Source: Marinobacter sp. es.042 (GTDB lineage: Bacteria; Pseudomonadota; Gammaproteobacteria; Pseudomonadales; Oleiphilaceae). From it: a DNA stretch of 64,000 bases. The notes under the pieces are model-generated. The model made no database searches and was not told the DNA's origin. It saw only the letters and a list, made by a program, of their open reading frames with translations. Positions 1 to 64,000 of the stretch are shown one piece after another (positions within the stretch are counted from its first letter, which is position 1; each line of letters starts with the position of its first letter). The stretch lies in NCBI RefSeq assembly GCF_900188315.1, contig NZ_LT897781.1, forward strand, positions 1,860,001-1,924,000, given 5' to 3'. The position numbers and the translations under genes were made by a program.

Positions 1-705
1 GTAGGCGACTTTTATAAAATAGTTACCGGCACCCGCCCGCTCAAGCAACGCACCAAAAAGCACAAACAGGAAAACGAAGCTGGTGGAAACCCCCAGTGCA
101 ACACCAAATACGCCTTCGGTGCCCAGCCACTGGTGAGACGCCAGTTTATTCAGGCTCACGCCCTTATGGGCAATCACATCCGGCATATAGGGACCGGCAA
201 TCGAGTATGTGATGAAGACCGCAGCGACGATAGTCAGCGGGAGCCCGAGCGACCTACGCGTTGCTTCCAGCAAAAGCACGAGCCCGATAAGCGCAACCCA
301 CAAATCCTGAGTGATCGGCGCGCCGGGCCGCGTTGAAAGTTCTTCGTAAAAAACGTAGAGGTATGAGGCGCAGAAAGCAGCAACAAGCGCCAGAACCCAG
401 TCATAGATGGGGACGATATTTACATGCCGCCCCTTGATCATCGGGAAGGCGGAAAACGCCAGGAAAACGGCAAACGCAAGATGGATTGAGCGCGCTTCCG
501 TGGAATTAAAGATTGCGAAATTGAAGATATAGGGCAGCGGTGACGCAATCCAGAGCTGAAACAGCGACCACACCAGGGGAACGATAAAGAGAATAACCGC
601 AGCGTATCCACTGGTCGCCCTGCCCCCGGTTTCAGTCTGCAGGATCTGGTCTACATTACTGCTACCACCAGCACCAGCTCCGTTAGCCGGATCGCTCGTC
701 GCCAT
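1..705 (-). CDS. TRAP transporter fused permease, 4TM/12TM type (partial, N-terminal 235 residues)
   Basis: This is the inner-membrane permease of a TAXI-type TRAP transporter, which imports organic acids or similar solutes using an ion gradient. The reading frame opens with ATG at 705 and runs off the left edge without a stop, so only the first 235 residues are present. They show a short Gly/Ser-rich cytoplasmic N-terminus, then hydrophobic segments such as AVILFIVPLVWSLFQLWI and ALVAAFCASYLYVFY, and the conserved feature LEATRRSLGLPLTIVAAVF typical of TRAP fused permeases. The gene lies 81 bp downstream of the TAXI receptor gene on the same strand, with a strong hairpin between them. The full protein is normally well over 600 residues, so most of it is outside the window. 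Confidence 0.9.
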   Translation of the reverse strand, partial: MATSDPANGAGAGGSSNVDQILQTETGGRATSGYAAVILFIVPLVWSLFQLWIASPLPYIFNFAIFNSTEARSIHLAFAVFLAFSAFPMIKGRHVNIVPIYDWVLALVAAFCASYLYVFYEELSTRPGAPITQDLWVALIGLVLLLEATRRSLGLPLTIVAAVFITYSIAGPYMPDVIAHKGVSLNKLASHQWLGTEGVFGVALGVSTSFVFLFVLFGALLERAGAGNYFIKVAY

Positions 706-743
706 AAATTAGTCCCGTACGTGAAAATCAATCTCTGAAAGTG

Positions 744-773
744 CGTCACAGCGGGCTTGAGCCCGCTGTGACG
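744..773 (-). promoter_or_regulatory. Intercistronic hairpin between TAXI receptor and TRAP permease
   Basis: A perfect inverted repeat with 14-bp arms (744-757 and 760-773) and a 2-base centre lies between the two TRAP genes. No T-run follows it on the minus strand. It is therefore more likely an mRNA-stabilising or attenuating structure that keeps the receptor message in excess over the permease message than a full terminator. That role is inference from position. Confidence 0.6.
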
Positions 774-786
774 GAGTGCAAGCAGA

Positions 787-1770
787 TCAGTCGATCAGAC
801 CAGCTTCCTTGTAGTACTTGGCAGCACCCGGGTGCAGAGGCGCACTCAGAGCATCAGAGACCATCTCTTCCTTGTTCAGGTTGGCAAACGCAGGATGCAG
901 GCGCTTGAAGCTGTCGAAGTTCTCGAAAACAGCCTTCACAACCGCGTAGACAACATCATCGGGCACATCAGTGGATGACACGAAGGTTGCCGCAACCCCG
1001 AAGGTAGTAACGTCATCGTCACTGCCACGGTACATACCACCAGGGATGACTGCCTTACGATAGTACGGGTTCTCGTCGATCAGCTTCTGTGTGGCAGCGT
1101 TATCAACGTTAACCAGGACACTGTCACAGGAAGTGGTCGCTTCCTTGATGGCACCGGAGGGGTGGCCAACCGTGTAGAAGAAGGCATCAATGTTACCGTC
1201 GCACAGGGCCTGGGACTGCTCCGCCGCCTTGATTTCGGCGGCCAGCGAGAATTTATCCGCGGTCCAGCCCATCTCGTCCATCAGAACTTCGGCAGTGGCG
1301 CGCTGGCCAGAGCCCGGGTTACCAATGGATACCCGCTTGCCTTCCAGATCTTCAAAGGTCTTGATGCCCGAGCCCTTGCTGGCAACAACGGTAAACGGTT
1401 CCGGATGCAGGGAGAACACCGCGCGAAGGTCCTTGTTGGCGCCATCGTCCTTGAACTGGCTGGTGCCGTTGTATGCGTGGTACTGCCAGTCGGACTGGGC
1501 TACGGCCAGATCGAGTTCACCCTGGCGAATCGCATTCAAGTTGTATACGGAACCACCGGTACTCTCAACGGAACAGCGGATTCCATGCTCTTTGCGGTCC
1601 ATGTTCACCAGACGACAGATCGCACCGCCGGCCGGATAATAAACGCCGGTTACACCGCCGGTACCGATGGTCACGAAGCGCTGCTCCTGCGCGGAAACAG
1701 AGGTTGAAGCAGCACCCAGGCTGACTGCAGCAGCGACAGCAAATGCGGAGGCTTTCAGTTTCAGTGTCAT
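787..1770 (-). CDS. TAXI family TRAP transporter solute-binding protein
   Basis: This is the periplasmic receptor of the TRAP-TAXI importer, delivering solute to the fused permease encoded just downstream. The 327-residue product begins with a clear Sec signal peptide (about residues 1-27, cleavage after SVSA). The mature start has the TAXI signature region [20 protein letters not shown], followed by the [20 protein letters not shown] segment that lines the binding cleft in the family. Length is normal for the family. The substrate cannot be read from the sequence; characterised TAXI receptors bind glutamate/glutamine or other carboxylates. Confidence 0.93.
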
Positions 1771-1910
1771 GTGAGTTCTTCCTTTTTCTGCTCGTTGTAA
1801 TTAGATGACCGCCTGTAGGGCGGGCAAGACATACGGTCACGGTAAAACATAGACCACTTCACGCCATAAATAAAGCACGGATTAGCCCGCTAACCGGTTG
1901 ACCAGACAAC

Positions 1911-1937
1911 AAAAAAGCCCGCAGTGCGGGCTTTTTT
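1911..1937 (-). terminator. Rho-independent terminator, probably bidirectional
   Basis: Arms 1911-1922 and 1926-1937 are perfect complements around the loop AGT. The stem has a GC core (GCCCGC) and a run of six A/T on each side, so it can work on both strands. It lies 18 bp past the stop of the RND gene and is best read as the end of the DUF1329-YCF48-RND transcript. Confidence 0.85.
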
Positions 1938-1954
1938 GCAGGTCGGTGCGAATG

Positions 1955-4339
1955 TTATTTCGCAGCTCGGGCCTTGGCGAGCATCTGATCCGGCCGCAGC
2001 AGGAACCGGGCCAAAGCCGGCAACAGCCAGATAGCCCCCACCATATTCCAGAGGAACATGAAGAACAGCAGGAAGCCCATGTCAGCCTGGAACTTGATCG
2101 GCGAGAATATCCAGGTAACAACGCCCAGACCCAGGGTCACGCCAGTAAACATAACGGCCTTGCCCGTCGAGCGCAGGGTTTCATAGTACGCGTCCTGAAG
2201 GGTCTTGCCTTCCAGCAGGTATTGCTCAAGCTTGCTGTAGATATAGATGCCGTAGTCGACACCGATACCAACCCCGAGGGCAATCACCGGCAGGGTGGCC
2301 ACTTTGATGCCAATGCCCGATACCGCCATGATTGCCTCACAAAGGACCGAAGTCAGCCCCAGAGGTATCACGATACACAGCACGGCACGAATGGAACGGA
2401 ATGTCGCGAAGCACAGTAAACTCACCACGCTGTAGACGAGGATCAGCATCTTATCCTTAGCGCCGGAGATAACCTCGTTGGTAGCAGCCTCGACACCAGC
2501 GTTACCCGCTGCTAACAGGAACCTGTGTTCCTCGCTGCTGTTATTCTGGGCGAAATCTTCCACCCGCTCAACGACGGTCTCCAGGGTTTCCGCTTTGTGA
2601 TCCTCAAGGAAGACCAGCACAGGCGTCAGACTACAGTCGGTATTAATCAGCCCAGCAGGAGCCTCACGAATGGAGGCATTGATGATGGTCTGGTTACGCG
2701 AAATCTCGAACCACTTCCAGTTGCCCTCGTTCAACGCCTTGGTGACCATCTTGGAAACATCAGCCAAAGAAACAGATGATTGTACGCCCGGTGTGTTCTG
2801 AAGCTCCCATTGCAGGGAATCCATCGCACGCAGCACATTGTATTGAGTGCACTGCTCTTCCGGCGTTTTAACCATCACCACCAATACATCTGCACTGGTT
2901 GAGTAGTTATTGATGATGTAGGCGTTGTCCTTGTTATAACGAGAATCTGCACGAAGCTCTGGCGCACCCTGATCCAAGTCACCGATCTTGAGGTCCTGCT
3001 TGTAATAAAGGCCGAGTCCGAGGCCCATTACAGCAATCAACAACGAGATCGGCGCTACGCCTGGATGAGAGAAGTACGACAAAAGACGCCATTTACGATC
3101 CTGTTTTTCGCCATGATTCTGCACATGACGGATACCACCCTTGGAGATACCGACATAGGACATAATCAGTACATGCAACACCAGGTTGGTAAAGATCACG
3201 AAAGCCACACCAATACCTGCGGCAACGGCCAGATCGCGAATAACGTCGATCTCGATAAAGAACAGGGTCAGGAAACCGAAGGCGTCTGAAATCAGAGCCA
3301 GCATGCCCGGTATGTACAGAGCGCGGAAAGCCAGACGAGCTGCGGTCACTGCGTCGAAGCCCTTGGCCGCTTCGACAGCCATGGCATTCACGATCTGCAC
3401 ACCGTGACTGATGCCGATGGCGAATACCAGGAATGGCACCAGAACCGAGTATGGGTCCAGACCATAGCCCAGAAGCCGAAGAGTACCCAGCTGCAGGAAC
3501 ACGGCGACGATCGATGTGAATACTGGAACCAGGGTTCCCGCAATAGCCCGTGAGTACCAGAACAATAGCAGCGTGGTCAGGAGGATTGTGATCCCGGCAA
3601 ACCAAGCGATAGAACCTATCCCCTCAATCAGATCACCGACCTTCTTGGCAAAGCCGACGATATGAATCTGGATATTCGGATTCTGCTCCTGGTACTTGTC
3701 CCGAATCTTTTCTTCAAGCTGACGGGAAAATTGGGCGTAGTCCAGGGCTTCACCGGTTTCCGGGTTCTTCTCGTACAGCGGCGCATAAACAATTGTTGAT
3801 TGGAAGTTGTCAGAGATCAGGCGCCCCACTTCGTTCGAACGCAGAACGTTCTGACGAAGTTTTTCGAGGCTTTCCCGGGAGCCGTCATAGCCGTCCGGTA
3901 TCACAGTACCACCCTGGAAACCCTGCTCGGTAACCTCAACCCAGCGGACGTTCGACGTCCAGAGAGATTTCAGGCCAGAGCGATCCACACCATTGAGATA
4001 GAAAACCTCGTCAGTGATCTGCTTCAGGGTTTCCATGTACTCCTGGGTAAAAATATCGCCCTCTTTTGACTCAACGGCGATACGAACGAAGTTACCGAGA
4101 TTCTCCAGGTCGTCCCGGTGATCAAGCATATTTACGATGTACGGGTGCTCGAGCGGAATCATGCGCTCGAAACTGGCATCGGGCTGAATCTTGACGGCGT
4201 TGTACCCGAGAAAAAGCGTCAACGCTGCAAAAACTATCAGAATGATCGGCCGATTATTGAAGATCAGCCTTTCGAGAAAGGGTTCCGCCTTGGGCGTGGT
4301 CAGGTAGTGCTCGCCCTTGTCGTGCTTAGGGTTGGACAT
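1955..4339 (-). CDS. RND superfamily (MMPL-type) exporter
   Basis: This 794-residue inner-membrane protein has the internal duplication of the RND superfamily: a first transmembrane helix near residue 35, a large periplasmic loop to about 240, five or six helices, then a second copy of the same plan from about residue 430. The patch LVPFLVFAIGISHGVQIVNAM and its second-half counterpart VIALGVGIGVDYGIYIYS mark the proton-relay helices. The single-chain architecture and length resemble MmpL/HpnN-like lipid exporters and not the ~1030-residue AcrB type. It is the last gene of a three-gene run with YCF48 and DUF1329, families repeatedly found together in Pseudomonas and Marinobacter. Envelope lipid or hydrophobic-compound export is likely but the substrate is unknown. 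Confidence 0.85.
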   Translation of the reverse strand: MSNPKHDKGEHYLTTPKAEPFLERLIFNNRPIILIVFAALTLFLGYNAVKIQPDASFERMIPLEHPYIVNMLDHRDDLENLGNFVRIAVESKEGDIFTQEYMETLKQITDEVFYLNGVDRSGLKSLWTSNVRWVEVTEQGFQGGTVIPDGYDGSRESLEKLRQNVLRSNEVGRLISDNFQSTIVYAPLYEKNPETGEALDYAQFSRQLEEKIRDKYQEQNPNIQIHIVGFAKKVGDLIEGIGSIAWFAGITILLTTLLLFWYSRAIAGTLVPVFTSIVAVFLQLGTLRLLGYGLDPYSVLVPFLVFAIGISHGVQIVNAMAVEAAKGFDAVTAARLAFRALYIPGMLALISDAFGFLTLFFIEIDVIRDLAVAAGIGVAFVIFTNLVLHVLIMSYVGISKGGIRHVQNHGEKQDRKWRLLSYFSHPGVAPISLLIAVMGLGLGLYYKQDLKIGDLDQGAPELRADSRYNKDNAYIINNYSTSADVLVVMVKTPEEQCTQYNVLRAMDSLQWELQNTPGVQSSVSLADVSKMVTKALNEGNWKWFEISRNQTIINASIREAPAGLINTDCSLTPVLVFLEDHKAETLETVVERVEDFAQNNSSEEHRFLLAAGNAGVEAATNEVISGAKDKMLILVYSVVSLLCFATFRSIRAVLCIVIPLGLTSVLCEAIMAVSGIGIKVATLPVIALGVGIGVDYGIYIYSKLEQYLLEGKTLQDAYYETLRSTGKAVMFTGVTLGLGVVTWIFSPIKFQADMGFLLFFMFLWNMVGAIWLLPALARFLLRPDQMLAKARAAK

Positions 4340-4385
4340 TCAAAAGCCCCTCTATTGTTCGTTCGGTTGTTGCCACATCAGGGCG

Positions 4386-5534
4386 TTATTGAAGGTTTCT
4401 GCCACGGGCGTCTGTAATTTTTGCGCCACCTTCGCCGACAATCAGCAGGTCTGTTCCTGAGATAGGCACCGCACTCATGACACCTTCACGATCACTGCGG
4501 AAATGCTCGCGGAAAGTTTCTGCGCCGTTCGTGCTCATCAGTACAGCACCACTATTACCCACCAGGGTAATACGGCCGTCATCGGCAACGACACCGTCGT
4601 TGAGTGTAGTTCCGGCCGAATTGGGAACCATACGCCAGCTTTTGCCCAGATCCGAGGAAAACAGCATGTTACCCCGAAGGCCAAAAGCGAGAATCTCGTT
4701 CACCTGACCCGTACCGATCACACCGAACAGGGACCCCTCATAGGGTGCCTCACGGCGCTCAAAAGCCTCTCCCCCGTCAACGGAAACATGTATCTGACCG
4801 GCCTCACCGACAACAACGAGGGCGCCGCCCGTGATTCGGGTGATGCCGTTAAGGTGAAAGTTCTGCCGGTTATCAATTCTTGGCGCCCAGTCTTTCCAGG
4901 TCTCACCGCCGTCCATCGTGCGCAGGAACATGCCGTAGGCGCCAACCACAAAACCACGGTTCTCGTTTTCAAACCAGACATCCAGCAACGGGTTGACCGG
5001 ACCAATATCCATATCCGCCTGAATGTTCTCAAGGGCGAAGTAGAGGTCGTCCAGCGCCCACTCGAGATCTTCTTTTTCCTCTTCGGGCGCTTCTTCGATG
5101 CGCGCCTCCATGGCCGCAATCTGCTCTTCCCGGCTCTCAATGGCCAGTTCCATGGCCCGGATACCGTCAATCTGAAGGCTCCAGGTTGCCCCGGCATCAC
5201 TGGTATGCAACACAACACCACTGTGGCCAACTGCCCAGCCATGGGTGTCGGAGCCAAAATCGATCGCTGTCAGGGTCACAGAAACAGGGACTTCACCCTG
5301 AACCCAGCTTTTCCCCTCATCGTCCGAATAGATGATATGGCCGCGCTCTCCCACAGCCACAATGCGATCCCCAACCCGGGTCGCATCGGTGAGAAGATTG
5401 TCCGGGGCCAGATCCGTCGGCCGGGCCGGGGTTTCGATGATATCTGCAAGCGCAAACGCTGCAGGGGCAGACCAGACCATGGAAAGTCCAAGGCAGGCAG
5501 CGCCCAGAGTCTTGCACATCAACCTTTTAGCCAT
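4386..5534 (-). CDS. YCF48/BNR-repeat beta-propeller protein, exported
   Basis: The 382-residue product has a signal peptide (about residues 1-28, cleaved after AFA) and a chain of BNR/YCF48-type blades, for example ERGHIIYSDDEGKSWVQ, HSGVVLHTSDAGATWSLQ, AYGMFLRTMDGGETWKDW and GNSGAVLMSTNGAETFREH. Each carries the S/T-x-D-x-G-x-T/S-W bladed motif. A highly charged predicted helix of about 50 residues (around 120-170, many Glu) interrupts the propeller between the second and third recognisable blades. It was named for photosystem II assembly factors, but here it sits between DUF1329 and an RND exporter and is probably a periplasmic accessory of that exporter. Function is inferred from context only. 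Confidence 0.82.
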   Translation of the reverse strand: MAKRLMCKTLGAACLGLSMVWSAPAAFALADIIETPARPTDLAPDNLLTDATRVGDRIVAVGERGHIIYSDDEGKSWVQGEVPVSVTLTAIDFGSDTHGWAVGHSGVVLHTSDAGATWSLQIDGIRAMELAIESREEQIAAMEARIEEAPEEEKEDLEWALDDLYFALENIQADMDIGPVNPLLDVWFENENRGFVVGAYGMFLRTMDGGETWKDWAPRIDNRQNFHLNGITRITGGALVVVGEAGQIHVSVDGGEAFERREAPYEGSLFGVIGTGQVNEILAFGLRGNMLFSSDLGKSWRMVPNSAGTTLNDGVVADDGRITLVGNSGAVLMSTNGAETFREHFRSDREGVMSAVPISGTDLLIVGEGGAKITDARGRNLQ

Positions 5535-5573
5535 TCAGATTGCCTATTATGTTGTATTGAACTGTGTCTCTGA

Positions 5574-5630
5574 CCGGCAAAGCCGGGAATAACTGTGAAC
5601 ATACCGGCAACCTTACGATTGCCGGTATGT
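5574..5630. promoter_or_regulatory. Two intercistronic hairpins between DUF1329 and YCF48 genes
   Basis: A perfect 12-bp inverted repeat (5599-5610 and 5619-5630, 8-base loop) and a short one (5574-5578 with 5582-5586) lie between the two minus-strand genes. Neither is followed by a T-run on the minus strand. They look like RNA-stability or attenuation elements within one transcript. Confidence 0.5.
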
Positions 5631-5682
5631 CGGGTCGCCACTTCCTGTGGGCGGGGGGACGCATCCCTCAGCCAACAGCGCG

Positions 5683-7071
5683 TTAGCGAACACTCCTGCG
5701 GCGCAGGGAGGCCGGCGAGAAGTAACGCTTGTTCGGGACCTCGTCGGTGAACACGCGGGTATTTGGCTCTTCCGTATCCAGACCGAGCACATGATAACGA
5801 CGGGCCTGTAGGTCATGATAGACGTCAAGAACCGTCCACACACCCGGAAGTTCATAATAATTTTTGGGCAGGCCCATGGTTACGCGCCAGAGCTCGCCAC
5901 GACCGTCGTACTGATCCAATAGAACGGTGTTCCAGCTATCCTCGTCAATATAGAACCGACGTTTGCCGTAGATATGGCGCTCCCCGTCTTTCAGCGTGGC
6001 TTCAACCACATGAACGCGGTGGAGCTCCCAGCGGGTAAGGTCCGGATTCAGGTGTGAGATACCCAGGATTTCCTCGTAAGGAAGACCTTTTTCACCAATC
6101 CGGTAGTTGTTGTAGGGGATGTAGATCTCCCGCTTGCCCTCGTAATTCCAGTTATAGCGGTCCAGAGCCCCGTTGAAGATATCGGTATCGTCTGCGGTAC
6201 GAAGGTTGTCGGCCGCTGCAATCGGCGAATCGTAACCAAGGTTTGGCGCCCGTCGCACGCGACGCTGCCCGGCGTTATAACCCCAGCCATTCCGCGGATT
6301 GATGATCTGGTTAAGGGTTTCGTGGATCAGGATGGCACCACCGGCCAGGCGGGGTGGTGATTGGGTAAACGACAGGTAGTAGAAGATCACGTTATCCAGA
6401 TCTTCTTCACCGCCTTCCGGGTTGTAGTAATTGAAGAAGGCTTCCTGCTGGGAGGTAACCAGCGAATAGTCACCGTTGGTCTGGACCGCCACCTCACTGG
6501 AGCGCCGGGTTACAGACACACCGCGCCAGCGTGTCAGATGGTTCCACACCGCCTGCCAGGCTTTCTGCTCGTCATTGCCATGCAGAATCGGGAACGGGTA
6601 GCCGCCAAACGCGCCATCCAGGCCTTCGCCCTGCCCAACAATTTCTGCGTTCACAGCGTTTTCCCGAGTATTCTCAGCCACCCAATCGGGAACCGCATGG
6701 GTACGACGGGACTGATAAACGGGCACGCGGAACGTTGTCGGGTAGGTTTCCAGCAACGCCTTCACACCATCAGTAAGGTACTCCCCGTACTGATCCATGT
6801 TGGCTGGCGTGATGGTAAACAGGACTTCGTCATCCGGAAAAGGATTGATGTGGTGCTGGCCGCTTCCCTCATAGCCGGGAGGCGGCTCTGTCAAGCCTCC
6901 GGTCCAGGCCGGAATGGTTCCGGCGCTGTTGCCGGCCTTGGGCGAGCCAAAGGGTGTCAACTCCTGACCCAGACGGGCCGCTTCACTTGCTGACACAGCC
7001 GCCCACGCAGGCGCTGATGCCACGGAGAGAGCCAAGAGGCCGCCGAGAATCGCATTTTTGTTATACATCAT
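5683..7071 (-). CDS. DUF1329 outer-membrane/periplasmic protein (LolA-like fold)
   Basis: This 462-residue exported protein has a signal peptide (about residues 1-24, cleaved after AWA). It starts its mature part with AVSASEAARLGQELTPFGSP, the usual opening of DUF1329 proteins, followed by the conserved IPAWTGGLTEPPPGY. The family has a LolA/LppX-type half-barrel predicted to cradle lipid. DUF1329 genes normally sit beside a DUF1302 beta-barrel gene. None is present here: the upstream neighbour is pepN, while the YCF48 and RND partners follow downstream. The start is supported by GAAGG about 8 bases before the ATG. A role in moving hydrophobic molecules between inner and outer membrane is inference. 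Confidence 0.88.
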   Translation of the reverse strand: MMYNKNAILGGLLALSVASAPAWAAVSASEAARLGQELTPFGSPKAGNSAGTIPAWTGGLTEPPPGYEGSGQHHINPFPDDEVLFTITPANMDQYGEYLTDGVKALLETYPTTFRVPVYQSRRTHAVPDWVAENTRENAVNAEIVGQGEGLDGAFGGYPFPILHGNDEQKAWQAVWNHLTRWRGVSVTRRSSEVAVQTNGDYSLVTSQQEAFFNYYNPEGGEEDLDNVIFYYLSFTQSPPRLAGGAILIHETLNQIINPRNGWGYNAGQRRVRRAPNLGYDSPIAAADNLRTADDTDIFNGALDRYNWNYEGKREIYIPYNNYRIGEKGLPYEEILGISHLNPDLTRWELHRVHVVEATLKDGERHIYGKRRFYIDEDSWNTVLLDQYDGRGELWRVTMGLPKNYYELPGVWTVLDVYHDLQARRYHVLGLDTEEPNTRVFTDEVPNKRYFSPASLRRRSVR

Positions 7072-7094
7072 TGTGAAACCTTCAGTGCGTCTGG

Positions 7095-7116
7095 AAGCCT
7101 CTTTGGAGGCTTTTTT
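7095..7116 (+). terminator. Terminator-like hairpin reading on the plus strand, in front of DUF1329
   Basis: Arms 7095-7101 and 7106-7112 enclose the loop TTTG, and a T-run (7111-7116) follows on the plus strand. No plus-strand gene lies to its left, and the neighbouring genes pepN and DUF1329 are both on the minus strand, where the T-run would precede the stem. It could end an antisense transcript across the DUF1329 start, or act as a leader structure on the minus strand. Confidence 0.45.
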
Positions 7117-7207
7117 ATTGTCGTCTGATGGAATTACAGACCTTATTCCAGATTAACCGATCCCAGACTAAAGTCTATCGACCGAAAGTGCGATTTTGTA
7201 TCTGACT

Positions 7208-9850
7208 TCAATCGGCAAGGCTCTTGTGCACTACCTCGTAGACATCCCGGGACAATCCGGCTTTGTCCCGGATACGCTCCAGGGCCGATTTCATGCGGTC
7301 GCTGTACGAGGGCGCAAACTTTCTCCAACGGGTCAGTGGCGTTACCAGACGCGCGGCAATCTGCGGATTGCTGTCGTCCAGGCGGCACACCTGATCGGCA
7401 AGGAACTGGTAACCGGATCCGTCCGGATTATGGAAAGCTGCCAGATTCTGGCCCGCAAACGCGCCAACCACAGACCGGATCTTGTTGGGGTTTTTCCAGT
7501 CGAACGCCGGATGCTCCAGAAGCTTGTGGATATCAGAGAGCTGCCCGGCCTGATCACTCGCCGCCTGGACGGAGAACCATTGCTCAACAACCTGGGGGTC
7601 GTCCTGGAACCGATTGTAAAAGTCGTCCAGCGCCTCCTGGCGATCAGACTCAAAGCCTGAATTGACCAGTGCTCGCAAGGCACCCATGCGATCGGTCATA
7701 TTGTCAGCGGCGTTCAACTGACTGACAGCCAGACTCCGACCTTCCTCATCATCAATCATAAGCAGCCAGGCCAGCGCGGTGTTGCGCAGGCTACGGCGGG
7801 CAATAGCTTCCGGTGTCACCTCGTAAGGGCCACTGCCCTGATGCCGCTGGTAACAGCCCAGCAACTCGCCTTTCAGGGCACCCGCCAGATGCCGCAGCAC
7901 GGCCTCGCGAGCACGATGGATAGCCGGCACATCGGCCTTGTCTGTCAGTTCAATCAGGTAGGCTTCAGATGGCAGCTGCAGCATTTTCGCAACCAGTGCC
8001 TGGTCAAGATCGGCGTCGGAAATCAGCTTGCGATAGGCCTCAACCAGTCTCGGGTCAATCTCGGCATCATCGGGCGCATTAACCAGCGATTGAATAACAT
8101 CGACCGCCAGTCTCTGACCCGCATCCCAACGATTGAACCCGTCCGGATCATGGCTCATCAGGAAGAGCAGCTGTTCTCGGCTCCAGTTGTAGCGAACCCG
8201 AACCGGCGCGGAGAAGTGCCGCAAAAGTGATGGCACGGGTCTGGATTCGACGCCATGGAATTCGAAAGTGTGGACGGCTTCGGTCAGCTCAAGCACCCGC
8301 TCCGTCGGCGCACCCGAATCTCCGGATTCAAGCTGCAACGGCAGGGGCTGGCCATCCTGCCCAAGCAGACCCAGCGCAAACGGGATGTGCTGGGGCTTTT
8401 TGTTGGTCTGGCCCGGGGTATCCGGAATGCTTTGCTCAATGGTCAGGCGGTACACGCCTGTCTCCGCGTCAAAATCGTCCGAAATGGCCAACACCGGCGT
8501 GCCGGCCTGTTCGTACCACAGACGGAACTGACTCAGATCCCGACCGGAGGCATCCTCCATGGCTTTTACAAAATCATCGGTTGTGACGGCCTGGCCATCG
8601 TGGCGCTCGAAATACAGGTCACTGCCCTTGCGGAACATGTCCGGCCCCAGCAGGGTATGGATCATGCGTACGACCTCTGCACCTTTCTCATAAATGGTCA
8701 GGGTGTAGAAGTTGGAGATTTCCATGTAGGAAGCCGGCCGCACCGGATGCGACATCGGGCCTCCGTCTTCAGCAAACTGGGCGGTACGCAGCAGCGTGAC
8801 ATCCTCAATCCGCTTCACAGTCGGCGAACCCATGTCTGCCGAGAACTGGGAATCCCGGAAAACGGTAAAGCCCTCTTTCAGGCTGAGCTGGAACCAGTCG
8901 CGGCAGGTGACCCGGTTACCTGACCAGTTGTGGAAATATTCGTGGGCGACGATGGCTTCAATGCGCTGGAACGCCATGTCCGTAGCGGTTTCCTGGCTGG
9001 CCAGAACACAGGACGAGTTGAAGATGTTGAGCCCCTTGTTCTCCATGGCGCCCATGTTGAAGTCGTCTACCGCCACAATCATGAAAATATCGAGGTCGTA
9101 TTCACGACCATAGACTTCCTCATCCCAGCGCATGGAACGCTTCAGCGAGTCCATGGCGTGATCGCATTTCTCGGCGTTGCGGGGCTCCACATACATGCGC
9201 AGATCGATGTCGCGGCCAGAGCACGTGGAAAACGTGTCCCGTTTCTCAACCAGATCTCCGGCCACCAGGGCGAAGAGGTAACAGGGCTTGGGGAACGGAT
9301 CTTCCCAGGTAACAAAATGACGGCCGTTTTCCAGCTCGCCTTTTTCAACGTCATTACCATTGGAGAGGAGAACCGGATAGGCGTCCTTGTTGGCTTCTAT
9401 GCGAGTGCGGAAACGCGCCATCACGTCCGGGCGGTCCGGGAAGAATGTGATGCAGCGGAACCCTTCAGCCTCGCACTGGGTGCAGAACATGCTCGAGGAC
9501 TTGTAAAGCCCTTCCAGACGGGTATTGTTCTGTGGCTCGATCCAGGTGACGACCGTCAAAGTGAACTGTTCCGGCACCGAGCGAACCACCAATTGATCGC
9601 CCCGATCTTCATAATCACCCGCGGCCAGCTCAGCGCCGTTCAGAGCGACGGATTCGAGAGTCAGGCTGTCACCATCGAGCTCCAGAGGCGCCGCCGTCTC
9701 ATCCGATTCTGGGTTCCGGCGGAGTTCGAGGGTGCTGTGCACCCGCGCGCCATCCTCAAAAAGCTCAAATCGCAGGTCTACAGTGTCGACCAGATACGCA
9801 GGTACCTTGTAATCGCTCAGATAAATGGTTTGTGGCTGGCTGGTACGCAT
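7208..9850 (-). CDS. pepN: Aminopeptidase N (M1 family zinc metallopeptidase)
   Basis: This cytoplasmic aminopeptidase removes N-terminal residues from peptides during protein turnover. The 880-residue product has the M1 substrate-binding motif GAMEN (267-271) and the zinc site HEYFH (303-307) with the third ligand Glu326 in LKEGF, the exact HExxH-18-E spacing. Length agrees with gammaproteobacterial PepN (about 870-885). I chose the ATG at 9850 over the upstream in-frame ATG at 9964. It is preceded by GGAG 8-10 bases upstream and begins like known PepN proteins (YLSDYKVPAYLV), while the longer form would overlap the upstream gene. It is the third gene after yeaC and DUF2797 on the same strand. 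Confidence 0.96.
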   Translation of the reverse strand: MRTSQPQTIYLSDYKVPAYLVDTVDLRFELFEDGARVHSTLELRRNPESDETAAPLELDGDSLTLESVALNGAELAAGDYEDRGDQLVVRSVPEQFTLTVVTWIEPQNNTRLEGLYKSSSMFCTQCEAEGFRCITFFPDRPDVMARFRTRIEANKDAYPVLLSNGNDVEKGELENGRHFVTWEDPFPKPCYLFALVAGDLVEKRDTFSTCSGRDIDLRMYVEPRNAEKCDHAMDSLKRSMRWDEEVYGREYDLDIFMIVAVDDFNMGAMENKGLNIFNSSCVLASQETATDMAFQRIEAIVAHEYFHNWSGNRVTCRDWFQLSLKEGFTVFRDSQFSADMGSPTVKRIEDVTLLRTAQFAEDGGPMSHPVRPASYMEISNFYTLTIYEKGAEVVRMIHTLLGPDMFRKGSDLYFERHDGQAVTTDDFVKAMEDASGRDLSQFRLWYEQAGTPVLAISDDFDAETGVYRLTIEQSIPDTPGQTNKKPQHIPFALGLLGQDGQPLPLQLESGDSGAPTERVLELTEAVHTFEFHGVESRPVPSLLRHFSAPVRVRYNWSREQLLFLMSHDPDGFNRWDAGQRLAVDVIQSLVNAPDDAEIDPRLVEAYRKLISDADLDQALVAKMLQLPSEAYLIELTDKADVPAIHRAREAVLRHLAGALKGELLGCYQRHQGSGPYEVTPEAIARRSLRNTALAWLLMIDDEEGRSLAVSQLNAADNMTDRMGALRALVNSGFESDRQEALDDFYNRFQDDPQVVEQWFSVQAASDQAGQLSDIHKLLEHPAFDWKNPNKIRSVVGAFAGQNLAAFHNPDGSGYQFLADQVCRLDDSNPQIAARLVTPLTRWRKFAPSYSDRMKSALERIRDKAGLSRDVYEVVHKSLAD

Positions 9851-9932
9851 GGGTTTTCTCCAGAATTCGCGGCCGGCGGGCACTGGCATACAGTACCCAC
9901 AGGCATGACAAGATTTGCCGGGAAAGGCGCTA

Positions 9933-10772
9933 TCAGCCTTCCATGACCCGGAAGCGGACTTCATAACCGGTGAACTTCCGAATATTGATCACACCGGTAT
10001 CCAGAATAAGGTACTGCCCCTTGATGCCCTCAAGTACGCCCTCGACTTCCGGCGATTTGTCGAGGTTATGGGTTTTGATCTTGGCTGGCCAGACCTGGAC
10101 AGGATAGCTCAGGCCAAGCCCCTGCTCGTCAACTTCCCGAATGGAGTCCTGACCGTGGGCCTGCCTGAGCGACTCAAGGTCGTCGGATATCAGCCCAAGC
10201 ATCCGCTGCCGCTCATCCACCAGATCGAGTTCCGGGACATCGCCCTTGAGCATGGCCCGCCAGTTGGTCCGATCGGCGACGTGAGCCTTACAGGCAACTT
10301 CCACAAGGCCTGCGAGGTATCGCGTTGCAACTCGCACCATCGGGATAGCGTCAACAGCCCCCTGGTCAATCCACCGTGTTGGCACCTGGGAAGCCCGGGT
10401 AATACCAACCTTGAGACCCGACGAGTTCGCAAGGTACACCACATGCTCCACCATGCAATGGGTTTCACCCCACTCGGGCTCACGGCAGGTACCAAGATGA
10501 TAGTGGCACTTCTCCGGACTCATGATGCAGCTGTCACAAGCGGCAAGCTTGCGGAAACAGGGGTAACAAAAGCCCTGATTAAAGCTTTTGTTGGTTTTCC
10601 TGTCGCAATGGATACAGCGAATCACGCCATCAAAATCCAGGCGCAAAGGCCTGCCGATCAGATCATTCAGAGGGATACGGGTATCGCCAACGGCAATGGA
10701 ATAGGCCACCGGGTTTCCGGCCTCCGCCGGCATTTTCCGGAGCCGGCCGGTGACATCAATCAGTTCGCTCAA
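9933..10772 (-). CDS. DUF2797 domain protein
   Basis: The 279-residue protein has a DUF2797 layout. A Cys-rich block in the middle (IRCIHCDRKTNKSFNQGFC, then CYPCF, CDSC and CHYH) looks like two zinc knuckles. It is followed by HVVYLANSSGLKVGITR, a strand-helix stretch resembling the GIY-YIG fold. No enzymatic activity has been firmly assigned to the family, so I make no functional claim beyond a probable zinc-binding, possibly nucleic-acid-related protein. Its start overlaps the yeaC stop by 4 bases (ATGA), which indicates translational coupling, and pepN follows 82 bases after its stop. Confidence 0.85.
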   Translation of the reverse strand: MSELIDVTGRLRKMPAEAGNPVAYSIAVGDTRIPLNDLIGRPLRLDFDGVIRCIHCDRKTNKSFNQGFCYPCFRKLAACDSCIMSPEKCHYHLGTCREPEWGETHCMVEHVVYLANSSGLKVGITRASQVPTRWIDQGAVDAIPMVRVATRYLAGLVEVACKAHVADRTNWRAMLKGDVPELDLVDERQRMLGLISDDLESLRQAHGQDSIREVDEQGLGLSYPVQVWPAKIKTHNLDKSPEVEGVLEGIKGQYLILDTGVINIRKFTGYEVRFRVMEG

Positions 10773-11059
10773 GACTTGACCTCGACAAACTGGCTGGGGT
10801 CCATATCGTCTTTATCCTGCTTGCGCTGCACCGAAGGATCGCAGGCGGTACCGGCTTTGCTGCCCCGATCCAGGTAGCCAGTACGCTCTTCTTCAGGAAT
10901 GTTGTGAAGGTTCTCGTAGTAGATCACCGCTTCCAGGCTGATTTCACGCTGTTCGGGCGTCAGTTTTCGGCCATCAGGCCATTTGCCGAGTTCAATTGAC
11001 TGCCGGAGGCTCCGGTAGACATTGGGATCCAGTCGCTCGATCAGTTCTTCGTAAGTCAT
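10769..11059 (-). CDS. yeaC: YeaC family (DUF1315) small protein
   Basis: This 96-residue soluble protein matches the DUF1315/YeaC family: MTYEELIERLDPNVYRSL, then SIELGKWPDGRKLTPEQRE and the EEERTGY segment. The function of the family is unknown. It has a good ribosome-binding site (AGGAG about 8 bases before ATG) and heads the yeaC-DUF2797-pepN unit. A Fur box lies 61-79 bases upstream of its start codon. On the minus strand TTGATG (11117-11112) and CATATT (11094-11089) are 17 bases apart and form a possible, weak promoter for it. Confidence 0.9.
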   Translation of the reverse strand: MTYEELIERLDPNVYRSLRQSIELGKWPDGRKLTPEQREISLEAVIYYENLHNIPEEERTGYLDRGSKAGTACDPSVQRKQDKDDMDPSQFVEVKS

Positions 11060-11104
11060 CCCGCTCTCCTGAAAAAACGTTCATTAAAAATATGGCGGAA
11101 CCGT

Positions 11105-11138
11105 TTGACAGCATCAAACGATAATGATTATCATTACT
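11105..11138 (+). promoter_or_regulatory. Sigma-70 promoter overlapped by a Fur box
   Basis: TTGACA (11105-11110, perfect -35) and TATCAT (11129-11134, 5 of 6 for -10) are separated by 18 bases. A 19-bp Fur site at 11120-11138 (GATAATGATTATCATTACT) matches the classical palindromic consensus at 16 of 19 positions and covers the -10 element. Iron-loaded Fur would therefore block RNA polymerase here, giving transcription only when iron is scarce. The expected start is close to 11141. Confidence 0.8.
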
Positions 11139-11140
11139 TC

Positions 11141-11226
11141 ACCAAATGACGACGGTCGTATCATTTGGTCTCTCTCATCAGGAGCTAAAAGCTCTTTTAA
11201 TGCCCCGCCTCTGGCGGGGCTTTTTT
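11141..11226 (+). ncRNA. Candidate Fur-repressed small RNA (RyhB/PrrF-like in design)
   Basis: From the predicted start (about 11141) to the end of the terminator is 86 nt with no credible ORF. The RNA folds into three parts. A 5' hairpin pairs ACCAAATG (11141-11148) with CATTTGGT (11162-11169), with an inner ACGA/TCGT pairing. A small hairpin pairs GAGCT (11182-11186) with AGCTC (11190-11194). The third part is the terminator. A CU-rich unpaired linker (11170-11181) lies between the first two, and a U-rich stretch (11195-11199) before the terminator suits Hfq binding. Promoter, Fur box, size and terminator match the plan of iron-stress sRNAs. The linker matches the fdxA leader antisense over 13 nt. 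I do not recognise the sequence as a known RNA family. Confidence 0.72.
11202..11226 (+). terminator. Rho-independent terminator of the candidate sRNA
   Basis: GCCCCGCC (11202-11209) pairs with GGCGGGGC (11213-11220) around TCT, followed by six T (11221-11226). On the minus strand the same stem lies immediately after the rhomboid stop codon, which is embedded in the A/T-run, so the hairpin is shared by the two convergent transcripts. Confidence 0.85.
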
Positions 11227-12088
11227 ATGCGCCCCTTCTGCCTCTTACGGGCAAAACCACCGCAAGGGCCAGGCCGGCAACAAACCCACCCAGGTGCGCC
11301 TCGTTGGCCATACGCCCGAGCCCGATCATTTCCGGCAGCGGGGTAAACCCGATGACCATCCACGCAACGGCAAAGGTTACCAACGCAGGTGGAAACTGAA
11401 ACCTCGGTGCCGATCGCTGGCTGAGCCAACAATAGCCCAGAATCCCATACACCACTCCCGATAGCCCACCGAACAGCGGGCCCGAGACAAAATACTGCAG
11501 GCCGTTGGAAATCAGGCTGGTGATCACAAACAGCGTGATTAGCCGGGCGCGACCATCAAACCACTCGATCTGGCTACCCAGAAACCAGAGCATGACCGAA
11601 TTGAAAATGATGTGGGTCCAGCTGAAGTGCAGAAAATCCGGCGTCAGCAGCCGCCAGACCTGGCCGCTTGCCAGCGTCGCTGTCAGCGCTTCAATGCGGC
11701 CGGCCATGGTGCTCCAGTCGAAATCCCGGGGGTCGATCACCATCAGGCTGGCCGCCAGCTCATTCTGCCCCATGGCCGTGAGCCAGACCATGGCTACGGC
11801 AAACACGATAATCCCAAGCACCAGCGGCGCATGACGCGGAGAAGGTTGCCAGCGGCCACCAACAAACACCGGCGAGCGGTTCTGACGATCCACCGCTTCC
11901 CTGATTTCCGGTTCCGCCATAAAACGGTCAAGGGCCGAGAGCACGGGTTCCGCATGGGCGGGATCTTCCAGCCAGAGCACCTGGAACCCGCCCTCTTCCG
12001 TGATGCGGTGGGTCACACCCTGGCCGTTCAGCCAACGGCTGAAGCCCGCCAGGTTTACCGTGGTATCCAATTGCTTGACTCGGTACAC
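11225..12088 (-). CDS. Rhomboid family intramembrane serine protease (GlpG-like)
   Basis: This 287-residue inner-membrane protein cleaves transmembrane substrates within the bilayer. It has an N-terminal cytoplasmic domain of about 85 residues as in GlpG, then six hydrophobic helices. The catalytic Ser is in GGLSGVVYG (Ser210), the catalytic His in NEAHLGGF (His265), and the oxyanion-side HxxxN motif is H159-IIF-N163. All key residues are present. Its stop codon sits in the A/T-run of the terminator that ends the opposing sRNA. Substrates are unknown. Confidence 0.92.
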   Translation of the reverse strand: MYRVKQLDTTVNLAGFSRWLNGQGVTHRITEEGGFQVLWLEDPAHAEPVLSALDRFMAEPEIREAVDRQNRSPVFVGGRWQPSPRHAPLVLGIIVFAVAMVWLTAMGQNELAASLMVIDPRDFDWSTMAGRIEALTATLASGQVWRLLTPDFLHFSWTHIIFNSVMLWFLGSQIEWFDGRARLITLFVITSLISNGLQYFVSGPLFGGLSGVVYGILGYCWLSQRSAPRFQFPPALVTFAVAWMVIGFTPLPEMIGLGRMANEAHLGGFVAGLALAVVLPVRGRRGA

Positions 12089-12131
12089 CGCTTACTCCGC
12101 CTCCGGAAATGATTCAGCCACAACGCTCGGT

Positions 12132-13145
12132 CTAGCGTGCAAGACTGTCCTCGCTATTGGGATAATCCGATTGCTCCGGTCTTTCCACATCAACCCAGAC
12201 AAATTTGTCCCGGGAAAGTGCCCGCTCACCATCCATTCGGTAAGCGACCAACCGCCCGTACTTCACGGCACTGTAGTCGATGCAGGCGACATTGGATTTG
12301 AGCGGCGCCGGTTCGCCTTCCATCCAGTAATGCCCGACAAAGACCGGAGGCGCATCAAGAGGATAACTGATCAGCTGTTTACGCTCGCTTTCCGTCAATA
12401 CCCGACTTGCCACTTCCGGTGGCAACGGGTCCGGCTGGAAGACAACATCGGCATAGGTATGAGGGTCGTCGGCCCAGAACTTGGTTCGGAAAAACTCGCG
12501 CACATAGCCATCCCGACCGGTAATGGTCATTCCCCGGGGAAGCCGCAAATCCGTCCCCCTCAAAAGGGTATCCATGACCTGCCCGGCAAAAGACTCGATG
12601 GCGGCAGAGGCGTGCAGGAAATCCTCATCAATGCACGAACCACCCTGCGACTGCTTGAATTTCTCGATCAGGTCGCCATCCCAACACGCGTGCACAACGC
12701 GGAAATCCTCGTCGTCGATGAACAGAGGTATGGTGTAGAACCACTCGAGAAACTCATTCCACTCGTAGGGGTGCGCTTCGAACTGCTCGAGAGTCTCGCG
12801 GATCAGGCGGTCGTGACGCGCGTTGTGCTCGCGCAGGAAGGTTTTGCCGCTGCCCGGGCGCGCCCGCGTGCAGTACCCCAGGGCATTGTACTCATGGTTG
12901 CCCATGACAATTCGGGCCGAACCAAGTTCCACCATATCGCGCACAAGGTGCAGGGCTTCACGGATGCGTGGGCCACGATCAATGATATCGCCGATGAAGA
13001 TCGCCTGACGACGGGGGTGCTGGTAGACCCCGTTGATCTTCCGATACCCCATCTGGTCCAGCAATCGGGCCAGAGTATTGGCACAGCCGTGAATGTCGCC
13101 AATGATGTCGTAACCGCGGTTTGCGGTCGATTTTGTCGCAGCCAT
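12132..13145 (-). CDS. Calcineurin-like metallophosphoesterase
   Basis: The 337-residue protein has the full set of PPP/metallophosphoesterase motifs: GDIHGC near the N-terminus, then GDIIDRGP, then GNHEYNAL, which bind the two metal ions. It resembles bacterial PrpA/ApaH-like phosphatases, but the substrate (phosphoprotein, dinucleotide or other) cannot be told. I start at ATG 13145, 2 bases after the NAD kinase stop; an in-frame TTG at 13151 would overlap that stop. The tight packing with nadK suggests one transcript. Confidence 0.85.
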   Translation of the reverse strand: MAATKSTANRGYDIIGDIHGCANTLARLLDQMGYRKINGVYQHPRRQAIFIGDIIDRGPRIREALHLVRDMVELGSARIVMGNHEYNALGYCTRARPGSGKTFLREHNARHDRLIRETLEQFEAHPYEWNEFLEWFYTIPLFIDDEDFRVVHACWDGDLIEKFKQSQGGSCIDEDFLHASAAIESFAGQVMDTLLRGTDLRLPRGMTITGRDGYVREFFRTKFWADDPHTYADVVFQPDPLPPEVASRVLTESERKQLISYPLDAPPVFVGHYWMEGEPAPLKSNVACIDYSAVKYGRLVAYRMDGERALSRDKFVWVDVERPEQSDYPNSEDSLAR

Positions 13146-13147
13146 GA

Positions 13148-14032
13148 TCAACTCGCTGATATTTCACTAGCCCAGCCAAGCTTGTCACGGCAGGTGGCGT
13201 AGAAATTATGGTCTGTGGGGTGAATCAAACGGATCTTGAACGGCTTTTTGGTAATGCGAATGATATCGCCCGGAGCGCAGGCAATGTTCATCTGGCCGTC
13301 AAAGCTTATTTGCGGATAGGTTTCATTGGTCTCCCCGATCACCAGTTTGATCTCACTCTTGCCATCGACAACGATCGGCCGGCTACTGAGAGTGTGGGGA
13401 AACATGGGCACCAGAACAATGGCGTCCAGCTTCGGGTGCATGATCGGACCACCGGCAGACAGCGAATAGGCGGTAGACCCGGTCGGCGTAGAGACAATCA
13501 GGCCATCCGAACGCTGGCTGTACACGAAATGGCCGTCGATGAAGAGGTCAAAGCCAATCATCCGGGTGGATTTACCGGGATGCAGTACGACATCGTTCAG
13601 GGCCGTACCAAACCCCAGGGGCTGGCCGTTGCGCTCAACATTGCCATCCAGCAGGAACCGCGTCTCCTCCATGTACTCGCCTTCCAGAACCTTGCCCAGG
13701 CGTTCCTCAAGATCGGACGGCGAGATGTCAGTCAGGAAGCCCAACCGCCCACGGTTTACCCCAAGCAGGGGAATCTTGGACTTGGCCAACTCCCGGGCGG
13801 CGCCCAGAAGGCTGCCATCCCCGCCAACCACGATGACCAGATCACAGATTTCGCCCAGAAGCTTTTTGCTGGCCACCTGCAGGCCATGCCCTGGCAGCAT
13901 GCTGGCTGTGTCTTCTTCAAGAATGACGTGGTAATTGTTGGTGATCAGGTACTGTTTGAGCTGGCGCAGTGATTCAACCACTTTCACACTGCCCATTCGG
14001 CCAATTACACCAATGTTCCTGAACTGATCCAT
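13148..14032 (-). CDS. nadK: NAD kinase
   Basis: This enzyme phosphorylates NAD to NADP with ATP and is the only route to NADP. The 294-residue product shows the kinase motif GGDGS (70-74), the conserved LNDVVLH, and the long family signature SDGLIVSTPTGSTAYSLSAG. Length equals that of E. coli NadK (292). It precedes and nearly abuts the metallophosphoesterase gene on the same strand. Confidence 0.96.
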   Translation of the reverse strand: MDQFRNIGVIGRMGSVKVVESLRQLKQYLITNNYHVILEEDTASMLPGHGLQVASKKLLGEICDLVIVVGGDGSLLGAARELAKSKIPLLGVNRGRLGFLTDISPSDLEERLGKVLEGEYMEETRFLLDGNVERNGQPLGFGTALNDVVLHPGKSTRMIGFDLFIDGHFVYSQRSDGLIVSTPTGSTAYSLSAGGPIMHPKLDAIVLVPMFPHTLSSRPIVVDGKSEIKLVIGETNETYPQISFDGQMNIACAPGDIIRITKKPFKIRLIHPTDHNFYATCRDKLGWASEISAS

Positions 14033-14143
14033 GAAGTTTCCTGTGATGTCGGGATGCGGCGGGGACCAACGAAACCGTTACCCCGGTGACAATCTGGCGT
14101 ACAGTTTAACGAAAGTCACCCCGATACTGAAAAAGTTCGAACC

Positions 14144-15412
14144 TCAGGCCTGGTGTTTCTCGCACCGATCATCAACACCCGGGCGGAATTCCGAGGGCTG
14201 GCTTACCCGCAGGATCGGCTCACCACAGGGTTTGCCATCGTTGCCCTTTTGGGTGCACACGGGATTTTCATAGTGATCCAGCCATTCACGATAGGCGGGC
14301 TCATTCATGCCGCAGCGTTCCGCGGCATAGGCGGTGGGGTTACTGAAGTAGGTCTCAATGTCCTTGAAGGGCAGCGTTACGTGACCGACGCCTGGCTGGT
14401 AGGCCACCAGAAACACCGCCTGGCGCTTCAGGTGGTCCATGATGGAGTCTTCCGGAGGTTCGCGGTTTCTCAGCTCGTGGTTCTCTTCCTCGAGAGCTAC
14501 AATCTTCTCGTCTCTCAGCTCGAGTTCGCGCTGACGCCGCTCCAGCTGCTCCCTGAGGAGCAGGAGCTCGGCACCCGCATTTGAATCCTCCCGCTGTTTC
14601 TCCTCACCTACCGCGGCCATCTGCTCTTGCATGGCGAGGTACTGCTCGTTTCTTTCGGAAAGTCGCTTCTTGAGCTGCTCATTACTGAGGCGCTGGCGTT
14701 CGTATTTCTGCTCGAGATCCGCAATATCACTGCGTAACCCCTGGACCTCCAGCCGGTGCTCTCGCTGGATATCCGAAAGCGCGTCGCGGTGAACACTCTG
14801 GAGGGTCTTGATCCGCAGGCGTTGCTCACGAATCAACTGCGCCAGGCGGGAACGGTCGGCGGCGGCTGCGGCCTCTTCGCGCTCCGAAGAATCTTCTGCC
14901 TGCTCACTCAGAACCGGAATATTCTCTTCCTGTACCGGCTCAACTTTGCGGAATTTAAGGCTATTGGCCTCTACTGCCTTGCGAATGGCCTGGAAATGAT
15001 TATTCCCCGGGGTCATGTCCGGGTCCCAAAGATCCTCCTTGAACTTGGGATCGGGGCATTGGCTTCGGCAAACCAGCCGGATCGGACCACCGCCCATGTC
15101 CGGCCCCTTTGCACCTTGCCTGGCAAGCTCTTCAATCGGCAGGTTCCAGTGACTGTCTGCCCTGCCCTCCTCATCAAACCAGATTCGGAAGAACACGAGT
15201 GCCTGAACACGAAGATCGGGACTCAACTCAACCAGAACAGCCCTGACATCGGTTTCGGCAAGATCGGACAGCCCAACGTAGCCATCCAGGAAAGCGCCGA
15301 ATTCCGTGGCCCGCATTTCGCGGGCCACCTGGCTTCCTTCCACAAAAAATACCGCCGAATAACCATCGGTTGCCTGGTCGGCAGACACCATTGCACGTTC
15401 TCCAAAGTTCAA
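14144..15412 (-). CDS. Conserved coiled-coil protein of unknown function
   Basis: I do not recognise a characterised family. The 422-residue protein has three parts. An N-terminal globular region of about 150 residues is rich in aromatic and hydrophobic strands (AVFFVEGSQVAREMRATEFG) with one CRSQC pair. A long, strongly charged coiled coil runs from about residue 170 to 330, with heptads of Leu/Ile and many Glu, Arg and Gln. A C-terminal domain of about 90 residues carries Cys at ERCGMNE, NPVCTQKG, KPCGEPI and DRCEKHQ, suggesting a metal site. No signal peptide or membrane helix is seen. A second in-frame ATG (MVSADQ, seven codons in) is an equally good start. Similar proteins have sometimes been labelled ParA-like without supporting motifs; no P-loop is present. 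Confidence 0.75.
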   Translation of the reverse strand: MNFGERAMVSADQATDGYSAVFFVEGSQVAREMRATEFGAFLDGYVGLSDLAETDVRAVLVELSPDLRVQALVFFRIWFDEEGRADSHWNLPIEELARQGAKGPDMGGGPIRLVCRSQCPDPKFKEDLWDPDMTPGNNHFQAIRKAVEANSLKFRKVEPVQEENIPVLSEQAEDSSEREEAAAAADRSRLAQLIREQRLRIKTLQSVHRDALSDIQREHRLEVQGLRSDIADLEQKYERQRLSNEQLKKRLSERNEQYLAMQEQMAAVGEEKQREDSNAGAELLLLREQLERRQRELELRDEKIVALEEENHELRNREPPEDSIMDHLKRQAVFLVAYQPGVGHVTLPFKDIETYFSNPTAYAAERCGMNEPAYREWLDHYENPVCTQKGNDGKPCGEPILRVSQPSEFRPGVDDRCEKHQA

Positions 15413-15500
15413 CGACTCGACAGACTCAAAGCTATTAGTCTAGCCAGACAATCGTTTCTGCGCAGGGAAAAAGTGCAACGATTTGTGATCGTGTTTGCGC

Positions 15501-17612
<2,112 letters not shown>

Positions 17613-17641
17613 TCACAGGGCTCCATTCATTGTTGAGCCTT

Positions 17642-17670
17642 AAACTACCCGCGCATCTTGCCATCGACAA
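17642..17670 (-). promoter_or_regulatory. Likely sigma-70 promoter of fadH
   Basis: On the minus strand TTGTCG (17670-17665) and TAGTTT (17647-17642) are 17 bases apart and sit about 70-100 bases before the fadH ATG. Both elements are imperfect, as expected for an activator-dependent promoter. Confidence 0.5.
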
Positions 17671-17707
17671 TATCCAGGGATAACATTTTATTATCTTTGG
17701 ATAACAT
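17671..17707. promoter_or_regulatory. Direct-repeat operator pair for the AraC-type regulator
   Basis: GGATAACAT occurs twice in the same orientation (17678-17686 and 17699-17707), exactly 21 bases apart, which is two helical turns. Each copy also forms a short inverted repeat with upstream sequence (TATCC-AG-GGATA at 17671-17682, TTATC-TTTG-GATAA at 17691-17704). The pair abuts the fadH -35 element and lies 18-47 bases before the regulator's own start, the usual place for AraC-family activators and for autoregulation. Confidence 0.65.
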
Positions 17708-17724
17708 GTCAGACAAAGGCTTCA

Positions 17725-18774
17725 ATGAACGCCCACCTATCCAGCCCGTCAAAAAACCGAAACTCACTCGGAGACATCAGTGTTCTCTATGTGTCGGCTC
17801 TTTTGCGGGCCGCCGAAGCCGAAGGCGCCAGCAGCTCAGAACTGGCATCCCGTTTCCAGCTTGACCATCAGACCCTGACATCACCGGAAGCGCGCATCAG
17901 CATCCCGCGGTTCATGCGTCTGGGGCATGCCGCGATCAACGAGACCGGCAACCCGGCTCTCGGGCTGAGGATGGGAGCGCTATCACGCCCTGTCGACGCG
18001 GGGATTGCAGGGCTGGCCGGAGAAACCGCCGGCACCGCTGGCGCGGCACTCGCCACGCTGATTCGCTACGCTCTGCTAACCAGCCGCAATAGCCGCGGCG
18101 TTCCAACTGTCCAACCGGAAAACCGGCAAGCAAAGTTCTACTCGATTCGTCCCTATAACGGCTTCAACTACTTCGTGGTGGATTCCGTTCTTGCTGCGTG
18201 GACCCAGTTTCTCCGGACCGTTACGGGCCGTTATGACGTTCTGGAGAAGGTCACTATCGAATACCGATCAATCAGCCAGGATGATTTGTTCGAGAGCTGG
18301 TTCCGCTGCCCCGTGCAGTTTGGGGCTTCCAACAACAGCCTTACCGTTCGGCAGGATATTTGGGAAAGCACCAGCCAGCAGGCTCAGCCGGCCATGCATG
18401 AAAAGATTTCGGATCTCTGCGAACGGGAACTTCAGCAGATACGACGGGGATGGACTACGGGCGACCGGGTAAAAAACCTCCTCACACCCCTGTTTCGGGG
18501 CGAGACACCCAGCCTGGAAACCATTGCAGTTAAACTGGGGGTTGCGCCATGGACGCTCCAGAGACAACTCGCCGCCGAGGAAACCGGATTCAGGGAACTG
18601 GTGGATGAAACGCGAAAACAGCTGGCGCGGGATTATATTCGGGAGACAGAGACATCACTGGCGGAGATTGCCTGGCTTCTGGGCTTTGCCAATCCTGCGG
18701 CCTTCCACAAGGCCTACCGGCGCTGGTTCAATCTAAGCCCCGGGGAACACCGAAAGCAGATCAGGCATGGGTGA
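17725..18774 (+). CDS. AraC family transcriptional regulator (arabinose-binding-like N-terminal domain)
   Basis: The 349-residue protein has an N-terminal ligand-sensing domain of the Arabinose_bd type (about 20-205) and a C-terminal AraC double helix-turn-helix. The latter includes LETIAVKLGVAPWTLQRQLAAE and ETSLAEIAWLLGFANPAAFHKAYRRW, with the signature close to the end as usual. AAAGG lies about 6 bases before the ATG. Divergent transcription from fadH with repeats between them makes it the probable fadH regulator, perhaps sensing an acyl-CoA or fatty acid. The ligand is inference. Confidence 0.93.
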   Translation: MNAHLSSPSKNRNSLGDISVLYVSALLRAAEAEGASSSELASRFQLDHQTLTSPEARISIPRFMRLGHAAINETGNPALGLRMGALSRPVDAGIAGLAGETAGTAGAALATLIRYALLTSRNSRGVPTVQPENRQAKFYSIRPYNGFNYFVVDSVLAAWTQFLRTVTGRYDVLEKVTIEYRSISQDDLFESWFRCPVQFGASNNSLTVRQDIWESTSQQAQPAMHEKISDLCERELQQIRRGWTTGDRVKNLLTPLFRGETPSLETIAVKLGVAPWTLQRQLAAEETGFRELVDETRKQLARDYIRETETSLAEIAWLLGFANPAAFHKAYRRWFNLSPGEHRKQIRHG

Positions 18775-18799
18775 CATCGGTGATGGTTTCATCCCTTGC

Positions 18800-18886
18800 C
18801 TATAACTCCATGGCGTCGTCCCAGCCATCATCGTCTTCATATTCTTCGAACTGGTTTTCAATCAACTCTTCTTCGTAATCCCGCAT
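18800..18886 (-). CDS. Candidate 28-residue acidic small protein
   Basis: A short ORF downstream of tRNA-Asp opens with ATG preceded by a strong ribosome-binding site (AGGAAGG about 6 bases upstream). It encodes a very acidic peptide: MRDYEEELIENQFEEYEDDD, ending GWDDAMEL. About half of the residues are Asp or Glu, and the only basic residue is the Arg at position 2. The peptide has no membrane segment. The space between the AraC gene and tRNA-Asp holds nothing else. I know no named family; the good ribosome-binding site and the unusual but orderly composition suggest a real gene, and conservation in relatives would decide. Confidence 0.5.
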   Translation of the reverse strand: MRDYEEELIENQFEEYEDDDGWDDAMEL

Positions 18887-19024
18887 CACAGCCTTCCTGA
18901 TTCCTGAATTTCCAGAAATAGCCTAGAAGTTCTCAATGACAGAACGATGACAATGAAGCTTCGCGTTGAATGCAATACAACTGGAAAGGTCGGATAACGT
19001 GAAAGGTAAAACGAGGGGCAAAAA

Positions 19025-19101
19025 TGGCGGAGCGGACGGGACTCGAACCCGCGACCCCCGGCGTGACAGGCCGGTATTCTAACCAACTGAACTACCGCTC
19101 C
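19025..19101 (-). tRNA. tRNA-Asp (GTC)
   Basis: The minus strand folds as a 77-nt tRNA with CCA encoded. The acceptor stem GGAGCGG pairs with CCGCTCC, the D-arm contains AGTTCAGTTGGTT, the anticodon loop CTGTCAC carries GTC, and the T-arm contains GGTTCGAGTCC. All stems pair. Five T follow the CCA end, consistent with nearby termination. A strong promoter lies 75-102 bases upstream. Confidence 0.98.
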
Positions 19102-19175
19102 GTGCGGGTCATCACAGCTCGCCTTGAAAAGGCTTGGCAATCAAGGGTGTGATTGCTCTGTGACAACGAGGGCGC

Positions 19176-19203
19176 ATTATAAAGAGGCGCCCTGTTATGT
19201 CAA
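19176..19203 (-). promoter_or_regulatory. Consensus sigma-70 promoter of tRNA-Asp
   Basis: On the minus strand a perfect TTGACA (19203-19198) and a perfect TATAAT (19181-19176) are 16 bases apart. A GC-rich GCGCC follows the -10, which resembles the discriminator of stringently controlled stable-RNA promoters. The start is expected near 19169, giving a leader of about 68 nt before the tRNA. Confidence 0.9.
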
Positions 19204-19236
19204 CGCTTTTTCTTAAATATTTTCAGAAAAAGCGTT
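19202..19236 (-). terminator. Long hairpin after the AraC gene, overlapping the tRNA -35 box
   Basis: AACGCTTTTTCT (19202-19213) and its exact complement (19225-19236) surround an 11-base AT-rich loop, 3 bases after the stop of the AraC gene at 19240. It probably terminates that gene, although the U-rich part lies inside the stem. Its distal arm shares two bases with the tRNA-Asp -35 element, so the two units are packed as tightly as possible. Confidence 0.6.
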
Positions 19237-19239
19237 CTG

Positions 19240-20271
19240 TTACATGGCATCGACCATGGCGTCCTTGCCCTGGGCGGTTTTGCGGTATTCGATAGGTGTC
19301 ATTCCGGACCAGCGCTTGAATGCGCGATAAAAAGTGCTGGGCTCAGAAAAGCCGGTCAGATAGACAATCTCATCAATGGATTCATCGGTGGTTGCCAGCA
19401 ACTGACGGGCCAGGCGATAGCGAAAATCCGCGAGTACCTGATTGAAACTGGTCTCGGCCTCTGTCAGCCGGGTACGCAGGGTCCTCGGCTTGATGCCGAG
19501 CCGCTCGGCCACGGCATCGAGGGTGACCTCTCCACTATCGAGGAGCTCTGCGACAATCCGCTCCACCTGACCAACGATGTCTTTCTTCTCCAACCGGGCA
19601 ACCTGTTCGCTGGCAAACCGCTCGTGCAGATCCAGCAGCTCCGGCTCGGCATGCGGCGAGGCATGGGAAAGCAGCTTGGCCGGGAAATACAGCCGGTTTT
19701 CCGGCGCACCGAAGGTGACGTCGCACCCCAGCACCTCGCGAACATGATCCTGGCCCTCGGCACGCTCATGCTCGAACTCGATGCGTGACGGGTAAAAGTT
19801 GCCATCGGTGATGGAGCGGAAAAAGGTAATCAATCCCAGCACGAAACATTCATTGAAATGCCGTAAACGACGTACATCATCAGACGCTGCATCCAGAACC
19901 ATGCAGGCATCGTCGCCCTCAATGAAGAAATCGGTGTTAGCAGCATCACTCAGCAGACGCTGATAGTTCTGGGCCCGACGCAGGCCCTCGCCGAATGTTG
20001 GGCTGCTCAGAAAGAGGTATTCCAGCACCTGCCCCTTATACGCTGGCAGCAGCTGTCCAAGATGCAGGCCAACATCCGGATCGCCGGAAACATCCTCAAC
20101 AGCCTGCCAGAAGTACATCTGCGCACTGTGGGGAGTTCGAAGCTGTTCGGTATAAACGTAATTTTCATCCACACCCAGACGGCTGAAAATCGCATTGGTA
20201 TCGATTCCCTTCTTTTTCATCGCCTCATAAATCAGGCGCAACATCACTCCCGCGTCACGAAGTTCCTGCAT
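19240..20271 (-). CDS. AraC family transcriptional regulator
   Basis: The 343-residue product has an Arabinose_bd-type sensing domain and a C-terminal AraC helix-turn-helix pair, with VTLDAVAERLGIKPRTLRTR and DESIDEIVYLTGFSEPSTFY followed by RAFKRWSGMTPIEYR. I use the ATG at 20271. The open frame extends 66 codons further upstream, but that part has no family similarity and would give an abnormal length. It is divergent from the MaoC-like hydratase gene and is a likely regulator of it. The octamer AGCATATC occurs twice in the intergenic region (20436-20443, 20482-20489), a possible binding element. Confidence 0.9.
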   Translation of the reverse strand: MQELRDAGVMLRLIYEAMKKKGIDTNAIFSRLGVDENYVYTEQLRTPHSAQMYFWQAVEDVSGDPDVGLHLGQLLPAYKGQVLEYLFLSSPTFGEGLRRAQNYQRLLSDAANTDFFIEGDDACMVLDAASDDVRRLRHFNECFVLGLITFFRSITDGNFYPSRIEFEHERAEGQDHVREVLGCDVTFGAPENRLYFPAKLLSHASPHAEPELLDLHERFASEQVARLEKKDIVGQVERIVAELLDSGEVTLDAVAERLGIKPRTLRTRLTEAETSFNQVLADFRYRLARQLLATTDESIDEIVYLTGFSEPSTFYRAFKRWSGMTPIEYRKTAQGKDAMVDAM

Positions 20272-20556
20272 AAGATCCCGTTTTCTTATTTGTTGACTTC
20301 TACTTTGGCCGGCCGGACAGTCGCCGGGGCTCGCCAGGTCAATGCCTGATCTGGCAGGGTTTGCCACACTCCAGAGGTTTGTCAGACCCAGAGGGCCCAG
20401 AAAAGGCACCCTGTTAGACAATCGTCTTATATTAGAGCATATCAGGCCACGAACGCCGAGTTGTACCAAAATGTAAAAAAAAGCATATCCTCTGCTACTA
20501 CGCTTTTACTCAGGCAGCGCCGGCATTTCCGGTCGAGGCTATAAAGGAGGAAATCC

Positions 20557-21432
20557 ATGCCAGAGACCCTCGTTTACCACACGACACCACCCGCCTTATT
20601 GCCCATGTATGGCAGAACACTGCTGCCGAAACAAAAGCAAACCGGCGGTGACGTCAGCATCCCGGAGTTGTCTGCCAGCCTGCTTGGCGTCAGTACTGCC
20701 GGCAAGAACCTCAAGCGCTACCAGCAGGTCTGTGGCTTCGCGGCAGGTAGTCATCTGCCCGTTACCTGGCCCCATGTGCTGGCTTTTCCACTGCACCTAA
20801 AACTGCTCACCGAGAAGGCCTTTCCCCTGCCGCTGCTGGGCCTGGTGCACCTGCGAAACACCATTACCCAGCACCGGCCGATCGGCACCGGGGAGAACCT
20901 GGATTTATCTGTACGGCTGGGGAATACCGTGAAAAGTGACCGGGGCGTGGAGTTTGATCTCATCACCGAGGCTCGCTCGGCTGGTAAACTGGTGTGGGAA
21001 GAAGCGAGCACGACGTTGTTCCGACAACCGGATGGCGAGAGCAAGTCGTCCGGCAAAAAAACACCGCCAGAGCTGGAACGTTATCCGAACACCGAAAATT
21101 TCAAGGCGCCCGAATCGATTGGCCGGCAATACGCCCGGGTATCCGGCGACAGCAACCCGATCCACATGCATGCCCTGAGCGCCAAAGCGTTCGGCTTTCC
21201 ACGGGCAATCGCCCACGGCATGTGGACCAAAGCCCACGCACTGGCGCTACTGGAGCAACAGGAAGGCTGGCAAGGCAGTGCCCTCAGCATCAGCTGCCAG
21301 TTCAAGAAACCGCTGTTTCTGCCCGGTACAGCCCAGCTGAACTGGAAAACCGGAGAAACGGGGTGGGACTACCAGGTGCTGAATGCCAAAGGCGATGCGC
21401 CCCATCTGACCGGGCGCGTCGACTGGCTTTAG
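20557..21432 (+). CDS. MaoC-like hot-dog dehydratase/hydratase
   Basis: The 291-residue protein belongs to the MaoC/(R)-specific enoyl-CoA hydratase group. The C-terminal half carries the hydratase core YARVSGDSNPIHMHALSA, with the catalytic Asp-x4-His arrangement, followed by FPRAIAHGMWTKA. The N-terminal half looks like a degenerate second hot-dog domain. Such proteins hydrate enoyl-CoA or act in fatty-acid/PHA metabolism. A full ribosome-binding site (AAGGAGG) lies about 7 bases before the ATG. It overlaps the convergent sensor-kinase gene by 4 bases. Confidence 0.85.
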   Translation: MPETLVYHTTPPALLPMYGRTLLPKQKQTGGDVSIPELSASLLGVSTAGKNLKRYQQVCGFAAGSHLPVTWPHVLAFPLHLKLLTEKAFPLPLLGLVHLRNTITQHRPIGTGENLDLSVRLGNTVKSDRGVEFDLITEARSAGKLVWEEASTTLFRQPDGESKSSGKKTPPELERYPNTENFKAPESIGRQYARVSGDSNPIHMHALSAKAFGFPRAIAHGMWTKAHALALLEQQEGWQGSALSISCQFKKPLFLPGTAQLNWKTGETGWDYQVLNAKGDAPHLTGRVDWL

Positions 21433-23006
21433 GCAGGCTTGCCATCCGGTGCGCAGGGGGAACCCTGGGCGCCGGCAACGGGCAACGTGAAATAGAAACA
21501 GGCACCACCGCCTTCCGGCCGCTCGAAACCGATGTCACCACCCTGCGCCTGGATGAGGGAACGGCAGGTTGAAAGACCAATCCCCATCCCTTCGTCTTTG
21601 GTCGTGAAGAACGGCAGGAACAGTTTCTCTTCGGCATCTTCCGAGAGGCCGATGCCATGATCACGTACCTGGATTCGAACACAGGTGCCACCCTGCACAC
21701 TGGCACTCACTTCTACCGGCGCGCTGGAATCAATACTGCTGGTCGCTTCCAGAGCGTTGCGAATCAGATTCAGGGCGACCTGCTGCACCTGAACCGGATC
21801 GGCCAGAACCTCAGGCATGTCCTCAGGCACGGACAGCTCAATGGCGCCCTTGTTATTACGCATATCCACCTCGGCAAACTGCCGGGTGTCTTCCAGCAAC
21901 GCGGGCACTGACAGTACTTCCTTGCCCGTCGCCGGTTTTTTCATGAATCTACGAATGCGTCGGATGATTTCACTGGCACGATGGGACTGTGCCTCGATCT
22001 TGTCGAGGGTCTCCTGGAGCAGCCCCATGTCAGGGCTTTCCTTTGCCATCATCCGCTTGGCGACCCGGGCATAATTGGTGATGGCGGTCAGCGGCTGGTT
22101 CACCTCGTGGGCAACCCCGGCGGCCATTTCACCCATGGTGGTCAGGCGCGAGGTATGGGCAAGCTGATCGCGCTGTTCCTGAACCAGTTGCCGGGCATCC
22201 TCCAGCGCCTTTTCATTGTCCAGTTCGGCGGTGATATCCCGGAATACAACAACGGCACCGTGGAGCTCGTCAGAGTCCAGTTTCGGGGTTGAGCGGTACT
22301 CCGCCGGAAAGCCGGTTCCGTCGGCCCTTAGCATTCGGATATCCCGCTGGTTCTCGGCCACACCCTGCTGACAGGTCGCCTTCACCGGCAGTCCGTCCGG
22401 ATTGTCACCGGCAGTCGCGAAGTGGGTTTCGAAGAAATCACGACCAATCAACTCTTCCACCGGGCAGCCAACAATTGATGCCGCCGCCGGATTGGCAAAT
22501 TCAATAATGCCGTTCTCATCGAGGCCGTAGATGCCTTCGCTGATGGAGTTCAGAATCCGGGCCTGGTCGCTTTGCAGCTCCCGGTTGCGGGCCTGCAACT
22601 CTCTTTCAAGACGAATAACGCTGGCGTGGGTTTTCACGCGAGCGATCACTTCCTGGGACTGGAACGGCTTGGAGATGTAGTCGGCACCGCCGAGTGAAAA
22701 GCCCTTCACCTTTGCCTGCAGGTCGTCCAGCGCAGACAGAAAGACGACGGCACAGTCTGCCGTCTGCGGGGCGGCCTTGAGGCGCTCGCAGACTTCATAG
22801 CCGTCCATCTCCGGCATCATGATATCAAGGAGAATCACTTCGGGCTGATGGCGGTGGGCAAGGTCGAGGGCCTTTTCGCCCTCGTTGGCAATGAGTAGCC
22901 GGTAACCTTTGTCTTTCAGGGTCTCATAGAGGACTTTGAGGTTCTGCGGATTGTCATCCACGAGCAGAACCGTCACCTCCGAGTTCTCGCTGACAGCTTC
23001 AGTCAT
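21429..23006 (-). CDS. Sensor histidine kinase with N-terminal receiver and PAS domains
   Basis: The 525-residue cytoplasmic protein has a receiver domain first (about 10-125, phosphoacceptor Asp in VILLDIMMPEMDGYE). A PAS domain follows (about 145-265), then a HisKA dimerisation helix with the His in GVAHEVNQPLTAI and a HATPase_c domain with NLIRNALEAT, HGIGLS and DEGMGIGLSTCRSLI. There is no membrane segment, so it senses an internal signal or a partner. The response regulator gene lies upstream on the same strand with 45 bases between, forming a two-component pair. The H-box type is that of FixL/DctB-like kinases. Confidence 0.93.
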   Translation of the reverse strand: MTEAVSENSEVTVLLVDDNPQNLKVLYETLKDKGYRLLIANEGEKALDLAHRHQPEVILLDIMMPEMDGYEVCERLKAAPQTADCAVVFLSALDDLQAKVKGFSLGGADYISKPFQSQEVIARVKTHASVIRLERELQARNRELQSDQARILNSISEGIYGLDENGIIEFANPAAASIVGCPVEELIGRDFFETHFATAGDNPDGLPVKATCQQGVAENQRDIRMLRADGTGFPAEYRSTPKLDSDELHGAVVVFRDITAELDNEKALEDARQLVQEQRDQLAHTSRLTTMGEMAAGVAHEVNQPLTAITNYARVAKRMMAKESPDMGLLQETLDKIEAQSHRASEIIRRIRRFMKKPATGKEVLSVPALLEDTRQFAEVDMRNNKGAIELSVPEDMPEVLADPVQVQQVALNLIRNALEATSSIDSSAPVEVSASVQGGTCVRIQVRDHGIGLSEDAEEKLFLPFFTTKDEGMGIGLSTCRSLIQAQGGDIGFERPEGGGACFYFTLPVAGAQGSPCAPDGKPA

Positions 23007-23051
23007 AAATGTCGGGCCGGTTAGAAGAGTAACCGTATGATGCCGCCGGGA

Positions 23052-23678
23052 TCACCCTGCGTCGATAAGGTCCTTTACGGACAGGACCATACGAACGAGA
23101 TGTGCCAGGGAATGGGTTCCCATCTTGTGCATAACGCGGGAACGGTGGATCTCGACCGTGCGCTGGCTAATTTCCAGCTCAATGGCAATCACCTTGTTGG
23201 CCTGACCGGCTATCATCCGGTCCATGATCTCGTGTTCCCGGGGGGTCAGGCTCTTGATGCGGCGAATGATCTCCTGCTTCTCGTCCAGAGACTTACGCTG
23301 CTCCTGGTCCTGTTTGAGAGCTGCCTCGATTTTCTCCAGCAGCGCCTCCTCACGGTAGGGCTTCTGGATGAAATCCACAGCACCCTCTTTCATGGCGTCG
23401 ACGGCCATAGGCACGTCACCGTGCCCGGTCACAAAGATGATCGGCAGAATGGAGTGCTTTTCATTAAGCTTCTTCTGGAGCTCCATACCGTCCATGCCCG
23501 GCATGCGAATATCCAGCACAATGCAGCCTGCCATCTTGTCGGAATAGTCCTTCAGGAAAGCGGTTGCACTCTCATAGGTCTTTACCGGCTTGCCGTCGGA
23601 TTTCAGCAGCAGTTCCAGGGAATCGCGGACTGCTTCATCGTCCTCAACAACGTACACGGTTTGCTGGATATCAGTCAT
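23052..23678 (-). CDS. FixJ/NarL-type response regulator
   Basis: The 208-residue regulator has a receiver domain (VYVVEDDEAVRDSLE, phosphoacceptor Asp in CIVLDIRMPGMDG, Lys in DFIQKPY). A short linker with a coiled helix leads to a LuxR-type DNA-binding domain (SLTPREHEIMDRMIAGQANK, then EISQRTVEIHRSRVMHKMG). It is co-directional with the kinase that follows it and probably its target. The regulated genes cannot be told; neither flank is an obvious target. Confidence 0.93.
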   Translation of the reverse strand: MTDIQQTVYVVEDDEAVRDSLELLLKSDGKPVKTYESATAFLKDYSDKMAGCIVLDIRMPGMDGMELQKKLNEKHSILPIIFVTGHGDVPMAVDAMKEGAVDFIQKPYREEALLEKIEAALKQDQEQRKSLDEKQEIIRRIKSLTPREHEIMDRMIAGQANKVIAIELEISQRTVEIHRSRVMHKMGTHSLAHLVRMVLSVKDLIDAG

Positions 23679-23717
23679 GGGTGTGTTCTCTCCTGTCCGT
23701 TTTCTTATGATCGCCGG

Positions 23718-26126
23718 TCAGTGAATTGACGGGTCTTTATGGTCGTCACGGGCATGTTCCTGGCGCTCGTGTTCCCGCATTTTTTCTAGCCGTTGCTGGA
23801 TAATGCCAAAAACGCTCTGCTTCGGGTACCTGCCTTTCTCATCGGCCTTGCCCGCAGGCTTTCCAAGCAGCAGCGTTATGGCCTCTTCAACACGGGCGAC
23901 CGCGTACACCGCAAACTGCCCCCCGCGCACTGCCTGAACCACTTCGCTGTCAAGCATCAGGTTCTGCACATTGGTGGATGGCACAATGACACCCTGGCTG
24001 CCTGAAAGCCCACCCTTGAGCTGGCAGGTGGTAAAAAAGCCTTCCACTTTTTCGTTGACACCGCCAATGGGCTGAACCTCACCAAACTGGTTGACCGACC
24101 CCGTAATCGCAAGATCCTGTCGAACCGGTATACCGGAAAGGGACGAAATCAGCGCGCACAGCTCTGCCAGAGAAGCACTGTCTCCGTCCACTTCACCGTA
24201 GTTCTGCTCGAAGGTCAGACTGGCCGACAGGTGCATCGGATCGTTGACCGCAAAATGGGAGGCGAGCCAGGAGCTCAGGATCATCACGCCCTTGGAGTGC
24301 AGATTGCCACCAAGCTTTACATCTCGCTCAATATCCATGACCGCGCCATCTCCATAATAGCAGGTAGCGGTGACACGGTTGGAAAGACCGAACTCAAATC
24401 CACCCGTGGACAGCACCGAGAGTGCATTAACCTGGCCAACACACGTGCCACTTGTAGTTACGAGCGTCGTGCCGTCACGGATGGAATCATAGAACTGATC
24501 CCGGATCCGGCTGCTGCGGTATTTCGCGCTTTCCAGCGCGCGCTCAACGTGCAGGTCCTGGATCAGCTTGGCACCGGCCTGACGGGCCCAGAAATCGGAT
24601 TCCCGCAGCAGGTTGGCAATATCGGCCGCGTGCAGGGACAGTCGATCCTGATGCTCGGCCATACGGGAACTATGTTCAATCACCCGGGCAACCGCTTTGT
24701 TCGAACAGTGCAGCAGCTTCTTCTCGCTCACCAGACTGGCGATGAACTTGGCATATAGCAGCTGACTGTCATCGGAACGGTACATTTCGTTCTCGAAATC
24801 CGCCGTGACTCGAAACAGCTCAGCGAATTCGGAATCGTATTCCTGCAGCAACATCCAGGTTTCACGGTCGCCGAACAGAACAATCTTGACGTCCAGGGGC
24901 ACCGATTCCGGTTCAATTGAGATGGTTCCGGATAGCGTCAGTTCCCGTTCCAGGGAATTTATCTGTATGGACTTCGAACGTAGCGCACGCTTGAGGCCAT
25001 CCCATACGAACGGTTGCTCCAGAACCTTGATGGCGTCCATCAACAGATAGCCACCGTTGGCCCTGTGCAGGCTGCCCGGACGAATCAGGGAGAAATCCGT
25101 GAACACGGTGCCCTTGTAGGTGACGTTCTCAACGTAACCGAACAGGTTGTGGTAGGTGGGATTATCCTCCACCACCATCGGCACTTCGTTGGTTTTCTGA
25201 TGCACCAGAACATTGACGAGGTAACGGCGGGGCATCTTCTTGTCGAGGGACGCATAAGCAATCGCTGCCTGCTCCTCGTTGTCATCGAGGAAGATCTCGA
25301 GATTTTCAACCAGGTCCGCCCGAACCGCTTCAAAGAAGGCGACCACGTCCGGCAGATCCTTGTATTTCTCGATCAGCTCATCAATCTGATGGCCCGAGAT
25401 ACTCTCGAGGGTTTCCTGGTTCAGGGCTTGCTGTTTATCAGCGTATTCCTGCTCCCAGTCCGCCAGTTTGCGAAGCGCCTGCCGGAGCTTTTTCTCAAGC
25501 CTGTTGATGGAATCTTCAAACTTGTCGCGTTGCTCATCGGTCAGGGCCTGGAAAGATTCCGCAGTGTGGGGTTCGTCGCCATTCATGGCCACTAGCCGAT
25601 AACCGCCCGGGGTTGTCACAGTGAGGCTGACTTTTTTGCGCTTGGCCTGGGCCGCCACCTTCTCCAGCTCGTCCTCCTGCTTTTTACCGTATTCGTTTTT
25701 CAACTGTTCCGAGCGCTCAAGAAAGCTGTCGCTGTCAAAGGTCTGGGGAATAACCTTGACCAGGCGACTCATCAGCTTTTCCATATCCTGTTTGAGCTGG
25801 GTACCCTTACCGGCCGGGAGCTGCAACAGCTTCGGAATGCGCGGCTCCTCGAAGTTGGCCACGTAGCACCAGTCATGGCTCTGCTGATCCGTATCCACAT
25901 GATGCTCGAGGTAACGCAACATCATGGTGCGCTTACCCAGGCCATTACGGCCAACGGCATAGACGTTGTAACCGCCATGGGGCATTGCCAGAGCAAAACG
26001 CACAGCCTCCTGGGCACGGTTCTGGCCAACGATTTCAGCCAGGGGCTCCAGTTGTTTGGTGGTTTTGAACGGCAGATCTTTCAGAACACAGGCTTTGTAA
26101 AGCTGGTGCAGAGGCAGTGACTTCAA
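23718..26126 (-). CDS. Lon-family ATP-dependent protease (AAA_32/Lon C-terminal)
   Basis: The 802-residue protein is a Lon-like protease of the type found beside, not replacing, housekeeping Lon. It has an N-terminal ATPase part with P-loop GRNGLGKRT (about 60-68), and a long central region with a charged coiled segment (about 175-250) inserted in the AAA module. The C-terminal Lon peptidase domain has the Ser in GEVDGDSASLAELCALI and the Lys in GGVNEKVEGFF, the complete Ser-Lys dyad. The protease is expected to be cytoplasmic. Its substrates are unknown. Confidence 0.92.
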   Translation of the reverse strand: MKSLPLHQLYKACVLKDLPFKTTKQLEPLAEIVGQNRAQEAVRFALAMPHGGYNVYAVGRNGLGKRTMMLRYLEHHVDTDQQSHDWCYVANFEEPRIPKLLQLPAGKGTQLKQDMEKLMSRLVKVIPQTFDSDSFLERSEQLKNEYGKKQEDELEKVAAQAKRKKVSLTVTTPGGYRLVAMNGDEPHTAESFQALTDEQRDKFEDSINRLEKKLRQALRKLADWEQEYADKQQALNQETLESISGHQIDELIEKYKDLPDVVAFFEAVRADLVENLEIFLDDNEEQAAIAYASLDKKMPRRYLVNVLVHQKTNEVPMVVEDNPTYHNLFGYVENVTYKGTVFTDFSLIRPGSLHRANGGYLLMDAIKVLEQPFVWDGLKRALRSKSIQINSLERELTLSGTISIEPESVPLDVKIVLFGDRETWMLLQEYDSEFAELFRVTADFENEMYRSDDSQLLYAKFIASLVSEKKLLHCSNKAVARVIEHSSRMAEHQDRLSLHAADIANLLRESDFWARQAGAKLIQDLHVERALESAKYRSSRIRDQFYDSIRDGTTLVTTSGTCVGQVNALSVLSTGGFEFGLSNRVTATCYYGDGAVMDIERDVKLGGNLHSKGVMILSSWLASHFAVNDPMHLSASLTFEQNYGEVDGDSASLAELCALISSLSGIPVRQDLAITGSVNQFGEVQPIGGVNEKVEGFFTTCQLKGGLSGSQGVIVPSTNVQNLMLDSEVVQAVRGGQFAVYAVARVEEAITLLLGKPAGKADEKGRYPKQSVFGIIQQRLEKMREHERQEHARDDHKDPSIH

Positions 26127-26310
26127 GGTTTGGTCCTGTAACGGTTAACACATTGGCCGGTCATTGTAGATTCTGCGGTCGGCTCTGTCGCGTTCAGCAC
26201 GAAGATTTCTGGAGTTGCGTACAGTGCGCGGGATTTTGTTAGGCAGTTCACAATTCCGCCACCGCTCATTTTTCAGGCAGCCTTTCCGGAACTACACTTC
26301 ACGTCCCACT

Positions 26311-26316
26311 TATAAT
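26311..26316 (+). promoter_or_regulatory. Probable -10 element of the PilZ gene
   Basis: A perfect TATAAT lies 27 bases before the PilZ ATG. No good -35 is visible at 16-18 bases, so only the -10 is claimed. Confidence 0.4.
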
Positions 26317-26343
26317 GACAATGCACGCAACGGACGCCAGCGT

Positions 26344-26721
26344 ATGACCAATGATTCCGCAGAGCGCAGAATCAAGGATCGTTACCCCGCCTCCTGCCTG
26401 AAGGTCAAGCTCCGGGAGCGTAGCTTCCTTGGTCGTGGCAAACACCCCACGCCGGTTACCTGCCTGGACCTCAACCGGTACGGAATGGCAGTGCTATGCC
26501 CCCGACCAGTAGAGCCGGGCGCCCGTCTGTTCATGGATTTTGACGGCAAGTACATCAGCGAATCGCGGGTTTGTGCCCGGGTGGTGGAATGCCAGCCCTT
26601 CCAGACCGGCTATCGCGTCAGTGTCCAGTTCAGCTATTGCCTGGACAAGAAGGGCTATTCACGGACTGTCGACAATGCCCTGTCGCGGATTGAAGGCTTC
26701 TACAACCGGTTTGCCAGTTGA
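26344..26721 (+). CDS. PilZ domain protein (predicted c-di-GMP binding)
   Basis: The 125-residue single-domain protein has the PilZ arrangement: the RxxxR motif in ERRIKDRYP near the N-terminus, and a second motif in CLDLNRYGMAV where the usual D/N-x-S-x-x-G reads D-L-N-R-Y-G. The Ser is replaced by Asn, so c-di-GMP affinity may be altered. I begin at ATG 26344; the open frame continues upstream, but that part has no PilZ character and would start before the -10 element. It could respond to the two large c-di-GMP proteins later in the window. Confidence 0.78.
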   Translation: MTNDSAERRIKDRYPASCLKVKLRERSFLGRGKHPTPVTCLDLNRYGMAVLCPRPVEPGARLFMDFDGKYISESRVCARVVECQPFQTGYRVSVQFSYCLDKKGYSRTVDNALSRIEGFYNRFAS

Positions 26722-26735
26722 GCCAGGCCTTCAAA

Positions 26736-27206
26736 TCAAACCAGCCCCGCGTCAAGGCTGGCCGCAACATACATCCCCAGCTCCCGACACTGATCTTCAA
26801 ACTCATCCCGGTATTCACCCCGGCAGATCAAAGGAGCCTGGACCAGCTTCCAGCGTAGCCCGGTGGTAATGCTTTCTAACGCCCGCTTGGTGCCCGTGCC
26901 GTCATGGCCAGCTCGAATGTAATAGGCAAAGGGTAGCCCCTGGGTTTTCTCGAGGCAAGGATAGTAGCTGCGATCGAAGAAGTCTTTTAAAGCACCACTC
27001 ATATACCCGAGATTCTCAGTGGTGCCCAGAATAATGGCGTCGCAGGCCAGAACGTCATCGGGACCCGCGTCCAACGGTGCCAGAACGGTTACTTCAACGT
27101 TTTCGATATCTTCATGGCGGGCACCCTCCTCCACAGCTTCTCGAAGGCGGAGGGTGTTCGGGGAGGGCGCATGAGCAACAATCAAAAGTTTCTTCATGTC
27201 ATCCAT
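26736..27206 (-). CDS. Flavodoxin-fold NAD(P)H-dependent oxidoreductase
   Basis: This 156-residue flavodoxin-like protein starts MKKLLIVAHAPSPNTLRLRE, the phosphate-binding loop of the fold. It continues with CDAIILGTTENLGYMSGALK (FMN-binding loop) and a central PFAYYIRAGHDGTGTKRAL. It resembles FMN reductases and NAD(P)H quinone oxidoreductases. The substrate is unknown. It sits 20 bases downstream of recA on the same strand, the place where recX is found in many relatives; no recX is visible here. Confidence 0.82.
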   Translation of the reverse strand: MDDMKKLLIVAHAPSPNTLRLREAVEEGARHEDIENVEVTVLAPLDAGPDDVLACDAIILGTTENLGYMSGALKDFFDRSYYPCLEKTQGLPFAYYIRAGHDGTGTKRALESITTGLRWKLVQAPLICRGEYRDEFEDQCRELGMYVAASLDAGLV

Positions 27207-27226
27207 ACATCCTCCCTACATCAAGC

Positions 27227-28273
27227 TTAGAGCAGCTCGCCGTTGGCTTCTGCAGGCTCTTCCTTTGCGTCTTTCTTCGGTTCAGGCTTAGGCATCAACT
27301 TGTCCCGAACCTTGGCTTCGATCTCGTTGGCAATGTCCATGTTTTCTTCCAGGAACTTGCAGGCGTTGGCCTTGCCCTGACCGATCTTGTCGCCATTGTA
27401 GGCGTACCAGGCTCCGGACTTGTCGACAAAGCCTTCCTTGACGCCCATATCCAGCACTTCCGCCATGTGGTAAATGCCCTTACCGTACATAATCTGGAAC
27501 TCGGCCTGTTTGAACGGCGGCGATACTTTGTTCTTGACCACTTTCACGCGGGTCTCGTTACCGACCACTTCGTCACCGTCTTTCACGGCACCAATGCGGC
27601 GGATATCAAGGCGAACGGAGGAGTAGAATTTCAGCGCGTTACCACCGGTGGTGGTTTCGGGCGAGCCAAACATAACCCCGATTTTCATACGAATCTGGTT
27701 GATGAAAATCATCAGGCAGTTAGCGTGTTTGACATTACCGGTCAGCTTGCGAAGCGCCTGGGACATAAGTCGCGCCTGCAGACCTACGTGGCTGTCGCCC
27801 ATTTCACCCTCGATTTCCGCTTTCGGGGTCAGGGCCGCCACGGAGTCCACGATGATCACGTCTACCGCATTGGAACGAACCAGCATGTCGGCAATTTCCA
27901 GGGCCTGCTCACCGGTATCCGGCTGGGACACCAGAAGGTCGTCCACATTGACGCCCAGCTTTTCGGCGTAAACCGGATCGAGCGCATGCTCGGCATCCAC
28001 GAATGCGCAGGTTTTGCCGGCTTTTTGTGCTTCGGCAATGACCTGCAGGGTGAGCGTCGTCTTACCGGAACTTTCCGGACCGTAGATTTCGCAAATTCGA
28101 CCATATGGAAGACCGCCAATACCCAGGGCAACGTCCAGGCCGAGGGAACCGGTGGAGACCGCAGGAATGGCTTCGCGGGGCTGATCACCCATTTTCATCA
28201 CGGCGCCCTTGCCGAACTGGCGCTCAATCTGCCCAAGTGCTGCGCTCAATGCTTTCTTGCGGTTGTCTTCCAT
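27227..28273 (-). CDS. recA: RecA recombinase
   Basis: RecA forms filaments on single-stranded DNA, drives strand exchange and triggers LexA self-cleavage. The 348-residue product has Walker [10 protein letters not shown] (65-73), the Walker B region [14 protein letters not shown], the L2 loop [20 protein letters not shown] and an acidic C-terminus. I begin at ATG 28273 ([20 protein letters not shown]), as in all RecA proteins; the open frame extends 31 codons upstream without similarity. A LexA box lies 98-113 bases upstream of the start. Confidence 0.98.
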
Positions 28274-28370
28274 CAGTGCAAACCCTCTGTCGCCTGGGCC
28301 GCCACCCTCAGGAAAAGGCTGGCAGCGAAATAGTGAATCGGGAATCTGTACAGCTCGAACAGCCAATTCC

Positions 28371-28386
28371 CTGTATATTTGAACAG
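28371..28386. promoter_or_regulatory. LexA (SOS) box upstream of recA
   Basis: CTGTATATTTGAACAG fits CTGT-N8-ACAG exactly, with the AT-rich centre of gammaproteobacterial SOS boxes. It lies between pncC and recA, so recA has its own SOS-controlled promoter in addition to any read-through from pncC. Confidence 0.9.
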
Positions 28387-28437
28387 TATTAAAACATAAC
28401 CCGCAGAGGAGACCAACCCCTCCGGATGTGAAAGCCG

Positions 28438-28938
28438 TCAGACTTCGTCCACAAAATTGTTAACCCCTTGAAGGGCAAAGAGAACGGCCTGCCTGCGGAC
28501 CTGATCACGATCGCCCTCAAAGTGTTTTACCACAGCCACGGTGGAGGCCGGACTGCTACCCCAGGCAAACCAGACGGTGCCCACAGGCTTGTCCTCGCTG
28601 CCACCGCCGGGCCCGGCAACACCACTGATAGCCACGGCAACGTCAGCATCTGTCGCCACCAGGGCACCGGCAACCATTTCCCGCACCACAGGTTCGCTGA
28701 CCGCACCATGTTCATCCAGCGATTTCCGGGTTACGCCCAGAAGCCCCTGCTTGGCCTCATTGCTGTACGTGACCAGGCCACCCAGCACGTAGGCCGAAGA
28801 ACCGGCACGATCGGTCAGTACCTTCGCAACCCAGCCGCCGGTGCAACTCTCCGCCGTAGCAACTGTACGGCCGGTTGTCAGCAGTCGTTCACCAAGGCGG
28901 TTGCCTGCCTCTTCCAATTCCTGATCGCTGGCCAGCAT
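28438..28938 (-). CDS. pncC: Nicotinamide-nucleotide amidohydrolase (CinA C-terminal family)
   Basis: This enzyme converts nicotinamide mononucleotide to nicotinic acid mononucleotide, recycling the NMN released by NAD-dependent ligase. The 166-residue single-domain product matches Pnc[20 protein letters not shown] at the N-terminus, then [17 protein letters not shown] and [20 protein letters not shown]. It lacks the N-terminal domain of full CinA, as in E. coli. A strong GGAGG precedes the ATG. Gene order pncC-recA is the common gammaproteobacterial arrangement, and mutS is divergent from it. Confidence 0.94.
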
Positions 28939-28952
28939 AATGACCTCCTTCG

Positions 28953-28981
28953 TTTCATCACGGCGGTTATTTTCTTACAAT
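28953..28981 (+). promoter_or_regulatory. Possible promoter of mutS
   Basis: TACAAT (28976-28981) with TTCATC 17 bases upstream lies 38 bases before the mutS ATG. The -10 is good, the -35 weak. Confidence 0.4.
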
Positions 28982-29019
28982 TCACGCCTTCATCCAAAGC
29001 AAGGCTACCGGACCCGTTC

Positions 29020-31650
29020 ATGTCAGCAGCTCAGACCGATCTTTCCAAGCACACCCCAATGATGCAGCAGTACCTGAAGATCAAGGGCCAGCACCCCAAT
29101 GAACTGGTTTTTTACCGCATGGGGGACTTTTACGAGCTGTTCTACGAAGATGCCAAGAAAGCGGCCGAGCTGATGGATATTACCCTCACCGCCCGGGGCC
29201 AATCTGGCGGCAATCCGATCCCCATGGCCGGCATCCCCTATCACTCTTCTGAGGGCTACATTGCCCGGCTGGTTCGGGCAGGTCAATCCATCGCCATCTG
29301 CGAACAGATCGGAGATCCTGCCACCAGCAAGGGTCCGGTTGAGCGACAGGTGGTGCGGATTGTCACACCGGGCACCCTGAGCGACGACGCCTACCTGGAG
29401 GATCGACGGGACAATCTGCTGGTGGCTATCTATAACCATCGGGAGCAGTTCGGTTTTGCCTCGCTCGATATTTCCAGCGGCCGTTTTGCCGTGTCGGAGC
29501 TGGAAAACCTGGAGGCCCTGCAGGGCGAACTGCAGCGCCTGCGTCCGGCGGAAATCCTGATCAGCGAGGATTTTCCCTACGAGGACGTTCTGGAGGGTTT
29601 CACCGGAATACGCCGTCAGGGACCCTGGCTTTTCGAAGCCGATACGGCCCGCAGGGTTATTACCCATCAGCTTCAGGTGAGGGACCTGACGGGTTTCGGC
29701 TGCGAGGAACTCAATCTCGCCGTCTGTGCCGCAGGCTGCCTGCTGCAGTATGCCAAGGAAACCCAGCGTACCGCCCTGCCCCATATTCGCAAGCTGACCC
29801 GTGAACGGCGCGATGAAGCAGTCATCCTCGACGCGGCCAGCCGTCGTAATCTGGAAATTGACACCAATCTCATGGGCGGCCACCAGTACACCCTCGCCTG
29901 GGTCATGGACCGCACCGCCACATCCATGGGTGGACGGGAACTCCGGCGCTGGCTGAATCGGCCGCTTCGGGATGTGGAGATCGTCCGCCAGCGTCAGCAG
30001 GCGGTATCGGCGCTGCTGGACGGGTTCCACTATGAGCCGGTGCACGATCTGCTGAAAGCTGTTGGCGACATTGAGCGCGTGCTCGCACGGGTCGCCCTTC
30101 GTTCGGCCCGCCCAAGAGACCTGGCGCGGCTTCGGGATGCCTTCAAGGCGCTGCCGGACCTGCAGGAAACCCTGAAACCGGTCAATTCCCACCACGTCGT
30201 CAGGCTAGCGACCATCATTGGGGAATACCCGGAACTGGCGGATCTGCTGGAGCGCGCCATCATCGACAATCCCCCGGTCGTGATCCGGGAAGGCGGGGTC
30301 ATCCGGGAAGGCTTCGACGAGGAGCTGGACGAGCTGCGCAACATAAGCGAGAACGCCGGCCAGTATCTGCTGGATGTCGAAACCCGGGAGCGGGATCGCA
30401 CCGGTATCAGCACCCTCAAAGTAGGTTACAACCGGGTCCACGGCTACTACATCGAAATCAGCCGGGCCCAGTCCGATCAGGCGCCGGTGGATTATATTCG
30501 CCGGCAGACCCTGAAAAACGCCGAGCGATTCATCACACCAGAACTCAAGGAGTTCGAGGACAAGGCTCTGAGTGCCAAGAGCCGGGCCCTGGCCCGTGAG
30601 AAAGGCCTGTACGATGACGTACTGGAAACCGTCGCCGGGCAACTTGCGCCACTTCAGGATGCCGCCCAGGCACTGGCAGAACTGGATGTGCTGAGTAATT
30701 TTGCCGAGCGCGCCACCTCCCTGCGCTTTTCCGCGCCGGAGTTCAGCGAATCCCCGGGTTTTGACATTGAAGAAGGGCGCCATCCGGTGGTTGAACAGTT
30801 GCTGGACGAGCCCTTCGTACCGAACGATCTGCTAATGGACACCCAGCGCCGCATGCTGGTGATAACCGGCCCGAACATGGGCGGTAAATCCACCTACATG
30901 CGTCAGGCCGCGCTGATTGCCCTGCTCGCCTACACCGGCAGTTTCGTGCCCGCCAACCGGGCAGTGATCGGCCCCGTGGACCGGGTTTTTACCCGCATGG
31001 GTTCCTCGGACGATATCGCCGGCGGCCGATCCACCTTCATGGTGGAAATGACAGAAACTGCCAACATCCTGCACAACGCCACCGAGCACAGCCTGGTGTT
31101 GATGGACGAGGTTGGTCGTGGCACCAGCACCTTTGATGGCCTGTCCCTGGCCTGGGCTACCGCCGAACACCTTGCCCGGGAGATACGCTGCTACACGCTA
31201 TTTGCCACCCACTATTTCGAGCTCACCCAGCTCGCCGACGAACTGCAACATGCCGTTAACGTCCATCTGACAGCCACCGAACACGATGACAGCATCGTGT
31301 TCCTGCACAACGTGCATGATGGCCCGGCAAGCCAGAGCTACGGCCTGCAGGTAGCAAAGCTGGCAGGCGTGCCACAGGATGTGATCCGTAACGCCAAAAC
31401 CCAGCTCTCCCACCTGGAGGGCAGCGCTTCACCAGCGGCGCCGGCAGCCTCGGCCGCTGAACAGGGCAACAACGCATTACTGGCCAAGCCGGCAACCAAG
31501 GTAAATGAATCCGTTTACCAGGGCGATATGTTCGCCAGCCTGGAGCCCAGCGCCGTGGAAGAGGCACTTAAAGACATGGACCTCGACGGACTAACCCCCC
31601 GGGATGCCATGAATCAGCTTTATGAACTGAAGGCGTTAATGAAGAAATAG
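29020..31650 (+). CDS. mutS: DNA mismatch repair protein MutS
   Basis: MutS recognises mismatches and recruits MutL. The 876-residue product begins with the mismatch-binding domain: [20 protein letters not shown] followed by DFYELF, including the Phe-x-Glu reading motif in that family block. Lever and clamp domains follow, then the ATPase with Walker [10 protein letters not shown] (about 617-625) and [12 protein letters not shown] (about 695). The C-terminal tail is Ala-rich and then has the short dimerisation helix. I begin at ATG 29020; the open frame continues upstream through pncC antisense and is not coding there. Length is close to E. coli MutS (853). Confidence 0.97.
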
Positions 31651-31692
31651 CGAAGAATTGATCTGTGTAATAAGGTTATAGCAGTCGAACGC

Positions 31693-31721
31693 TTGCGGCT
31701 GTGCGGGTCGCTCCCTACAAT
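31693..31721 (+). promoter_or_regulatory. Sigma-70 promoter of fdxA
   Basis: TTGCGG (31693-31698) and TACAAT (31716-31721) are 17 bases apart. The expected start is near 31728, giving an fdxA leader of about 73 nt that contains a hairpin (31745-31750 pairing with 31755-31760) and the predicted sRNA pairing site. Confidence 0.6.
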
Positions 31722-31757
31722 ATCGCGCACCAAAATATAACGGCAGCGCCCGACGGC

Positions 31758-31770
31758 GCTCCTGATGAGA
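31758..31770 (+). promoter_or_regulatory. Predicted sRNA pairing site in the fdxA leader
   Basis: GCTCCTGATGAGA is the exact reverse complement of positions 11173-11185 of the candidate Fur-regulated sRNA, whose CU-rich linker provides 9 of the 13 bases. The site begins 43 bases before the fdxA ATG and abuts a small leader hairpin. Pairing could reduce translation or expose the mRNA to RNase E. The complementarity is seen; the regulation is inference. Confidence 0.5.
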
Positions 31771-31800
31771 CTGACCGACCACTGGACCAGGGATCTGACT

Positions 31801-32124
31801 ATGGCGTTTATCGTTACTGATAACTGCATCAAGTGTAAGTACACAGACTGCGTGGAAGTCTGTCCGGTAGACTGCTTCTACGAGGGACCGAACTTTCTGG
31901 TAATCGACCCGGACGAATGTATCGACTGCGCCCTGTGCGAGCCAGAGTGCCCGGCCGAAGCCATTTTCTCGGAAGACGAGCTACCTGCCGATCAGGTCCA
32001 GTTTGTGGAGCTGAATGCCGATCTGGCCGCCAAATGGCCGAACATCACCGAAAAGAAAGATCCGCTGCCAGACGCTGAAGAGTGGGATGGCAAGCCGAAC
32101 AAGCTTCAGTATCTGGAAAAGTAA
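31801..32124 (+). CDS. fdxA: 7Fe ferredoxin FdxA (Azotobacter FdI type)
   Basis: This 107-residue electron carrier holds one 3Fe-4S and one 4Fe-4S cluster. The cysteine pattern is complete: [17 protein letters not shown] for the first part and [12 protein letters not shown] for the second. The C-terminal extension ([20 protein letters not shown]) is the hallmark of the FdI/FdxA family. I take ATG 31801, because mature FdI begins with the same residues (Ala-Phe-x-Val-Thr-Asp-Asn). An in-frame ATG at 31765 would add 12 residues without similarity. AGGGA precedes the start at 7 bases. Being iron-rich, it is a plausible target of iron-sparing control. Confidence 0.96.
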
Positions 32125-32144
32125 GCATCCGGAACTGGAACAAG

Positions 32145-32170
32145 AAGGGGAAGCCGAGGCTTCCCTTTTT
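32145..32170 (+). terminator. Rho-independent terminator of fdxA
   Basis: GGGAAGCC (32148-32155) pairs with GGCTTCCC (32158-32165) and a T-run follows (32166-32170, continuing after one C). It lies 24 bases after the fdxA stop. Confidence 0.85.
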
Positions 32171-32195
32171 CTTTGCCTCGAGTTCCGTGATTACC

Positions 32196-32834
32196 TCAGG
32201 TGCTGGCCAGCTTGGCGCCCATGGCCACGAAAAACCCTCCCGTCAGGCCGTTCAGCGTTCGCTTCACGCGCGCGTTTACACCAAGACTCCGAAACGTGAC
32301 CACCACCCAGGCCAGACCACACTGCCAGAGCATTGCCAGCAGAAAATGCACACCGGCCAGCATCAGCGACTGTTGAAAAGCGTTGCCTGCCGGATCCACA
32401 AACTGTGGTAGCAAAGCCATATAGAACAGGGCCGTTTTAGGATTAAGAACGTTGGATAGCAAACCCTCACGAAACGACACCGCCAAGCCCACCTTCCGGC
32501 GGGCGACCGTTACGTCCTTTGCCGCAGGCGCATCACCCCGGCGAAGGGCCTGGCGCAAAGAACCAATGCCGAGCCAGACCAGGTAGCAGGCACCGGCCCA
32601 CTTCAATGCAGAGAATGCCCAGGCGGTTTCCACCAACAAGAGGGAAATGCCCAGCGCCGAGAGCGTGGCATGAATGAACAGGCCGCTGCAGATGCCGACG
32701 CTAGTCACGCAACCATCCCGCAAACCGCCCCGACCGGTATTACGCATCACCAGCAGGGTATCCACACCGGGCGTGATGGTGAGCAATGTAATGGCAACCA
32801 GATAGGCCCAGAACAGATCCGATATCAACGTCAT
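32196..32834 (-). CDS. LysE/RhtB family amino-acid exporter
   Basis: The 212-residue inner-membrane protein has the LysE-family layout of five to six helices. It opens with the conserved ITPGVDTLLVMRNTGRGGLRDG (in the family P-G-P/V-x3 motif region), followed by GICSGLFIHATLSALGIS and KWAGACYLVWLGIGSLRQ. Such proteins export amino acids or their derivatives, and the substrate cannot be told from sequence. The gene stands alone, convergent with fdxA. Confidence 0.9.
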   Translation of the reverse strand: MTLISDLFWAYLVAITLLTITPGVDTLLVMRNTGRGGLRDGCVTSVGICSGLFIHATLSALGISLLLVETAWAFSALKWAGACYLVWLGIGSLRQALRRGDAPAAKDVTVARRKVGLAVSFREGLLSNVLNPKTALFYMALLPQFVDPAGNAFQQSLMLAGVHFLLAMLWQCGLAWVVVTFRSLGVNARVKRTLNGLTGGFFVAMGAKLAST

Positions 32835-32890
32835 GCCCTCTCAAAATCCTGAACGAAACCTTCCCCGGGGCCCTGCCGACAATCTCAAAC

Positions 32891-33925
32891 TCAGGCCTCC
32901 TGCTGGAGAATCTTACGCGCAGCGGCGGACTTGTAAAATGGTGCAAGCCGCCGACGAATCAGGGCCTCAACATAGCCCTCTTCACGCAACACGTCTATAA
33001 CCGGAATTGCGTAGGCATCTATCTCCGCCATAACAACCTCACGGCTTACCCCCATATCGCCCAGCAGGTCTGTAAGCGGACGCTCGCCATATTTGTCGAA
33101 CAGTTGGCAAACCACGGCCCGGGCACAGTTATCAAAGTATCCGGTCTTGCGAAAATGCAGCCAGAACTCATAGACCAGCACCACAAACTCCTGCAGCTGC
33201 ACGTCTCCGAGACCCTCGTGCAGCTCGGCAATGGTCCGATCCTCCAACGACACCCAGGCTGCCATCACACTGTCGCGCAGCTCCTCATCAGACAGGGCAC
33301 TATGCAGGAATTGCTCACTGCGGCTGATCAAACCGGGCAGGCTGTCAGACAACCAGGCTTTCAGTCGACGCTCAAAGGTTTCATCCAGCCCCGGCACCGC
33401 CCGGTTGGCCATTCGCTTGCCAAATTTCATCATCGAACCAACGCCCGGCACAGACTTGGTGATCAGGTTATCCTCGTACAGGTAGTTCACCAGGCCGTGG
33501 TACACCACATTGGACACCAGCTCCTGATAGACCGGGTGCGCCATGATCTCACTGATCACCCGTTCACGCTGCTGCCGGAGCTCCAGAGCTTCCTCCAGAA
33601 AGCCCGTGGCCTGTTCGCGGGTGAGAATCTCGCCCAGGGTGGTCTTTGACTGCACATCGGCATTGAGCACCTCGGTGGCCATCTCCGCGGCCAGTTCCGG
33701 AATGCCTGCATCCAGTTCCATGTCCACAACGATACGCTGGATAACGCCCATCACCTGCTCTTCCGAGGTTATTCGGCCAAGGGTTATCTCGCCGGCATAA
33801 TGCCAGAGCTCATCCAGTTCGTGCTCCAGGAACTTGCGCAGCTTTGCGCCCTTTAGCGAAGCCAGCTCATGTTTCACGTGCTGCTCAAGCAGTTGGTTGG
33901 CGAGATCCGTTTTGCCTTTGGTCAT
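32891..33925 (-). CDS. Conserved protein of unknown function, largely helical
   Basis: I do not recognise a characterised family. The 344-residue product is predicted almost all alpha-helical, acidic, without signal peptide or clear membrane helix. Recognisable landmarks are LWHYAGEITLGRITSEEQVM near residue 40, a moderately hydrophobic segment VSNVVYHGLVNYLYE near 135, the Gly/Met-rich VPGVGSMMKFGKRM near 160, and an arginine-containing end (RRRLAPFYKSAAARKILQQE). I begin at ATG 33925, which has AGGAC about 9 bases upstream; the frame is open for 11 more codons. Neighbours (LysE exporter, DegV) give no clue to function. Confidence 0.75.
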   Translation of the reverse strand: MTKGKTDLANQLLEQHVKHELASLKGAKLRKFLEHELDELWHYAGEITLGRITSEEQVMGVIQRIVVDMELDAGIPELAAEMATEVLNADVQSKTTLGEILTREQATGFLEEALELRQQRERVISEIMAHPVYQELVSNVVYHGLVNYLYEDNLITKSVPGVGSMMKFGKRMANRAVPGLDETFERRLKAWLSDSLPGLISRSEQFLHSALSDEELRDSVMAAWVSLEDRTIAELHEGLGDVQLQEFVVLVYEFWLHFRKTGYFDNCARAVVCQLFDKYGERPLTDLLGDMGVSREVVMAEIDAYAIPVIDVLREEGYVEALIRRRLAPFYKSAAARKILQQEA

Positions 33926-34064
33926 GGCGTCAGTTGTCCTGTTGTAGAAATGAAACACACAGGCCAGAGGCTAACACGAACGAAACGCTGGCAGGTTTGC
34001 CAAAACTACAGGTGAGGAGGCGCGGCCGGGCCAGTATGTTTCAGTCACGCACTCTGAGAGGGAG

Positions 34065-35015
34065 TTACTGAAAATCGTTGAAAGTGTGGGGTTCCGCAGC
34101 AAGTGCGAGGCAAAGACTGCCGGGGCCAACGTAGATGCTGCTGGTAATCCCCATCTGGGAGAGCAGCAGTTCCACACCATTGCGTTCGCAAGCATCGCGC
34201 AGTCGGTTGAGCCCGGGCAAATCCTCGATCTCCGTCCAGGTAAGACCACAGGACAGGCTTACATAGGGTGTCAGAAGCCCGGCTTCGACACGGGCAGCGG
34301 CATAGTTCATCACCTTTTCCACGGCCACGTCGAAACTCCGGGTTTTGGCCGCAGGCTGGCCCTCAGCTCCCTGCCCGAAGATAACCGGCGTAATGTTCAG
34401 TGCTTTGCCCAGGAAGGCAACCAGCGCCGATACACTCTTGTCACCACGACGCCGTGCCCGTTCACGGATGTAGTGCAGATCCCTCGGAATCACGCAGGTG
34501 TAGATCTTGTCGCTGAAGGTTTCCACCTCATGGCGCAGGGCATTCTTGGACACATTCTGGTCAATCAGCTTGAGCGTGTGGGCTGCCAGCAGGCCCTGGC
34601 CGGCAAAGATCTGCTTACTGTCGATCACACGCATGAAGAACCTGCCATCGCGACCGGCCGCTTCCCGTGCGCCCTCGTAATTCGCCAGGACACTGTTCAT
34701 GGCTTCGGTGGCATTCTGGAAAATCAGGCTTCGGGTTTTGGTGACCGTCTCGCAGATGGCGACGTCAAACTGGGTAACGATCTTCTCCATGAACAGGTCG
34801 TGGATCTGCTCAGCGGTGAAGGCGCGGGTCTCTGCCTGATGCCCTTTCTGTAACAGGCCGCTCTGGTAAAACTCCTGGGTTCGAACCGGATCATGCTTGT
34901 CTATGTAGGTCTGGCCATCGATTACAGCGGTTACCGGCAGCACGAACAGGTCGTGCTTGCGGCTGAACTCGTAGGGCAAGTCGCACGCAGAATCAACGAT
35001 CAAACCAACTCGCAT
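34065..35015 (-). CDS. DegV family fatty-acid-binding protein
   Basis: The 316-residue protein starts MRVGLIVDSACDLPYEFSRK, the DegV opening with its conserved Asp-Ser pair, and continues with the DPVRTQEFYQ segment typical of the first domain. DegV/FakB proteins bind a fatty acid in a deep pocket, and in Gram-positives they present it to the kinase FakA. No FakA homologue is in this window, so the role here (acyl chain carrier or sensor) is open. It is preceded and followed by minus-strand genes with about 110-bp gaps. Confidence 0.9.
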   Translation of the reverse strand: MRVGLIVDSACDLPYEFSRKHDLFVLPVTAVIDGQTYIDKHDPVRTQEFYQSGLLQKGHQAETRAFTAEQIHDLFMEKIVTQFDVAICETVTKTRSLIFQNATEAMNSVLANYEGAREAAGRDGRFFMRVIDSKQIFAGQGLLAAHTLKLIDQNVSKNALRHEVETFSDKIYTCVIPRDLHYIRERARRRGDKSVSALVAFLGKALNITPVIFGQGAEGQPAAKTRSFDVAVEKVMNYAAARVEAGLLTPYVSLSCGLTWTEIEDLPGLNRLRDACERNGVELLLSQMGITSSIYVGPGSLCLALAAEPHTFNDFQ

Positions 35016-35125
35016 GGTGGGCCTCCAGCTCCGGGCAACTTCTCGACCGGAAGCGCCCTTTATTGTCGTTATTCTTTATGCCGCACAGTCTTACACACCG
35101 CGATCAGAATTTCAGCAACCCGGCC

Positions 35126-35959
35126 CTATCGTGCTGCCGATGTCATATCCAGCTCACGAAGATTCTGCTCGAGCAGCTCGCGGTTGTCCTGCTGCCAGGG
35201 ATGAAAGCCTTTACGGAAATACGCCAGGAATTCCGGCAGACACTTGCGGAGCACTCCGGGCTTGCCCCAGAGAAAATTAAACCCGCCAACCCAGGTGCGC
35301 AGGCTCCAGAGTTTGCCATCGGCCTTCAGCAGGCTACAGGTATTCAGAAAGGTGTACTTGAAGAAATTCCAGGTAACAAAGAGGAAGACGATCCGACGAA
35401 GCCGTTCATTGCCAACACATTCCCGATAAACATCAAAGGCGACGGATTTGTGTTCGGTTTCCTCGATCGCATGCCATCTCCAGAGCTTTGCCATAGTCGG
35501 CGTGGCGCCTTCCATCCACTCCGGGTGGCTCAGGATGGCGTTGGCCAGGACGGCGGTGTAGTGCTCGGCTCCACAGGTACCTGCCAGTTGGCGGCTTGGT
35601 GGCAGTTTACCCACCCACTCCATATGCTTGCGGAACCGTTGGTCCAGGGCATCAATATCGTAGCCCCGGGCCTTCAGGGCCTCGTTGTAATCCTTGTGCT
35701 CCCTGCTGTGCAGGGCTTCCTGGCCAATAAACCCGCGGATCTCCGCTTTAAGCTTTGGATCCTCGATCTTGTCCCGATAGAGCCTTACGGCATTAATGAA
35801 CTGCTGTTCGCCATCGGGAAATTGCAGGGAAAGGGCGTTGAAGAACGCGGTCCGGAAAGCATCGTTGCCATGCCAGAGCGTTTTCAGATCCTCGCTGACA
35901 TCGAACCGCAGATGTCTCGGCTCAACGGACACCCCCTCGGGCGTGGAGCTGATGGTCAT
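35126..35959 (-). CDS. Predicted metal-dependent hydrolase, ferritin-like (PF10118 family)
   Basis: This 277-residue helical protein has the family pattern of Glu/His pairs expected for a di-metal centre: GQEALHSREHKDYNEAL (ExxH-type) in the first half, and WRWHAIEETEHKSVAFDVY in the second. In proteobacteria the family is found beside fatty-acid and stress genes, and its reaction is unproven. It is a single gene with an AT-rich upstream region (35960-36135) in which I see no further gene. Confidence 0.85.
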   Translation of the reverse strand: MTISSTPEGVSVEPRHLRFDVSEDLKTLWHGNDAFRTAFFNALSLQFPDGEQQFINAVRLYRDKIEDPKLKAEIRGFIGQEALHSREHKDYNEALKARGYDIDALDQRFRKHMEWVGKLPPSRQLAGTCGAEHYTAVLANAILSHPEWMEGATPTMAKLWRWHAIEETEHKSVAFDVYRECVGNERLRRIVFLFVTWNFFKYTFLNTCSLLKADGKLWSLRTWVGGFNFLWGKPGVLRKCLPEFLAYFRKGFHPWQQDNRELLEQNLRELDMTSAAR

Positions 35960-36135
35960 GACTGCCTCCTGTTTTTGTGGTGTTGTTATCAGTAATGAAC
36001 AGCGGACAAAATTTCATCAGTTCTGGCAGTTTAAACCCGGAAACCGCGCAGAAGGAATACTTCAGGAGGAAAAATCAGACAAATTGTCACGAAATGACAT
36101 TCTGTCAACGCCCATGCTCAGGGAAACATTCAGGC

Positions 36136-36162
36136 AAAAAAAAGGGAGGCACGAGGCCTCCC
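36136..36162 (-). terminator. Rho-independent terminator of the permease/acyl-CoA ligase unit
   Basis: On the minus strand GGGAGGC (36162-36156) pairs with GCCTCCC (36150-36144) around a 5-base loop, and eight T follow (36143-36136). A second hairpin (36186-36192 with 36200-36206) lies between it and the permease stop. Confidence 0.88.
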
Positions 36163-36214
36163 AAGGACACACAGGGGGTCAACGCCTTCCGGTGCAGAGC
36201 CGGAAGACGCAGGT

Positions 36215-37591
36215 TTAGTGCTCTTCTGAGGCTTTCACGCCCGGCGCTTCCGGGTCGGCGGTAAAGCCAAGCAATTTGGTGCGTTCAATCAGGAAATAGA
36301 GGACGGCGCCGGTGGCCAGGCCCCAGCCAGCGCCATAGACGGCCAGAACAACGCCCATGGTGCCGGCAATGCCACGCTCGGTGTTATTCTCCAGCTGCTC
36401 CAGCCCTACCATCAGGCAGATATAGCCAGTCAGCAGCAGTGTCAGTGACAGGGCAATCGGCAGCACCGGTTGAAAGAAGCTCACCAGCGGCAGAACGAAA
36501 AGGGCAATAAACCCCGTAATCCAGAAAGTACCGCCGCCACTGTAGATGGAGTCCATGGCGTTACGACCGTACTTGTAGCGCTCGGCCATGGTGGCAGTGA
36601 CAGCCGTCCAGATCGGGCCCGCCAGCCCCGGATAGGGTGCGAAGAACGCGTGGCCACCATTGCGGATAGCGGTTACCAGATGCACCCGGTCGATGCTGTT
36701 ATCGATATCTTCGTCTTTGCGTAGATGATCAACGCGGTTCATCAATGACTGGCCGACCACGATATCGCCGAAGGCAATCACGTAGGCGATCACCGCCGTG
36801 GGAATGGCGTACAGGAAGACGTTGGCATCCGGGAATCCGACGGCGAACGGCAGGTAGTTCCACAGCTCATCAAACGCGGGTTTGGTGATGCCCCACTCCA
36901 CATTGGGCACCTCGTATTCGCCAGTGGCAAAGCCAACCAGGATCGCAACCACCATACCCGGCACCATGCCGTAGTTGGCAATCTTGCGGGCGATTGAATT
37001 GCTTTCCACAAAACCTTTGAACGATACCGAGAACATCAGGTAGAGGCACACCAGGCCACCGATGATCAGGGAGATCGGCGTGTTGGCGAGACGGCCGCCT
37101 GCCTCAATCTCACCCATCAGGGCGGCGATACCGGCACCGATGATAATCCCGCCTTTCATGGAACGGGGAATCAGCTCCACCAGTTTGCTGCCCAGGCGGG
37201 TAATGCCCAGAACCAGGAAGATAATGAACACCAGGAACTGCAGCGCGAACAGCGCCTGAATTGCCTCGGGACCCGGTTCGTAGTCGCTCAGGAACAGCAG
37301 AACCACAGGAATCCCTGGCGTAATCCAGCCCGGAACCAGGGGAACACCCAGCAGTGCCGGCAACATGAAACCGATACCACAGATCACCACGTAAGCCAGA
37401 GCCACGTCGTAGGGCACACCCAGGTATTTCTCAAGAAGGGGAATCATCGCCAGGCTGACCACGAACATGATCAGGGCCTGCACCATCTCCGCAAATTCCC
37501 AGCGGTAGTGGACAAACGGCAAGCGAACCTTGAAGGGACCCGCCGGCCAGTATGGCTGCTCTTCCCCATTCTTTCGGTGAAACATTTGCAT
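36215..37591 (-). CDS. NCS2/SLC23-like permease with atypical signature
   Basis: The 458-residue inner-membrane protein has 12-14 hydrophobic segments with the fold of the xanthine/uracil (NCS2, SLC23) family. The tell-tale region is YVIAFGDIVVGQSLMNRVDH, followed after 50 residues by PYPGLAGPIWTAVT. In classical members that place has the Q/E/P-N-x-G-x4-T signature. Here it reads P-G-L-A-G-P-I-W-T, so nucleobase transport is unlikely. It lies 95 bases downstream of an acyl-CoA ligase gene on the same strand, so import of a carboxylic acid for CoA activation is a reasonable inference. Confidence 0.78.
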   Translation of the reverse strand: MQMFHRKNGEEQPYWPAGPFKVRLPFVHYRWEFAEMVQALIMFVVSLAMIPLLEKYLGVPYDVALAYVVICGIGFMLPALLGVPLVPGWITPGIPVVLLFLSDYEPGPEAIQALFALQFLVFIIFLVLGITRLGSKLVELIPRSMKGGIIIGAGIAALMGEIEAGGRLANTPISLIIGGLVCLYLMFSVSFKGFVESNSIARKIANYGMVPGMVVAILVGFATGEYEVPNVEWGITKPAFDELWNYLPFAVGFPDANVFLYAIPTAVIAYVIAFGDIVVGQSLMNRVDHLRKDEDIDNSIDRVHLVTAIRNGGHAFFAPYPGLAGPIWTAVTATMAERYKYGRNAMDSIYSGGGTFWITGFIALFVLPLVSFFQPVLPIALSLTLLLTGYICLMVGLEQLENNTERGIAGTMGVVLAVYGAGWGLATGAVLYFLIERTKLLGFTADPEAPGVKASEEH

Positions 37592-37653
37592 AAAAAGGTC
37601 TCCGGGCTCACGCGGCGCGTGTGCCTGACAGCGTTGTTTTTCTGGTTAAAGCC

Positions 37654-37676
37654 GGCTGCGCCAGGACGGCGCAGCC
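37654..37676 (-). promoter_or_regulatory. Intercistronic hairpin between acyl-CoA ligase and permease
   Basis: GGCTGCGCC (37654-37662) and its exact complement (37668-37676) surround AGGAC, 10 bases after the ligase stop. No T-run follows on the minus strand, so partial read-through into the permease gene is expected. Confidence 0.5.
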
Positions 37677-37686
37677 GATCGGGGGA

Positions 37687-39315
37687 TCAGTCCAGTTCTT
37701 TGGCCTGGTCCCTCAGCACGAACTTCTGGATCTTGCCCGTGGAGGTCTTGGGCAGCTCCGAGAAGACGATGGTCTTCGGTACCTTGAACCGGGCCAGATG
37801 CTCGCGACAGAAGTTGATGATGTCTTCTTCGCTGACATCACCGGCTTCCGGCTTCAGGGTCACAAAGGCGCAGGGGGTTTCGCCCCACTTCTCGTCCGGC
37901 CGGGCAACCACAGCTGCCTCAAGCACAGCCGGGTGGCGGTAAAGGGTATCCTCAACCTCAATGGTGGAAATGTTCTCACCGCCGGAGATGATGATGTCCT
38001 TCAGCCGGTCCTTGATCTCCATGTAGCCGTCTTCGTGCCATACCGCCAGGTCGCCGGTGTGGAACCAGCCACCCCGGAAGGCCTCTTCGGTGGCTTTGGG
38101 GTTCTTCAGGTAGCCCTTCATCACCGTATTGCCGCGCAGGAAAATCTCACCGATGGTTTTGCCGTCTTTGGGCACTGGCTCCATGGTGTTCGGGTCGCCG
38201 ACCATCGTGCCTGCCAGAGTGTGATAGCGAACGCCCTGACGGGCCTTTTTCCGGGCACGATCATGCAGTGGCAGCGCATCCCACTCGGATTTCCAGGCAC
38301 AAACGGTTACCGGGCCATAGACTTCGGTCAGGCCGTAAACGTGAGTCACCTGGATGCCCATTTCCTCGATGGCACCAATAACCTGCGCGGGGGGTGCCGC
38401 GCCTGCTGTCATGGACTTCACGTCGTGATCAATGCCGGCCTTGGCGGATTCCGGCACGTTCAGCAATGCGTTAAGCACAATCGGGGCGCCACACATGTGG
38501 GTAACCTGATGATCCCGGATCAGCTGCAGAATCTTCTCGGGATCAACCCGGCGCAGGCAGACGTGAGTACCGGCCATGGCGGTGATGGTCCAGGGGAAAC
38601 ACCAACCGTTGCAATGGAACATCGGCAAGGTCCACAGGTACACCGGGTGCATGTCCATGGACCAGACAGTCTGGTTGCCGATGGCATTGATGTAGGCGCC
38701 ACGGTGATGATAAACCACACCTTTTGGATTGCCGGTAGTGCCGGAAGTGTAGTTCAGAGAGATAGCATCCCACTCGTTCTCCGGGAAGCTCCACTGGAAT
38801 GCCGGATCCCCTTCCTGAAGGAACGCCTCGTAATCCAGATCACTGACCTGAACACCCTCGCCATACTCTGGATCGTCCACATCGATCACCAGGGGCTTGG
38901 TGTCCAGCCGGCTGACGGCATCCCTGATCACCTCACCGAACTCCCGGTCGGCAATCACAACCTTGGCCTCACCGTGATCCAGCATGAAGGCGATGGCCTC
39001 AGCGTCCAGGCGAACGTTCAGGGTGTTCAGCACCGCGCCAATCATGGGCACCCCGAAATGGGCTTCCACCATCGCGGGAATATTCGGAAGCATGACGGCA
39101 ACGGTATCACCGCGTCCGATGCCGCGCCCTTTGAGGGCTGATGCCAGACGGCGGCAACGTTCGTAGGTCTGCGACCAGTTGTAACGGATGGCGCCGTGAA
39201 TGACGGCGGGATACTCCGGATAAACCGTGGCGGTACGTTCGATGAAATCAACGGGGGATTGAACGGCGTAGTTGGCGTCGACGGGCGCCAGGCCTTCATC
39301 AAATATCGAGGTCAT
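37687..39315 (-). CDS. AMP-dependent acyl-CoA ligase (fatty/alkanoate-CoA type)
   Basis: This enzyme activates a carboxylic acid to its CoA thioester through an acyl-adenylate. The 542-residue product contains the P-loop YTSGTTGNPKGV (189-200), the aromatic/Gly region LPMFHCNGWCFPWTI, the adenylate-binding HVYGLTEVYGP, the hinge WFHTGDLAVWHEDGYMEIKD and the C-terminal catalytic Lys in TSTGKIQKFVL. It is closest in pattern to the DmdB/plant-type acyl-activating ligases acting on short to medium chains. It is divergent from a sensor kinase/regulator pair that may control it, and upstream of the permease gene. Confidence 0.93.
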   Translation of the reverse strand: MTSIFDEGLAPVDANYAVQSPVDFIERTATVYPEYPAVIHGAIRYNWSQTYERCRRLASALKGRGIGRGDTVAVMLPNIPAMVEAHFGVPMIGAVLNTLNVRLDAEAIAFMLDHGEAKVVIADREFGEVIRDAVSRLDTKPLVIDVDDPEYGEGVQVSDLDYEAFLQEGDPAFQWSFPENEWDAISLNYTSGTTGNPKGVVYHHRGAYINAIGNQTVWSMDMHPVYLWTLPMFHCNGWCFPWTITAMAGTHVCLRRVDPEKILQLIRDHQVTHMCGAPIVLNALLNVPESAKAGIDHDVKSMTAGAAPPAQVIGAIEEMGIQVTHVYGLTEVYGPVTVCAWKSEWDALPLHDRARKKARQGVRYHTLAGTMVGDPNTMEPVPKDGKTIGEIFLRGNTVMKGYLKNPKATEEAFRGGWFHTGDLAVWHEDGYMEIKDRLKDIIISGGENISTIEVEDTLYRHPAVLEAAVVARPDEKWGETPCAFVTLKPEAGDVSEEDIINFCREHLARFKVPKTIVFSELPKTSTGKIQKFVLRDQAKELD

Positions 39316-39424
39316 TGCGTGGTCCTCTTGAGTACTGTTGTTCTTATGGCGTATTCAGGAATATCGCTAAACTAGCTATACTTCGGGCTGGTCAGAATAG
39401 TATTGGATAGCAAAAACACTAGAA

Positions 39425-39458
39425 ACTATACCAACGTATTATAGTTAATTTACTATAA
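39425..39458. promoter_or_regulatory. TATAGT inverted/direct repeats in the ligase-kinase intergenic region
   Basis: A perfect palindrome TTATAGT-N6-ACTATAA (39439-39458) ends 9 bases before the kinase ATG, and a further ACTATA half-site lies at 39425-39430. GCTATA (39375-39380) is a weaker copy nearer the ligase gene. These AT-rich sites between divergent genes are candidate operators for the response regulator encoded downstream. Confidence 0.45.
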
Positions 39459-39467
39459 CGATAAGCC

Positions 39468-40982
39468 ATGAACGATTTTTCCACTCCAAGTGTATTTAGT
39501 TTGCATGACGCCGACCCGCAACCCGAGTTGATCCTGGATGCGACAGGCAGCGTTCTGGAGGGCAACCTGGCCAGCCTTCATCTTTGCCAGAACGCCAACC
39601 TGACCTCGCTGTTCCATCTGCTGCCGATCAACGTTCAGGCGCTCGTGAAGTCGTCCCTGGAGCAGGAACGATCGATCGAGAATGTGGAAGCCAGAATCCC
39701 GGCAGACACCACCGAGCGTTTCCTGATGTGGACGTTCATCCCCGATATCGGGAGCTCGACGGTTCTGGCGCGGGCCAGAGACGCTACAGACGAAATCATC
39801 AACCGGGAAGAAGCGACCCGCTCCAACCGTCTTTACCGGCTGATTACCGAGAACACCACCGACCTCATTTCCCGCCATGCCCCGGACGGACGGTTTATCG
39901 ATGCCACGCCCGCATCCTGGCGGCTGCTGGGCTACTGGCCGGAAGAACTGAGGGGTAAGCCTCTGGAAGAAATTTTCCGGGGCGATCAGGTGGTTCAGAA
40001 GCTGGCTGAAACCCGCAACCAGCTACGGGACGACGGCTACGCCACCATGACCCTGGAGATCATTCACCGGGACGGTTCCCGCCGCTGGTTCGAGATTGCC
40101 AGCAGGGCCATTCGGGAAACCTACACTGGCGCTGTGATTGAGGTCATCAGCGTATCCCGGGATATCACCGCCCGGGTAGAGTCCGAGGAGAACAACCGCA
40201 GGCTGGCCGACGAACTCGCCCACACCGCCAGGCTTGCCACTCTGGGGGAGCTTGCCTCAAGCATTGCCCACGAGATGAACCAGCCATTGGCCACCATCGT
40301 GAACTTTGCGAGCGCCAGCCAGCGCTATCTTAAAAGCGCCCGAACCAATCCCGAATGCCTCGACCGAGTGGACGACGGCCTCCAGAAGATTGTTCACCAT
40401 GCCAACCGGGCCTCGGAGGTCATCAAGCGTTTGCGAGCCTTCCTTCGCAAGGGCCAGAAGCGCACCGCACCAATCGCACTGAACGAAGTCGTCAGCAACG
40501 TCGCCCGCCTTTGCCAGTGGGAGGCCGAGAAAAACAAGGTGCAGATCCGCGAGAATCTGGCCTGTTGTGCGCCCGTCATCACCGCCGACCCGGTGTTGCT
40601 GGAACAGGTGCTAATCAATCTGATCCGTAACGGTATCGAAGCCACCGTTGAGGCTCGCGGTGAGGATAACCCGGGCCCACACTCGCAGATCGCCATAACG
40701 ACCTGCATCAACGATCAGAACGAAACCCTGATTGAGGTTATCGACGAAGGCCCGGGGCTCGACGCGCAGGGCATTCGCCAGATGTTCCAGCCGTTCTATA
40801 CCAGTAAGCCCCAGGGACTTGGCCTGGGGCTCTCGATGAGCCGTTCGATTATCGAAGGCTTTGGCGGCTTCCTGGACGCCAGGCCGGCAGCGACGGGCGG
40901 ACTCTCCCTGATCTGCCGTTTCCCGGCCAGCCCGAGCTACAAGAACAGAAACCCGAACACGGAGATGCAGCCAGATGAGTGA
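39468..40982 (+). CDS. PAS-containing sensor histidine kinase
   Basis: The 504-residue cytoplasmic kinase has a degenerate N-terminal PAS-like region (about 10-115). A clear PAS domain with PAC follows (about 120-240, containing RHAPDGRFIDATPASWRLLG and VISVSRDITAR). HisKA with the His in SSIAHEMNQPLATIVNFA and HATPase_c (NLIRNGIEAT, DEGPGL, GLGLGLSMSRSIIEGFGG) complete it. No transmembrane segment is present, so it should sense an internal metabolite. Only weak ribosome-binding sequence precedes the ATG. It overlaps the regulator gene by 8 bases. Confidence 0.93.
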   Translation: MNDFSTPSVFSLHDADPQPELILDATGSVLEGNLASLHLCQNANLTSLFHLLPINVQALVKSSLEQERSIENVEARIPADTTERFLMWTFIPDIGSSTVLARARDATDEIINREEATRSNRLYRLITENTTDLISRHAPDGRFIDATPASWRLLGYWPEELRGKPLEEIFRGDQVVQKLAETRNQLRDDGYATMTLEIIHRDGSRRWFEIASRAIRETYTGAVIEVISVSRDITARVESEENNRRLADELAHTARLATLGELASSIAHEMNQPLATIVNFASASQRYLKSARTNPECLDRVDDGLQKIVHHANRASEVIKRLRAFLRKGQKRTAPIALNEVVSNVARLCQWEAEKNKVQIRENLACCAPVITADPVLLEQVLINLIRNGIEATVEARGEDNPGPHSQIAITTCINDQNETLIEVIDEGPGLDAQGIRQMFQPFYTSKPQGLGLGLSMSRSIIEGFGGFLDARPAATGGLSLICRFPASPSYKNRNPNTEMQPDE

Positions 40983-41631
40983 TCAAGCGACACCGGAAGC
41001 CACCACCGTCTACGTGGTTGACGACGACGCCGGCATGCTGGAATCCACCCAGTGGTTGCTGGAATCGGTCGGCTTGAACGTGGAAGCCTACAGCGACGGC
41101 CGGAAATTCCTGGATGCGGTTGGCAACAAGAAAGCAGGATGCGTGGTTCTGGATGTGCGGATGCCCGGCCTGGGCGGCCTGAACGTTCAGGAGGAGCTTC
41201 AGAAGCGGGAGCTGGACCTGCCGATCATCTTTGTCTCCGGGCACGCCGACGTACCCATTGTGGTGAGAGCGTTCAAGTCCGGGGCCTTCGATTTCATCGA
41301 GAAGCCTTTCAATGAACAACTGCTCCTGGACAGCGTCCAACAGGCGCTGCAGGAACATCAGCAGTCCGCTCCACAATTGCAGGGCGATGAGGCGACCGAA
41401 GCCCTGCTGGCCACTCTCACCCGCCGTGAACGGGACGTGTTCCTGCCACTGGCCCAGGGCTACACGAGCCGGGAAATCGCAGAACAGCTGGATGTCAGTG
41501 TCAAGACGATTGATCTCTACCGGGCACGAGTCATGAAACGCCTGGGCGCCGACCGCCTGCCGGATGTGACCGGCACCGCCATTGCCGCCGGCCTGCTAGA
41601 TCCGCTGGACCTGCGTGGCGAGAAGAACTGA
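40975..41631 (+). CDS. FixJ-type response regulator
   Basis: The 218-residue regulator has a receiver domain (VYVVDDDAGMLESTQ, phosphoacceptor Asp in CVVLDVRMPGLGGL, Lys in FDFIEKPF) and a C-terminal LuxR-type helix-turn-helix (LTRRERDVFLPLAQGYTSRE and IAEQLDVSVKTIDLYRARVM). It overlaps the kinase gene and is translated with it. The likely target is the divergent acyl-CoA ligase-permease unit, by analogy with kinase/FixJ-type pairs that control acyl-CoA synthetase genes in other gammaproteobacteria. Confidence 0.93.
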   Translation: MSDQATPEATTVYVVDDDAGMLESTQWLLESVGLNVEAYSDGRKFLDAVGNKKAGCVVLDVRMPGLGGLNVQEELQKRELDLPIIFVSGHADVPIVVRAFKSGAFDFIEKPFNEQLLLDSVQQALQEHQQSAPQLQGDEATEALLATLTRRERDVFLPLAQGYTSREIAEQLDVSVKTIDLYRARVMKRLGADRLPDVTGTAIAAGLLDPLDLRGEKN

Positions 41632-41637
41632 ACGGCA

Positions 41638-43053
41638 CTAACGCGCCGAAGACTGGACGTCGTGCGCCAACACTCCCAGCCTGGCCACGGCATGCTCGAT
41701 GCGCTCACACCAGGGGTTGGCGCTGTTCAGTCTCAGGCAATTGTCGTATTTGTCGGCGGTCGAGAACATCAGCCCCGGCGCCACGTTGATATCCTCCGCC
41801 CTGGCCTTGTGGTAAACCTCGGTGCCGGAAACGCCGTCGGGCAACTGGACCCATAGCACAAACCCACCCTGGGGACGGCTCACTGCCGTACCTTCCGGGA
41901 AGGCCCTGGCCACAGAAGTCCGCATCCGTTCGGTGGCTTCGCGATAGTGCTGCCGGGCTGAACGGAGGTAGCGATCATAGCCGCCCTGCTCCAGAAAATG
42001 CGCTACCGCCATCTGTGGAATCGATGACGTGGCCAGATTAACAAAATACTTGTGCTGCCTGGCGCTGGCCATATGCCGCCCCGGCACCATCCAGCCCAGC
42101 CGCAGGCCAGGTGAAATAGTCTTCGAAAACGAACTGCAATAAATCACATTGTCCGCCCGGTCAAAGGCCTTGGCCGGTTTCGGCCGGTCCCCGGTGTGAT
42201 GAAGGTCGCCGTAGATGTCGTCCTCGATCAGCGGAACAGCCGCTGCCGCCAGCATGGAGACCAGCTGCTTCTTGCGCTCGTCGGACATTTGCGCACCCAT
42301 GGGGTTGCTGTGATTGGTCACGACCACACAGGCTTTGAGGGGCCACTGTTCCAGGGCCAGTTGCAGGCCTTCAAGGCTCAGACCCTCGGAAGGATGCGCT
42401 GGAATTTCAATGACCTTCAGCCCGACCACTTCCAGAGCCTGAAGAATGCCGGGAAAAGACGGCGATTCCACGGCCACAATATCGCCGGGCTGGGTCACCG
42501 CCCTCAGCGCCAGTATGATCGCCTCCTGGGCACCGTTGGTGGCCAGCACGTCATCCGGCGTTACCGGCACCCCGAGGGTCGCCATCCGCTGGGCGATCTG
42601 CCGCCGGAACGATTCCTTGCCGGGAAAGGCATAGTCCAGGGTTTCCAGGCCCCGGCGTGCCGCCCAGAGCGTGCTGTGCTGGATCTGCCGGAGCGGGAGG
42701 TAATCCGGATGGGGAATCGCCGTGGCCAGGGGCACCATGCGCTTCTGCTCGTCGGCGCAAAGGTCCAAGGCCATCTCCCGGGCGCTGACCGGAACGGGAC
42801 GGCTGCGGTGCCGGCGCATCACCGGCTCCGGCGCATCCACGGTCGGCAGCCGTACGAAATAACCACTGCGCTCCCGGGCCTGCAGGAAGCCCCGGGCCTC
42901 CAACGTCTGGTGTGCCTGGAGGATGGTCGAGATGCTAACACCGAACTGCCGGCTCAACTGTCGCACGCCAGGTAGCCGTTCGCCATCCCGGTACACGCCT
43001 TCATGAATCAGCCCCTGAAGCTGGTCCGCTACCTGGTTGTAGAGAATGCCCAT
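41638..43053 (-). CDS. MocR-type regulator (GntR DNA-binding domain fused to PLP aminotransferase domain)
   Basis: The 471-residue protein begins with a winged helix of the GntR family (LQGLIHEGVYRDGERLPGVR, then QFGVSISTILQAHQTLEARG). It continues as a fold-type I aminotransferase (about 95-465) with the PLP Lys in CSSFSKTISPGLRLGW and the conserved ATNGAQEAI. MocR proteins sense amino acids or vitamin B6 through the PLP domain. It is divergent from phzF, with a clear set of repeats between the two. The stop lies 6 bases from that of the convergent response regulator. Confidence 0.94.
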   Translation of the reverse strand: MGILYNQVADQLQGLIHEGVYRDGERLPGVRQLSRQFGVSISTILQAHQTLEARGFLQARERSGYFVRLPTVDAPEPVMRRHRSRPVPVSAREMALDLCADEQKRMVPLATAIPHPDYLPLRQIQHSTLWAARRGLETLDYAFPGKESFRRQIAQRMATLGVPVTPDDVLATNGAQEAIILALRAVTQPGDIVAVESPSFPGILQALEVVGLKVIEIPAHPSEGLSLEGLQLALEQWPLKACVVVTNHSNPMGAQMSDERKKQLVSMLAAAAVPLIEDDIYGDLHHTGDRPKPAKAFDRADNVIYCSSFSKTISPGLRLGWMVPGRHMASARQHKYFVNLATSSIPQMAVAHFLEQGGYDRYLRSARQHYREATERMRTSVARAFPEGTAVSRPQGGFVLWVQLPDGVSGTEVYHKARAEDINVAPGLMFSTADKYDNCLRLNSANPWCERIEHAVARLGVLAHDVQSSAR

Positions 43054-43125
43054 TGCCCGTCCCTCGCCCGCGACGCCGTGTCAAGATAAGGATCTATTGC
43101 ACCAGAACCCGAGCTGTTCGGTGCA

Positions 43126-43184
43126 GTACAGATCGGCTCCGATATAACCGGTACAGATATCGTCAAGAGCACTCTGTACCGGTT
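43126..43184. promoter_or_regulatory. Operator set between MocR regulator and phzF
   Basis: A perfect 12-bp inverted repeat, AACCGGTACAGA (43146-43157) and TCTGTACCGGTT (43173-43184), has centres 27 bases apart. The half-site GTACAGAT also occurs at 43126-43133, 25 bases upstream of the copy at 43151-43158. Combined direct and inverted half-sites spanning several helical turns are what dimeric MocR regulators bind. A smaller inverted repeat (CAGATT 43191-43196 with AATCTG 43202-43207) follows toward phzF. Confidence 0.7.
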
Positions 43185-43292
43185 CAAAAACAGATTATCT
43201 GAATCTGTTATGGCAGTCAGACCTTTTCCTACAATAGGCTCGAAATCAGATAGCTCATCGAAACAAGCAGCTCTTTCAGAGGATAAAAGACC

Positions 43293-44096
43293 ATGACTTT
43301 ACCCATCTATCAGGTTGATGCGTTCACCAGCGAGGTGTTCGGTGGCAATCCGGCCGCGGTCATGCCGCTGGAGCAGTGGCTGCCAGATAACCTCATGCTC
43401 TCGCTTGCCGCGGAGAACAACCTCTCCGAAACAGCCTTTTTCGTGCCTCTTCAGGCCGGCGAGGACGCGGATTTCCATATCCGCTGGTTTACTCCGGGCA
43501 CAGAGGTACCACTGTGCGGCCATGCCACCCTGGCCAGCGCCTGGGTCATCTTCAACAAACTCGGCTGGGACAAAGAAAAAATCCGTTTCCGCTCCAAAAG
43601 CGGCCCGCTATCCGTCCGGCAATCCGACGACGGCTGGCTGGTACTCGATTTCCCGAATCTGGCCTACGACGAAGAGCCCACGCCGGCCCTGATTCGGGAA
43701 GCTCTGGAAAGCGCGCCTGATACAGCGTTTTTTGTTCCAAACGACACCAATTACATGGTGGTCCTGAAGGACGAAGACGCTGTGCGGTCTGCGCAACCGG
43801 ATCTACGCAAATTAAAGCAACTGGGCAACCAGGGGCTGATCATCACCGCACCTGGCAATAACTGCGATTTTGTCAGCCGCTATTTCGCGCCTGGCGCCGG
43901 CATTGATGAGGACCCGGTTACCGGTTCCATTCACAGCGTGCTGGTGCCTTACTGGTCAGACCAACTGGGCAAAACCGAGCTTGAGGCACGGCAGATTTCT
44001 GCCCGGGGCGGTGTACTTCGCTGCGAGTTAAAGGGGGATCGCGTCGACATTGCCGGCCAGGCAGCCTTCTTTATGGAAGGCGCGATTCATTTGTGA
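43293..44096 (+). CDS. PhzF family isomerase/epimerase-like protein
   Basis: The 267-residue protein belongs to the PhzF/YddE family with the diaminopimelate-epimerase-like double domain. Its features are IYQVDAFTSEVFGGNPAAV at the start, the catalytic Glu in NNLSETAFFV, CGHATLASAW and the C-terminal DEDPVTGSIHSVLVPYW. The family performs isomerisations of small acids, and the substrate of this member is unknown. Control by the divergent MocR protein suggests an amino-acid or amine-related substrate. TACAAT at 43230-43235 is a possible -10. Confidence 0.92.
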   Translation: MTLPIYQVDAFTSEVFGGNPAAVMPLEQWLPDNLMLSLAAENNLSETAFFVPLQAGEDADFHIRWFTPGTEVPLCGHATLASAWVIFNKLGWDKEKIRFRSKSGPLSVRQSDDGWLVLDFPNLAYDEEPTPALIREALESAPDTAFFVPNDTNYMVVLKDEDAVRSAQPDLRKLKQLGNQGLIITAPGNNCDFVSRYFAPGAGIDEDPVTGSIHSVLVPYWSDQLGKTELEARQISARGGVLRCELKGDRVDIAGQAAFFMEGAIHL

Positions 44097-44201
44097 GGCA
44101 CACTTGCAGAGTGCAAATGAAAAAACCGACATGGTCGCCGGTGATAGCTCTGACGGTCAGTTTCGTAAACTTACCCTCAATTCTGAAACAGAGGCGAAGT
44201 G

Positions 44202-45257
44202 ATGACAGCGACCAAAGCATTTGCAGCACAGTCACCAACGTCCGGCATGGCACCTCATACCATAGACCGCCGGGAGCCACGTCCCGATGACGTTGCGATC
44301 GAGATCGACTACTGCGGGGTCTGCCATACCGACATTCATTTTGCACAGAACGACTGGGGGATCACCGAGTATCCGGTTGTCCCCGGCCACGAAATTGTGG
44401 GGCGGGTCACGGCCGTTGGTCCCGATGTCAAAAGCTTTAACGTAGGCGATGTCGTCGGCGTCGGGTGCATGGTGGATTCCTGCCGTACCTGCTCAGCTTG
44501 TGAAGCAGGTCTGGAGCAGTACTGCAGCGAAGGCATGACCTCCACCTACAACGGCCAAGACCGCCACGATCACTCCATCACCTTTGGCGGCTATTCCGAG
44601 CGTATTACCGTCAGCGAACGGTTTGTCGTTCGCATTCCGGAAAAGCTGGATATCAAAGCCGCTGCGCCTCTGCTTTGCGCCGGCATCACCACCTACTCGC
44701 CGCTGCGCCATTATGGCGTCAAAGCGGGCCACAAGGTCGGTGTCATCGGCATGGGCGGTCTCGGTCACATGGGTGTTAAATTCGCCAGGGCACTTGGTGC
44801 GGAGGTGACCATTTTCACCCGCTCCGAGAGCAAGGTTGCGGAGGCGAAAAAGCAGGGTGCCGATCATGTAGTGATCTCCACCGATGAAGATCAGATGGCC
44901 GCAGCTGCTGAAACCTTTGACTTCATGCTGGACACGGTTCCGGTCCAGCACGATCTGAACCCTTACCTCAACTGCCTGAAGCACGATGGCACTCACATAC
45001 TGGTTGGCCTGCTGGAGCCGGTAGAGCCACCGGTAGAGGCTGGCGCCCTGGTATTCAAGCGCCGCGTTCTGGCCGGGTCGCTGATCGGTGGCATGCCGGA
45101 AACCCAGGAAGTTCTGGATTTCTGCGCAGAGCACGACATCAGCTGCGACGTCGAGATGCTCGACATAAACAACCTCAATGAGGCCTACGAGCGCATGAAA
45201 AAAGGCGACGTGAAGTATCGCTTCGTGATCGACATGCAAACCCTGAAAAACGGGTAG
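44202..45257 (+). CDS. yahK: Zinc-dependent alcohol dehydrogenase, YahK-like (NADPH aldehyde reductase type)
   Basis: The 351-residue medium-chain dehydrogenase closely follows E. coli YahK: DDVAIEIDYCGVCHTDIHFA, PGHEIVGRV, then VDSCRTCSACEAGLEQYC and GVIGMGGLGHMGVKFA. Catalytic zinc ligands are Cys41 and His63, and the structural-zinc cysteines are 94, 97, 100 and 108, all present. Enzymes of this subgroup mainly reduce aldehydes with NADPH. I take ATG 44202; a GTG lies directly before it. GAGG sits about 8 bases upstream. It follows phzF by 105 bases and may be transcribed separately. Confidence 0.94.
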   Translation: MTATKAFAAQSPTSGMAPHTIDRREPRPDDVAIEIDYCGVCHTDIHFAQNDWGITEYPVVPGHEIVGRVTAVGPDVKSFNVGDVVGVGCMVDSCRTCSACEAGLEQYCSEGMTSTYNGQDRHDHSITFGGYSERITVSERFVVRIPEKLDIKAAAPLLCAGITTYSPLRHYGVKAGHKVGVIGMGGLGHMGVKFARALGAEVTIFTRSESKVAEAKKQGADHVVISTDEDQMAAAAETFDFMLDTVPVQHDLNPYLNCLKHDGTHILVGLLEPVEPPVEAGALVFKRRVLAGSLIGGMPETQEVLDFCAEHDISCDVEMLDINNLNEAYERMKKGDVKYRFVIDMQTLKNG

Positions 45258-45269
45258 CTGCGCAAGGGC

Positions 45270-45305
45270 GACCGGGTCCCACGGGCCCGGTCTCCGACTC
45301 TTTTT
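45270..45305 (+). terminator. Possible terminator after the alcohol dehydrogenase
   Basis: GACCGGG (45270-45276) can pair with CCCGGTC (45286-45292), and five or six T follow (45301-45305) after a gap of 8 bases. The gap makes it a weak candidate. Confidence 0.4.
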
Positions 45306-45409
45306 CATCCCGCCACTTCATACGTGGTTACCCCGGCACCACAGACGCCAGCCCCCCATATCCGTATAATTCGCCCACTCAATGTTCGTACCCGGTTTGT
45401 GGTTACCCC

Positions 45410-46591
45410 ATGTCTTCACACTACGATGTCATTATTATCGGTGCTGGCGCAGCAGGCTTGATGTGCGCGGCCACTGCGGGCTATCGCGGCCGCAGCGTGC
45501 TGGTGCTGGACCACGCCAATAAACCCGGCAAGAAAATCCTGATGTCCGGCGGCGGGCGCTGCAATTTCACAAACCTGAACAGTACGCCGGCCAACTTCCT
45601 TTCGGATAACCCGCAGTACTGCATTTCTGCGCTAAAGCGCTATACCCCCCAGGACTTTCTGGAACTTGTAGACCGCCACGGCATTGAACATGAGGAAAAA
45701 GCCCCTGGTCAGTTGTTCTGCAAAGACAGCGCCAAGGACATTCTCAATATGCTGCTGACCGAATGTGAGTGGGCGGGCGCGGACGTGAGAATGAAGACAG
45801 CGGTCGACCGCATCACCGAAACCGACAGCGGCTACCGCTTGCGCGTCGGCTCCGGTGACCTCACCTGTGAATCCCTGGTGATCGCCACCGGAGGCCTGTC
45901 GATTCCTACCACGGGCGCCACAGCGTTTGGCTACCGGGTAGCCGAGCAGTTCGGCCTGGAAATCCTTCCCACCCGCGCTGGTCTGGTGCCCTTTACCCTG
46001 CAGCCGGAATTGAAAGAACAGCTCGCGCCATTGTCCGGTGTCAGCTGCCCTGTCGATGTCCAATGCCACGACCAGCACTTCCGGGAACCCATGCTGGTCA
46101 CCCATCGCGGGCTCAGTGGCCCGGCCATGCTCCAGATCTCGAGTTTCTGGGAGCCCGGTGACACCCTGGCCATCAACCTGCTGCCGGCCTGCAAGATCAA
46201 GGACGACCTTTTGAACCTGCGGAAAACCCGGCCACAATCCACCGTTGGGCACTACCTGGCCCAGCACCTGCCAAAACGATTTGCCCAGGCCTTTAACGAA
46301 CTCCACGGCTGGACCGGTCCGTTGCAGGGCTACAAGAACAGCGATATTGAACAGGTTGCCGACGTTCTGGGCCAATGGTCGATCAAGCCGGCTGGAACCG
46401 AAGGCTACCGAACGGCAGAGGTCACCCTTGGTGGCGTCGATACGCGCCAGCTGTCATCCAGGACCATGGCGGTGCTGGAACGTCCAAACCTGTATTTTAT
46501 CGGTGAGGTAGTGGATGTCACCGGCCACCTCGGCGGGCACAACTTCCAGTGGGCCTGGGCATCGGGGGTCGCTGCAGGTAACAATGTTTGA
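45410..46591 (+). CDS. yhiN: BaiN/YhiN-like FAD-dependent oxidoreductase (HI0933 family)
   Basis: The 393-residue flavoprotein opens with the Rossmann motif VIIIGAGAAGLMCAATAGYR, followed by the family-specific GKKILMSGGGRCNFTN, the central VIATGGLSIPTTGATAFGYR and the C-terminal GEVVDVTGHLGGHNFQWAW. Length and all motifs match the YhiN/HI0933 family. The reaction in proteobacteria is unknown (BaiN of gut clostridia acts on bile acids). It is a single gene, convergent with the large GGDEF/EAL gene. Confidence 0.9.
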   Translation: MSSHYDVIIIGAGAAGLMCAATAGYRGRSVLVLDHANKPGKKILMSGGGRCNFTNLNSTPANFLSDNPQYCISALKRYTPQDFLELVDRHGIEHEEKAPGQLFCKDSAKDILNMLLTECEWAGADVRMKTAVDRITETDSGYRLRVGSGDLTCESLVIATGGLSIPTTGATAFGYRVAEQFGLEILPTRAGLVPFTLQPELKEQLAPLSGVSCPVDVQCHDQHFREPMLVTHRGLSGPAMLQISSFWEPGDTLAINLLPACKIKDDLLNLRKTRPQSTVGHYLAQHLPKRFAQAFNELHGWTGPLQGYKNSDIEQVADVLGQWSIKPAGTEGYRTAEVTLGGVDTRQLSSRTMAVLERPNLYFIGEVVDVTGHLGGHNFQWAWASGVAAGNNV

Positions 46592-46605
46592 CGGTGATCA
46601 GGTTC

Positions 46606-49600
46606 TTACACGAAACTGAAGTCTTCCAGGTTGCAGGGTCTTCCGAACAAATAGCCCTGGTAAGCCTTGCATCCCATTTCAAGAAGTAAGTTTCGCTGCT
46701 CCTCGCTTTCCACGCCTTCCGCAATCACGCTAAGCCACATGGACTCTGCCAAGGTAATTACGGCTTGGGCAATGGCGCGGTCATTAGGGTTATTGAGAAT
46801 ATCTCTGACAAAGCTCTGATCAATTTTAAGCTGGTCTATCGGCAGTTCTTTCAGGTAAGCCAGCGAGGAGTAGCCGGTGCCAAAATCGTCGATAGAGAAG
46901 GAAACTCCGAGACATTGCAGTTCAAACATCTTGGCCCGTATATCAGGCGCATTGCTGGCCAAAAGTGACTCTGTGATTTCGAGCTTTAGCTTTTTCGGGT
47001 CGGCTCCGGAGGCTTTAAGTGTCTCTGTAATCGTCTTGACAAAATCCTGCTCGCTGAATTGAGCAACGCTGATATTAACAGCGATGGTAATCCCAACTCT
47101 TTCCGGATCTTCAGACCACTTGGCGAGCGTGCGACAGGCTTCAACCAAGACCCATTTGCCCAGAGGCACAATCAGTCCGGTTTCTTCTGCCGAAGGAATA
47201 AACTCTGCTGGAGAGATAAGCCCCTTCTCAGGATGCTGCCAGCGCAGGAGAACTTCTGCGCCAATCAATTGTCCGTCCTGGTCAACCTGTTTCTGATAGT
47301 GAAGTTCGAATTGCCTATCGTGTATGGCCCTGTGGAGATCCTGTTCAATTTCCATCCGCCGATCCACAACAACCTGCATTTTGGGATCGTAAAAACAAAT
47401 ACGATTTCGCCCGGTTCCCTTGGACTGATACATCGCCAGATCCGCTCTCTTGAGCAAATCCAGATGCTGCAAACTGCCATCATTAAACAAGGTAATACCA
47501 ATGCTCACCGAGCAGTTATAGGTCAATCCGTTCAGATCGAAGCTCCGATGAAAGTCAGTCCCGATTTTTTCAGCCAGTGCTTTGGCACTTAGTGCCGCCA
47601 TTTGCTCATCAACGCCAAGACTGTCCACCAAAACAACAAACTCATCACCGCCTAAACGCGCGACCGTATCACTCTGCCGAACCAAATTGGCAAGTCGCTT
47701 TCCCACTCGGTGCAAAAGCACATCACCGACACCGTGTCCGGCGCTGTCGTTTAAATTCTTGAACTTGTCCAGATCCAGAAAAAACAGCGCCGCATAGTGA
47801 TTGTGTCTCTCACAGTTCGCAATAACGTGCTGCAGACGATCCAGCAACAACCGACGATTGGGTAATTTTGTCAGTGCGTCGTAAAACGCGAGCTGATTGA
47901 TTTCGCGCTCGCGTTCCTTGCGCTCGCTTATGTCACGGACAATTCCAATGAAGTTTATATCGCCCGACTGCTCTATCTCGACAACACCGAGTTCCATTGA
48001 GAAGACTGACCCGTCTTTACGAACGCCCTCCAGTTCACGAACACGGCGACCCGTTGCATCGCCTTTCTCGGTTTTAAAGAAATATTCCAGGTAATCCGTT
48101 TGGCCTGCCGTGTGCGGCGAGGGTATGAGAACGTTTATGTTTCGCCCCAGGATTTCACTGCTGTTATAACCAAAAATCTGCTCTGCCGCCCGATTAAACG
48201 TTATCACGGCCCCTTTCCCATCGGTTCCAATGACACCGTCCAGCATATTCTCGACGATAGCTCGCATTTGAATTGACTGATGCTGTAGCGTGGTTTCTGC
48301 AGCAATTTGGGCGGTGACGTCGAAATGGGTACCAAGAAGCCATTCTGCCCGGCCATCGCTGGTGCGAGTCGAGATTCGTCCCCGGGTATTGATCCACACC
48401 CAGTGGCCCTTCTTGTGTTTCATGCGCATATTTGCCTCGTAAACCGAGGCAAGCCCAATCGTATGCTTTTCAAGCTGGCGAGAGCAGTAAGCAAGATCTT
48501 CCGGGTGGGTAAGCTTCTCCCAGGTTGCGCGATTTGTGGGTACTAGCTCGTTCAGTTCGTAACCGATAAGAGCCGCCCACTTATCATTAATCTGCAGTTC
48601 ACCCGTTTGAATATTAAATTGCCAGGTACCGATAGCGTTGGCGTCAATGACAGCCTTTAATAATTTGTCGCTATTTCGAATACGCTCATCGTTTTGTTTT
48701 GCCCGGGTGATATCTGTTTCGATGGCAATGTAACCCTTAACGCGTCCACTTTTGTCCCGCATCGGATTACAGGCAATTCTCACCCAGTAAGGGGCGCCCG
48801 CTTTCGAATAATTAACAACATCAACATTGAAGCCTTCGTGATTCATCAACGCATTTCGCATGAAGCTTACCGTTGACTCATCTGTACCCTCACCTTGAAG
48901 CACATCACCCGGGCGCCGGCCGGCCATTTCGTCCATGTTGTAACCGGTCATATCAGTCAACGCATTATTAATCCAGACCACATGGCCATGTTCGTCCGTG
49001 ATCATGACGCCATTGGTGGTCTGTCTTGCCACTTCTGAGAGCCGTTCAATTTCATCGTTAATCAGGGTTTGTTCAGTTGTGTCCCGGACGATGACCAGCA
49101 CTTCTCTATGGTCAATTTTTTTGTATCGGGCCTCGAACGTTTTTTTGGTATCCCCAAGAAAATACTCGTGATAAGTGATTTCTCCGCCGGCATTGAATGC
49201 TTGCTCAACCTTGCCCATGAGCTCACCGGCAAGATCACCGGGAATGACCTCTTCGATGGTGCGGCCAAGCACTTGGTGACGGGGCTTTAGTAGGTCAGGG
49301 TGTTCATTGCAAACCAGGAAACGGAACTCTCGATCAATCACGAAAACCATGTCAGGAAGCGTCGAGATTATTGATGATGTCCGAGCCAGATTCGACATTA
49401 ACTGACTCTCGAATTGAGCCTGATCGGCTGATGCGATCTCGTGCTCAATCATATCTGCAAAATCCCGAAGTGCTTTCTCATGCCCACTAGAAAACTGGCG
49501 GGGCAATGGATCAATAATGCACAGAGTTCCGAGCGCCAGACCTTCCAGATCGCGTACCGGGGCGCCGGCATAGAACCGGATATTGGGATTCATGGTTACG

Positions 49601-49908
49601 AGGGGGCTTGAAGCGAACCGTTCATCCTTCGTGGCATCGTTAACCACAAGGATCTCATCGCCCAATATCGCGTGAGAACAGAAAGAAATATCTCTTCGCG
49701 ATTCGACAAAGTCAAAACCTACTCGGGATTTGAACCACTGTCTGTCTGAATCAACGAGGGAAAAAAGACACGATTGAACTGAAAAGAACTCTGCGGCCAG
49801 GCGTGTGATTCGATCAAACCGCTCCTCTGCCCCCGAATCAAGCAGGCGGCTACTATGGAGGCTGATTAACCGTTTGGCCTCATCAATGGGATGCTTTGAT
49901 ATATCCAA
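46606..49908 (-). CDS. GAF-PAS-GGDEF-EAL c-di-GMP signalling protein, AT-rich
   Basis: The 1100-residue protein has an N-terminal GAF domain (about 20-165) and four PAS domains with PAC segments (about 180-280, 290-400, 410-525, 535-660). A GGDEF domain with intact RLGGDEFVV (about 670-830) and an EAL domain (about 845-1095) follow, in which the signature reads AEVLLRW (EVL instead of EAL). DDFGTGYSSLAYLKELPID and the other metal ligands of the EAL domain are present. It can be both cyclase and phosphodiesterase. No membrane helix or signal peptide is seen. Two 60-base lines I counted are 43% G+C against about 60% nearby, so the gene was probably acquired. Confidence 0.93.
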   Translation of the reverse strand: MDISKHPIDEAKRLISLHSSRLLDSGAEERFDRITRLAAEFFSVQSCLFSLVDSDRQWFKSRVGFDFVESRRDISFCSHAILGDEILVVNDATKDERFASSPLVTMNPNIRFYAGAPVRDLEGLALGTLCIIDPLPRQFSSGHEKALRDFADMIEHEIASADQAQFESQLMSNLARTSSIISTLPDMVFVIDREFRFLVCNEHPDLLKPRHQVLGRTIEEVIPGDLAGELMGKVEQAFNAGGEITYHEYFLGDTKKTFEARYKKIDHREVLVIVRDTTEQTLINDEIERLSEVARQTTNGVMITDEHGHVVWINNALTDMTGYNMDEMAGRRPGDVLQGEGTDESTVSFMRNALMNHEGFNVDVVNYSKAGAPYWVRIACNPMRDKSGRVKGYIAIETDITRAKQNDERIRNSDKLLKAVIDANAIGTWQFNIQTGELQINDKWAALIGYELNELVPTNRATWEKLTHPEDLAYCSRQLEKHTIGLASVYEANMRMKHKKGHWVWINTRGRISTRTSDGRAEWLLGTHFDVTAQIAAETTLQHQSIQMRAIVENMLDGVIGTDGKGAVITFNRAAEQIFGYNSSEILGRNINVLIPSPHTAGQTDYLEYFFKTEKGDATGRRVRELEGVRKDGSVFSMELGVVEIEQSGDINFIGIVRDISERKEREREINQLAFYDALTKLPNRRLLLDRLQHVIANCERHNHYAALFFLDLDKFKNLNDSAGHGVGDVLLHRVGKRLANLVRQSDTVARLGGDEFVVLVDSLGVDEQMAALSAKALAEKIGTDFHRSFDLNGLTYNCSVSIGITLFNDGSLQHLDLLKRADLAMYQSKGTGRNRICFYDPKMQVVVDRRMEIEQDLHRAIHDRQFELHYQKQVDQDGQLIGAEVLLRWQHPEKGLISPAEFIPSAEETGLIVPLGKWVLVEACRTLAKWSEDPERVGITIAVNISVAQFSEQDFVKTITETLKASGADPKKLKLEITESLLASNAPDIRAKMFELQCLGVSFSIDDFGTGYSSLAYLKELPIDQLKIDQSFVRDILNNPNDRAIAQAVITLAESMWLSVIAEGVESEEQRNLLLEMGCKAYQGYLFGRPCNLEDFSFV

Positions 49909-50213
49909 TTTGGCAACCTTTTAGCCACGAAAGAGTGGCCGTGGCCACTGAAAACAAGCGTCCATGCTGGCTGGATTTTCAGTATACAGTGAGAACCAAT
50001 TAAAAGCCGATCAGAGGCCGTAAACGACATAGTTCAACTGCCCCGGAGCCGAGTGCACCTTTCACAGAGTAGCAAGATAGGCAGAAATTGCTCGGAGAGA
50101 AGCGAAACCCCGGCCACTGGACCAACCTTGGCAGAGCAAGGGGCGAACGCGAGCTTGATGCGGGATACCAGCAAAAGCCACCGTGCGACGATAGCTTTGC
50201 TGGCTGATGAGAT
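49909..50213. other. 305-bp intergenic region without recognised gene
   Basis: The part next to the GGDEF/EAL start is AT-rich with short inverted repeats (GCCAC 49924-49928 with GTGGC 49935-49939; AGTGGCC-GT-GGCCACT at 49934-49949) and probably holds that gene's promoter. The rest (about 50005-50213) is GC-richer and open for 75 codons on the minus strand, but the hypothetical product is Ser/Pro/Cys-rich and unlike any protein I know, with no ribosome-binding site. It may be the remnant of an older gene or element at an insertion boundary. Confidence 0.4.
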
Positions 50214-51065
50214 TTAACGAAGCACAACCAGAGGTTTTTGAGCAGTCTTGAGCATCGTGGTGGTGGTGCTGCCCACGAGGAACTGGCGGATACGGGAGTG
50301 CCCGTAGGCGCCCATCACCAGAATGTCGATATCATGCTCTTCCTGGTAGGCGTGCAATGTGGGCTCGACATCACCGGCGCGGATCGCCAGAGTGATCTCG
50401 GATTCCAGCCCAGCCAGCATTTTCTCGGCTTTTTTGAGCTGTTCCCAACGGTCATTGGTATCCGCTCCAACCATCACCAGATGCAGTGGCATGCCTTTGA
50501 GAACCGGGCTGCCGGCCAGCAATTCCACACCCTTGAAGGCCGTGGCACTGCCGTCGAATGCCAGCATGGCACTGCGAGGCTGGGTGTACTCATCCGGCAC
50601 CAGGAGAATCGGGCGATGCATGCTGCGAATCACCGTCTCCAGCTGGCTGCCAATGTGGGTGTCACGCTCCGAGCTGCTCTCACCGTGCAGCCCCATGACC
50701 AGCAGCCGGGTCTGATTCTCCAGCGCCAGCAGGGACTCGGTCAGGTCCCCATGTCGCTGTCTCTGCACCACGTCGGAGATGCCCGCTTCGCCAACCCGCC
50801 TTTGGGCTTCATCCAGCATGTGATGCCCGTGTTCGAGGGCCAGTTTGGCGCGTTTTCGATCCAGCTCTGCGAGGTCCTCCAGCAACTGTTCACGACTGCC
50901 AAGGCCGATGCTTCCGGCCAGATCCGGCTCTGCCGGATAACGCTCTTCATCAAGCACGTGCAACAGCATCATGGGCGTTTCCATGTGCTTGCTGGCCCAG
51001 CTGGCGTAATCGCAAACTGCGGGAGCGGCCTGGGAGCCATCAATACAGGCAACTACTCGTAACAT
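50214..51065 (-). CDS. Universal stress protein with tandem Usp domains
   Basis: The product (283 residues from ATG 51065) has two Usp domains in tandem, as in E. coli UspE. Domain 1 starts [20 protein letters not shown]; domain 2 begins [20 protein letters not shown] and ends with the ATP-binding loop [15 protein letters not shown] (G-2x-G-9x-G-S). I start at 51065 because the fold begins there and GAGG precedes it. An in-frame ATG at 51140, one base after the SulP stop, would add a 25-residue charged tail and couple translation to sulP. Either way the two genes form one unit. Confidence 0.9.
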
Positions 51066-51141
51066 CTCAACCTCGCCTTCATGATCCTTGTGATTTTTAT
51101 TCTGACTGCGATCGCTGTTGGATTCCCTGGTCTGTGTCATG

Positions 51142-52629
51142 TCAGTGTCCCATCAGCTGGTCAACGGCGTCCGGCTTGTCGTGCACACCAAAGCGGTCAA
51201 CGATCGTGGCACTGGCTTCATTCAGCCCGATAACTTCAACCTCCGAGCCTTCCCGGCGGAATTTGATCACCGCCTTGTCCAGGGCGCCCACCGCCGTAAT
51301 ATCCCAGAAGTGCGCGCGACTCAGGTCGATCACCACATTATCGACTGCTTCCTTGAAATCAAAGGATTCCATGAATTTTTCCGAGGAACTGAAGAACACC
51401 TGACCCACAACGCGATAGGTGCGGGTGTCAGTGGTTTCATCCAGTTCGGAGGTGACCAGCATGTAGTGGCCCACCTTGTTGGCAAAGAACAACGCCGCCA
51501 GCAGCACGCCGGCCAGCACGCCATAGGCGAGGTTATGGGTGGCAACCACAACAACAACGGTTACCAGCATCACGATGTTGGTGGAAAGCGGATGCTCACG
51601 CAGATTGCGAATCGAATCCCAGGAGAAGGTTCCAATCGACACCATGATCATCACCGCCACCAGGGCCGCCATGGGAATCTGGACCAACACGCTATCCAGT
51701 AGCAGCACCATAACCAGCAGGAAGAGACCAGCCGTCAGGGTGGAAAGCCGGGTCCGGCCGCCGGATTTCACATTGATGATAGACTGGCCGATCATGGCGC
51801 AGCCGGCCATACCGCCGATCAGGCCAGAGCCGATGTTGGCAATGCCCTGCCCCTTGCATTCCCGGTTGCGGTCACTGGTGGTATCTGTCAGGTCGTCCAC
51901 GATGGTGGCCGTCATCATGGATTCCAACAGCCCCACAATGGCCAGCGGAATCGAGTACGGCAGGATGATCATCAGGGTTTCCAGGTTCAGAGGCACGTCC
52001 GGCCACAGGAATACGGGCAGGGTATCCGGCAGATCGCCCATGTCCCCAACCGTCCGGATGTCCATTCCGGTAAACACGGCAACGGCCGTCAGAACGACGA
52101 TGCACACCAGGGGCGAAGGCAGAACCTTGCCCACAACGGGTAGCAGGGGAAACAGATAGATAATTCCCAGACCCGCGGCTGTCATTGCGTAAACGTGCCA
52201 GGTGACGTTGGTCAGCTCGGGCAACTGTGCCATAAAGATGAGAATGGCCAGGGCGTTCACGAAACCGGTCACCACCGAGCGAGACACGAAGCGCATCAGG
52301 CTGCCAAGCTTCAGATAACCGGCAATCAGCTGCAGCACGCCTGTCATCAGGGTTGCGGCCAGCAGGTACTGCAGGCCATGCTCTTTCACCAGCGTCACCA
52401 TCAACACCGCCATGGCTGCGGTTGCGGCAGAAATCATCCCGGGGCGCCCGCCCACGAAAGCGATGATCACGGCAATACAGAAGGAGGCATACAGCCCCAC
52501 CTTGGGATCGACTCCTGCAATGATCGAGAAGGCAATGGCCTCGGGAATCAGTGCCAGCGCCACAACGATACCGGCGAGCACATCGCCACGAATGTTCGAA
52601 AGCCAGTTGGCTTTAAGGGAATTCACCAT
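51142..52629 (-). CDS. SulP family anion transporter with STAS domain
   Basis: The 495-residue inner-membrane protein has the SulP layout: [20 protein letters not shown] at the first helix, [18 protein letters not shown], about twelve hydrophobic segments, and a C-terminal STAS domain (about 390-490, containing [20 protein letters not shown]). The short form with an NCS2-like core is related to the BicA group, so bicarbonate or sulfate import with sodium or protons is possible; the ion is not decidable. Its stop codon is one base from an ATG of the Usp gene. Confidence 0.92.
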
Positions 52630-52718
52630 GATTTCGGGGTTCCAGCTTGCTACGAATTCAAAGGTCGCGAAGCTTATCAGCCCCCTTACAGGAAAGTAAG
52701 GTCGCTAGCGGTAAGTTC

Positions 52719-52730
52719 TTAGACGTCTAA
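52719..52730. promoter_or_regulatory. Palindrome in the sulP / mgtC-like divergent region
   Basis: TTAGACGTCTAA is a perfect 12-bp palindrome 64 bases before the mgtC-like start and 90 bases before sulP. CTTAC-N6-GTAAG (52685-52700) is a second short inverted repeat nearer sulP. Either may be an operator. Confidence 0.35.
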
Positions 52731-52793
52731 CGACCGGCGCCCTCTACTGCTATTATCAGAACATCATTGATTTACAGGAGCTTGCATCGCCCC

Positions 52794-54074
52794 ATGGACG
52801 ACGTTGCCGCCCAGTTTCTCGCTGGAAACCAGACCACCCTGAATCTCGCCGTTGCTCTTCTGCTTGGCGCCATCATCGGCCTCGAGCGGGGCTGGGACGC
52901 GCGGGAACAGAAATCCGGCGAGCGGATTGCCGGTATCCGCACCTTTGCTCTGGTGGGGCTGCTTGGCGGTATTTCCGCGTTACTGGCCCGGGAAATCACG
53001 GAGTGGGCATTTCCCGTGCTCCTGGTCAGTGTGGTGGCAATGGCCATCGTGGCCTACAGCGAACGCCTGGAGCATATCCGCAACTTCAGTATCACAGGCT
53101 TGGTTGGCATGGTTCTGACCTTCTGTTTCGGAGCAGTGGCGGTGGCTGTAGACCCGGTTATCGCCACAGCAGCCGCTGTCGTGACCGCCATCATCCTGGA
53201 CAACAAGCAGGAAATTCATGGCTGGGTGAACAAACTGAAGGAACATGAACTGGATGCCGCTCTAAAACTGCTGCTGATTTCCGTGGTCATGCTGCCGTTA
53301 TTGCCGAACGAAAAGATGGGCCCTGGCGGCGTTCTCAACCCCAGGGAAATCTGGTGGATGGTGGTGATGATTGCCTCCATTTCCTTTGTCGGCTATTTCG
53401 CCATACGGGTCGCCGGTACCCGCAAAGGCATCCTGTTCACCAGTCTGTTCGCCGGGTTGAGCTCGTCCACTGCCCTCACCCTGCACTTTGCCCGCCAGGC
53501 CTCGAAAACTCCGCAGCTCAACGCCCAGTTCGCCACCGGTATCCTGATTGCCTGCGGCACCATGTTCCCCCGCATCCTGGTTTATTGCCTGGTGATCAAT
53601 CCCGATCTGTTGCCCAGTCTGATCTGGCCCGTGCTTGTGATGACCGCCCTGCTCTACGGGCCCGCGCTGTTTATCTGGCGAAAAAATGAACGAGAACTCC
53701 AGGTAAGCCAACCAACCCTCAACCAGAACCCGCTGGATTTAACCTCGGCCCTGGTTTTTGGCGCGTTGCTCACAGCCATCCTGCTGATGGGCGAGTTCCT
53801 CGGCAACTGGCTGGGTGATGCGGGCATCTATGTCTTGGCAGCCACCTCGGGTATCGCGGATGTGGACGCAATTACCCTCTCCCTGACCCGCATGTCCAAC
53901 AACAGCCTGGCCATGGGCACAGCAGTCATCGGCATTGTGATCGCCGCGGCCACCAACAACCTGGTGAAGTCCGCACTGGCCGGGTTTGTCGGCAACCGCC
54001 AGATCGGGCTGCTGGTAGGGGTGCCAATGGTGCTCTCTCTGGCAGCCGGGCTTCTGGTCGCCTGGCTGCAGTAA
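52794..54074 (+). CDS. MgtC/SapB and DUF4010 domain membrane protein
   Basis: The 426-residue inner-membrane protein has an N-terminal MgtC/SapB domain (LGAIIGLERGWDAREQKSGE and RIAGIRTFALVGLLGG, about 18-140) fused to a DUF4010 domain (about 175-400, with FAGLSSSTALTLHFARQ and SGIADVDAITLSLTRMS). It has about 12-14 transmembrane segments. MgtC domains are linked to magnesium stress and to the F-ATPase, but the role of the DUF4010 fusion is unknown. I use ATG 52794; AGGAG lies 13 bases upstream, rather far. The open frame also has TTG codons at 52767 and 52782. Confidence 0.88.
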   Translation: MDDVAAQFLAGNQTTLNLAVALLLGAIIGLERGWDAREQKSGERIAGIRTFALVGLLGGISALLAREITEWAFPVLLVSVVAMAIVAYSERLEHIRNFSITGLVGMVLTFCFGAVAVAVDPVIATAAAVVTAIILDNKQEIHGWVNKLKEHELDAALKLLLISVVMLPLLPNEKMGPGGVLNPREIWWMVVMIASISFVGYFAIRVAGTRKGILFTSLFAGLSSSTALTLHFARQASKTPQLNAQFATGILIACGTMFPRILVYCLVINPDLLPSLIWPVLVMTALLYGPALFIWRKNERELQVSQPTLNQNPLDLTSALVFGALLTAILLMGEFLGNWLGDAGIYVLAATSGIADVDAITLSLTRMSNNSLAMGTAVIGIVIAAATNNLVKSALAGFVGNRQIGLLVGVPMVLSLAAGLLVAWLQ

Positions 54075-54078
54075 GTCC

Positions 54079-54729
54079 TTATCTGGCCCGACGGAACGTC
54101 AGATTGTAACGGTACCCGCCCGTCAGCGGGTGATCCCCAGCTTTGAGGGTCAGCACGCCGTGATATCGCATCCGGGACGGGCCGCCCCAGACCACAACGT
54201 CACCATGGGCAAGTGGCACGCGGATGGGGCGCTCGCTGCGTTTGAGACCACCAAACTGGAACACCATCGGCAGGCCCAGAGAAACCGACACGATGGGCTG
54301 CGTGAAGTCCTGCTCGTCCTTGTCCTGATGCAGCCCCATTTTTGCCCCGGGCTGGTATCGGTTGATCAGACAGGCGTCCGGTTCAAATCCCTCAAAACCA
54401 GCGGTTTCGGCGGCGCTTCTGGCCAGTTCCCGGAAAGCCGCAGGCATGGCGGGCCATGGCCGGCCGGACTCCGGATCGTGCGCCTGATACCGGTAACCCC
54501 GGCTATCGGTAACCCAGCCAAGATCCCCGCAGCAGCTCATGGCGGCAGACATGGCATGGCCACCGGGGGTCTTCATGTGTCTGAACGGCGCTTCTGAGGT
54601 AACCGTCTCAATGCCGGCCATGAGTGATTCGGCGTTCGGGAGCGCGAACTGCCGCAGCACCACCGCGCCATCCATCAGAGGCTCGACTGTCTGTTCCGGT
54701 GGCAGGCTAGAAAACAGGTCTTGGGTCAT
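54079..54729 (-). CDS. alkB: AlkB DNA/RNA oxidative demethylase
   Basis: AlkB repairs 1-methyladenine and 3-methylcytosine using iron and 2-oxoglutarate. The 216-residue product has the HxD motif in GLHQDKDEQDF (His134, Asp136), the distal His190 in MRYHGVLTL and the C-terminal RYNLTFR with the 2-oxoglutarate arginines. Length equals E. coli AlkB (216). It is a single gene here, not joined to ada, and its stop lies 4 bases from that of the convergent mgtC-like gene. Confidence 0.96.
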   Translation of the reverse strand: MTQDLFSSLPPEQTVEPLMDGAVVLRQFALPNAESLMAGIETVTSEAPFRHMKTPGGHAMSAAMSCCGDLGWVTDSRGYRYQAHDPESGRPWPAMPAAFRELARSAAETAGFEGFEPDACLINRYQPGAKMGLHQDKDEQDFTQPIVSVSLGLPMVFQFGGLKRSERPIRVPLAHGDVVVWGGPSRMRYHGVLTLKAGDHPLTGGYRYNLTFRRAR

Positions 54730-54867
54730 GACTACTGCCCCCTCATAAATGACTCAACTTAATAGCTTACGAGGCTTTTTCAAAGGTTGATGAAAGCCTG
54801 TTCATGAAGCCGGGCTGAAAAACACGTATATTCTATGGGCTGATTCATTCCTGTTAAGGACTTTTTA

Positions 54868-55647
54868 ATGCTGTTTGCAATCATAATCGGCGGTCTGATT
54901 GGCTACGCCTTTGGCAAATTCCCGGGCTTTCTCATCGGTGCGGCGATTGGCGCCTTTCTCTTGAACCTTCTCAAGCGCCGCCTGATTGGCAAGCTCCAGA
55001 GCATTCAGTCCGGTTTTATTGAATCGGTTTTTGCGGTGATGGGTGCCCTATGCAAGGCAGACGGCGTGATATCCAAGGATGAAATCCAGATGGCCGAGGC
55101 CATGTTCGTTCGCTTCCGCCTGAATGAAGAACAGAAAGCCAAGGCCAAAACCGCCTTCAACCGTGGTAAAGAGCCGGATTTCGACCTGGATGCCGAGCTA
55201 AACCGGTTCCTCCAGGCCAGCGGACGCCAACCCGCGTTTCTCCAGATGTTCCTGCAGGTTCAGGTATCGGCCGTAGCTGCGGACGGCAAGGTACACCCGG
55301 CCGAACACGAAATGCTGGTAAAAATCGCCCGTGGGCTGGGGCTACCGGAGAGCCAGGTGGACCAGCTGGAAGCCATGCTCCGTGGGGCCCACACCAACCG
55401 GGCCGGTGCGGGCCAGCCCTCCTCCGCTGATCAGATCAGCGATGCCTACAAGGTTCTTGGGGTATCGCCTTCCGCCAGTGATGATGAGCTCAAGAAGGCC
55501 TACCGTAAGCTGATGAGCGAGAACCACCCGGATAAACTCGCGGGCCGGGGATTGCCAGAAAGCATGCGGGAGATGGCGGAGGAACGCACCCGCGAGATCA
55601 GTCATGCCTACGATGTGATCAAGGAAGCCCGGAAAAAATCTGCGTAA
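54868..55647 (+). CDS. djlA: DjlA-type membrane-anchored J-domain co-chaperone
   Basis: The 259-residue protein has the DjlA plan: an N-terminal glycine-rich membrane anchor (residues 1-35, LFAIIIGGLIGYAFGKFPGF), a central TerB-like helical domain (about 50-170) and a C-terminal J domain (about 190-257) with HPD at 220-222. It activates DnaK through the HPD motif. Length agrees with E. coli DjlA (271). Confidence 0.94.
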   Translation: MLFAIIIGGLIGYAFGKFPGFLIGAAIGAFLLNLLKRRLIGKLQSIQSGFIESVFAVMGALCKADGVISKDEIQMAEAMFVRFRLNEEQKAKAKTAFNRGKEPDFDLDAELNRFLQASGRQPAFLQMFLQVQVSAVAADGKVHPAEHEMLVKIARGLGLPESQVDQLEAMLRGAHTNRAGAGQPSSADQISDAYKVLGVSPSASDDELKKAYRKLMSENHPDKLAGRGLPESMREMAEERTREISHAYDVIKEARKKSA

Positions 55648-55667
55648 GGCCCTCTGCCGTTACCGGG

Positions 55668-56276
55668 TCAGAACCAGCGCGGTACCCGCACGCGATAACG
55701 CTCGTAGTCCTCGCCAAATTTATCCGCCAGCGCCTTCTCCTCCTCTCGGGCCTGGCGGGTGATCACCAGCACACCGGCCACCAGGCATACCAGGGAAAAC
55801 ACACTGGGCAAGGCCAGGAAAAAACCAAGCTGACCAGCCATCACAGCCAGGAACAGGGGATTACGGGAGCGGCCAAATGGCCCGCCTGTGAGCAGTTTGC
55901 GCTCATCCTTCCGAGGATCGATACCAGAGCGCCAGTCCTCATGCATGTAGGCCTGCAGGTAATTCACGGTAGTAAATGAGCCAATCAGGAGGAGCATGCC
56001 AACCAGCAAAATCGGCCATACATAGAGCGGGCCGAACACGCCCAGCCAGGAGTCGATATCCGCAAAAATCCGCACCACGCAGACGCCCAGAATGAACGCC
56101 CTAAACACATTAAAGGTTTGCCGGTGCCACCAGGGCGCACTCCCCCGCTCACCATAGTTAATGTGCGAAAAGCGCATTCTCTGATAAAGGCCGAGGCTTC
56201 GGCCAGCGAACTGCAGACCGATCATCAAAAAGAAAATGCCAAGAAAGTGGCGCACCAGGGGTTCAATAAATTCCAT
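55668..56276 (-). CDS. Isoprenylcysteine carboxyl methyltransferase-like membrane protein
   Basis: The 202-residue protein has five hydrophobic segments and the C-terminal signature of the ICMT/PEMT superfamily, LLTGGPFGRSRNPLFLAVMA followed by EEEKALADKFGEDYERYRVR. Members transfer methyl groups from S-adenosylmethionine to lipids or small membrane substrates. Bacteria have no prenylated CAAX proteins, so the substrate is different and unknown. Confidence 0.82.
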   Translation of the reverse strand: MEFIEPLVRHFLGIFFLMIGLQFAGRSLGLYQRMRFSHINYGERGSAPWWHRQTFNVFRAFILGVCVVRIFADIDSWLGVFGPLYVWPILLVGMLLLIGSFTTVNYLQAYMHEDWRSGIDPRKDERKLLTGGPFGRSRNPLFLAVMAGQLGFFLALPSVFSLVCLVAGVLVITRQAREEEKALADKFGEDYERYRVRVPRWF

Positions 56277-56438
56277 CAGGATCGCTTACGAGGTTTTCAG
56301 GCCAACAGCTTATTATCTGAAGAGGTCTGTGAAAAGGCCCTGTGATGGCCGCCGACCACTCACCCTACCTAAAATGACATATCATCACGTTTTTAAATGC
56401 AGTAGAGTCGTTGAATCACTTTCAAGGAGAGTCTGGTC

Positions 56439-57935
56439 ATGAGCGCCCCGCAGTCCTGCCACAGTTTCAGCAACGACGCGATAGGTTGCGATGACGCCAC
56501 TGCCCTTGCCGAAAGGGTCCGCCGCCGGGAAATATCGATCACCGAACTCACTCAAGCCGCTATCGCTCGCGCACAGGCGGTCGAACCGCTCATTCACGGT
56601 CTGGCCTCGGCGAATTACGACCAGGCGATCCGGACTGCTTCACAGCTTGATGTCGCCGACCAGACCGGTTCCTTTCCCCTGTTCCGCGGTGTTCCAACAC
56701 TTATCAAAGACAACACCAACGTGTCGGGCATGACCACACGGCACGGCTCCCTGGCCGTGCCCAGCGTTCCTGCATCCGATACCAGTCCATTTGCCCGTCA
56801 GTTGCTTGCCCAGGGTTTTCTGTGTCTGGGTAAAAGCACCCTGCCGGAATTCGGATTCAACGCCACAACCGAGCCTGCACACGCGCCGGCAACCCGTAAC
56901 CCGTGGAACCTGGCCTATTCCTCCGGAGCCTCCTCAGGCGGTTCAGCGGCTCTGGTGGCGGCCGGCGTGGTACCCGTTGCCCACGCGAATGACGGCGGAG
57001 GCTCCATACGGATTCCGGCCGCCTGCTGCGGCCTGGTCGGCCTTAAGCCCACACGAGGACGATTGATAGACAACGAGGCGGCGGCCTCCCTGCCCATCAA
57101 CATTATTAGCGAGGGGGTGGTGACGCGCTCGGTACGGGATACCGCCAATTTTTTCGGGCAGGCCGAGACCTATTTCCGCAATCCCGGCCTGCCGGCGATT
57201 GGAAGAATGGAAGGCCCTTCCGGTCGCCCGTTGAGAATCGGACTGGTGCTGGATTCCATCAACGGTCACAAAACCGATGACATCACCCGACGGACCGTCG
57301 AAGAAACGGCGCTCAGGCTGGAAAAAATGGGCCACCGAATTGAGCCTGTTCCCGTTCCGGTGCACAGCGCCTTCCCTGATGACTTTGCGCTTTACTGGGC
57401 ACTGCTTGCCTTTGGAATCAGGGCCAACGGCAGGAAACTGCTTCACCCGGCCTTCGACAAACACAAAACAGACGGCCTAACCAACGGCCTCGACAGGATG
57501 TTCCGGCGACAGTTCTGGCGTCTGCCAACCGCGCTCTGGCGGCTCAAGCGTTCCTGGCATGACTATGCACATGCCATGGCGGGCTTTGATGCCGTGCTCA
57601 CGCCGGTACTTGGCCACACCACACCCGCCCTTGGCCACCTGAGCCCCGATGTGCCTTTTGGCACCCTGTTCGAACGGCTGCGCGAATATGTGGGCTTCAC
57701 ACCTCTGGCAAACGCCACGGGCGCGCCGGCAATCTCGCTGCCCATGGGCCACACAGCCGATCGACTGCCCGTGTCCGTTCAGTTTATGGGGCGCCACGGA
57801 GGCGAACGCACGCTGTTGGATATCGCCTTCACCCTGGAAGCCAACCATCCCTGGCCGCTGCTTTGCGATTTCAACCGGAACCATCTTGGCAGTGGGGAAC
57901 AAAACACCAGGGACTCACTGGCCAATCCCGTTTGA
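56439..57935 (+). CDS. Amidase signature family hydrolase
   Basis: The 498-residue enzyme has the Ser-cisSer-Lys triad of the amidase signature family: Lys90 in TLIKDNTNVSGM, the Ser pair in SSGASSGGSAA (about 161-171) and the nucleophile Ser189 in DGGGSIRIPAACCGLVGLKP. It hydrolyses an amide of unknown structure. There is no signal peptide. A good ribosome-binding site (AAGGAG) precedes the ATG. It is a single gene, and its neighbours do not indicate a substrate. It is not GatA, which would sit with gatB/gatC. Confidence 0.92.
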   Translation: MSAPQSCHSFSNDAIGCDDATALAERVRRREISITELTQAAIARAQAVEPLIHGLASANYDQAIRTASQLDVADQTGSFPLFRGVPTLIKDNTNVSGMTTRHGSLAVPSVPASDTSPFARQLLAQGFLCLGKSTLPEFGFNATTEPAHAPATRNPWNLAYSSGASSGGSAALVAAGVVPVAHANDGGGSIRIPAACCGLVGLKPTRGRLIDNEAAASLPINIISEGVVTRSVRDTANFFGQAETYFRNPGLPAIGRMEGPSGRPLRIGLVLDSINGHKTDDITRRTVEETALRLEKMGHRIEPVPVPVHSAFPDDFALYWALLAFGIRANGRKLLHPAFDKHKTDGLTNGLDRMFRRQFWRLPTALWRLKRSWHDYAHAMAGFDAVLTPVLGHTTPALGHLSPDVPFGTLFERLREYVGFTPLANATGAPAISLPMGHTADRLPVSVQFMGRHGGERTLLDIAFTLEANHPWPLLCDFNRNHLGSGEQNTRDSLANPV

Positions 57936-58049
57936 AGTTGGACACTTATAAAAACAGCTGCCATATTCTTTAAAGAACTTAAACGTAACCTGATCAAGTA
58001 TCCCAAACCGAGAGCGAAGGCCGTTCGTGCCGCTAAGAAGGACAATTTA

Positions 58050-59918
58050 TTGAGCCCGGCCATGCGTGACAGTGAAGTCCTCGTGACCCACCACAAGGCA
58101 CTGATGGAGCTGAGCCACAATACCAGCTTTATCGAGATGCCCCGCCCCCGGAAGCTGGCAGCCCTAATGGAGCTGTGCACCCGGCTGTTGGGCGTGAAAC
58201 GGGCAAGTGTCTGGCTTTTCCCTCCGGAACGGGACCGGATCACCTGTGAGTGGCTGCACGACGAGGAGCTGCCCGGTCGCAACAGCTGCGCCGTGCAGAA
58301 TGGCGAAGCGTTCAACCTGTTCCGCTCAGACCACCCGGAGTACTTCCGCGCCATCACCGAAGAACGGGTGATTGCGGTAGACGACGCCCGCAGTGATATC
58401 CGTACCCGTTCCTTCGACCGCGATTATCTGTCCGTGCAGAACATCCATTCCATGTTAGACGCGCCGATTTTCGACGGCGAACAACTCAGCGGGGTTGTTT
58501 GCCTGGAGTCAAGTGTGCGCCGTGACTGGTCAGTCCCGGACATTTCTCTGTCAGCTGCCATTGCAGACACCATAAGTCTGATGAACACTCACGAGGCATG
58601 GCTGAGATCCAAGCGGGCGCTGGAATACGTCAGTCGCTACGATTCTCTTACCGGACTCGCCAACATTGATTCACTGCGCGACCGGCTGAACCACCTGGTG
58701 CGCAAGATCAAAGGCCGGGGCACCGGCAGTCTTGCACTGCTCTGGATTGACGTTGACCGCCTGAAAACCATCAACGATGGCCTTGGCCCTCAGGCGGGGG
58801 ATCAGGTCATCGCCGATATCGGACAGCGCCTGAAAGAAATCCAGTTGGCGGGCAAGGACTTTCTGGCGCGCATTGGAGGGGATGAATTTGCCCTGGTTAT
58901 TCGCAACTACACCCAGCCGAGCTTTCTGGACGAGGTGATCCGGGAGATCCACAGCCGTATTCGCCAGTCGATCCGGGTTTCCGATCAGGATCTCAATGTC
59001 AGTGCCAGTGTGGGCATCTGTCACTTCCCGGGCGATTGCCATGAGTCAGAAGAACTGCTCAGAGGTGCAGAGGCTGCGATGTATCACGCGAAGCGGCAGG
59101 GCGGGGACCGTTCGACCCTGTTCGATTCGGAAATTCAGATGACAGCCCGCTCCCGGTTTGCGCTCGAAAACGAGCTGCGGGAAACACTCAGAACCAGCGG
59201 CCTTGATGTCTTCTACCAGCCAATCATGGACCGCACGGGAACACAGCTGGAAAGCGCCGAGGCCCTGGTTCGCTGGCAGCACCCGCAACGTGGCTGGCTG
59301 TCACCGATTGAATTTCTGGACGTGGCGCGCAGCGCGGGGCTGATGTATGAGCTGGGCGCCTGTGTGCTCAAAAACGTCTGCGCGCACTGGCGTGAGGCAA
59401 GAGACCGGAATACGCCATTACCAACGATATCAGTCAACCTGTCGGCAGAGCAGATATTGGTCCCAGAATTGCCAGAGCTGGTAAAAGAGATCTGCGGTAA
59501 CCAGGGCATGCCGGTCAGTGCCCTGCAGTTTGAGGTGACCGAAGACTCCATCCAGGGTGATTTCGGTGTCATCGGTCGGGTTCTGGAACAGCTGGTGCAC
59601 GCCGGCGCCGAGCTCGCTATCGACGATTTTGGCACCGGGTACTCATCGCTGTCGCGGCTCAAAAGCCTGCCCTTCTCCCGAATCAAGATCGACCGCTCGT
59701 TCATCAACAACCTCCCGGATGACGAAAACGATTGCGCTATCACCCTGTCGATCATTGGCCTGGCCAGGGGGCTTGGCCTTTCTGTCGTTGCAGAAGGTGT
59801 GGAGAGCGAAGCCCATGAAAGCTGGCTGCTCGAGAAAGGCTGCGACTACCTTCAGGGCTACCGTTACAGTAAACCGCTTCCCTACCCAGAGTTTATCAAG
59901 CGCTATTTTTCCGAGTGA
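58050..59918 (+). CDS. GAF-GGDEF-EAL c-di-GMP signalling protein
   Basis: The 622-residue protein has an N-terminal GAF domain (about 20-175), a GGDEF domain with RIGGDEFALV (about 195-345) and an EAL domain with SAEALVRWQHPQRGWLSPIE (about 365-615), all signature residues present. It may both make and degrade c-di-GMP. The probable start is TTG 58050, because AAGGA lies 7 bases before it; the first ATG (58062, four codons in) has no ribosome-binding sequence. It overlaps the convergent truC gene by 16 bases. Confidence 0.92.
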   Translation: MSPAMRDSEVLVTHHKALMELSHNTSFIEMPRPRKLAALMELCTRLLGVKRASVWLFPPERDRITCEWLHDEELPGRNSCAVQNGEAFNLFRSDHPEYFRAITEERVIAVDDARSDIRTRSFDRDYLSVQNIHSMLDAPIFDGEQLSGVVCLESSVRRDWSVPDISLSAAIADTISLMNTHEAWLRSKRALEYVSRYDSLTGLANIDSLRDRLNHLVRKIKGRGTGSLALLWIDVDRLKTINDGLGPQAGDQVIADIGQRLKEIQLAGKDFLARIGGDEFALVIRNYTQPSFLDEVIREIHSRIRQSIRVSDQDLNVSASVGICHFPGDCHESEELLRGAEAAMYHAKRQGGDRSTLFDSEIQMTARSRFALENELRETLRTSGLDVFYQPIMDRTGTQLESAEALVRWQHPQRGWLSPIEFLDVARSAGLMYELGACVLKNVCAHWREARDRNTPLPTISVNLSAEQILVPELPELVKEICGNQGMPVSALQFEVTEDSIQGDFGVIGRVLEQLVHAGAELAIDDFGTGYSSLSRLKSLPFSRIKIDRSFINNLPDDENDCAITLSIIGLARGLGLSVVAEGVESEAHESWLLEKGCDYLQGYRYSKPLPYPEFIKRYFSE

Positions 59919-60652
59919 TACTGCACGTCAAATCCCGGAAATAACGATAACACCTCCAGAAAACTCGCCTCCGGCGCGGCGCTAATGGTCAGTGGTTTAC
60001 CCGAAACCGGGTGTCGGAATGCCATCCGGGTTGCGGCCAGCATCAACCGCCCCTGGCCGAATCGCTCTGCAAAATAGCGATTGTGGCGGCCCCGGCCGTG
60101 ATTGGCATCGCCAATGATCGGGTGATTGATGTGTTTCATGTGCCTGCGCAACTGGTGCTTTCGGCCGGTTTTCGGGTTCAGTTCAACAACGGCGTACCGA
60201 CTGCTCGGGTATTTCTCGATCTCGACCGGTATCTCCGTCGTCGCCAGCGTGCGGTAATAAGTGAGAGCGTCCCGCACCGGCTGCTCTTCGCCTTTCAGCC
60301 GTCGATCCTCCGGTTCCTCTCGCAAGGGATGATCAATCTCCCCGTGTTCCGGCGGCCAGCCACGCACCATCGCAAGATAGGTTTTCGCCACTTCACCGGC
60401 CATCATCGCCAGGCCGAGTGAGCGGGCCGTATCGCTGTCCCTGGCAAACACCAGAATGCCGGAGGTTGGACGGTCCAGGCGGTGCACCGGGTAAACATGC
60501 TGCCCTCCGTTAAGCGCCCGGGCATATTGCAGGGCAAACTCTGTTTCATGCCTGTCGATGGGGCTCCGGTGCACCAGCAGCCCGGCTGGCTTGTGGACGA
60601 TGAGAAGGTGATCGTCCCGGTAAAGAACACTCAGTGGATTCTGCATGGGCAT
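59903..60652 (-). CDS. truC: tRNA pseudouridine synthase TruC (RluA family)
   Basis: TruC makes pseudouridine 65 in tRNA. The 249-residue product follows E. coli TruC through its length: VHKPAGLLVHRSPIDRHE, the catalytic Asp60 in HRLDRPTSG, the VELNPKTGRKHQLRRHMKH motif and HPIIGDANHGRGRHNRYFAE. No S4 domain is present, as expected for TruC. Its ATG overlaps the stop of the RND pump gene (TGATG), so it is probably translated with it. Confidence 0.92.
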   Translation of the reverse strand: MPMQNPLSVLYRDDHLLIVHKPAGLLVHRSPIDRHETEFALQYARALNGGQHVYPVHRLDRPTSGILVFARDSDTARSLGLAMMAGEVAKTYLAMVRGWPPEHGEIDHPLREEPEDRRLKGEEQPVRDALTYYRTLATTEIPVEIEKYPSSRYAVVELNPKTGRKHQLRRHMKHINHPIIGDANHGRGRHNRYFAERFGQGRLMLAATRMAFRHPVSGKPLTISAAPEASFLEVLSLFPGFDVQYHSEK

Positions 60653-63600
60653 CAAGCGTTTCTGAACCTCGCGGTCAGCCTACCGAAAGCCTGACCGGCC
60701 CGGTTACCCAGCACCAGCAATGCAGGTGTGAGCAAAAGCGTCAGCACCGTAGCAAACGCCAATCCTCCCGCGATGGCACTGGACAGCTGGGTCCACCACT
60801 GGGTCGATGGCGCACCAAGGCCCAGGGAGGGGCTCAGCAGGTCCACATTGACGCTGAGGACCATGGGCATCAACCCCAGCACGGTGGTGATGGCCGTCAG
60901 CAGCACCGGCCTCAGGCGAAGGCAACCGGTTTCCAGGGCGGCCTCGTAGGCCTCAACACCGTCCTTGCGCATCTGGTTGTAGGTATCGATCAGAATGATG
61001 TTGTTGTTTACCACGATGCCTGCCAGGGCAATCGTACCCATTCCCACCATCACAATGCCGAACGACTGACCGTTTACCAGAAGGCCAAGCAGCACCCCGG
61101 CGGTGGAGAGCACAATCGCCGAGAGAATCAGGAAGGTCTGGTACAACGAATTGAACTGGGTCACCAGTATCAACAGCATGAGACCGATGGCCACCAGGAA
61201 GGCCGTCGCAAGGAAGTTGGATGCCTGCTGCTGATCCTCGTTCTCGCCGGCAAACTTCACCGAAATTCCCTCTGGCGGTTCCGGCATCTCGGCCTGCAGG
61301 GCCCGCAGCAGCTCATCCACGCGGCGATCCTGAGCCAGATCGGATTTGATGGTTACCGTGCGCTGGCCATCCACCCGGACAATACTGTTGGTTTTGTCGC
61401 CCGGGCGAAGATCGACGAATTCAGAGAGCGGCACCTGGCCCCGGGAGGTATGAATGGTCTGGCGCTGCAGATGATCCAGTTCCCGCCAGTTGTTCGGCAC
61501 GCGCACCACGATGTCCACTTCATCCCGCACGTCTTCCGGGCGATAGGTGGCCAGTTTCAACCCGTTGGTCACCAGACGCACGGCACTGCCGATCCCCAGC
61601 ACATCGGTACCGAAGCGGGCCGCGGCTTCCCGGTCAACCTGTAACCGCCACTCGATGCCCGGAAGGCTGCGGTCGTCTTCGATGTCCACGAAGCCACCGA
61701 GCTCCCGCATGCGGTCTTTGATTTCGTCCACGTAGCCATTGAGACTGTTCGCTTCGCGGCTGCTCACCTGCAGCTCTATCGGTTTGCCTTCGGCAGGTCC
61801 ACCTTCCTGTTTGCGGAATTCCAGCTCAACGCCCGCGATATCGGAGGTCATGTCGCGGAAATCCTCGAGAATCGCACTGGCCGGTCGCCGGGTGAACCAA
61901 TCAGTAAACTGGAATTGCAGAACGCCGATTACATCTGGCGCCAGTTGCGAGCTGGTCTGTACCATTGAGCGGGCGTACAGGGCCTTCACCTCGGGCATGC
62001 CACGCAACCGCTGCTCCACTTCACGCACAATGGCATCCCGCTCCCACACCGACAGATCGCCCCTCGCCCTCACCTGAACCTGGGCGGAATCCGGCTCCAC
62101 ACTGGGGAAGAACTCAACCCCATAGTTGAAGCGGGCGTACGCGGCGTAGATCACGGCGATCACGCACAGCACACCAATCAACGTCAGCCCCGGCGAACGA
62201 AGTAGCAACGCGAGCACCTGCCTGTAGCCCTGCATGAGGCGCCCCGCAGAATGCCCCTGCCGCGCCCGGCGCCCGCCGCTGGTGCTACCCAGTACGGGCA
62301 GGAACACGAGCGCCATGGCCAGGGAAGCAATCAGGCAGATGATCACCGTGAGTGGCAAAAACTTCATGAATTCCCCCACCACGCCCGGCCAGAACAGCAA
62401 CGGCACGAACACCGCCAACGTGGTTGCCGTAGAGGCAATAATGGGCCAGGCCATACGGCTGGCCGCCTCGGCCCAGGCGTGCTTGACCGTCTGCCCTTCC
62501 GACAGGTTCCGGTCCGCCAGCTCCGAGACCACGATGGCGCCATCCACCAGCATGCCCGCCACCAGAATCAGGCTGAACAGCACCACGATATTGAGCGTGA
62601 GCCCCATGCTCCAGATCACCAGGATGCCGGTCAGAAACGCGCCCGGAATGGTCAGCCCGACCATCACCGCAGAACGAGGTCCCATGGCGGCGATCACCAC
62701 AATCAGAACGAGCACGATGGCGGTAAGGACATTGTTCAGCAGATCACTGAGGATATCGCGCACTTCCTCGGACTGATCCATGATGTAGCGGATTTCCAGC
62801 GAGTCCGGCAGCTGAGGCCTGGCCTGATCGATCAATTCGCGAACCTGGGCAATGGTCTCGATAATGTTGGCGCCCGAGCGCTTGGACACCTCCAGCACCA
62901 GCGCCGGCTCGCCATTGATGCGGGCAAAACCGGTCGGATCCTTGAAGGTGCGTTGGAGCATGGCCACGTCGCCAAAGGTAACGACCGTGTCGTCATCCAC
63001 CTTCACCGGCATGGACATCACATCCTCGATAGTCTCGATCACGCCGGGCACTTTCAGGGCCATGCGGCCGTTGCCGGTATCGAGGGAGCCTGCAGCGACC
63101 AGCTGGTTGTTGCGGGTAACGAGGGACGCCAACTGGTCAAAATCGATGCCGTAGCTCTCCAGAACCTGGGGATCGACAACGATTTCCAGCAGGTCTTCCC
63201 GATCGCCGCCAATATCCACCTCAAGGACTTCCGGAATGGACTCGATGGCATCCTGGAACCGGCGGGCGATGGTGATCAGCTCGCGCTCCGACAGTGGCCC
63301 CGACAGACCGACAGACAACACCGGGAACAAGGACACGTTGATTTCGTTCACCCTAGGTTCATCTGCTTCCTGGGGCAGCTTCGTGCGAGCCGTATCCACT
63401 TTCTCGCGAACATCCTGCAGCGCTTTGTCCGGATCAAATCCGGCATCGAACTCCAGCATCACCGAGGCATGCCCTTCCGAGGCCGTACCCCGCATTTCCT
63501 TGATACCTTCCAGGGAACGCAATTCCTGCTCCATGGGACGAACAAGAAGGCGCTCGGCGTCCTCCGGGCTGATTCCGTCCAGGGTCATGGAGACATAGAT

Positions 63601-63735
63601 CATCGGAATGGTGACGTCGGGGTTGGCTTCCTTGGGGATGGTCTGAAACGCCGCAATACCCCCGAGAATCAGGAACAGCAGGGTCAGTAAGGTAGTCCGG
63701 CTGCGGTCGATGGCGGCAAAGATCAGTGCGCGCAT
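60652..63735 (-). CDS. RND efflux pump, inner-membrane subunit (AcrB-like)
   Basis: The 1027-residue permease has the AcrB plan: first helix (LLTLLFLILGGIAAFQTIP), two periplasmic porter regions (about 35-330 and 550-850) and two six-helix bundles. In helix 4 the proton-relay motif reads LVAGMLVDGAIVVSEL: the first Asp is present but the second position, Asp in AcrB, is Gly. The second-half relay region FGIVMVGMGTIALAGIVVNN is normal. Together with the adaptor gene 5 bases upstream it forms a drug/solvent efflux unit; the outer-membrane partner is not in the window. The substrate is unknown. Confidence 0.93.
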   Translation of the reverse strand: MRALIFAAIDRSRTTLLTLLFLILGGIAAFQTIPKEANPDVTIPMIYVSMTLDGISPEDAERLLVRPMEQELRSLEGIKEMRGTASEGHASVMLEFDAGFDPDKALQDVREKVDTARTKLPQEADEPRVNEINVSLFPVLSVGLSGPLSERELITIARRFQDAIESIPEVLEVDIGGDREDLLEIVVDPQVLESYGIDFDQLASLVTRNNQLVAAGSLDTGNGRMALKVPGVIETIEDVMSMPVKVDDDTVVTFGDVAMLQRTFKDPTGFARINGEPALVLEVSKRSGANIIETIAQVRELIDQARPQLPDSLEIRYIMDQSEEVRDILSDLLNNVLTAIVLVLIVVIAAMGPRSAVMVGLTIPGAFLTGILVIWSMGLTLNIVVLFSLILVAGMLVDGAIVVSELADRNLSEGQTVKHAWAEAASRMAWPIIASTATTLAVFVPLLFWPGVVGEFMKFLPLTVIICLIASLAMALVFLPVLGSTSGGRRARQGHSAGRLMQGYRQVLALLLRSPGLTLIGVLCVIAVIYAAYARFNYGVEFFPSVEPDSAQVQVRARGDLSVWERDAIVREVEQRLRGMPEVKALYARSMVQTSSQLAPDVIGVLQFQFTDWFTRRPASAILEDFRDMTSDIAGVELEFRKQEGGPAEGKPIELQVSSREANSLNGYVDEIKDRMRELGGFVDIEDDRSLPGIEWRLQVDREAAARFGTDVLGIGSAVRLVTNGLKLATYRPEDVRDEVDIVVRVPNNWRELDHLQRQTIHTSRGQVPLSEFVDLRPGDKTNSIVRVDGQRTVTIKSDLAQDRRVDELLRALQAEMPEPPEGISVKFAGENEDQQQASNFLATAFLVAIGLMLLILVTQFNSLYQTFLILSAIVLSTAGVLLGLLVNGQSFGIVMVGMGTIALAGIVVNNNIILIDTYNQMRKDGVEAYEAALETGCLRLRPVLLTAITTVLGLMPMVLSVNVDLLSPSLGLGAPSTQWWTQLSSAIAGGLAFATVLTLLLTPALLVLGNRAGQAFGRLTARFRNA

Positions 63736-63740
63736 GCGGT

Positions 63741-64000
63741 CTAGCCCCTGTCTTCAGCGGCGTCGACCGGTACGACCTGCTCACCGGTGCTCACGAACCC
63801 ACCGCCCCGGGTAATCAGGCGGATCTCATCCGGCAAGCCGGTCACCCAGGCACCATCGGTAGACACGCTCAGCAGTTTCACTTCACCGAACTCGACACGG
63901 TTCTCGCCGTTCACGTACTTCACTCCGGGAAGACCGTCGTCACCCAGTGACAAATAGGCAGGCGAGATAAACATGGCCTTAACCTCGGGCAGTGCCACCC
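63741..64000 (-). CDS. RND efflux periplasmic adaptor subunit (partial, C-terminal end)
   Basis: The frame enters from the right edge and ends at 63741, so only the last 86 codons or so are present. The residues VKYVNGENRVEFGEVKLLSV, followed by TDGAWVTGLPDEIRLITRGG and GFVSTGEQVVPV, match the membrane-proximal end of membrane-fusion (AcrA-type) adaptors. It lies 5 bases upstream of the pump gene in the same direction. Confidence 0.85.
   Translation of the reverse strand, partial: VALPEVKAMFISPAYLSLGDDGLPGVKYVNGENRVEFGEVKLLSVSTDGAWVTGLPDEIRLITRGGGFVSTGEQVVPVDAAEDRG

Follow-up and report, generated by a model that had tools for sequence, protein, structure and literature searches.

Positions 11105–11226 (plus strand) of the window, the whole 64,000-nucleotide stretch of Marinobacter DNA analysed here, very probably encode a trans-acting, iron-sparing small RNA that is a divergent relative of the Pseudomonas PrrF RNAs, with the ferredoxin gene fdxA as its foremost predicted target. 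The host genome is a single contig of 3.94 Mb. The initial annotation had proposed that the locus is the iron-stress small RNA of this lineage. At the level of sequence, that proposal is supported by genus-wide conservation, by a conserved promoter and Fur box, by a structure kept through two-sided changes, by the strand of the terminator and by a conserved anti-seed before fdxA; these features, as far as sequence can test them and together with the kinship to PrrF that it establishes, agree with a Fur-repressed iron-sparing small RNA. The features of the locus are as follows.

11105–11110, plus strand: −35 hexamer TTGACA, perfect in 74 of 86 distinct homologous loci
11120–11138, no strand assigned: Fur palindrome over the −10, sequence GATAATGATTATCATTACT, kept in homologues
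11129–11134, plus strand: −10 hexamer TATCAT, with an 18-nt spacer from the −35
11140–11226, plus strand: predicted small RNA of about 87 nt, the start (about 11140) being placed from the position of the −10
11141–11169, plus strand: hairpin 1, with 94.6% of outer-stem cells paired in 73 sequences and few double changes
11171–11181, plus strand: seed TCTCTCATCAG, single-stranded in the fold save for its last two bases
11180–11196, plus strand: hairpin 2, with five of six counted pairs changed on both sides
11202–11226, plus strand: intrinsic terminator, a stem (11202–11220) followed by six T, with 97.8% of cells paired
10769–11059, minus strand: upstream neighbour, a YeaC-like protein (DUF1315; Pfam PF07023, 90.4 bits)
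11225–12088, minus strand: downstream neighbour, a rhomboid protease-like protein (Pfam PF01694, 103.5 bits)

The promoter described in the initial annotation (TTGACA, an 18-base spacer and TATCAT) was recovered as the sole promoter-like site between 10900 and 11400 (11/12 matches; 0.2 such sites per shuffle). The Fur palindrome had been given as 16 of 19 bases, a count that is correct when the centre base is scored; with respect to GATAATGATNATCATTATC there are two mismatches, and no other site in the 64 kb has three or fewer (0 in 100 shuffles). The last hairpin, followed as claimed by six T, is a terminator. The number of terminator-like sites is unremarkable (0.8 expected in shuffles), so the weight of the terminator comes from its conservation. 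Within these 500 bp, the single promoter-like site and the single terminator-like site share the plus strand and the yeaC and rhomboid genes occupy the minus strand, an arrangement that fits a free-standing small RNA gene. The unit had also been called free of open reading frames. Taken literally this does not hold, since mechanical frames at 11124–11399 and 11146–11346 (plus strand) cross it. A coding gene in the interval is nevertheless ruled out, because both frames run through the terminator and the lengths of the indels among homologues are not divisible by three.

The fold of the RNA at 11140–11226 has the three hairpins first read after the promoter, with an energy of −35.8 kcal/mol and a z-score of −5.7. 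Conservation of this structure was assessed on 73 of 81 extracted transcripts (seven near-duplicates and L082, which has a different scaffold, were omitted). Extraction required most of the seed, yet only one of 101 loci failed, and that one because of its terminator. Because RNAalifold on the alignment (A1) gave the terminator alone, the three hairpins were placed manually, following the fold of the window. In the 73 transcripts, 91.2% of cells are paired and 12 of 26 pairs have changes on both sides; the compensatory changes to be looked for in a Marinobacter alignment are thus present. Four of five measures were reached by none of 500 shuffles and the number of pair types by one, and slid structures, as a control, pair just 36–52% of cells. 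By element, covariation gives good support to the terminator (three of eight pairs, in up to 33 sequences) and to hairpin 2; it is thinner in hairpin 1 (three of nine pairs, with one sequence each), where rows L065–L067 are misaligned. The seed is invariant in the alignment, save for three rows that are two bases shorter at the 5′ end. A further alignment (A2), with one row (G153) on the wrong strand, is illustrative only.

With a 111-bp probe, homologues occur in 121 of 124 Marinobacter genomes at E ≤ 0.01 and in 120 at E below 1e-14; the match in G076 (E 0.007) is not counted as found, which leaves a strong total of 120/124. The seed UCUCUCAUCAG and the Fur box are kept across the homologues. 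In the 86 distinct loci, the box has 0–5 mismatches at 18 scored positions (at most four in 85), and 85 of 86 shuffled upstream stretches have at least six. The hairpins and the Fur box, on whose presence in relatives the initial annotation had staked its reading, are therefore kept. At all 100 loci compared (L002–L101, with some genomes represented twice), yeaC and the rhomboid gene share a strand and flank the seed; neither gene was found in the 2–3.4-kb stretches around 36 loci of other families. The four Marinobacter genomes without a strong homologue are G021, G067, G076 and G064. In G067 and G076, yeaC is at a contig edge, and G064 is 62% complete with no YeaC seen. In G021 (L178, about 905–972 on the minus strand; L495), the yeaC–rhomboid interval has a terminator and no promoter, Fur box or seed, owing to either a recent loss or a misassembly; the fdxA leader of G021 still has the 13-base anti-seed. 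Matches listed in a pattern scan of named records include chance ones, such as Paenibacillus.

The RNA had been described as unrecognisable as either RyhB or PrrF, with a search against both Rfam models as a check. At Rfam's own thresholds, the window contains nothing but a tRNA gene (19028–19101, minus strand). In a relaxed scan (23 matches at E ≤ 10), the RyhB model is absent and RyhB identity is ruled out, so that half of the statement stands. The other half stands at the cut-off and not beyond it. PrrF is the best model for the locus, with 37.8 bits vs. a gathering score of 90, and it aligns through the promoter, Fur box, core and terminator. Part of this score is promoter, since the transcript alone scores 26.0 bits, and PrrF then has no clear lead over other families, anti-hemB having the lower E-value. 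GcvB, anti-hemB and the other sub-threshold matches were taken as terminator-driven chance. Genome-wide at E ≤ 0.001, the PrrF model matches 52 of 163 genomes of the family and 0 of 14 control genomes, with no match in the genome of the window (G000); the matches confirmed as the same locus are those compared with the results of the reverse search below. In none of the 163 is the cut-off passed. Because the cut-off fails, the Marinobacter RNA is not a member of RF00444.

The RNA is probably PrrF-like all the same, a divergent relative by descent, on the strength of reverse model searches and of bridging forms. The reverse model (R2) was built from the transcript without the promoter and run on 293 genomes of the order, with rough E-values. 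Within the family it matches 143 of 163 genomes at E ≤ 0.1, chance matches included, and misses G155. The matches read in the order comprise 17 loci and 20 stretches, which include a minority of those above E ~1e-3. Five of the 17 loci are scored by Rfam as PrrF at 152–162 bits, all in family f20, presumably Pseudomonas. Could a Fur-regulated small RNA of independent origin have come to resemble PrrF in seed and plan only? We consider this unlikely. The scaffold does differ, and the weak transcript-only score and the missed cut-off would be expected of such convergence. In addition, the PrrF core is present in eight of the 13 loci read outside the family at E < 1e-3 and absent in five, which are chance matches, so that shared terminators inflate the scores. 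Yet the two best R2 matches outside the family are PrrF loci, and families f38, f34 and f37 carry PrrF-like RNAs below the cut-off, as does f36 with a weaker box. Forms with intermediate cores bridge the two types not only in these four families but also within the window's own family, in genera g2 and g13, where the PrrF-like RNA is beside yeaC (L510, L513, L514, L518, L521).

The number of copies varies. PrrF-like RNA genes occur in tandem at L159 (G411, f38), with five copies at 1041, 1343, 1620, 1897 and 2174, at L160 (G262, f37) with three, and at L161 (G199, f38) and L077 (G120, a Marinobacter) with two each. By sequence, each tandem copy has a Fur-like box and a terminator of its own. 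In family f16 (L172, L174, L177), TCTCTCATCATCGCT is directly before the terminator and no Fur-like box was found at these three loci, which possibly encode another small RNA.

For a divergent PrrF relative, the window itself contains the best predicted target.

31801–32124, plus strand: gene of the ferredoxin FdxA, best predicted target (NCBIfam NF045490 FdxA, 178.8 bits, cut-off 135)
31758–31770, plus strand: anti-seed GCTCCTGATGAGA in the fdxA leader, 13 bp, perfect complement of 11173–11185

The gene is about 20 kb from the RNA locus, and the anti-seed covers positions −43 to −31 relative to its start codon. Seed-region duplexes were scored against 766 gene starts (the window and 40 stretches of 20 kb), with gene starts taken from a simple script and energies that ignore accessibility. 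On this scale fdxA ranks first at −34.8 kcal/mol, compared with a mean of −13.6 (sd 3.5) and with −27.1 for the runner-up. Among the 766 sampled leaders, GATGAGA occurs in three and CTGATGAGA in one. As main targets, sodB and sdhC are unsupported by their average ranks (351 and 390 of 766), and iron genes apart from fdxA show no clear excess in the top 40. A search of the own genome with the pattern CCTGATGAGAGA gave no clear target in the best 11 loci of the matches listed. In many sodB (L179–L208) and sdhC (L209–L238) leaders, a GAGAGA tract recurs shortly before the start codon; it could pair with UCUCUC, with average scores.

The full 13-base anti-seed is present in 12 of 30 loci of the genus. 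The genera with this type of RNA, counted as those where R2 scores best (g1, g5, g8, g11 and g15), are represented by 49 genomes, and 46 of these have the shorter GATGAGA some 32–37 bases before fdxA (30/30, 12/14 and 4/5 in three sets). It is missing in G074 and G141 of the second set and in G071 of the third, although the RNA is present. In the 28 other genomes (14 of other genera of the family, 14 from outside), GATGAGA before fdxA was never found; G259, one of those from outside, has GATGAG. This confinement to genera with the same RNA form speaks against an iron-sparing RNA for which fdxA is no real target and GATGAGA belongs to another control of fdxA, as does the match in the window, with 13 perfect bases and a GACC block at 6 sd from the sample mean. 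The persistence of GATGAGA in G021 despite the apparent deletion of the RNA locus would suit such a separate control, which we regard as improbable. When the RNA of each genome was paired with its own fdxA leader, no more than 10 out of 200 shuffled leaders equalled the real one in 14 genomes out of 21; in the remaining seven the counts are 11 (G392), 14 (G365), 25 (G263), 35 (G197), 88 (G262), 140 (G125) and 180 (G141). In the fdxA leaders of f38 (L357, L361, L366), TGATTAG by the ribosome site complements the other half of the PrrF core; the version of this element in L357 is TGATTAGCTT. In P. fluorescens Pf-5, FdxA protein falls in iron-deprived media (log2 −1.97 and −2.21) without a significant change of transcript, the pattern that post-transcriptional control would give; in that paper, the passages on Pf-5 FdxA make no link to PrrF (PMC3377617).

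It is very improbable that the Fur box instead controls the divergent yeaC, whose start is 61 bases away, and that the remainder is a mere spacer with no trans-acting RNA. The box does lie upstream of yeaC at every locus checked, but there is no minus-strand promoter-like site, the plus-strand −35, seed and terminator are conserved together with the structure, and none of 36 loci checked in other families has its PrrF-like RNA beside yeaC.

For the iron-sparing RNA, expression, control by Fur, a role of Hfq and the direction of regulation are inferred by analogy with PrrF and RyhB. With iron present, Fur–Fe(II) on the palindrome over the −10 would, judging from the site, block transcription. 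With iron short, the RNA of about 87 nt would be made, ending at the intrinsic terminator, with Hfq probably on its U-rich 3′ end. The exposed seed could then pair with the leaders of iron-protein mRNAs, above all fdxA. Pairing should lower the translation or stability of the fdxA mRNA, so that scarce iron would not be spent on an iron-sulphur ferredoxin.

RNAs of this kind are known; what seems to be new, within the open papers searched, is the lineage and the target, and we found no description there of a Marinobacter iron-sparing RNA. The locus provides a candidate for such an RNA, suggests that Rfam's cut-off for PrrF conceals a wider family, and offers in fdxA one sharply testable target. 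More tentatively, and with rather less than even confidence, one may view PrrF as one branch of a wider group of iron-sparing RNAs that spans five or more families of the order and owes its definition to the seed UCUC(C/U)CUCAUCA and not to the scaffold. FdxA would be a core target retained across this span, even though the region of the RNA that pairs, and the part of the leader with which it pairs, vary; copy number, with as many as five genes in tandem, would determine the dose.

RyhB of enterics and Vibrio has the same plan and is likewise Fur-repressed and iron-sparing, whereas the Marinobacter RNA gives no match to its model at E ≤ 10. NrrF of Neisseria and ArrF of Azotobacter are termed iron-repressed PrrF homologs in a passage of PMC2851614. 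PrrF1 and PrrF2 of Pseudomonas (RF00444) share with the Marinobacter locus a Fur box over a promoter, apparently of sigma-70 type in Marinobacter also, an intergenic position, and the order hairpin 1, seed CUCAUCAG and U-rich terminator; R2 and the PrrF model reciprocally recover each other's loci. In contrast, the Marinobacter RNA is shorter (about 87 nt vs. 116 and 114 nt for PrrF1 and PrrF2, as given in PMC2851614), it has other neighbour genes, and it is without the GCUAAUCACGG half of the core. The first half of the PrrF core UCUCCUCAUCAGGCUAAUCACGG is present as UCUCUCAUCAGG, and the second half is replaced by hairpin 2. The genome of the window has one copy, whereas Pseudomonas usually has two, with sibling prrF copies described for nearly all Pseudomonas in a passage of PMC4211561. 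Finally, the best predicted target in Marinobacter is fdxA and not the sodB/sdh/acn set of PrrF.
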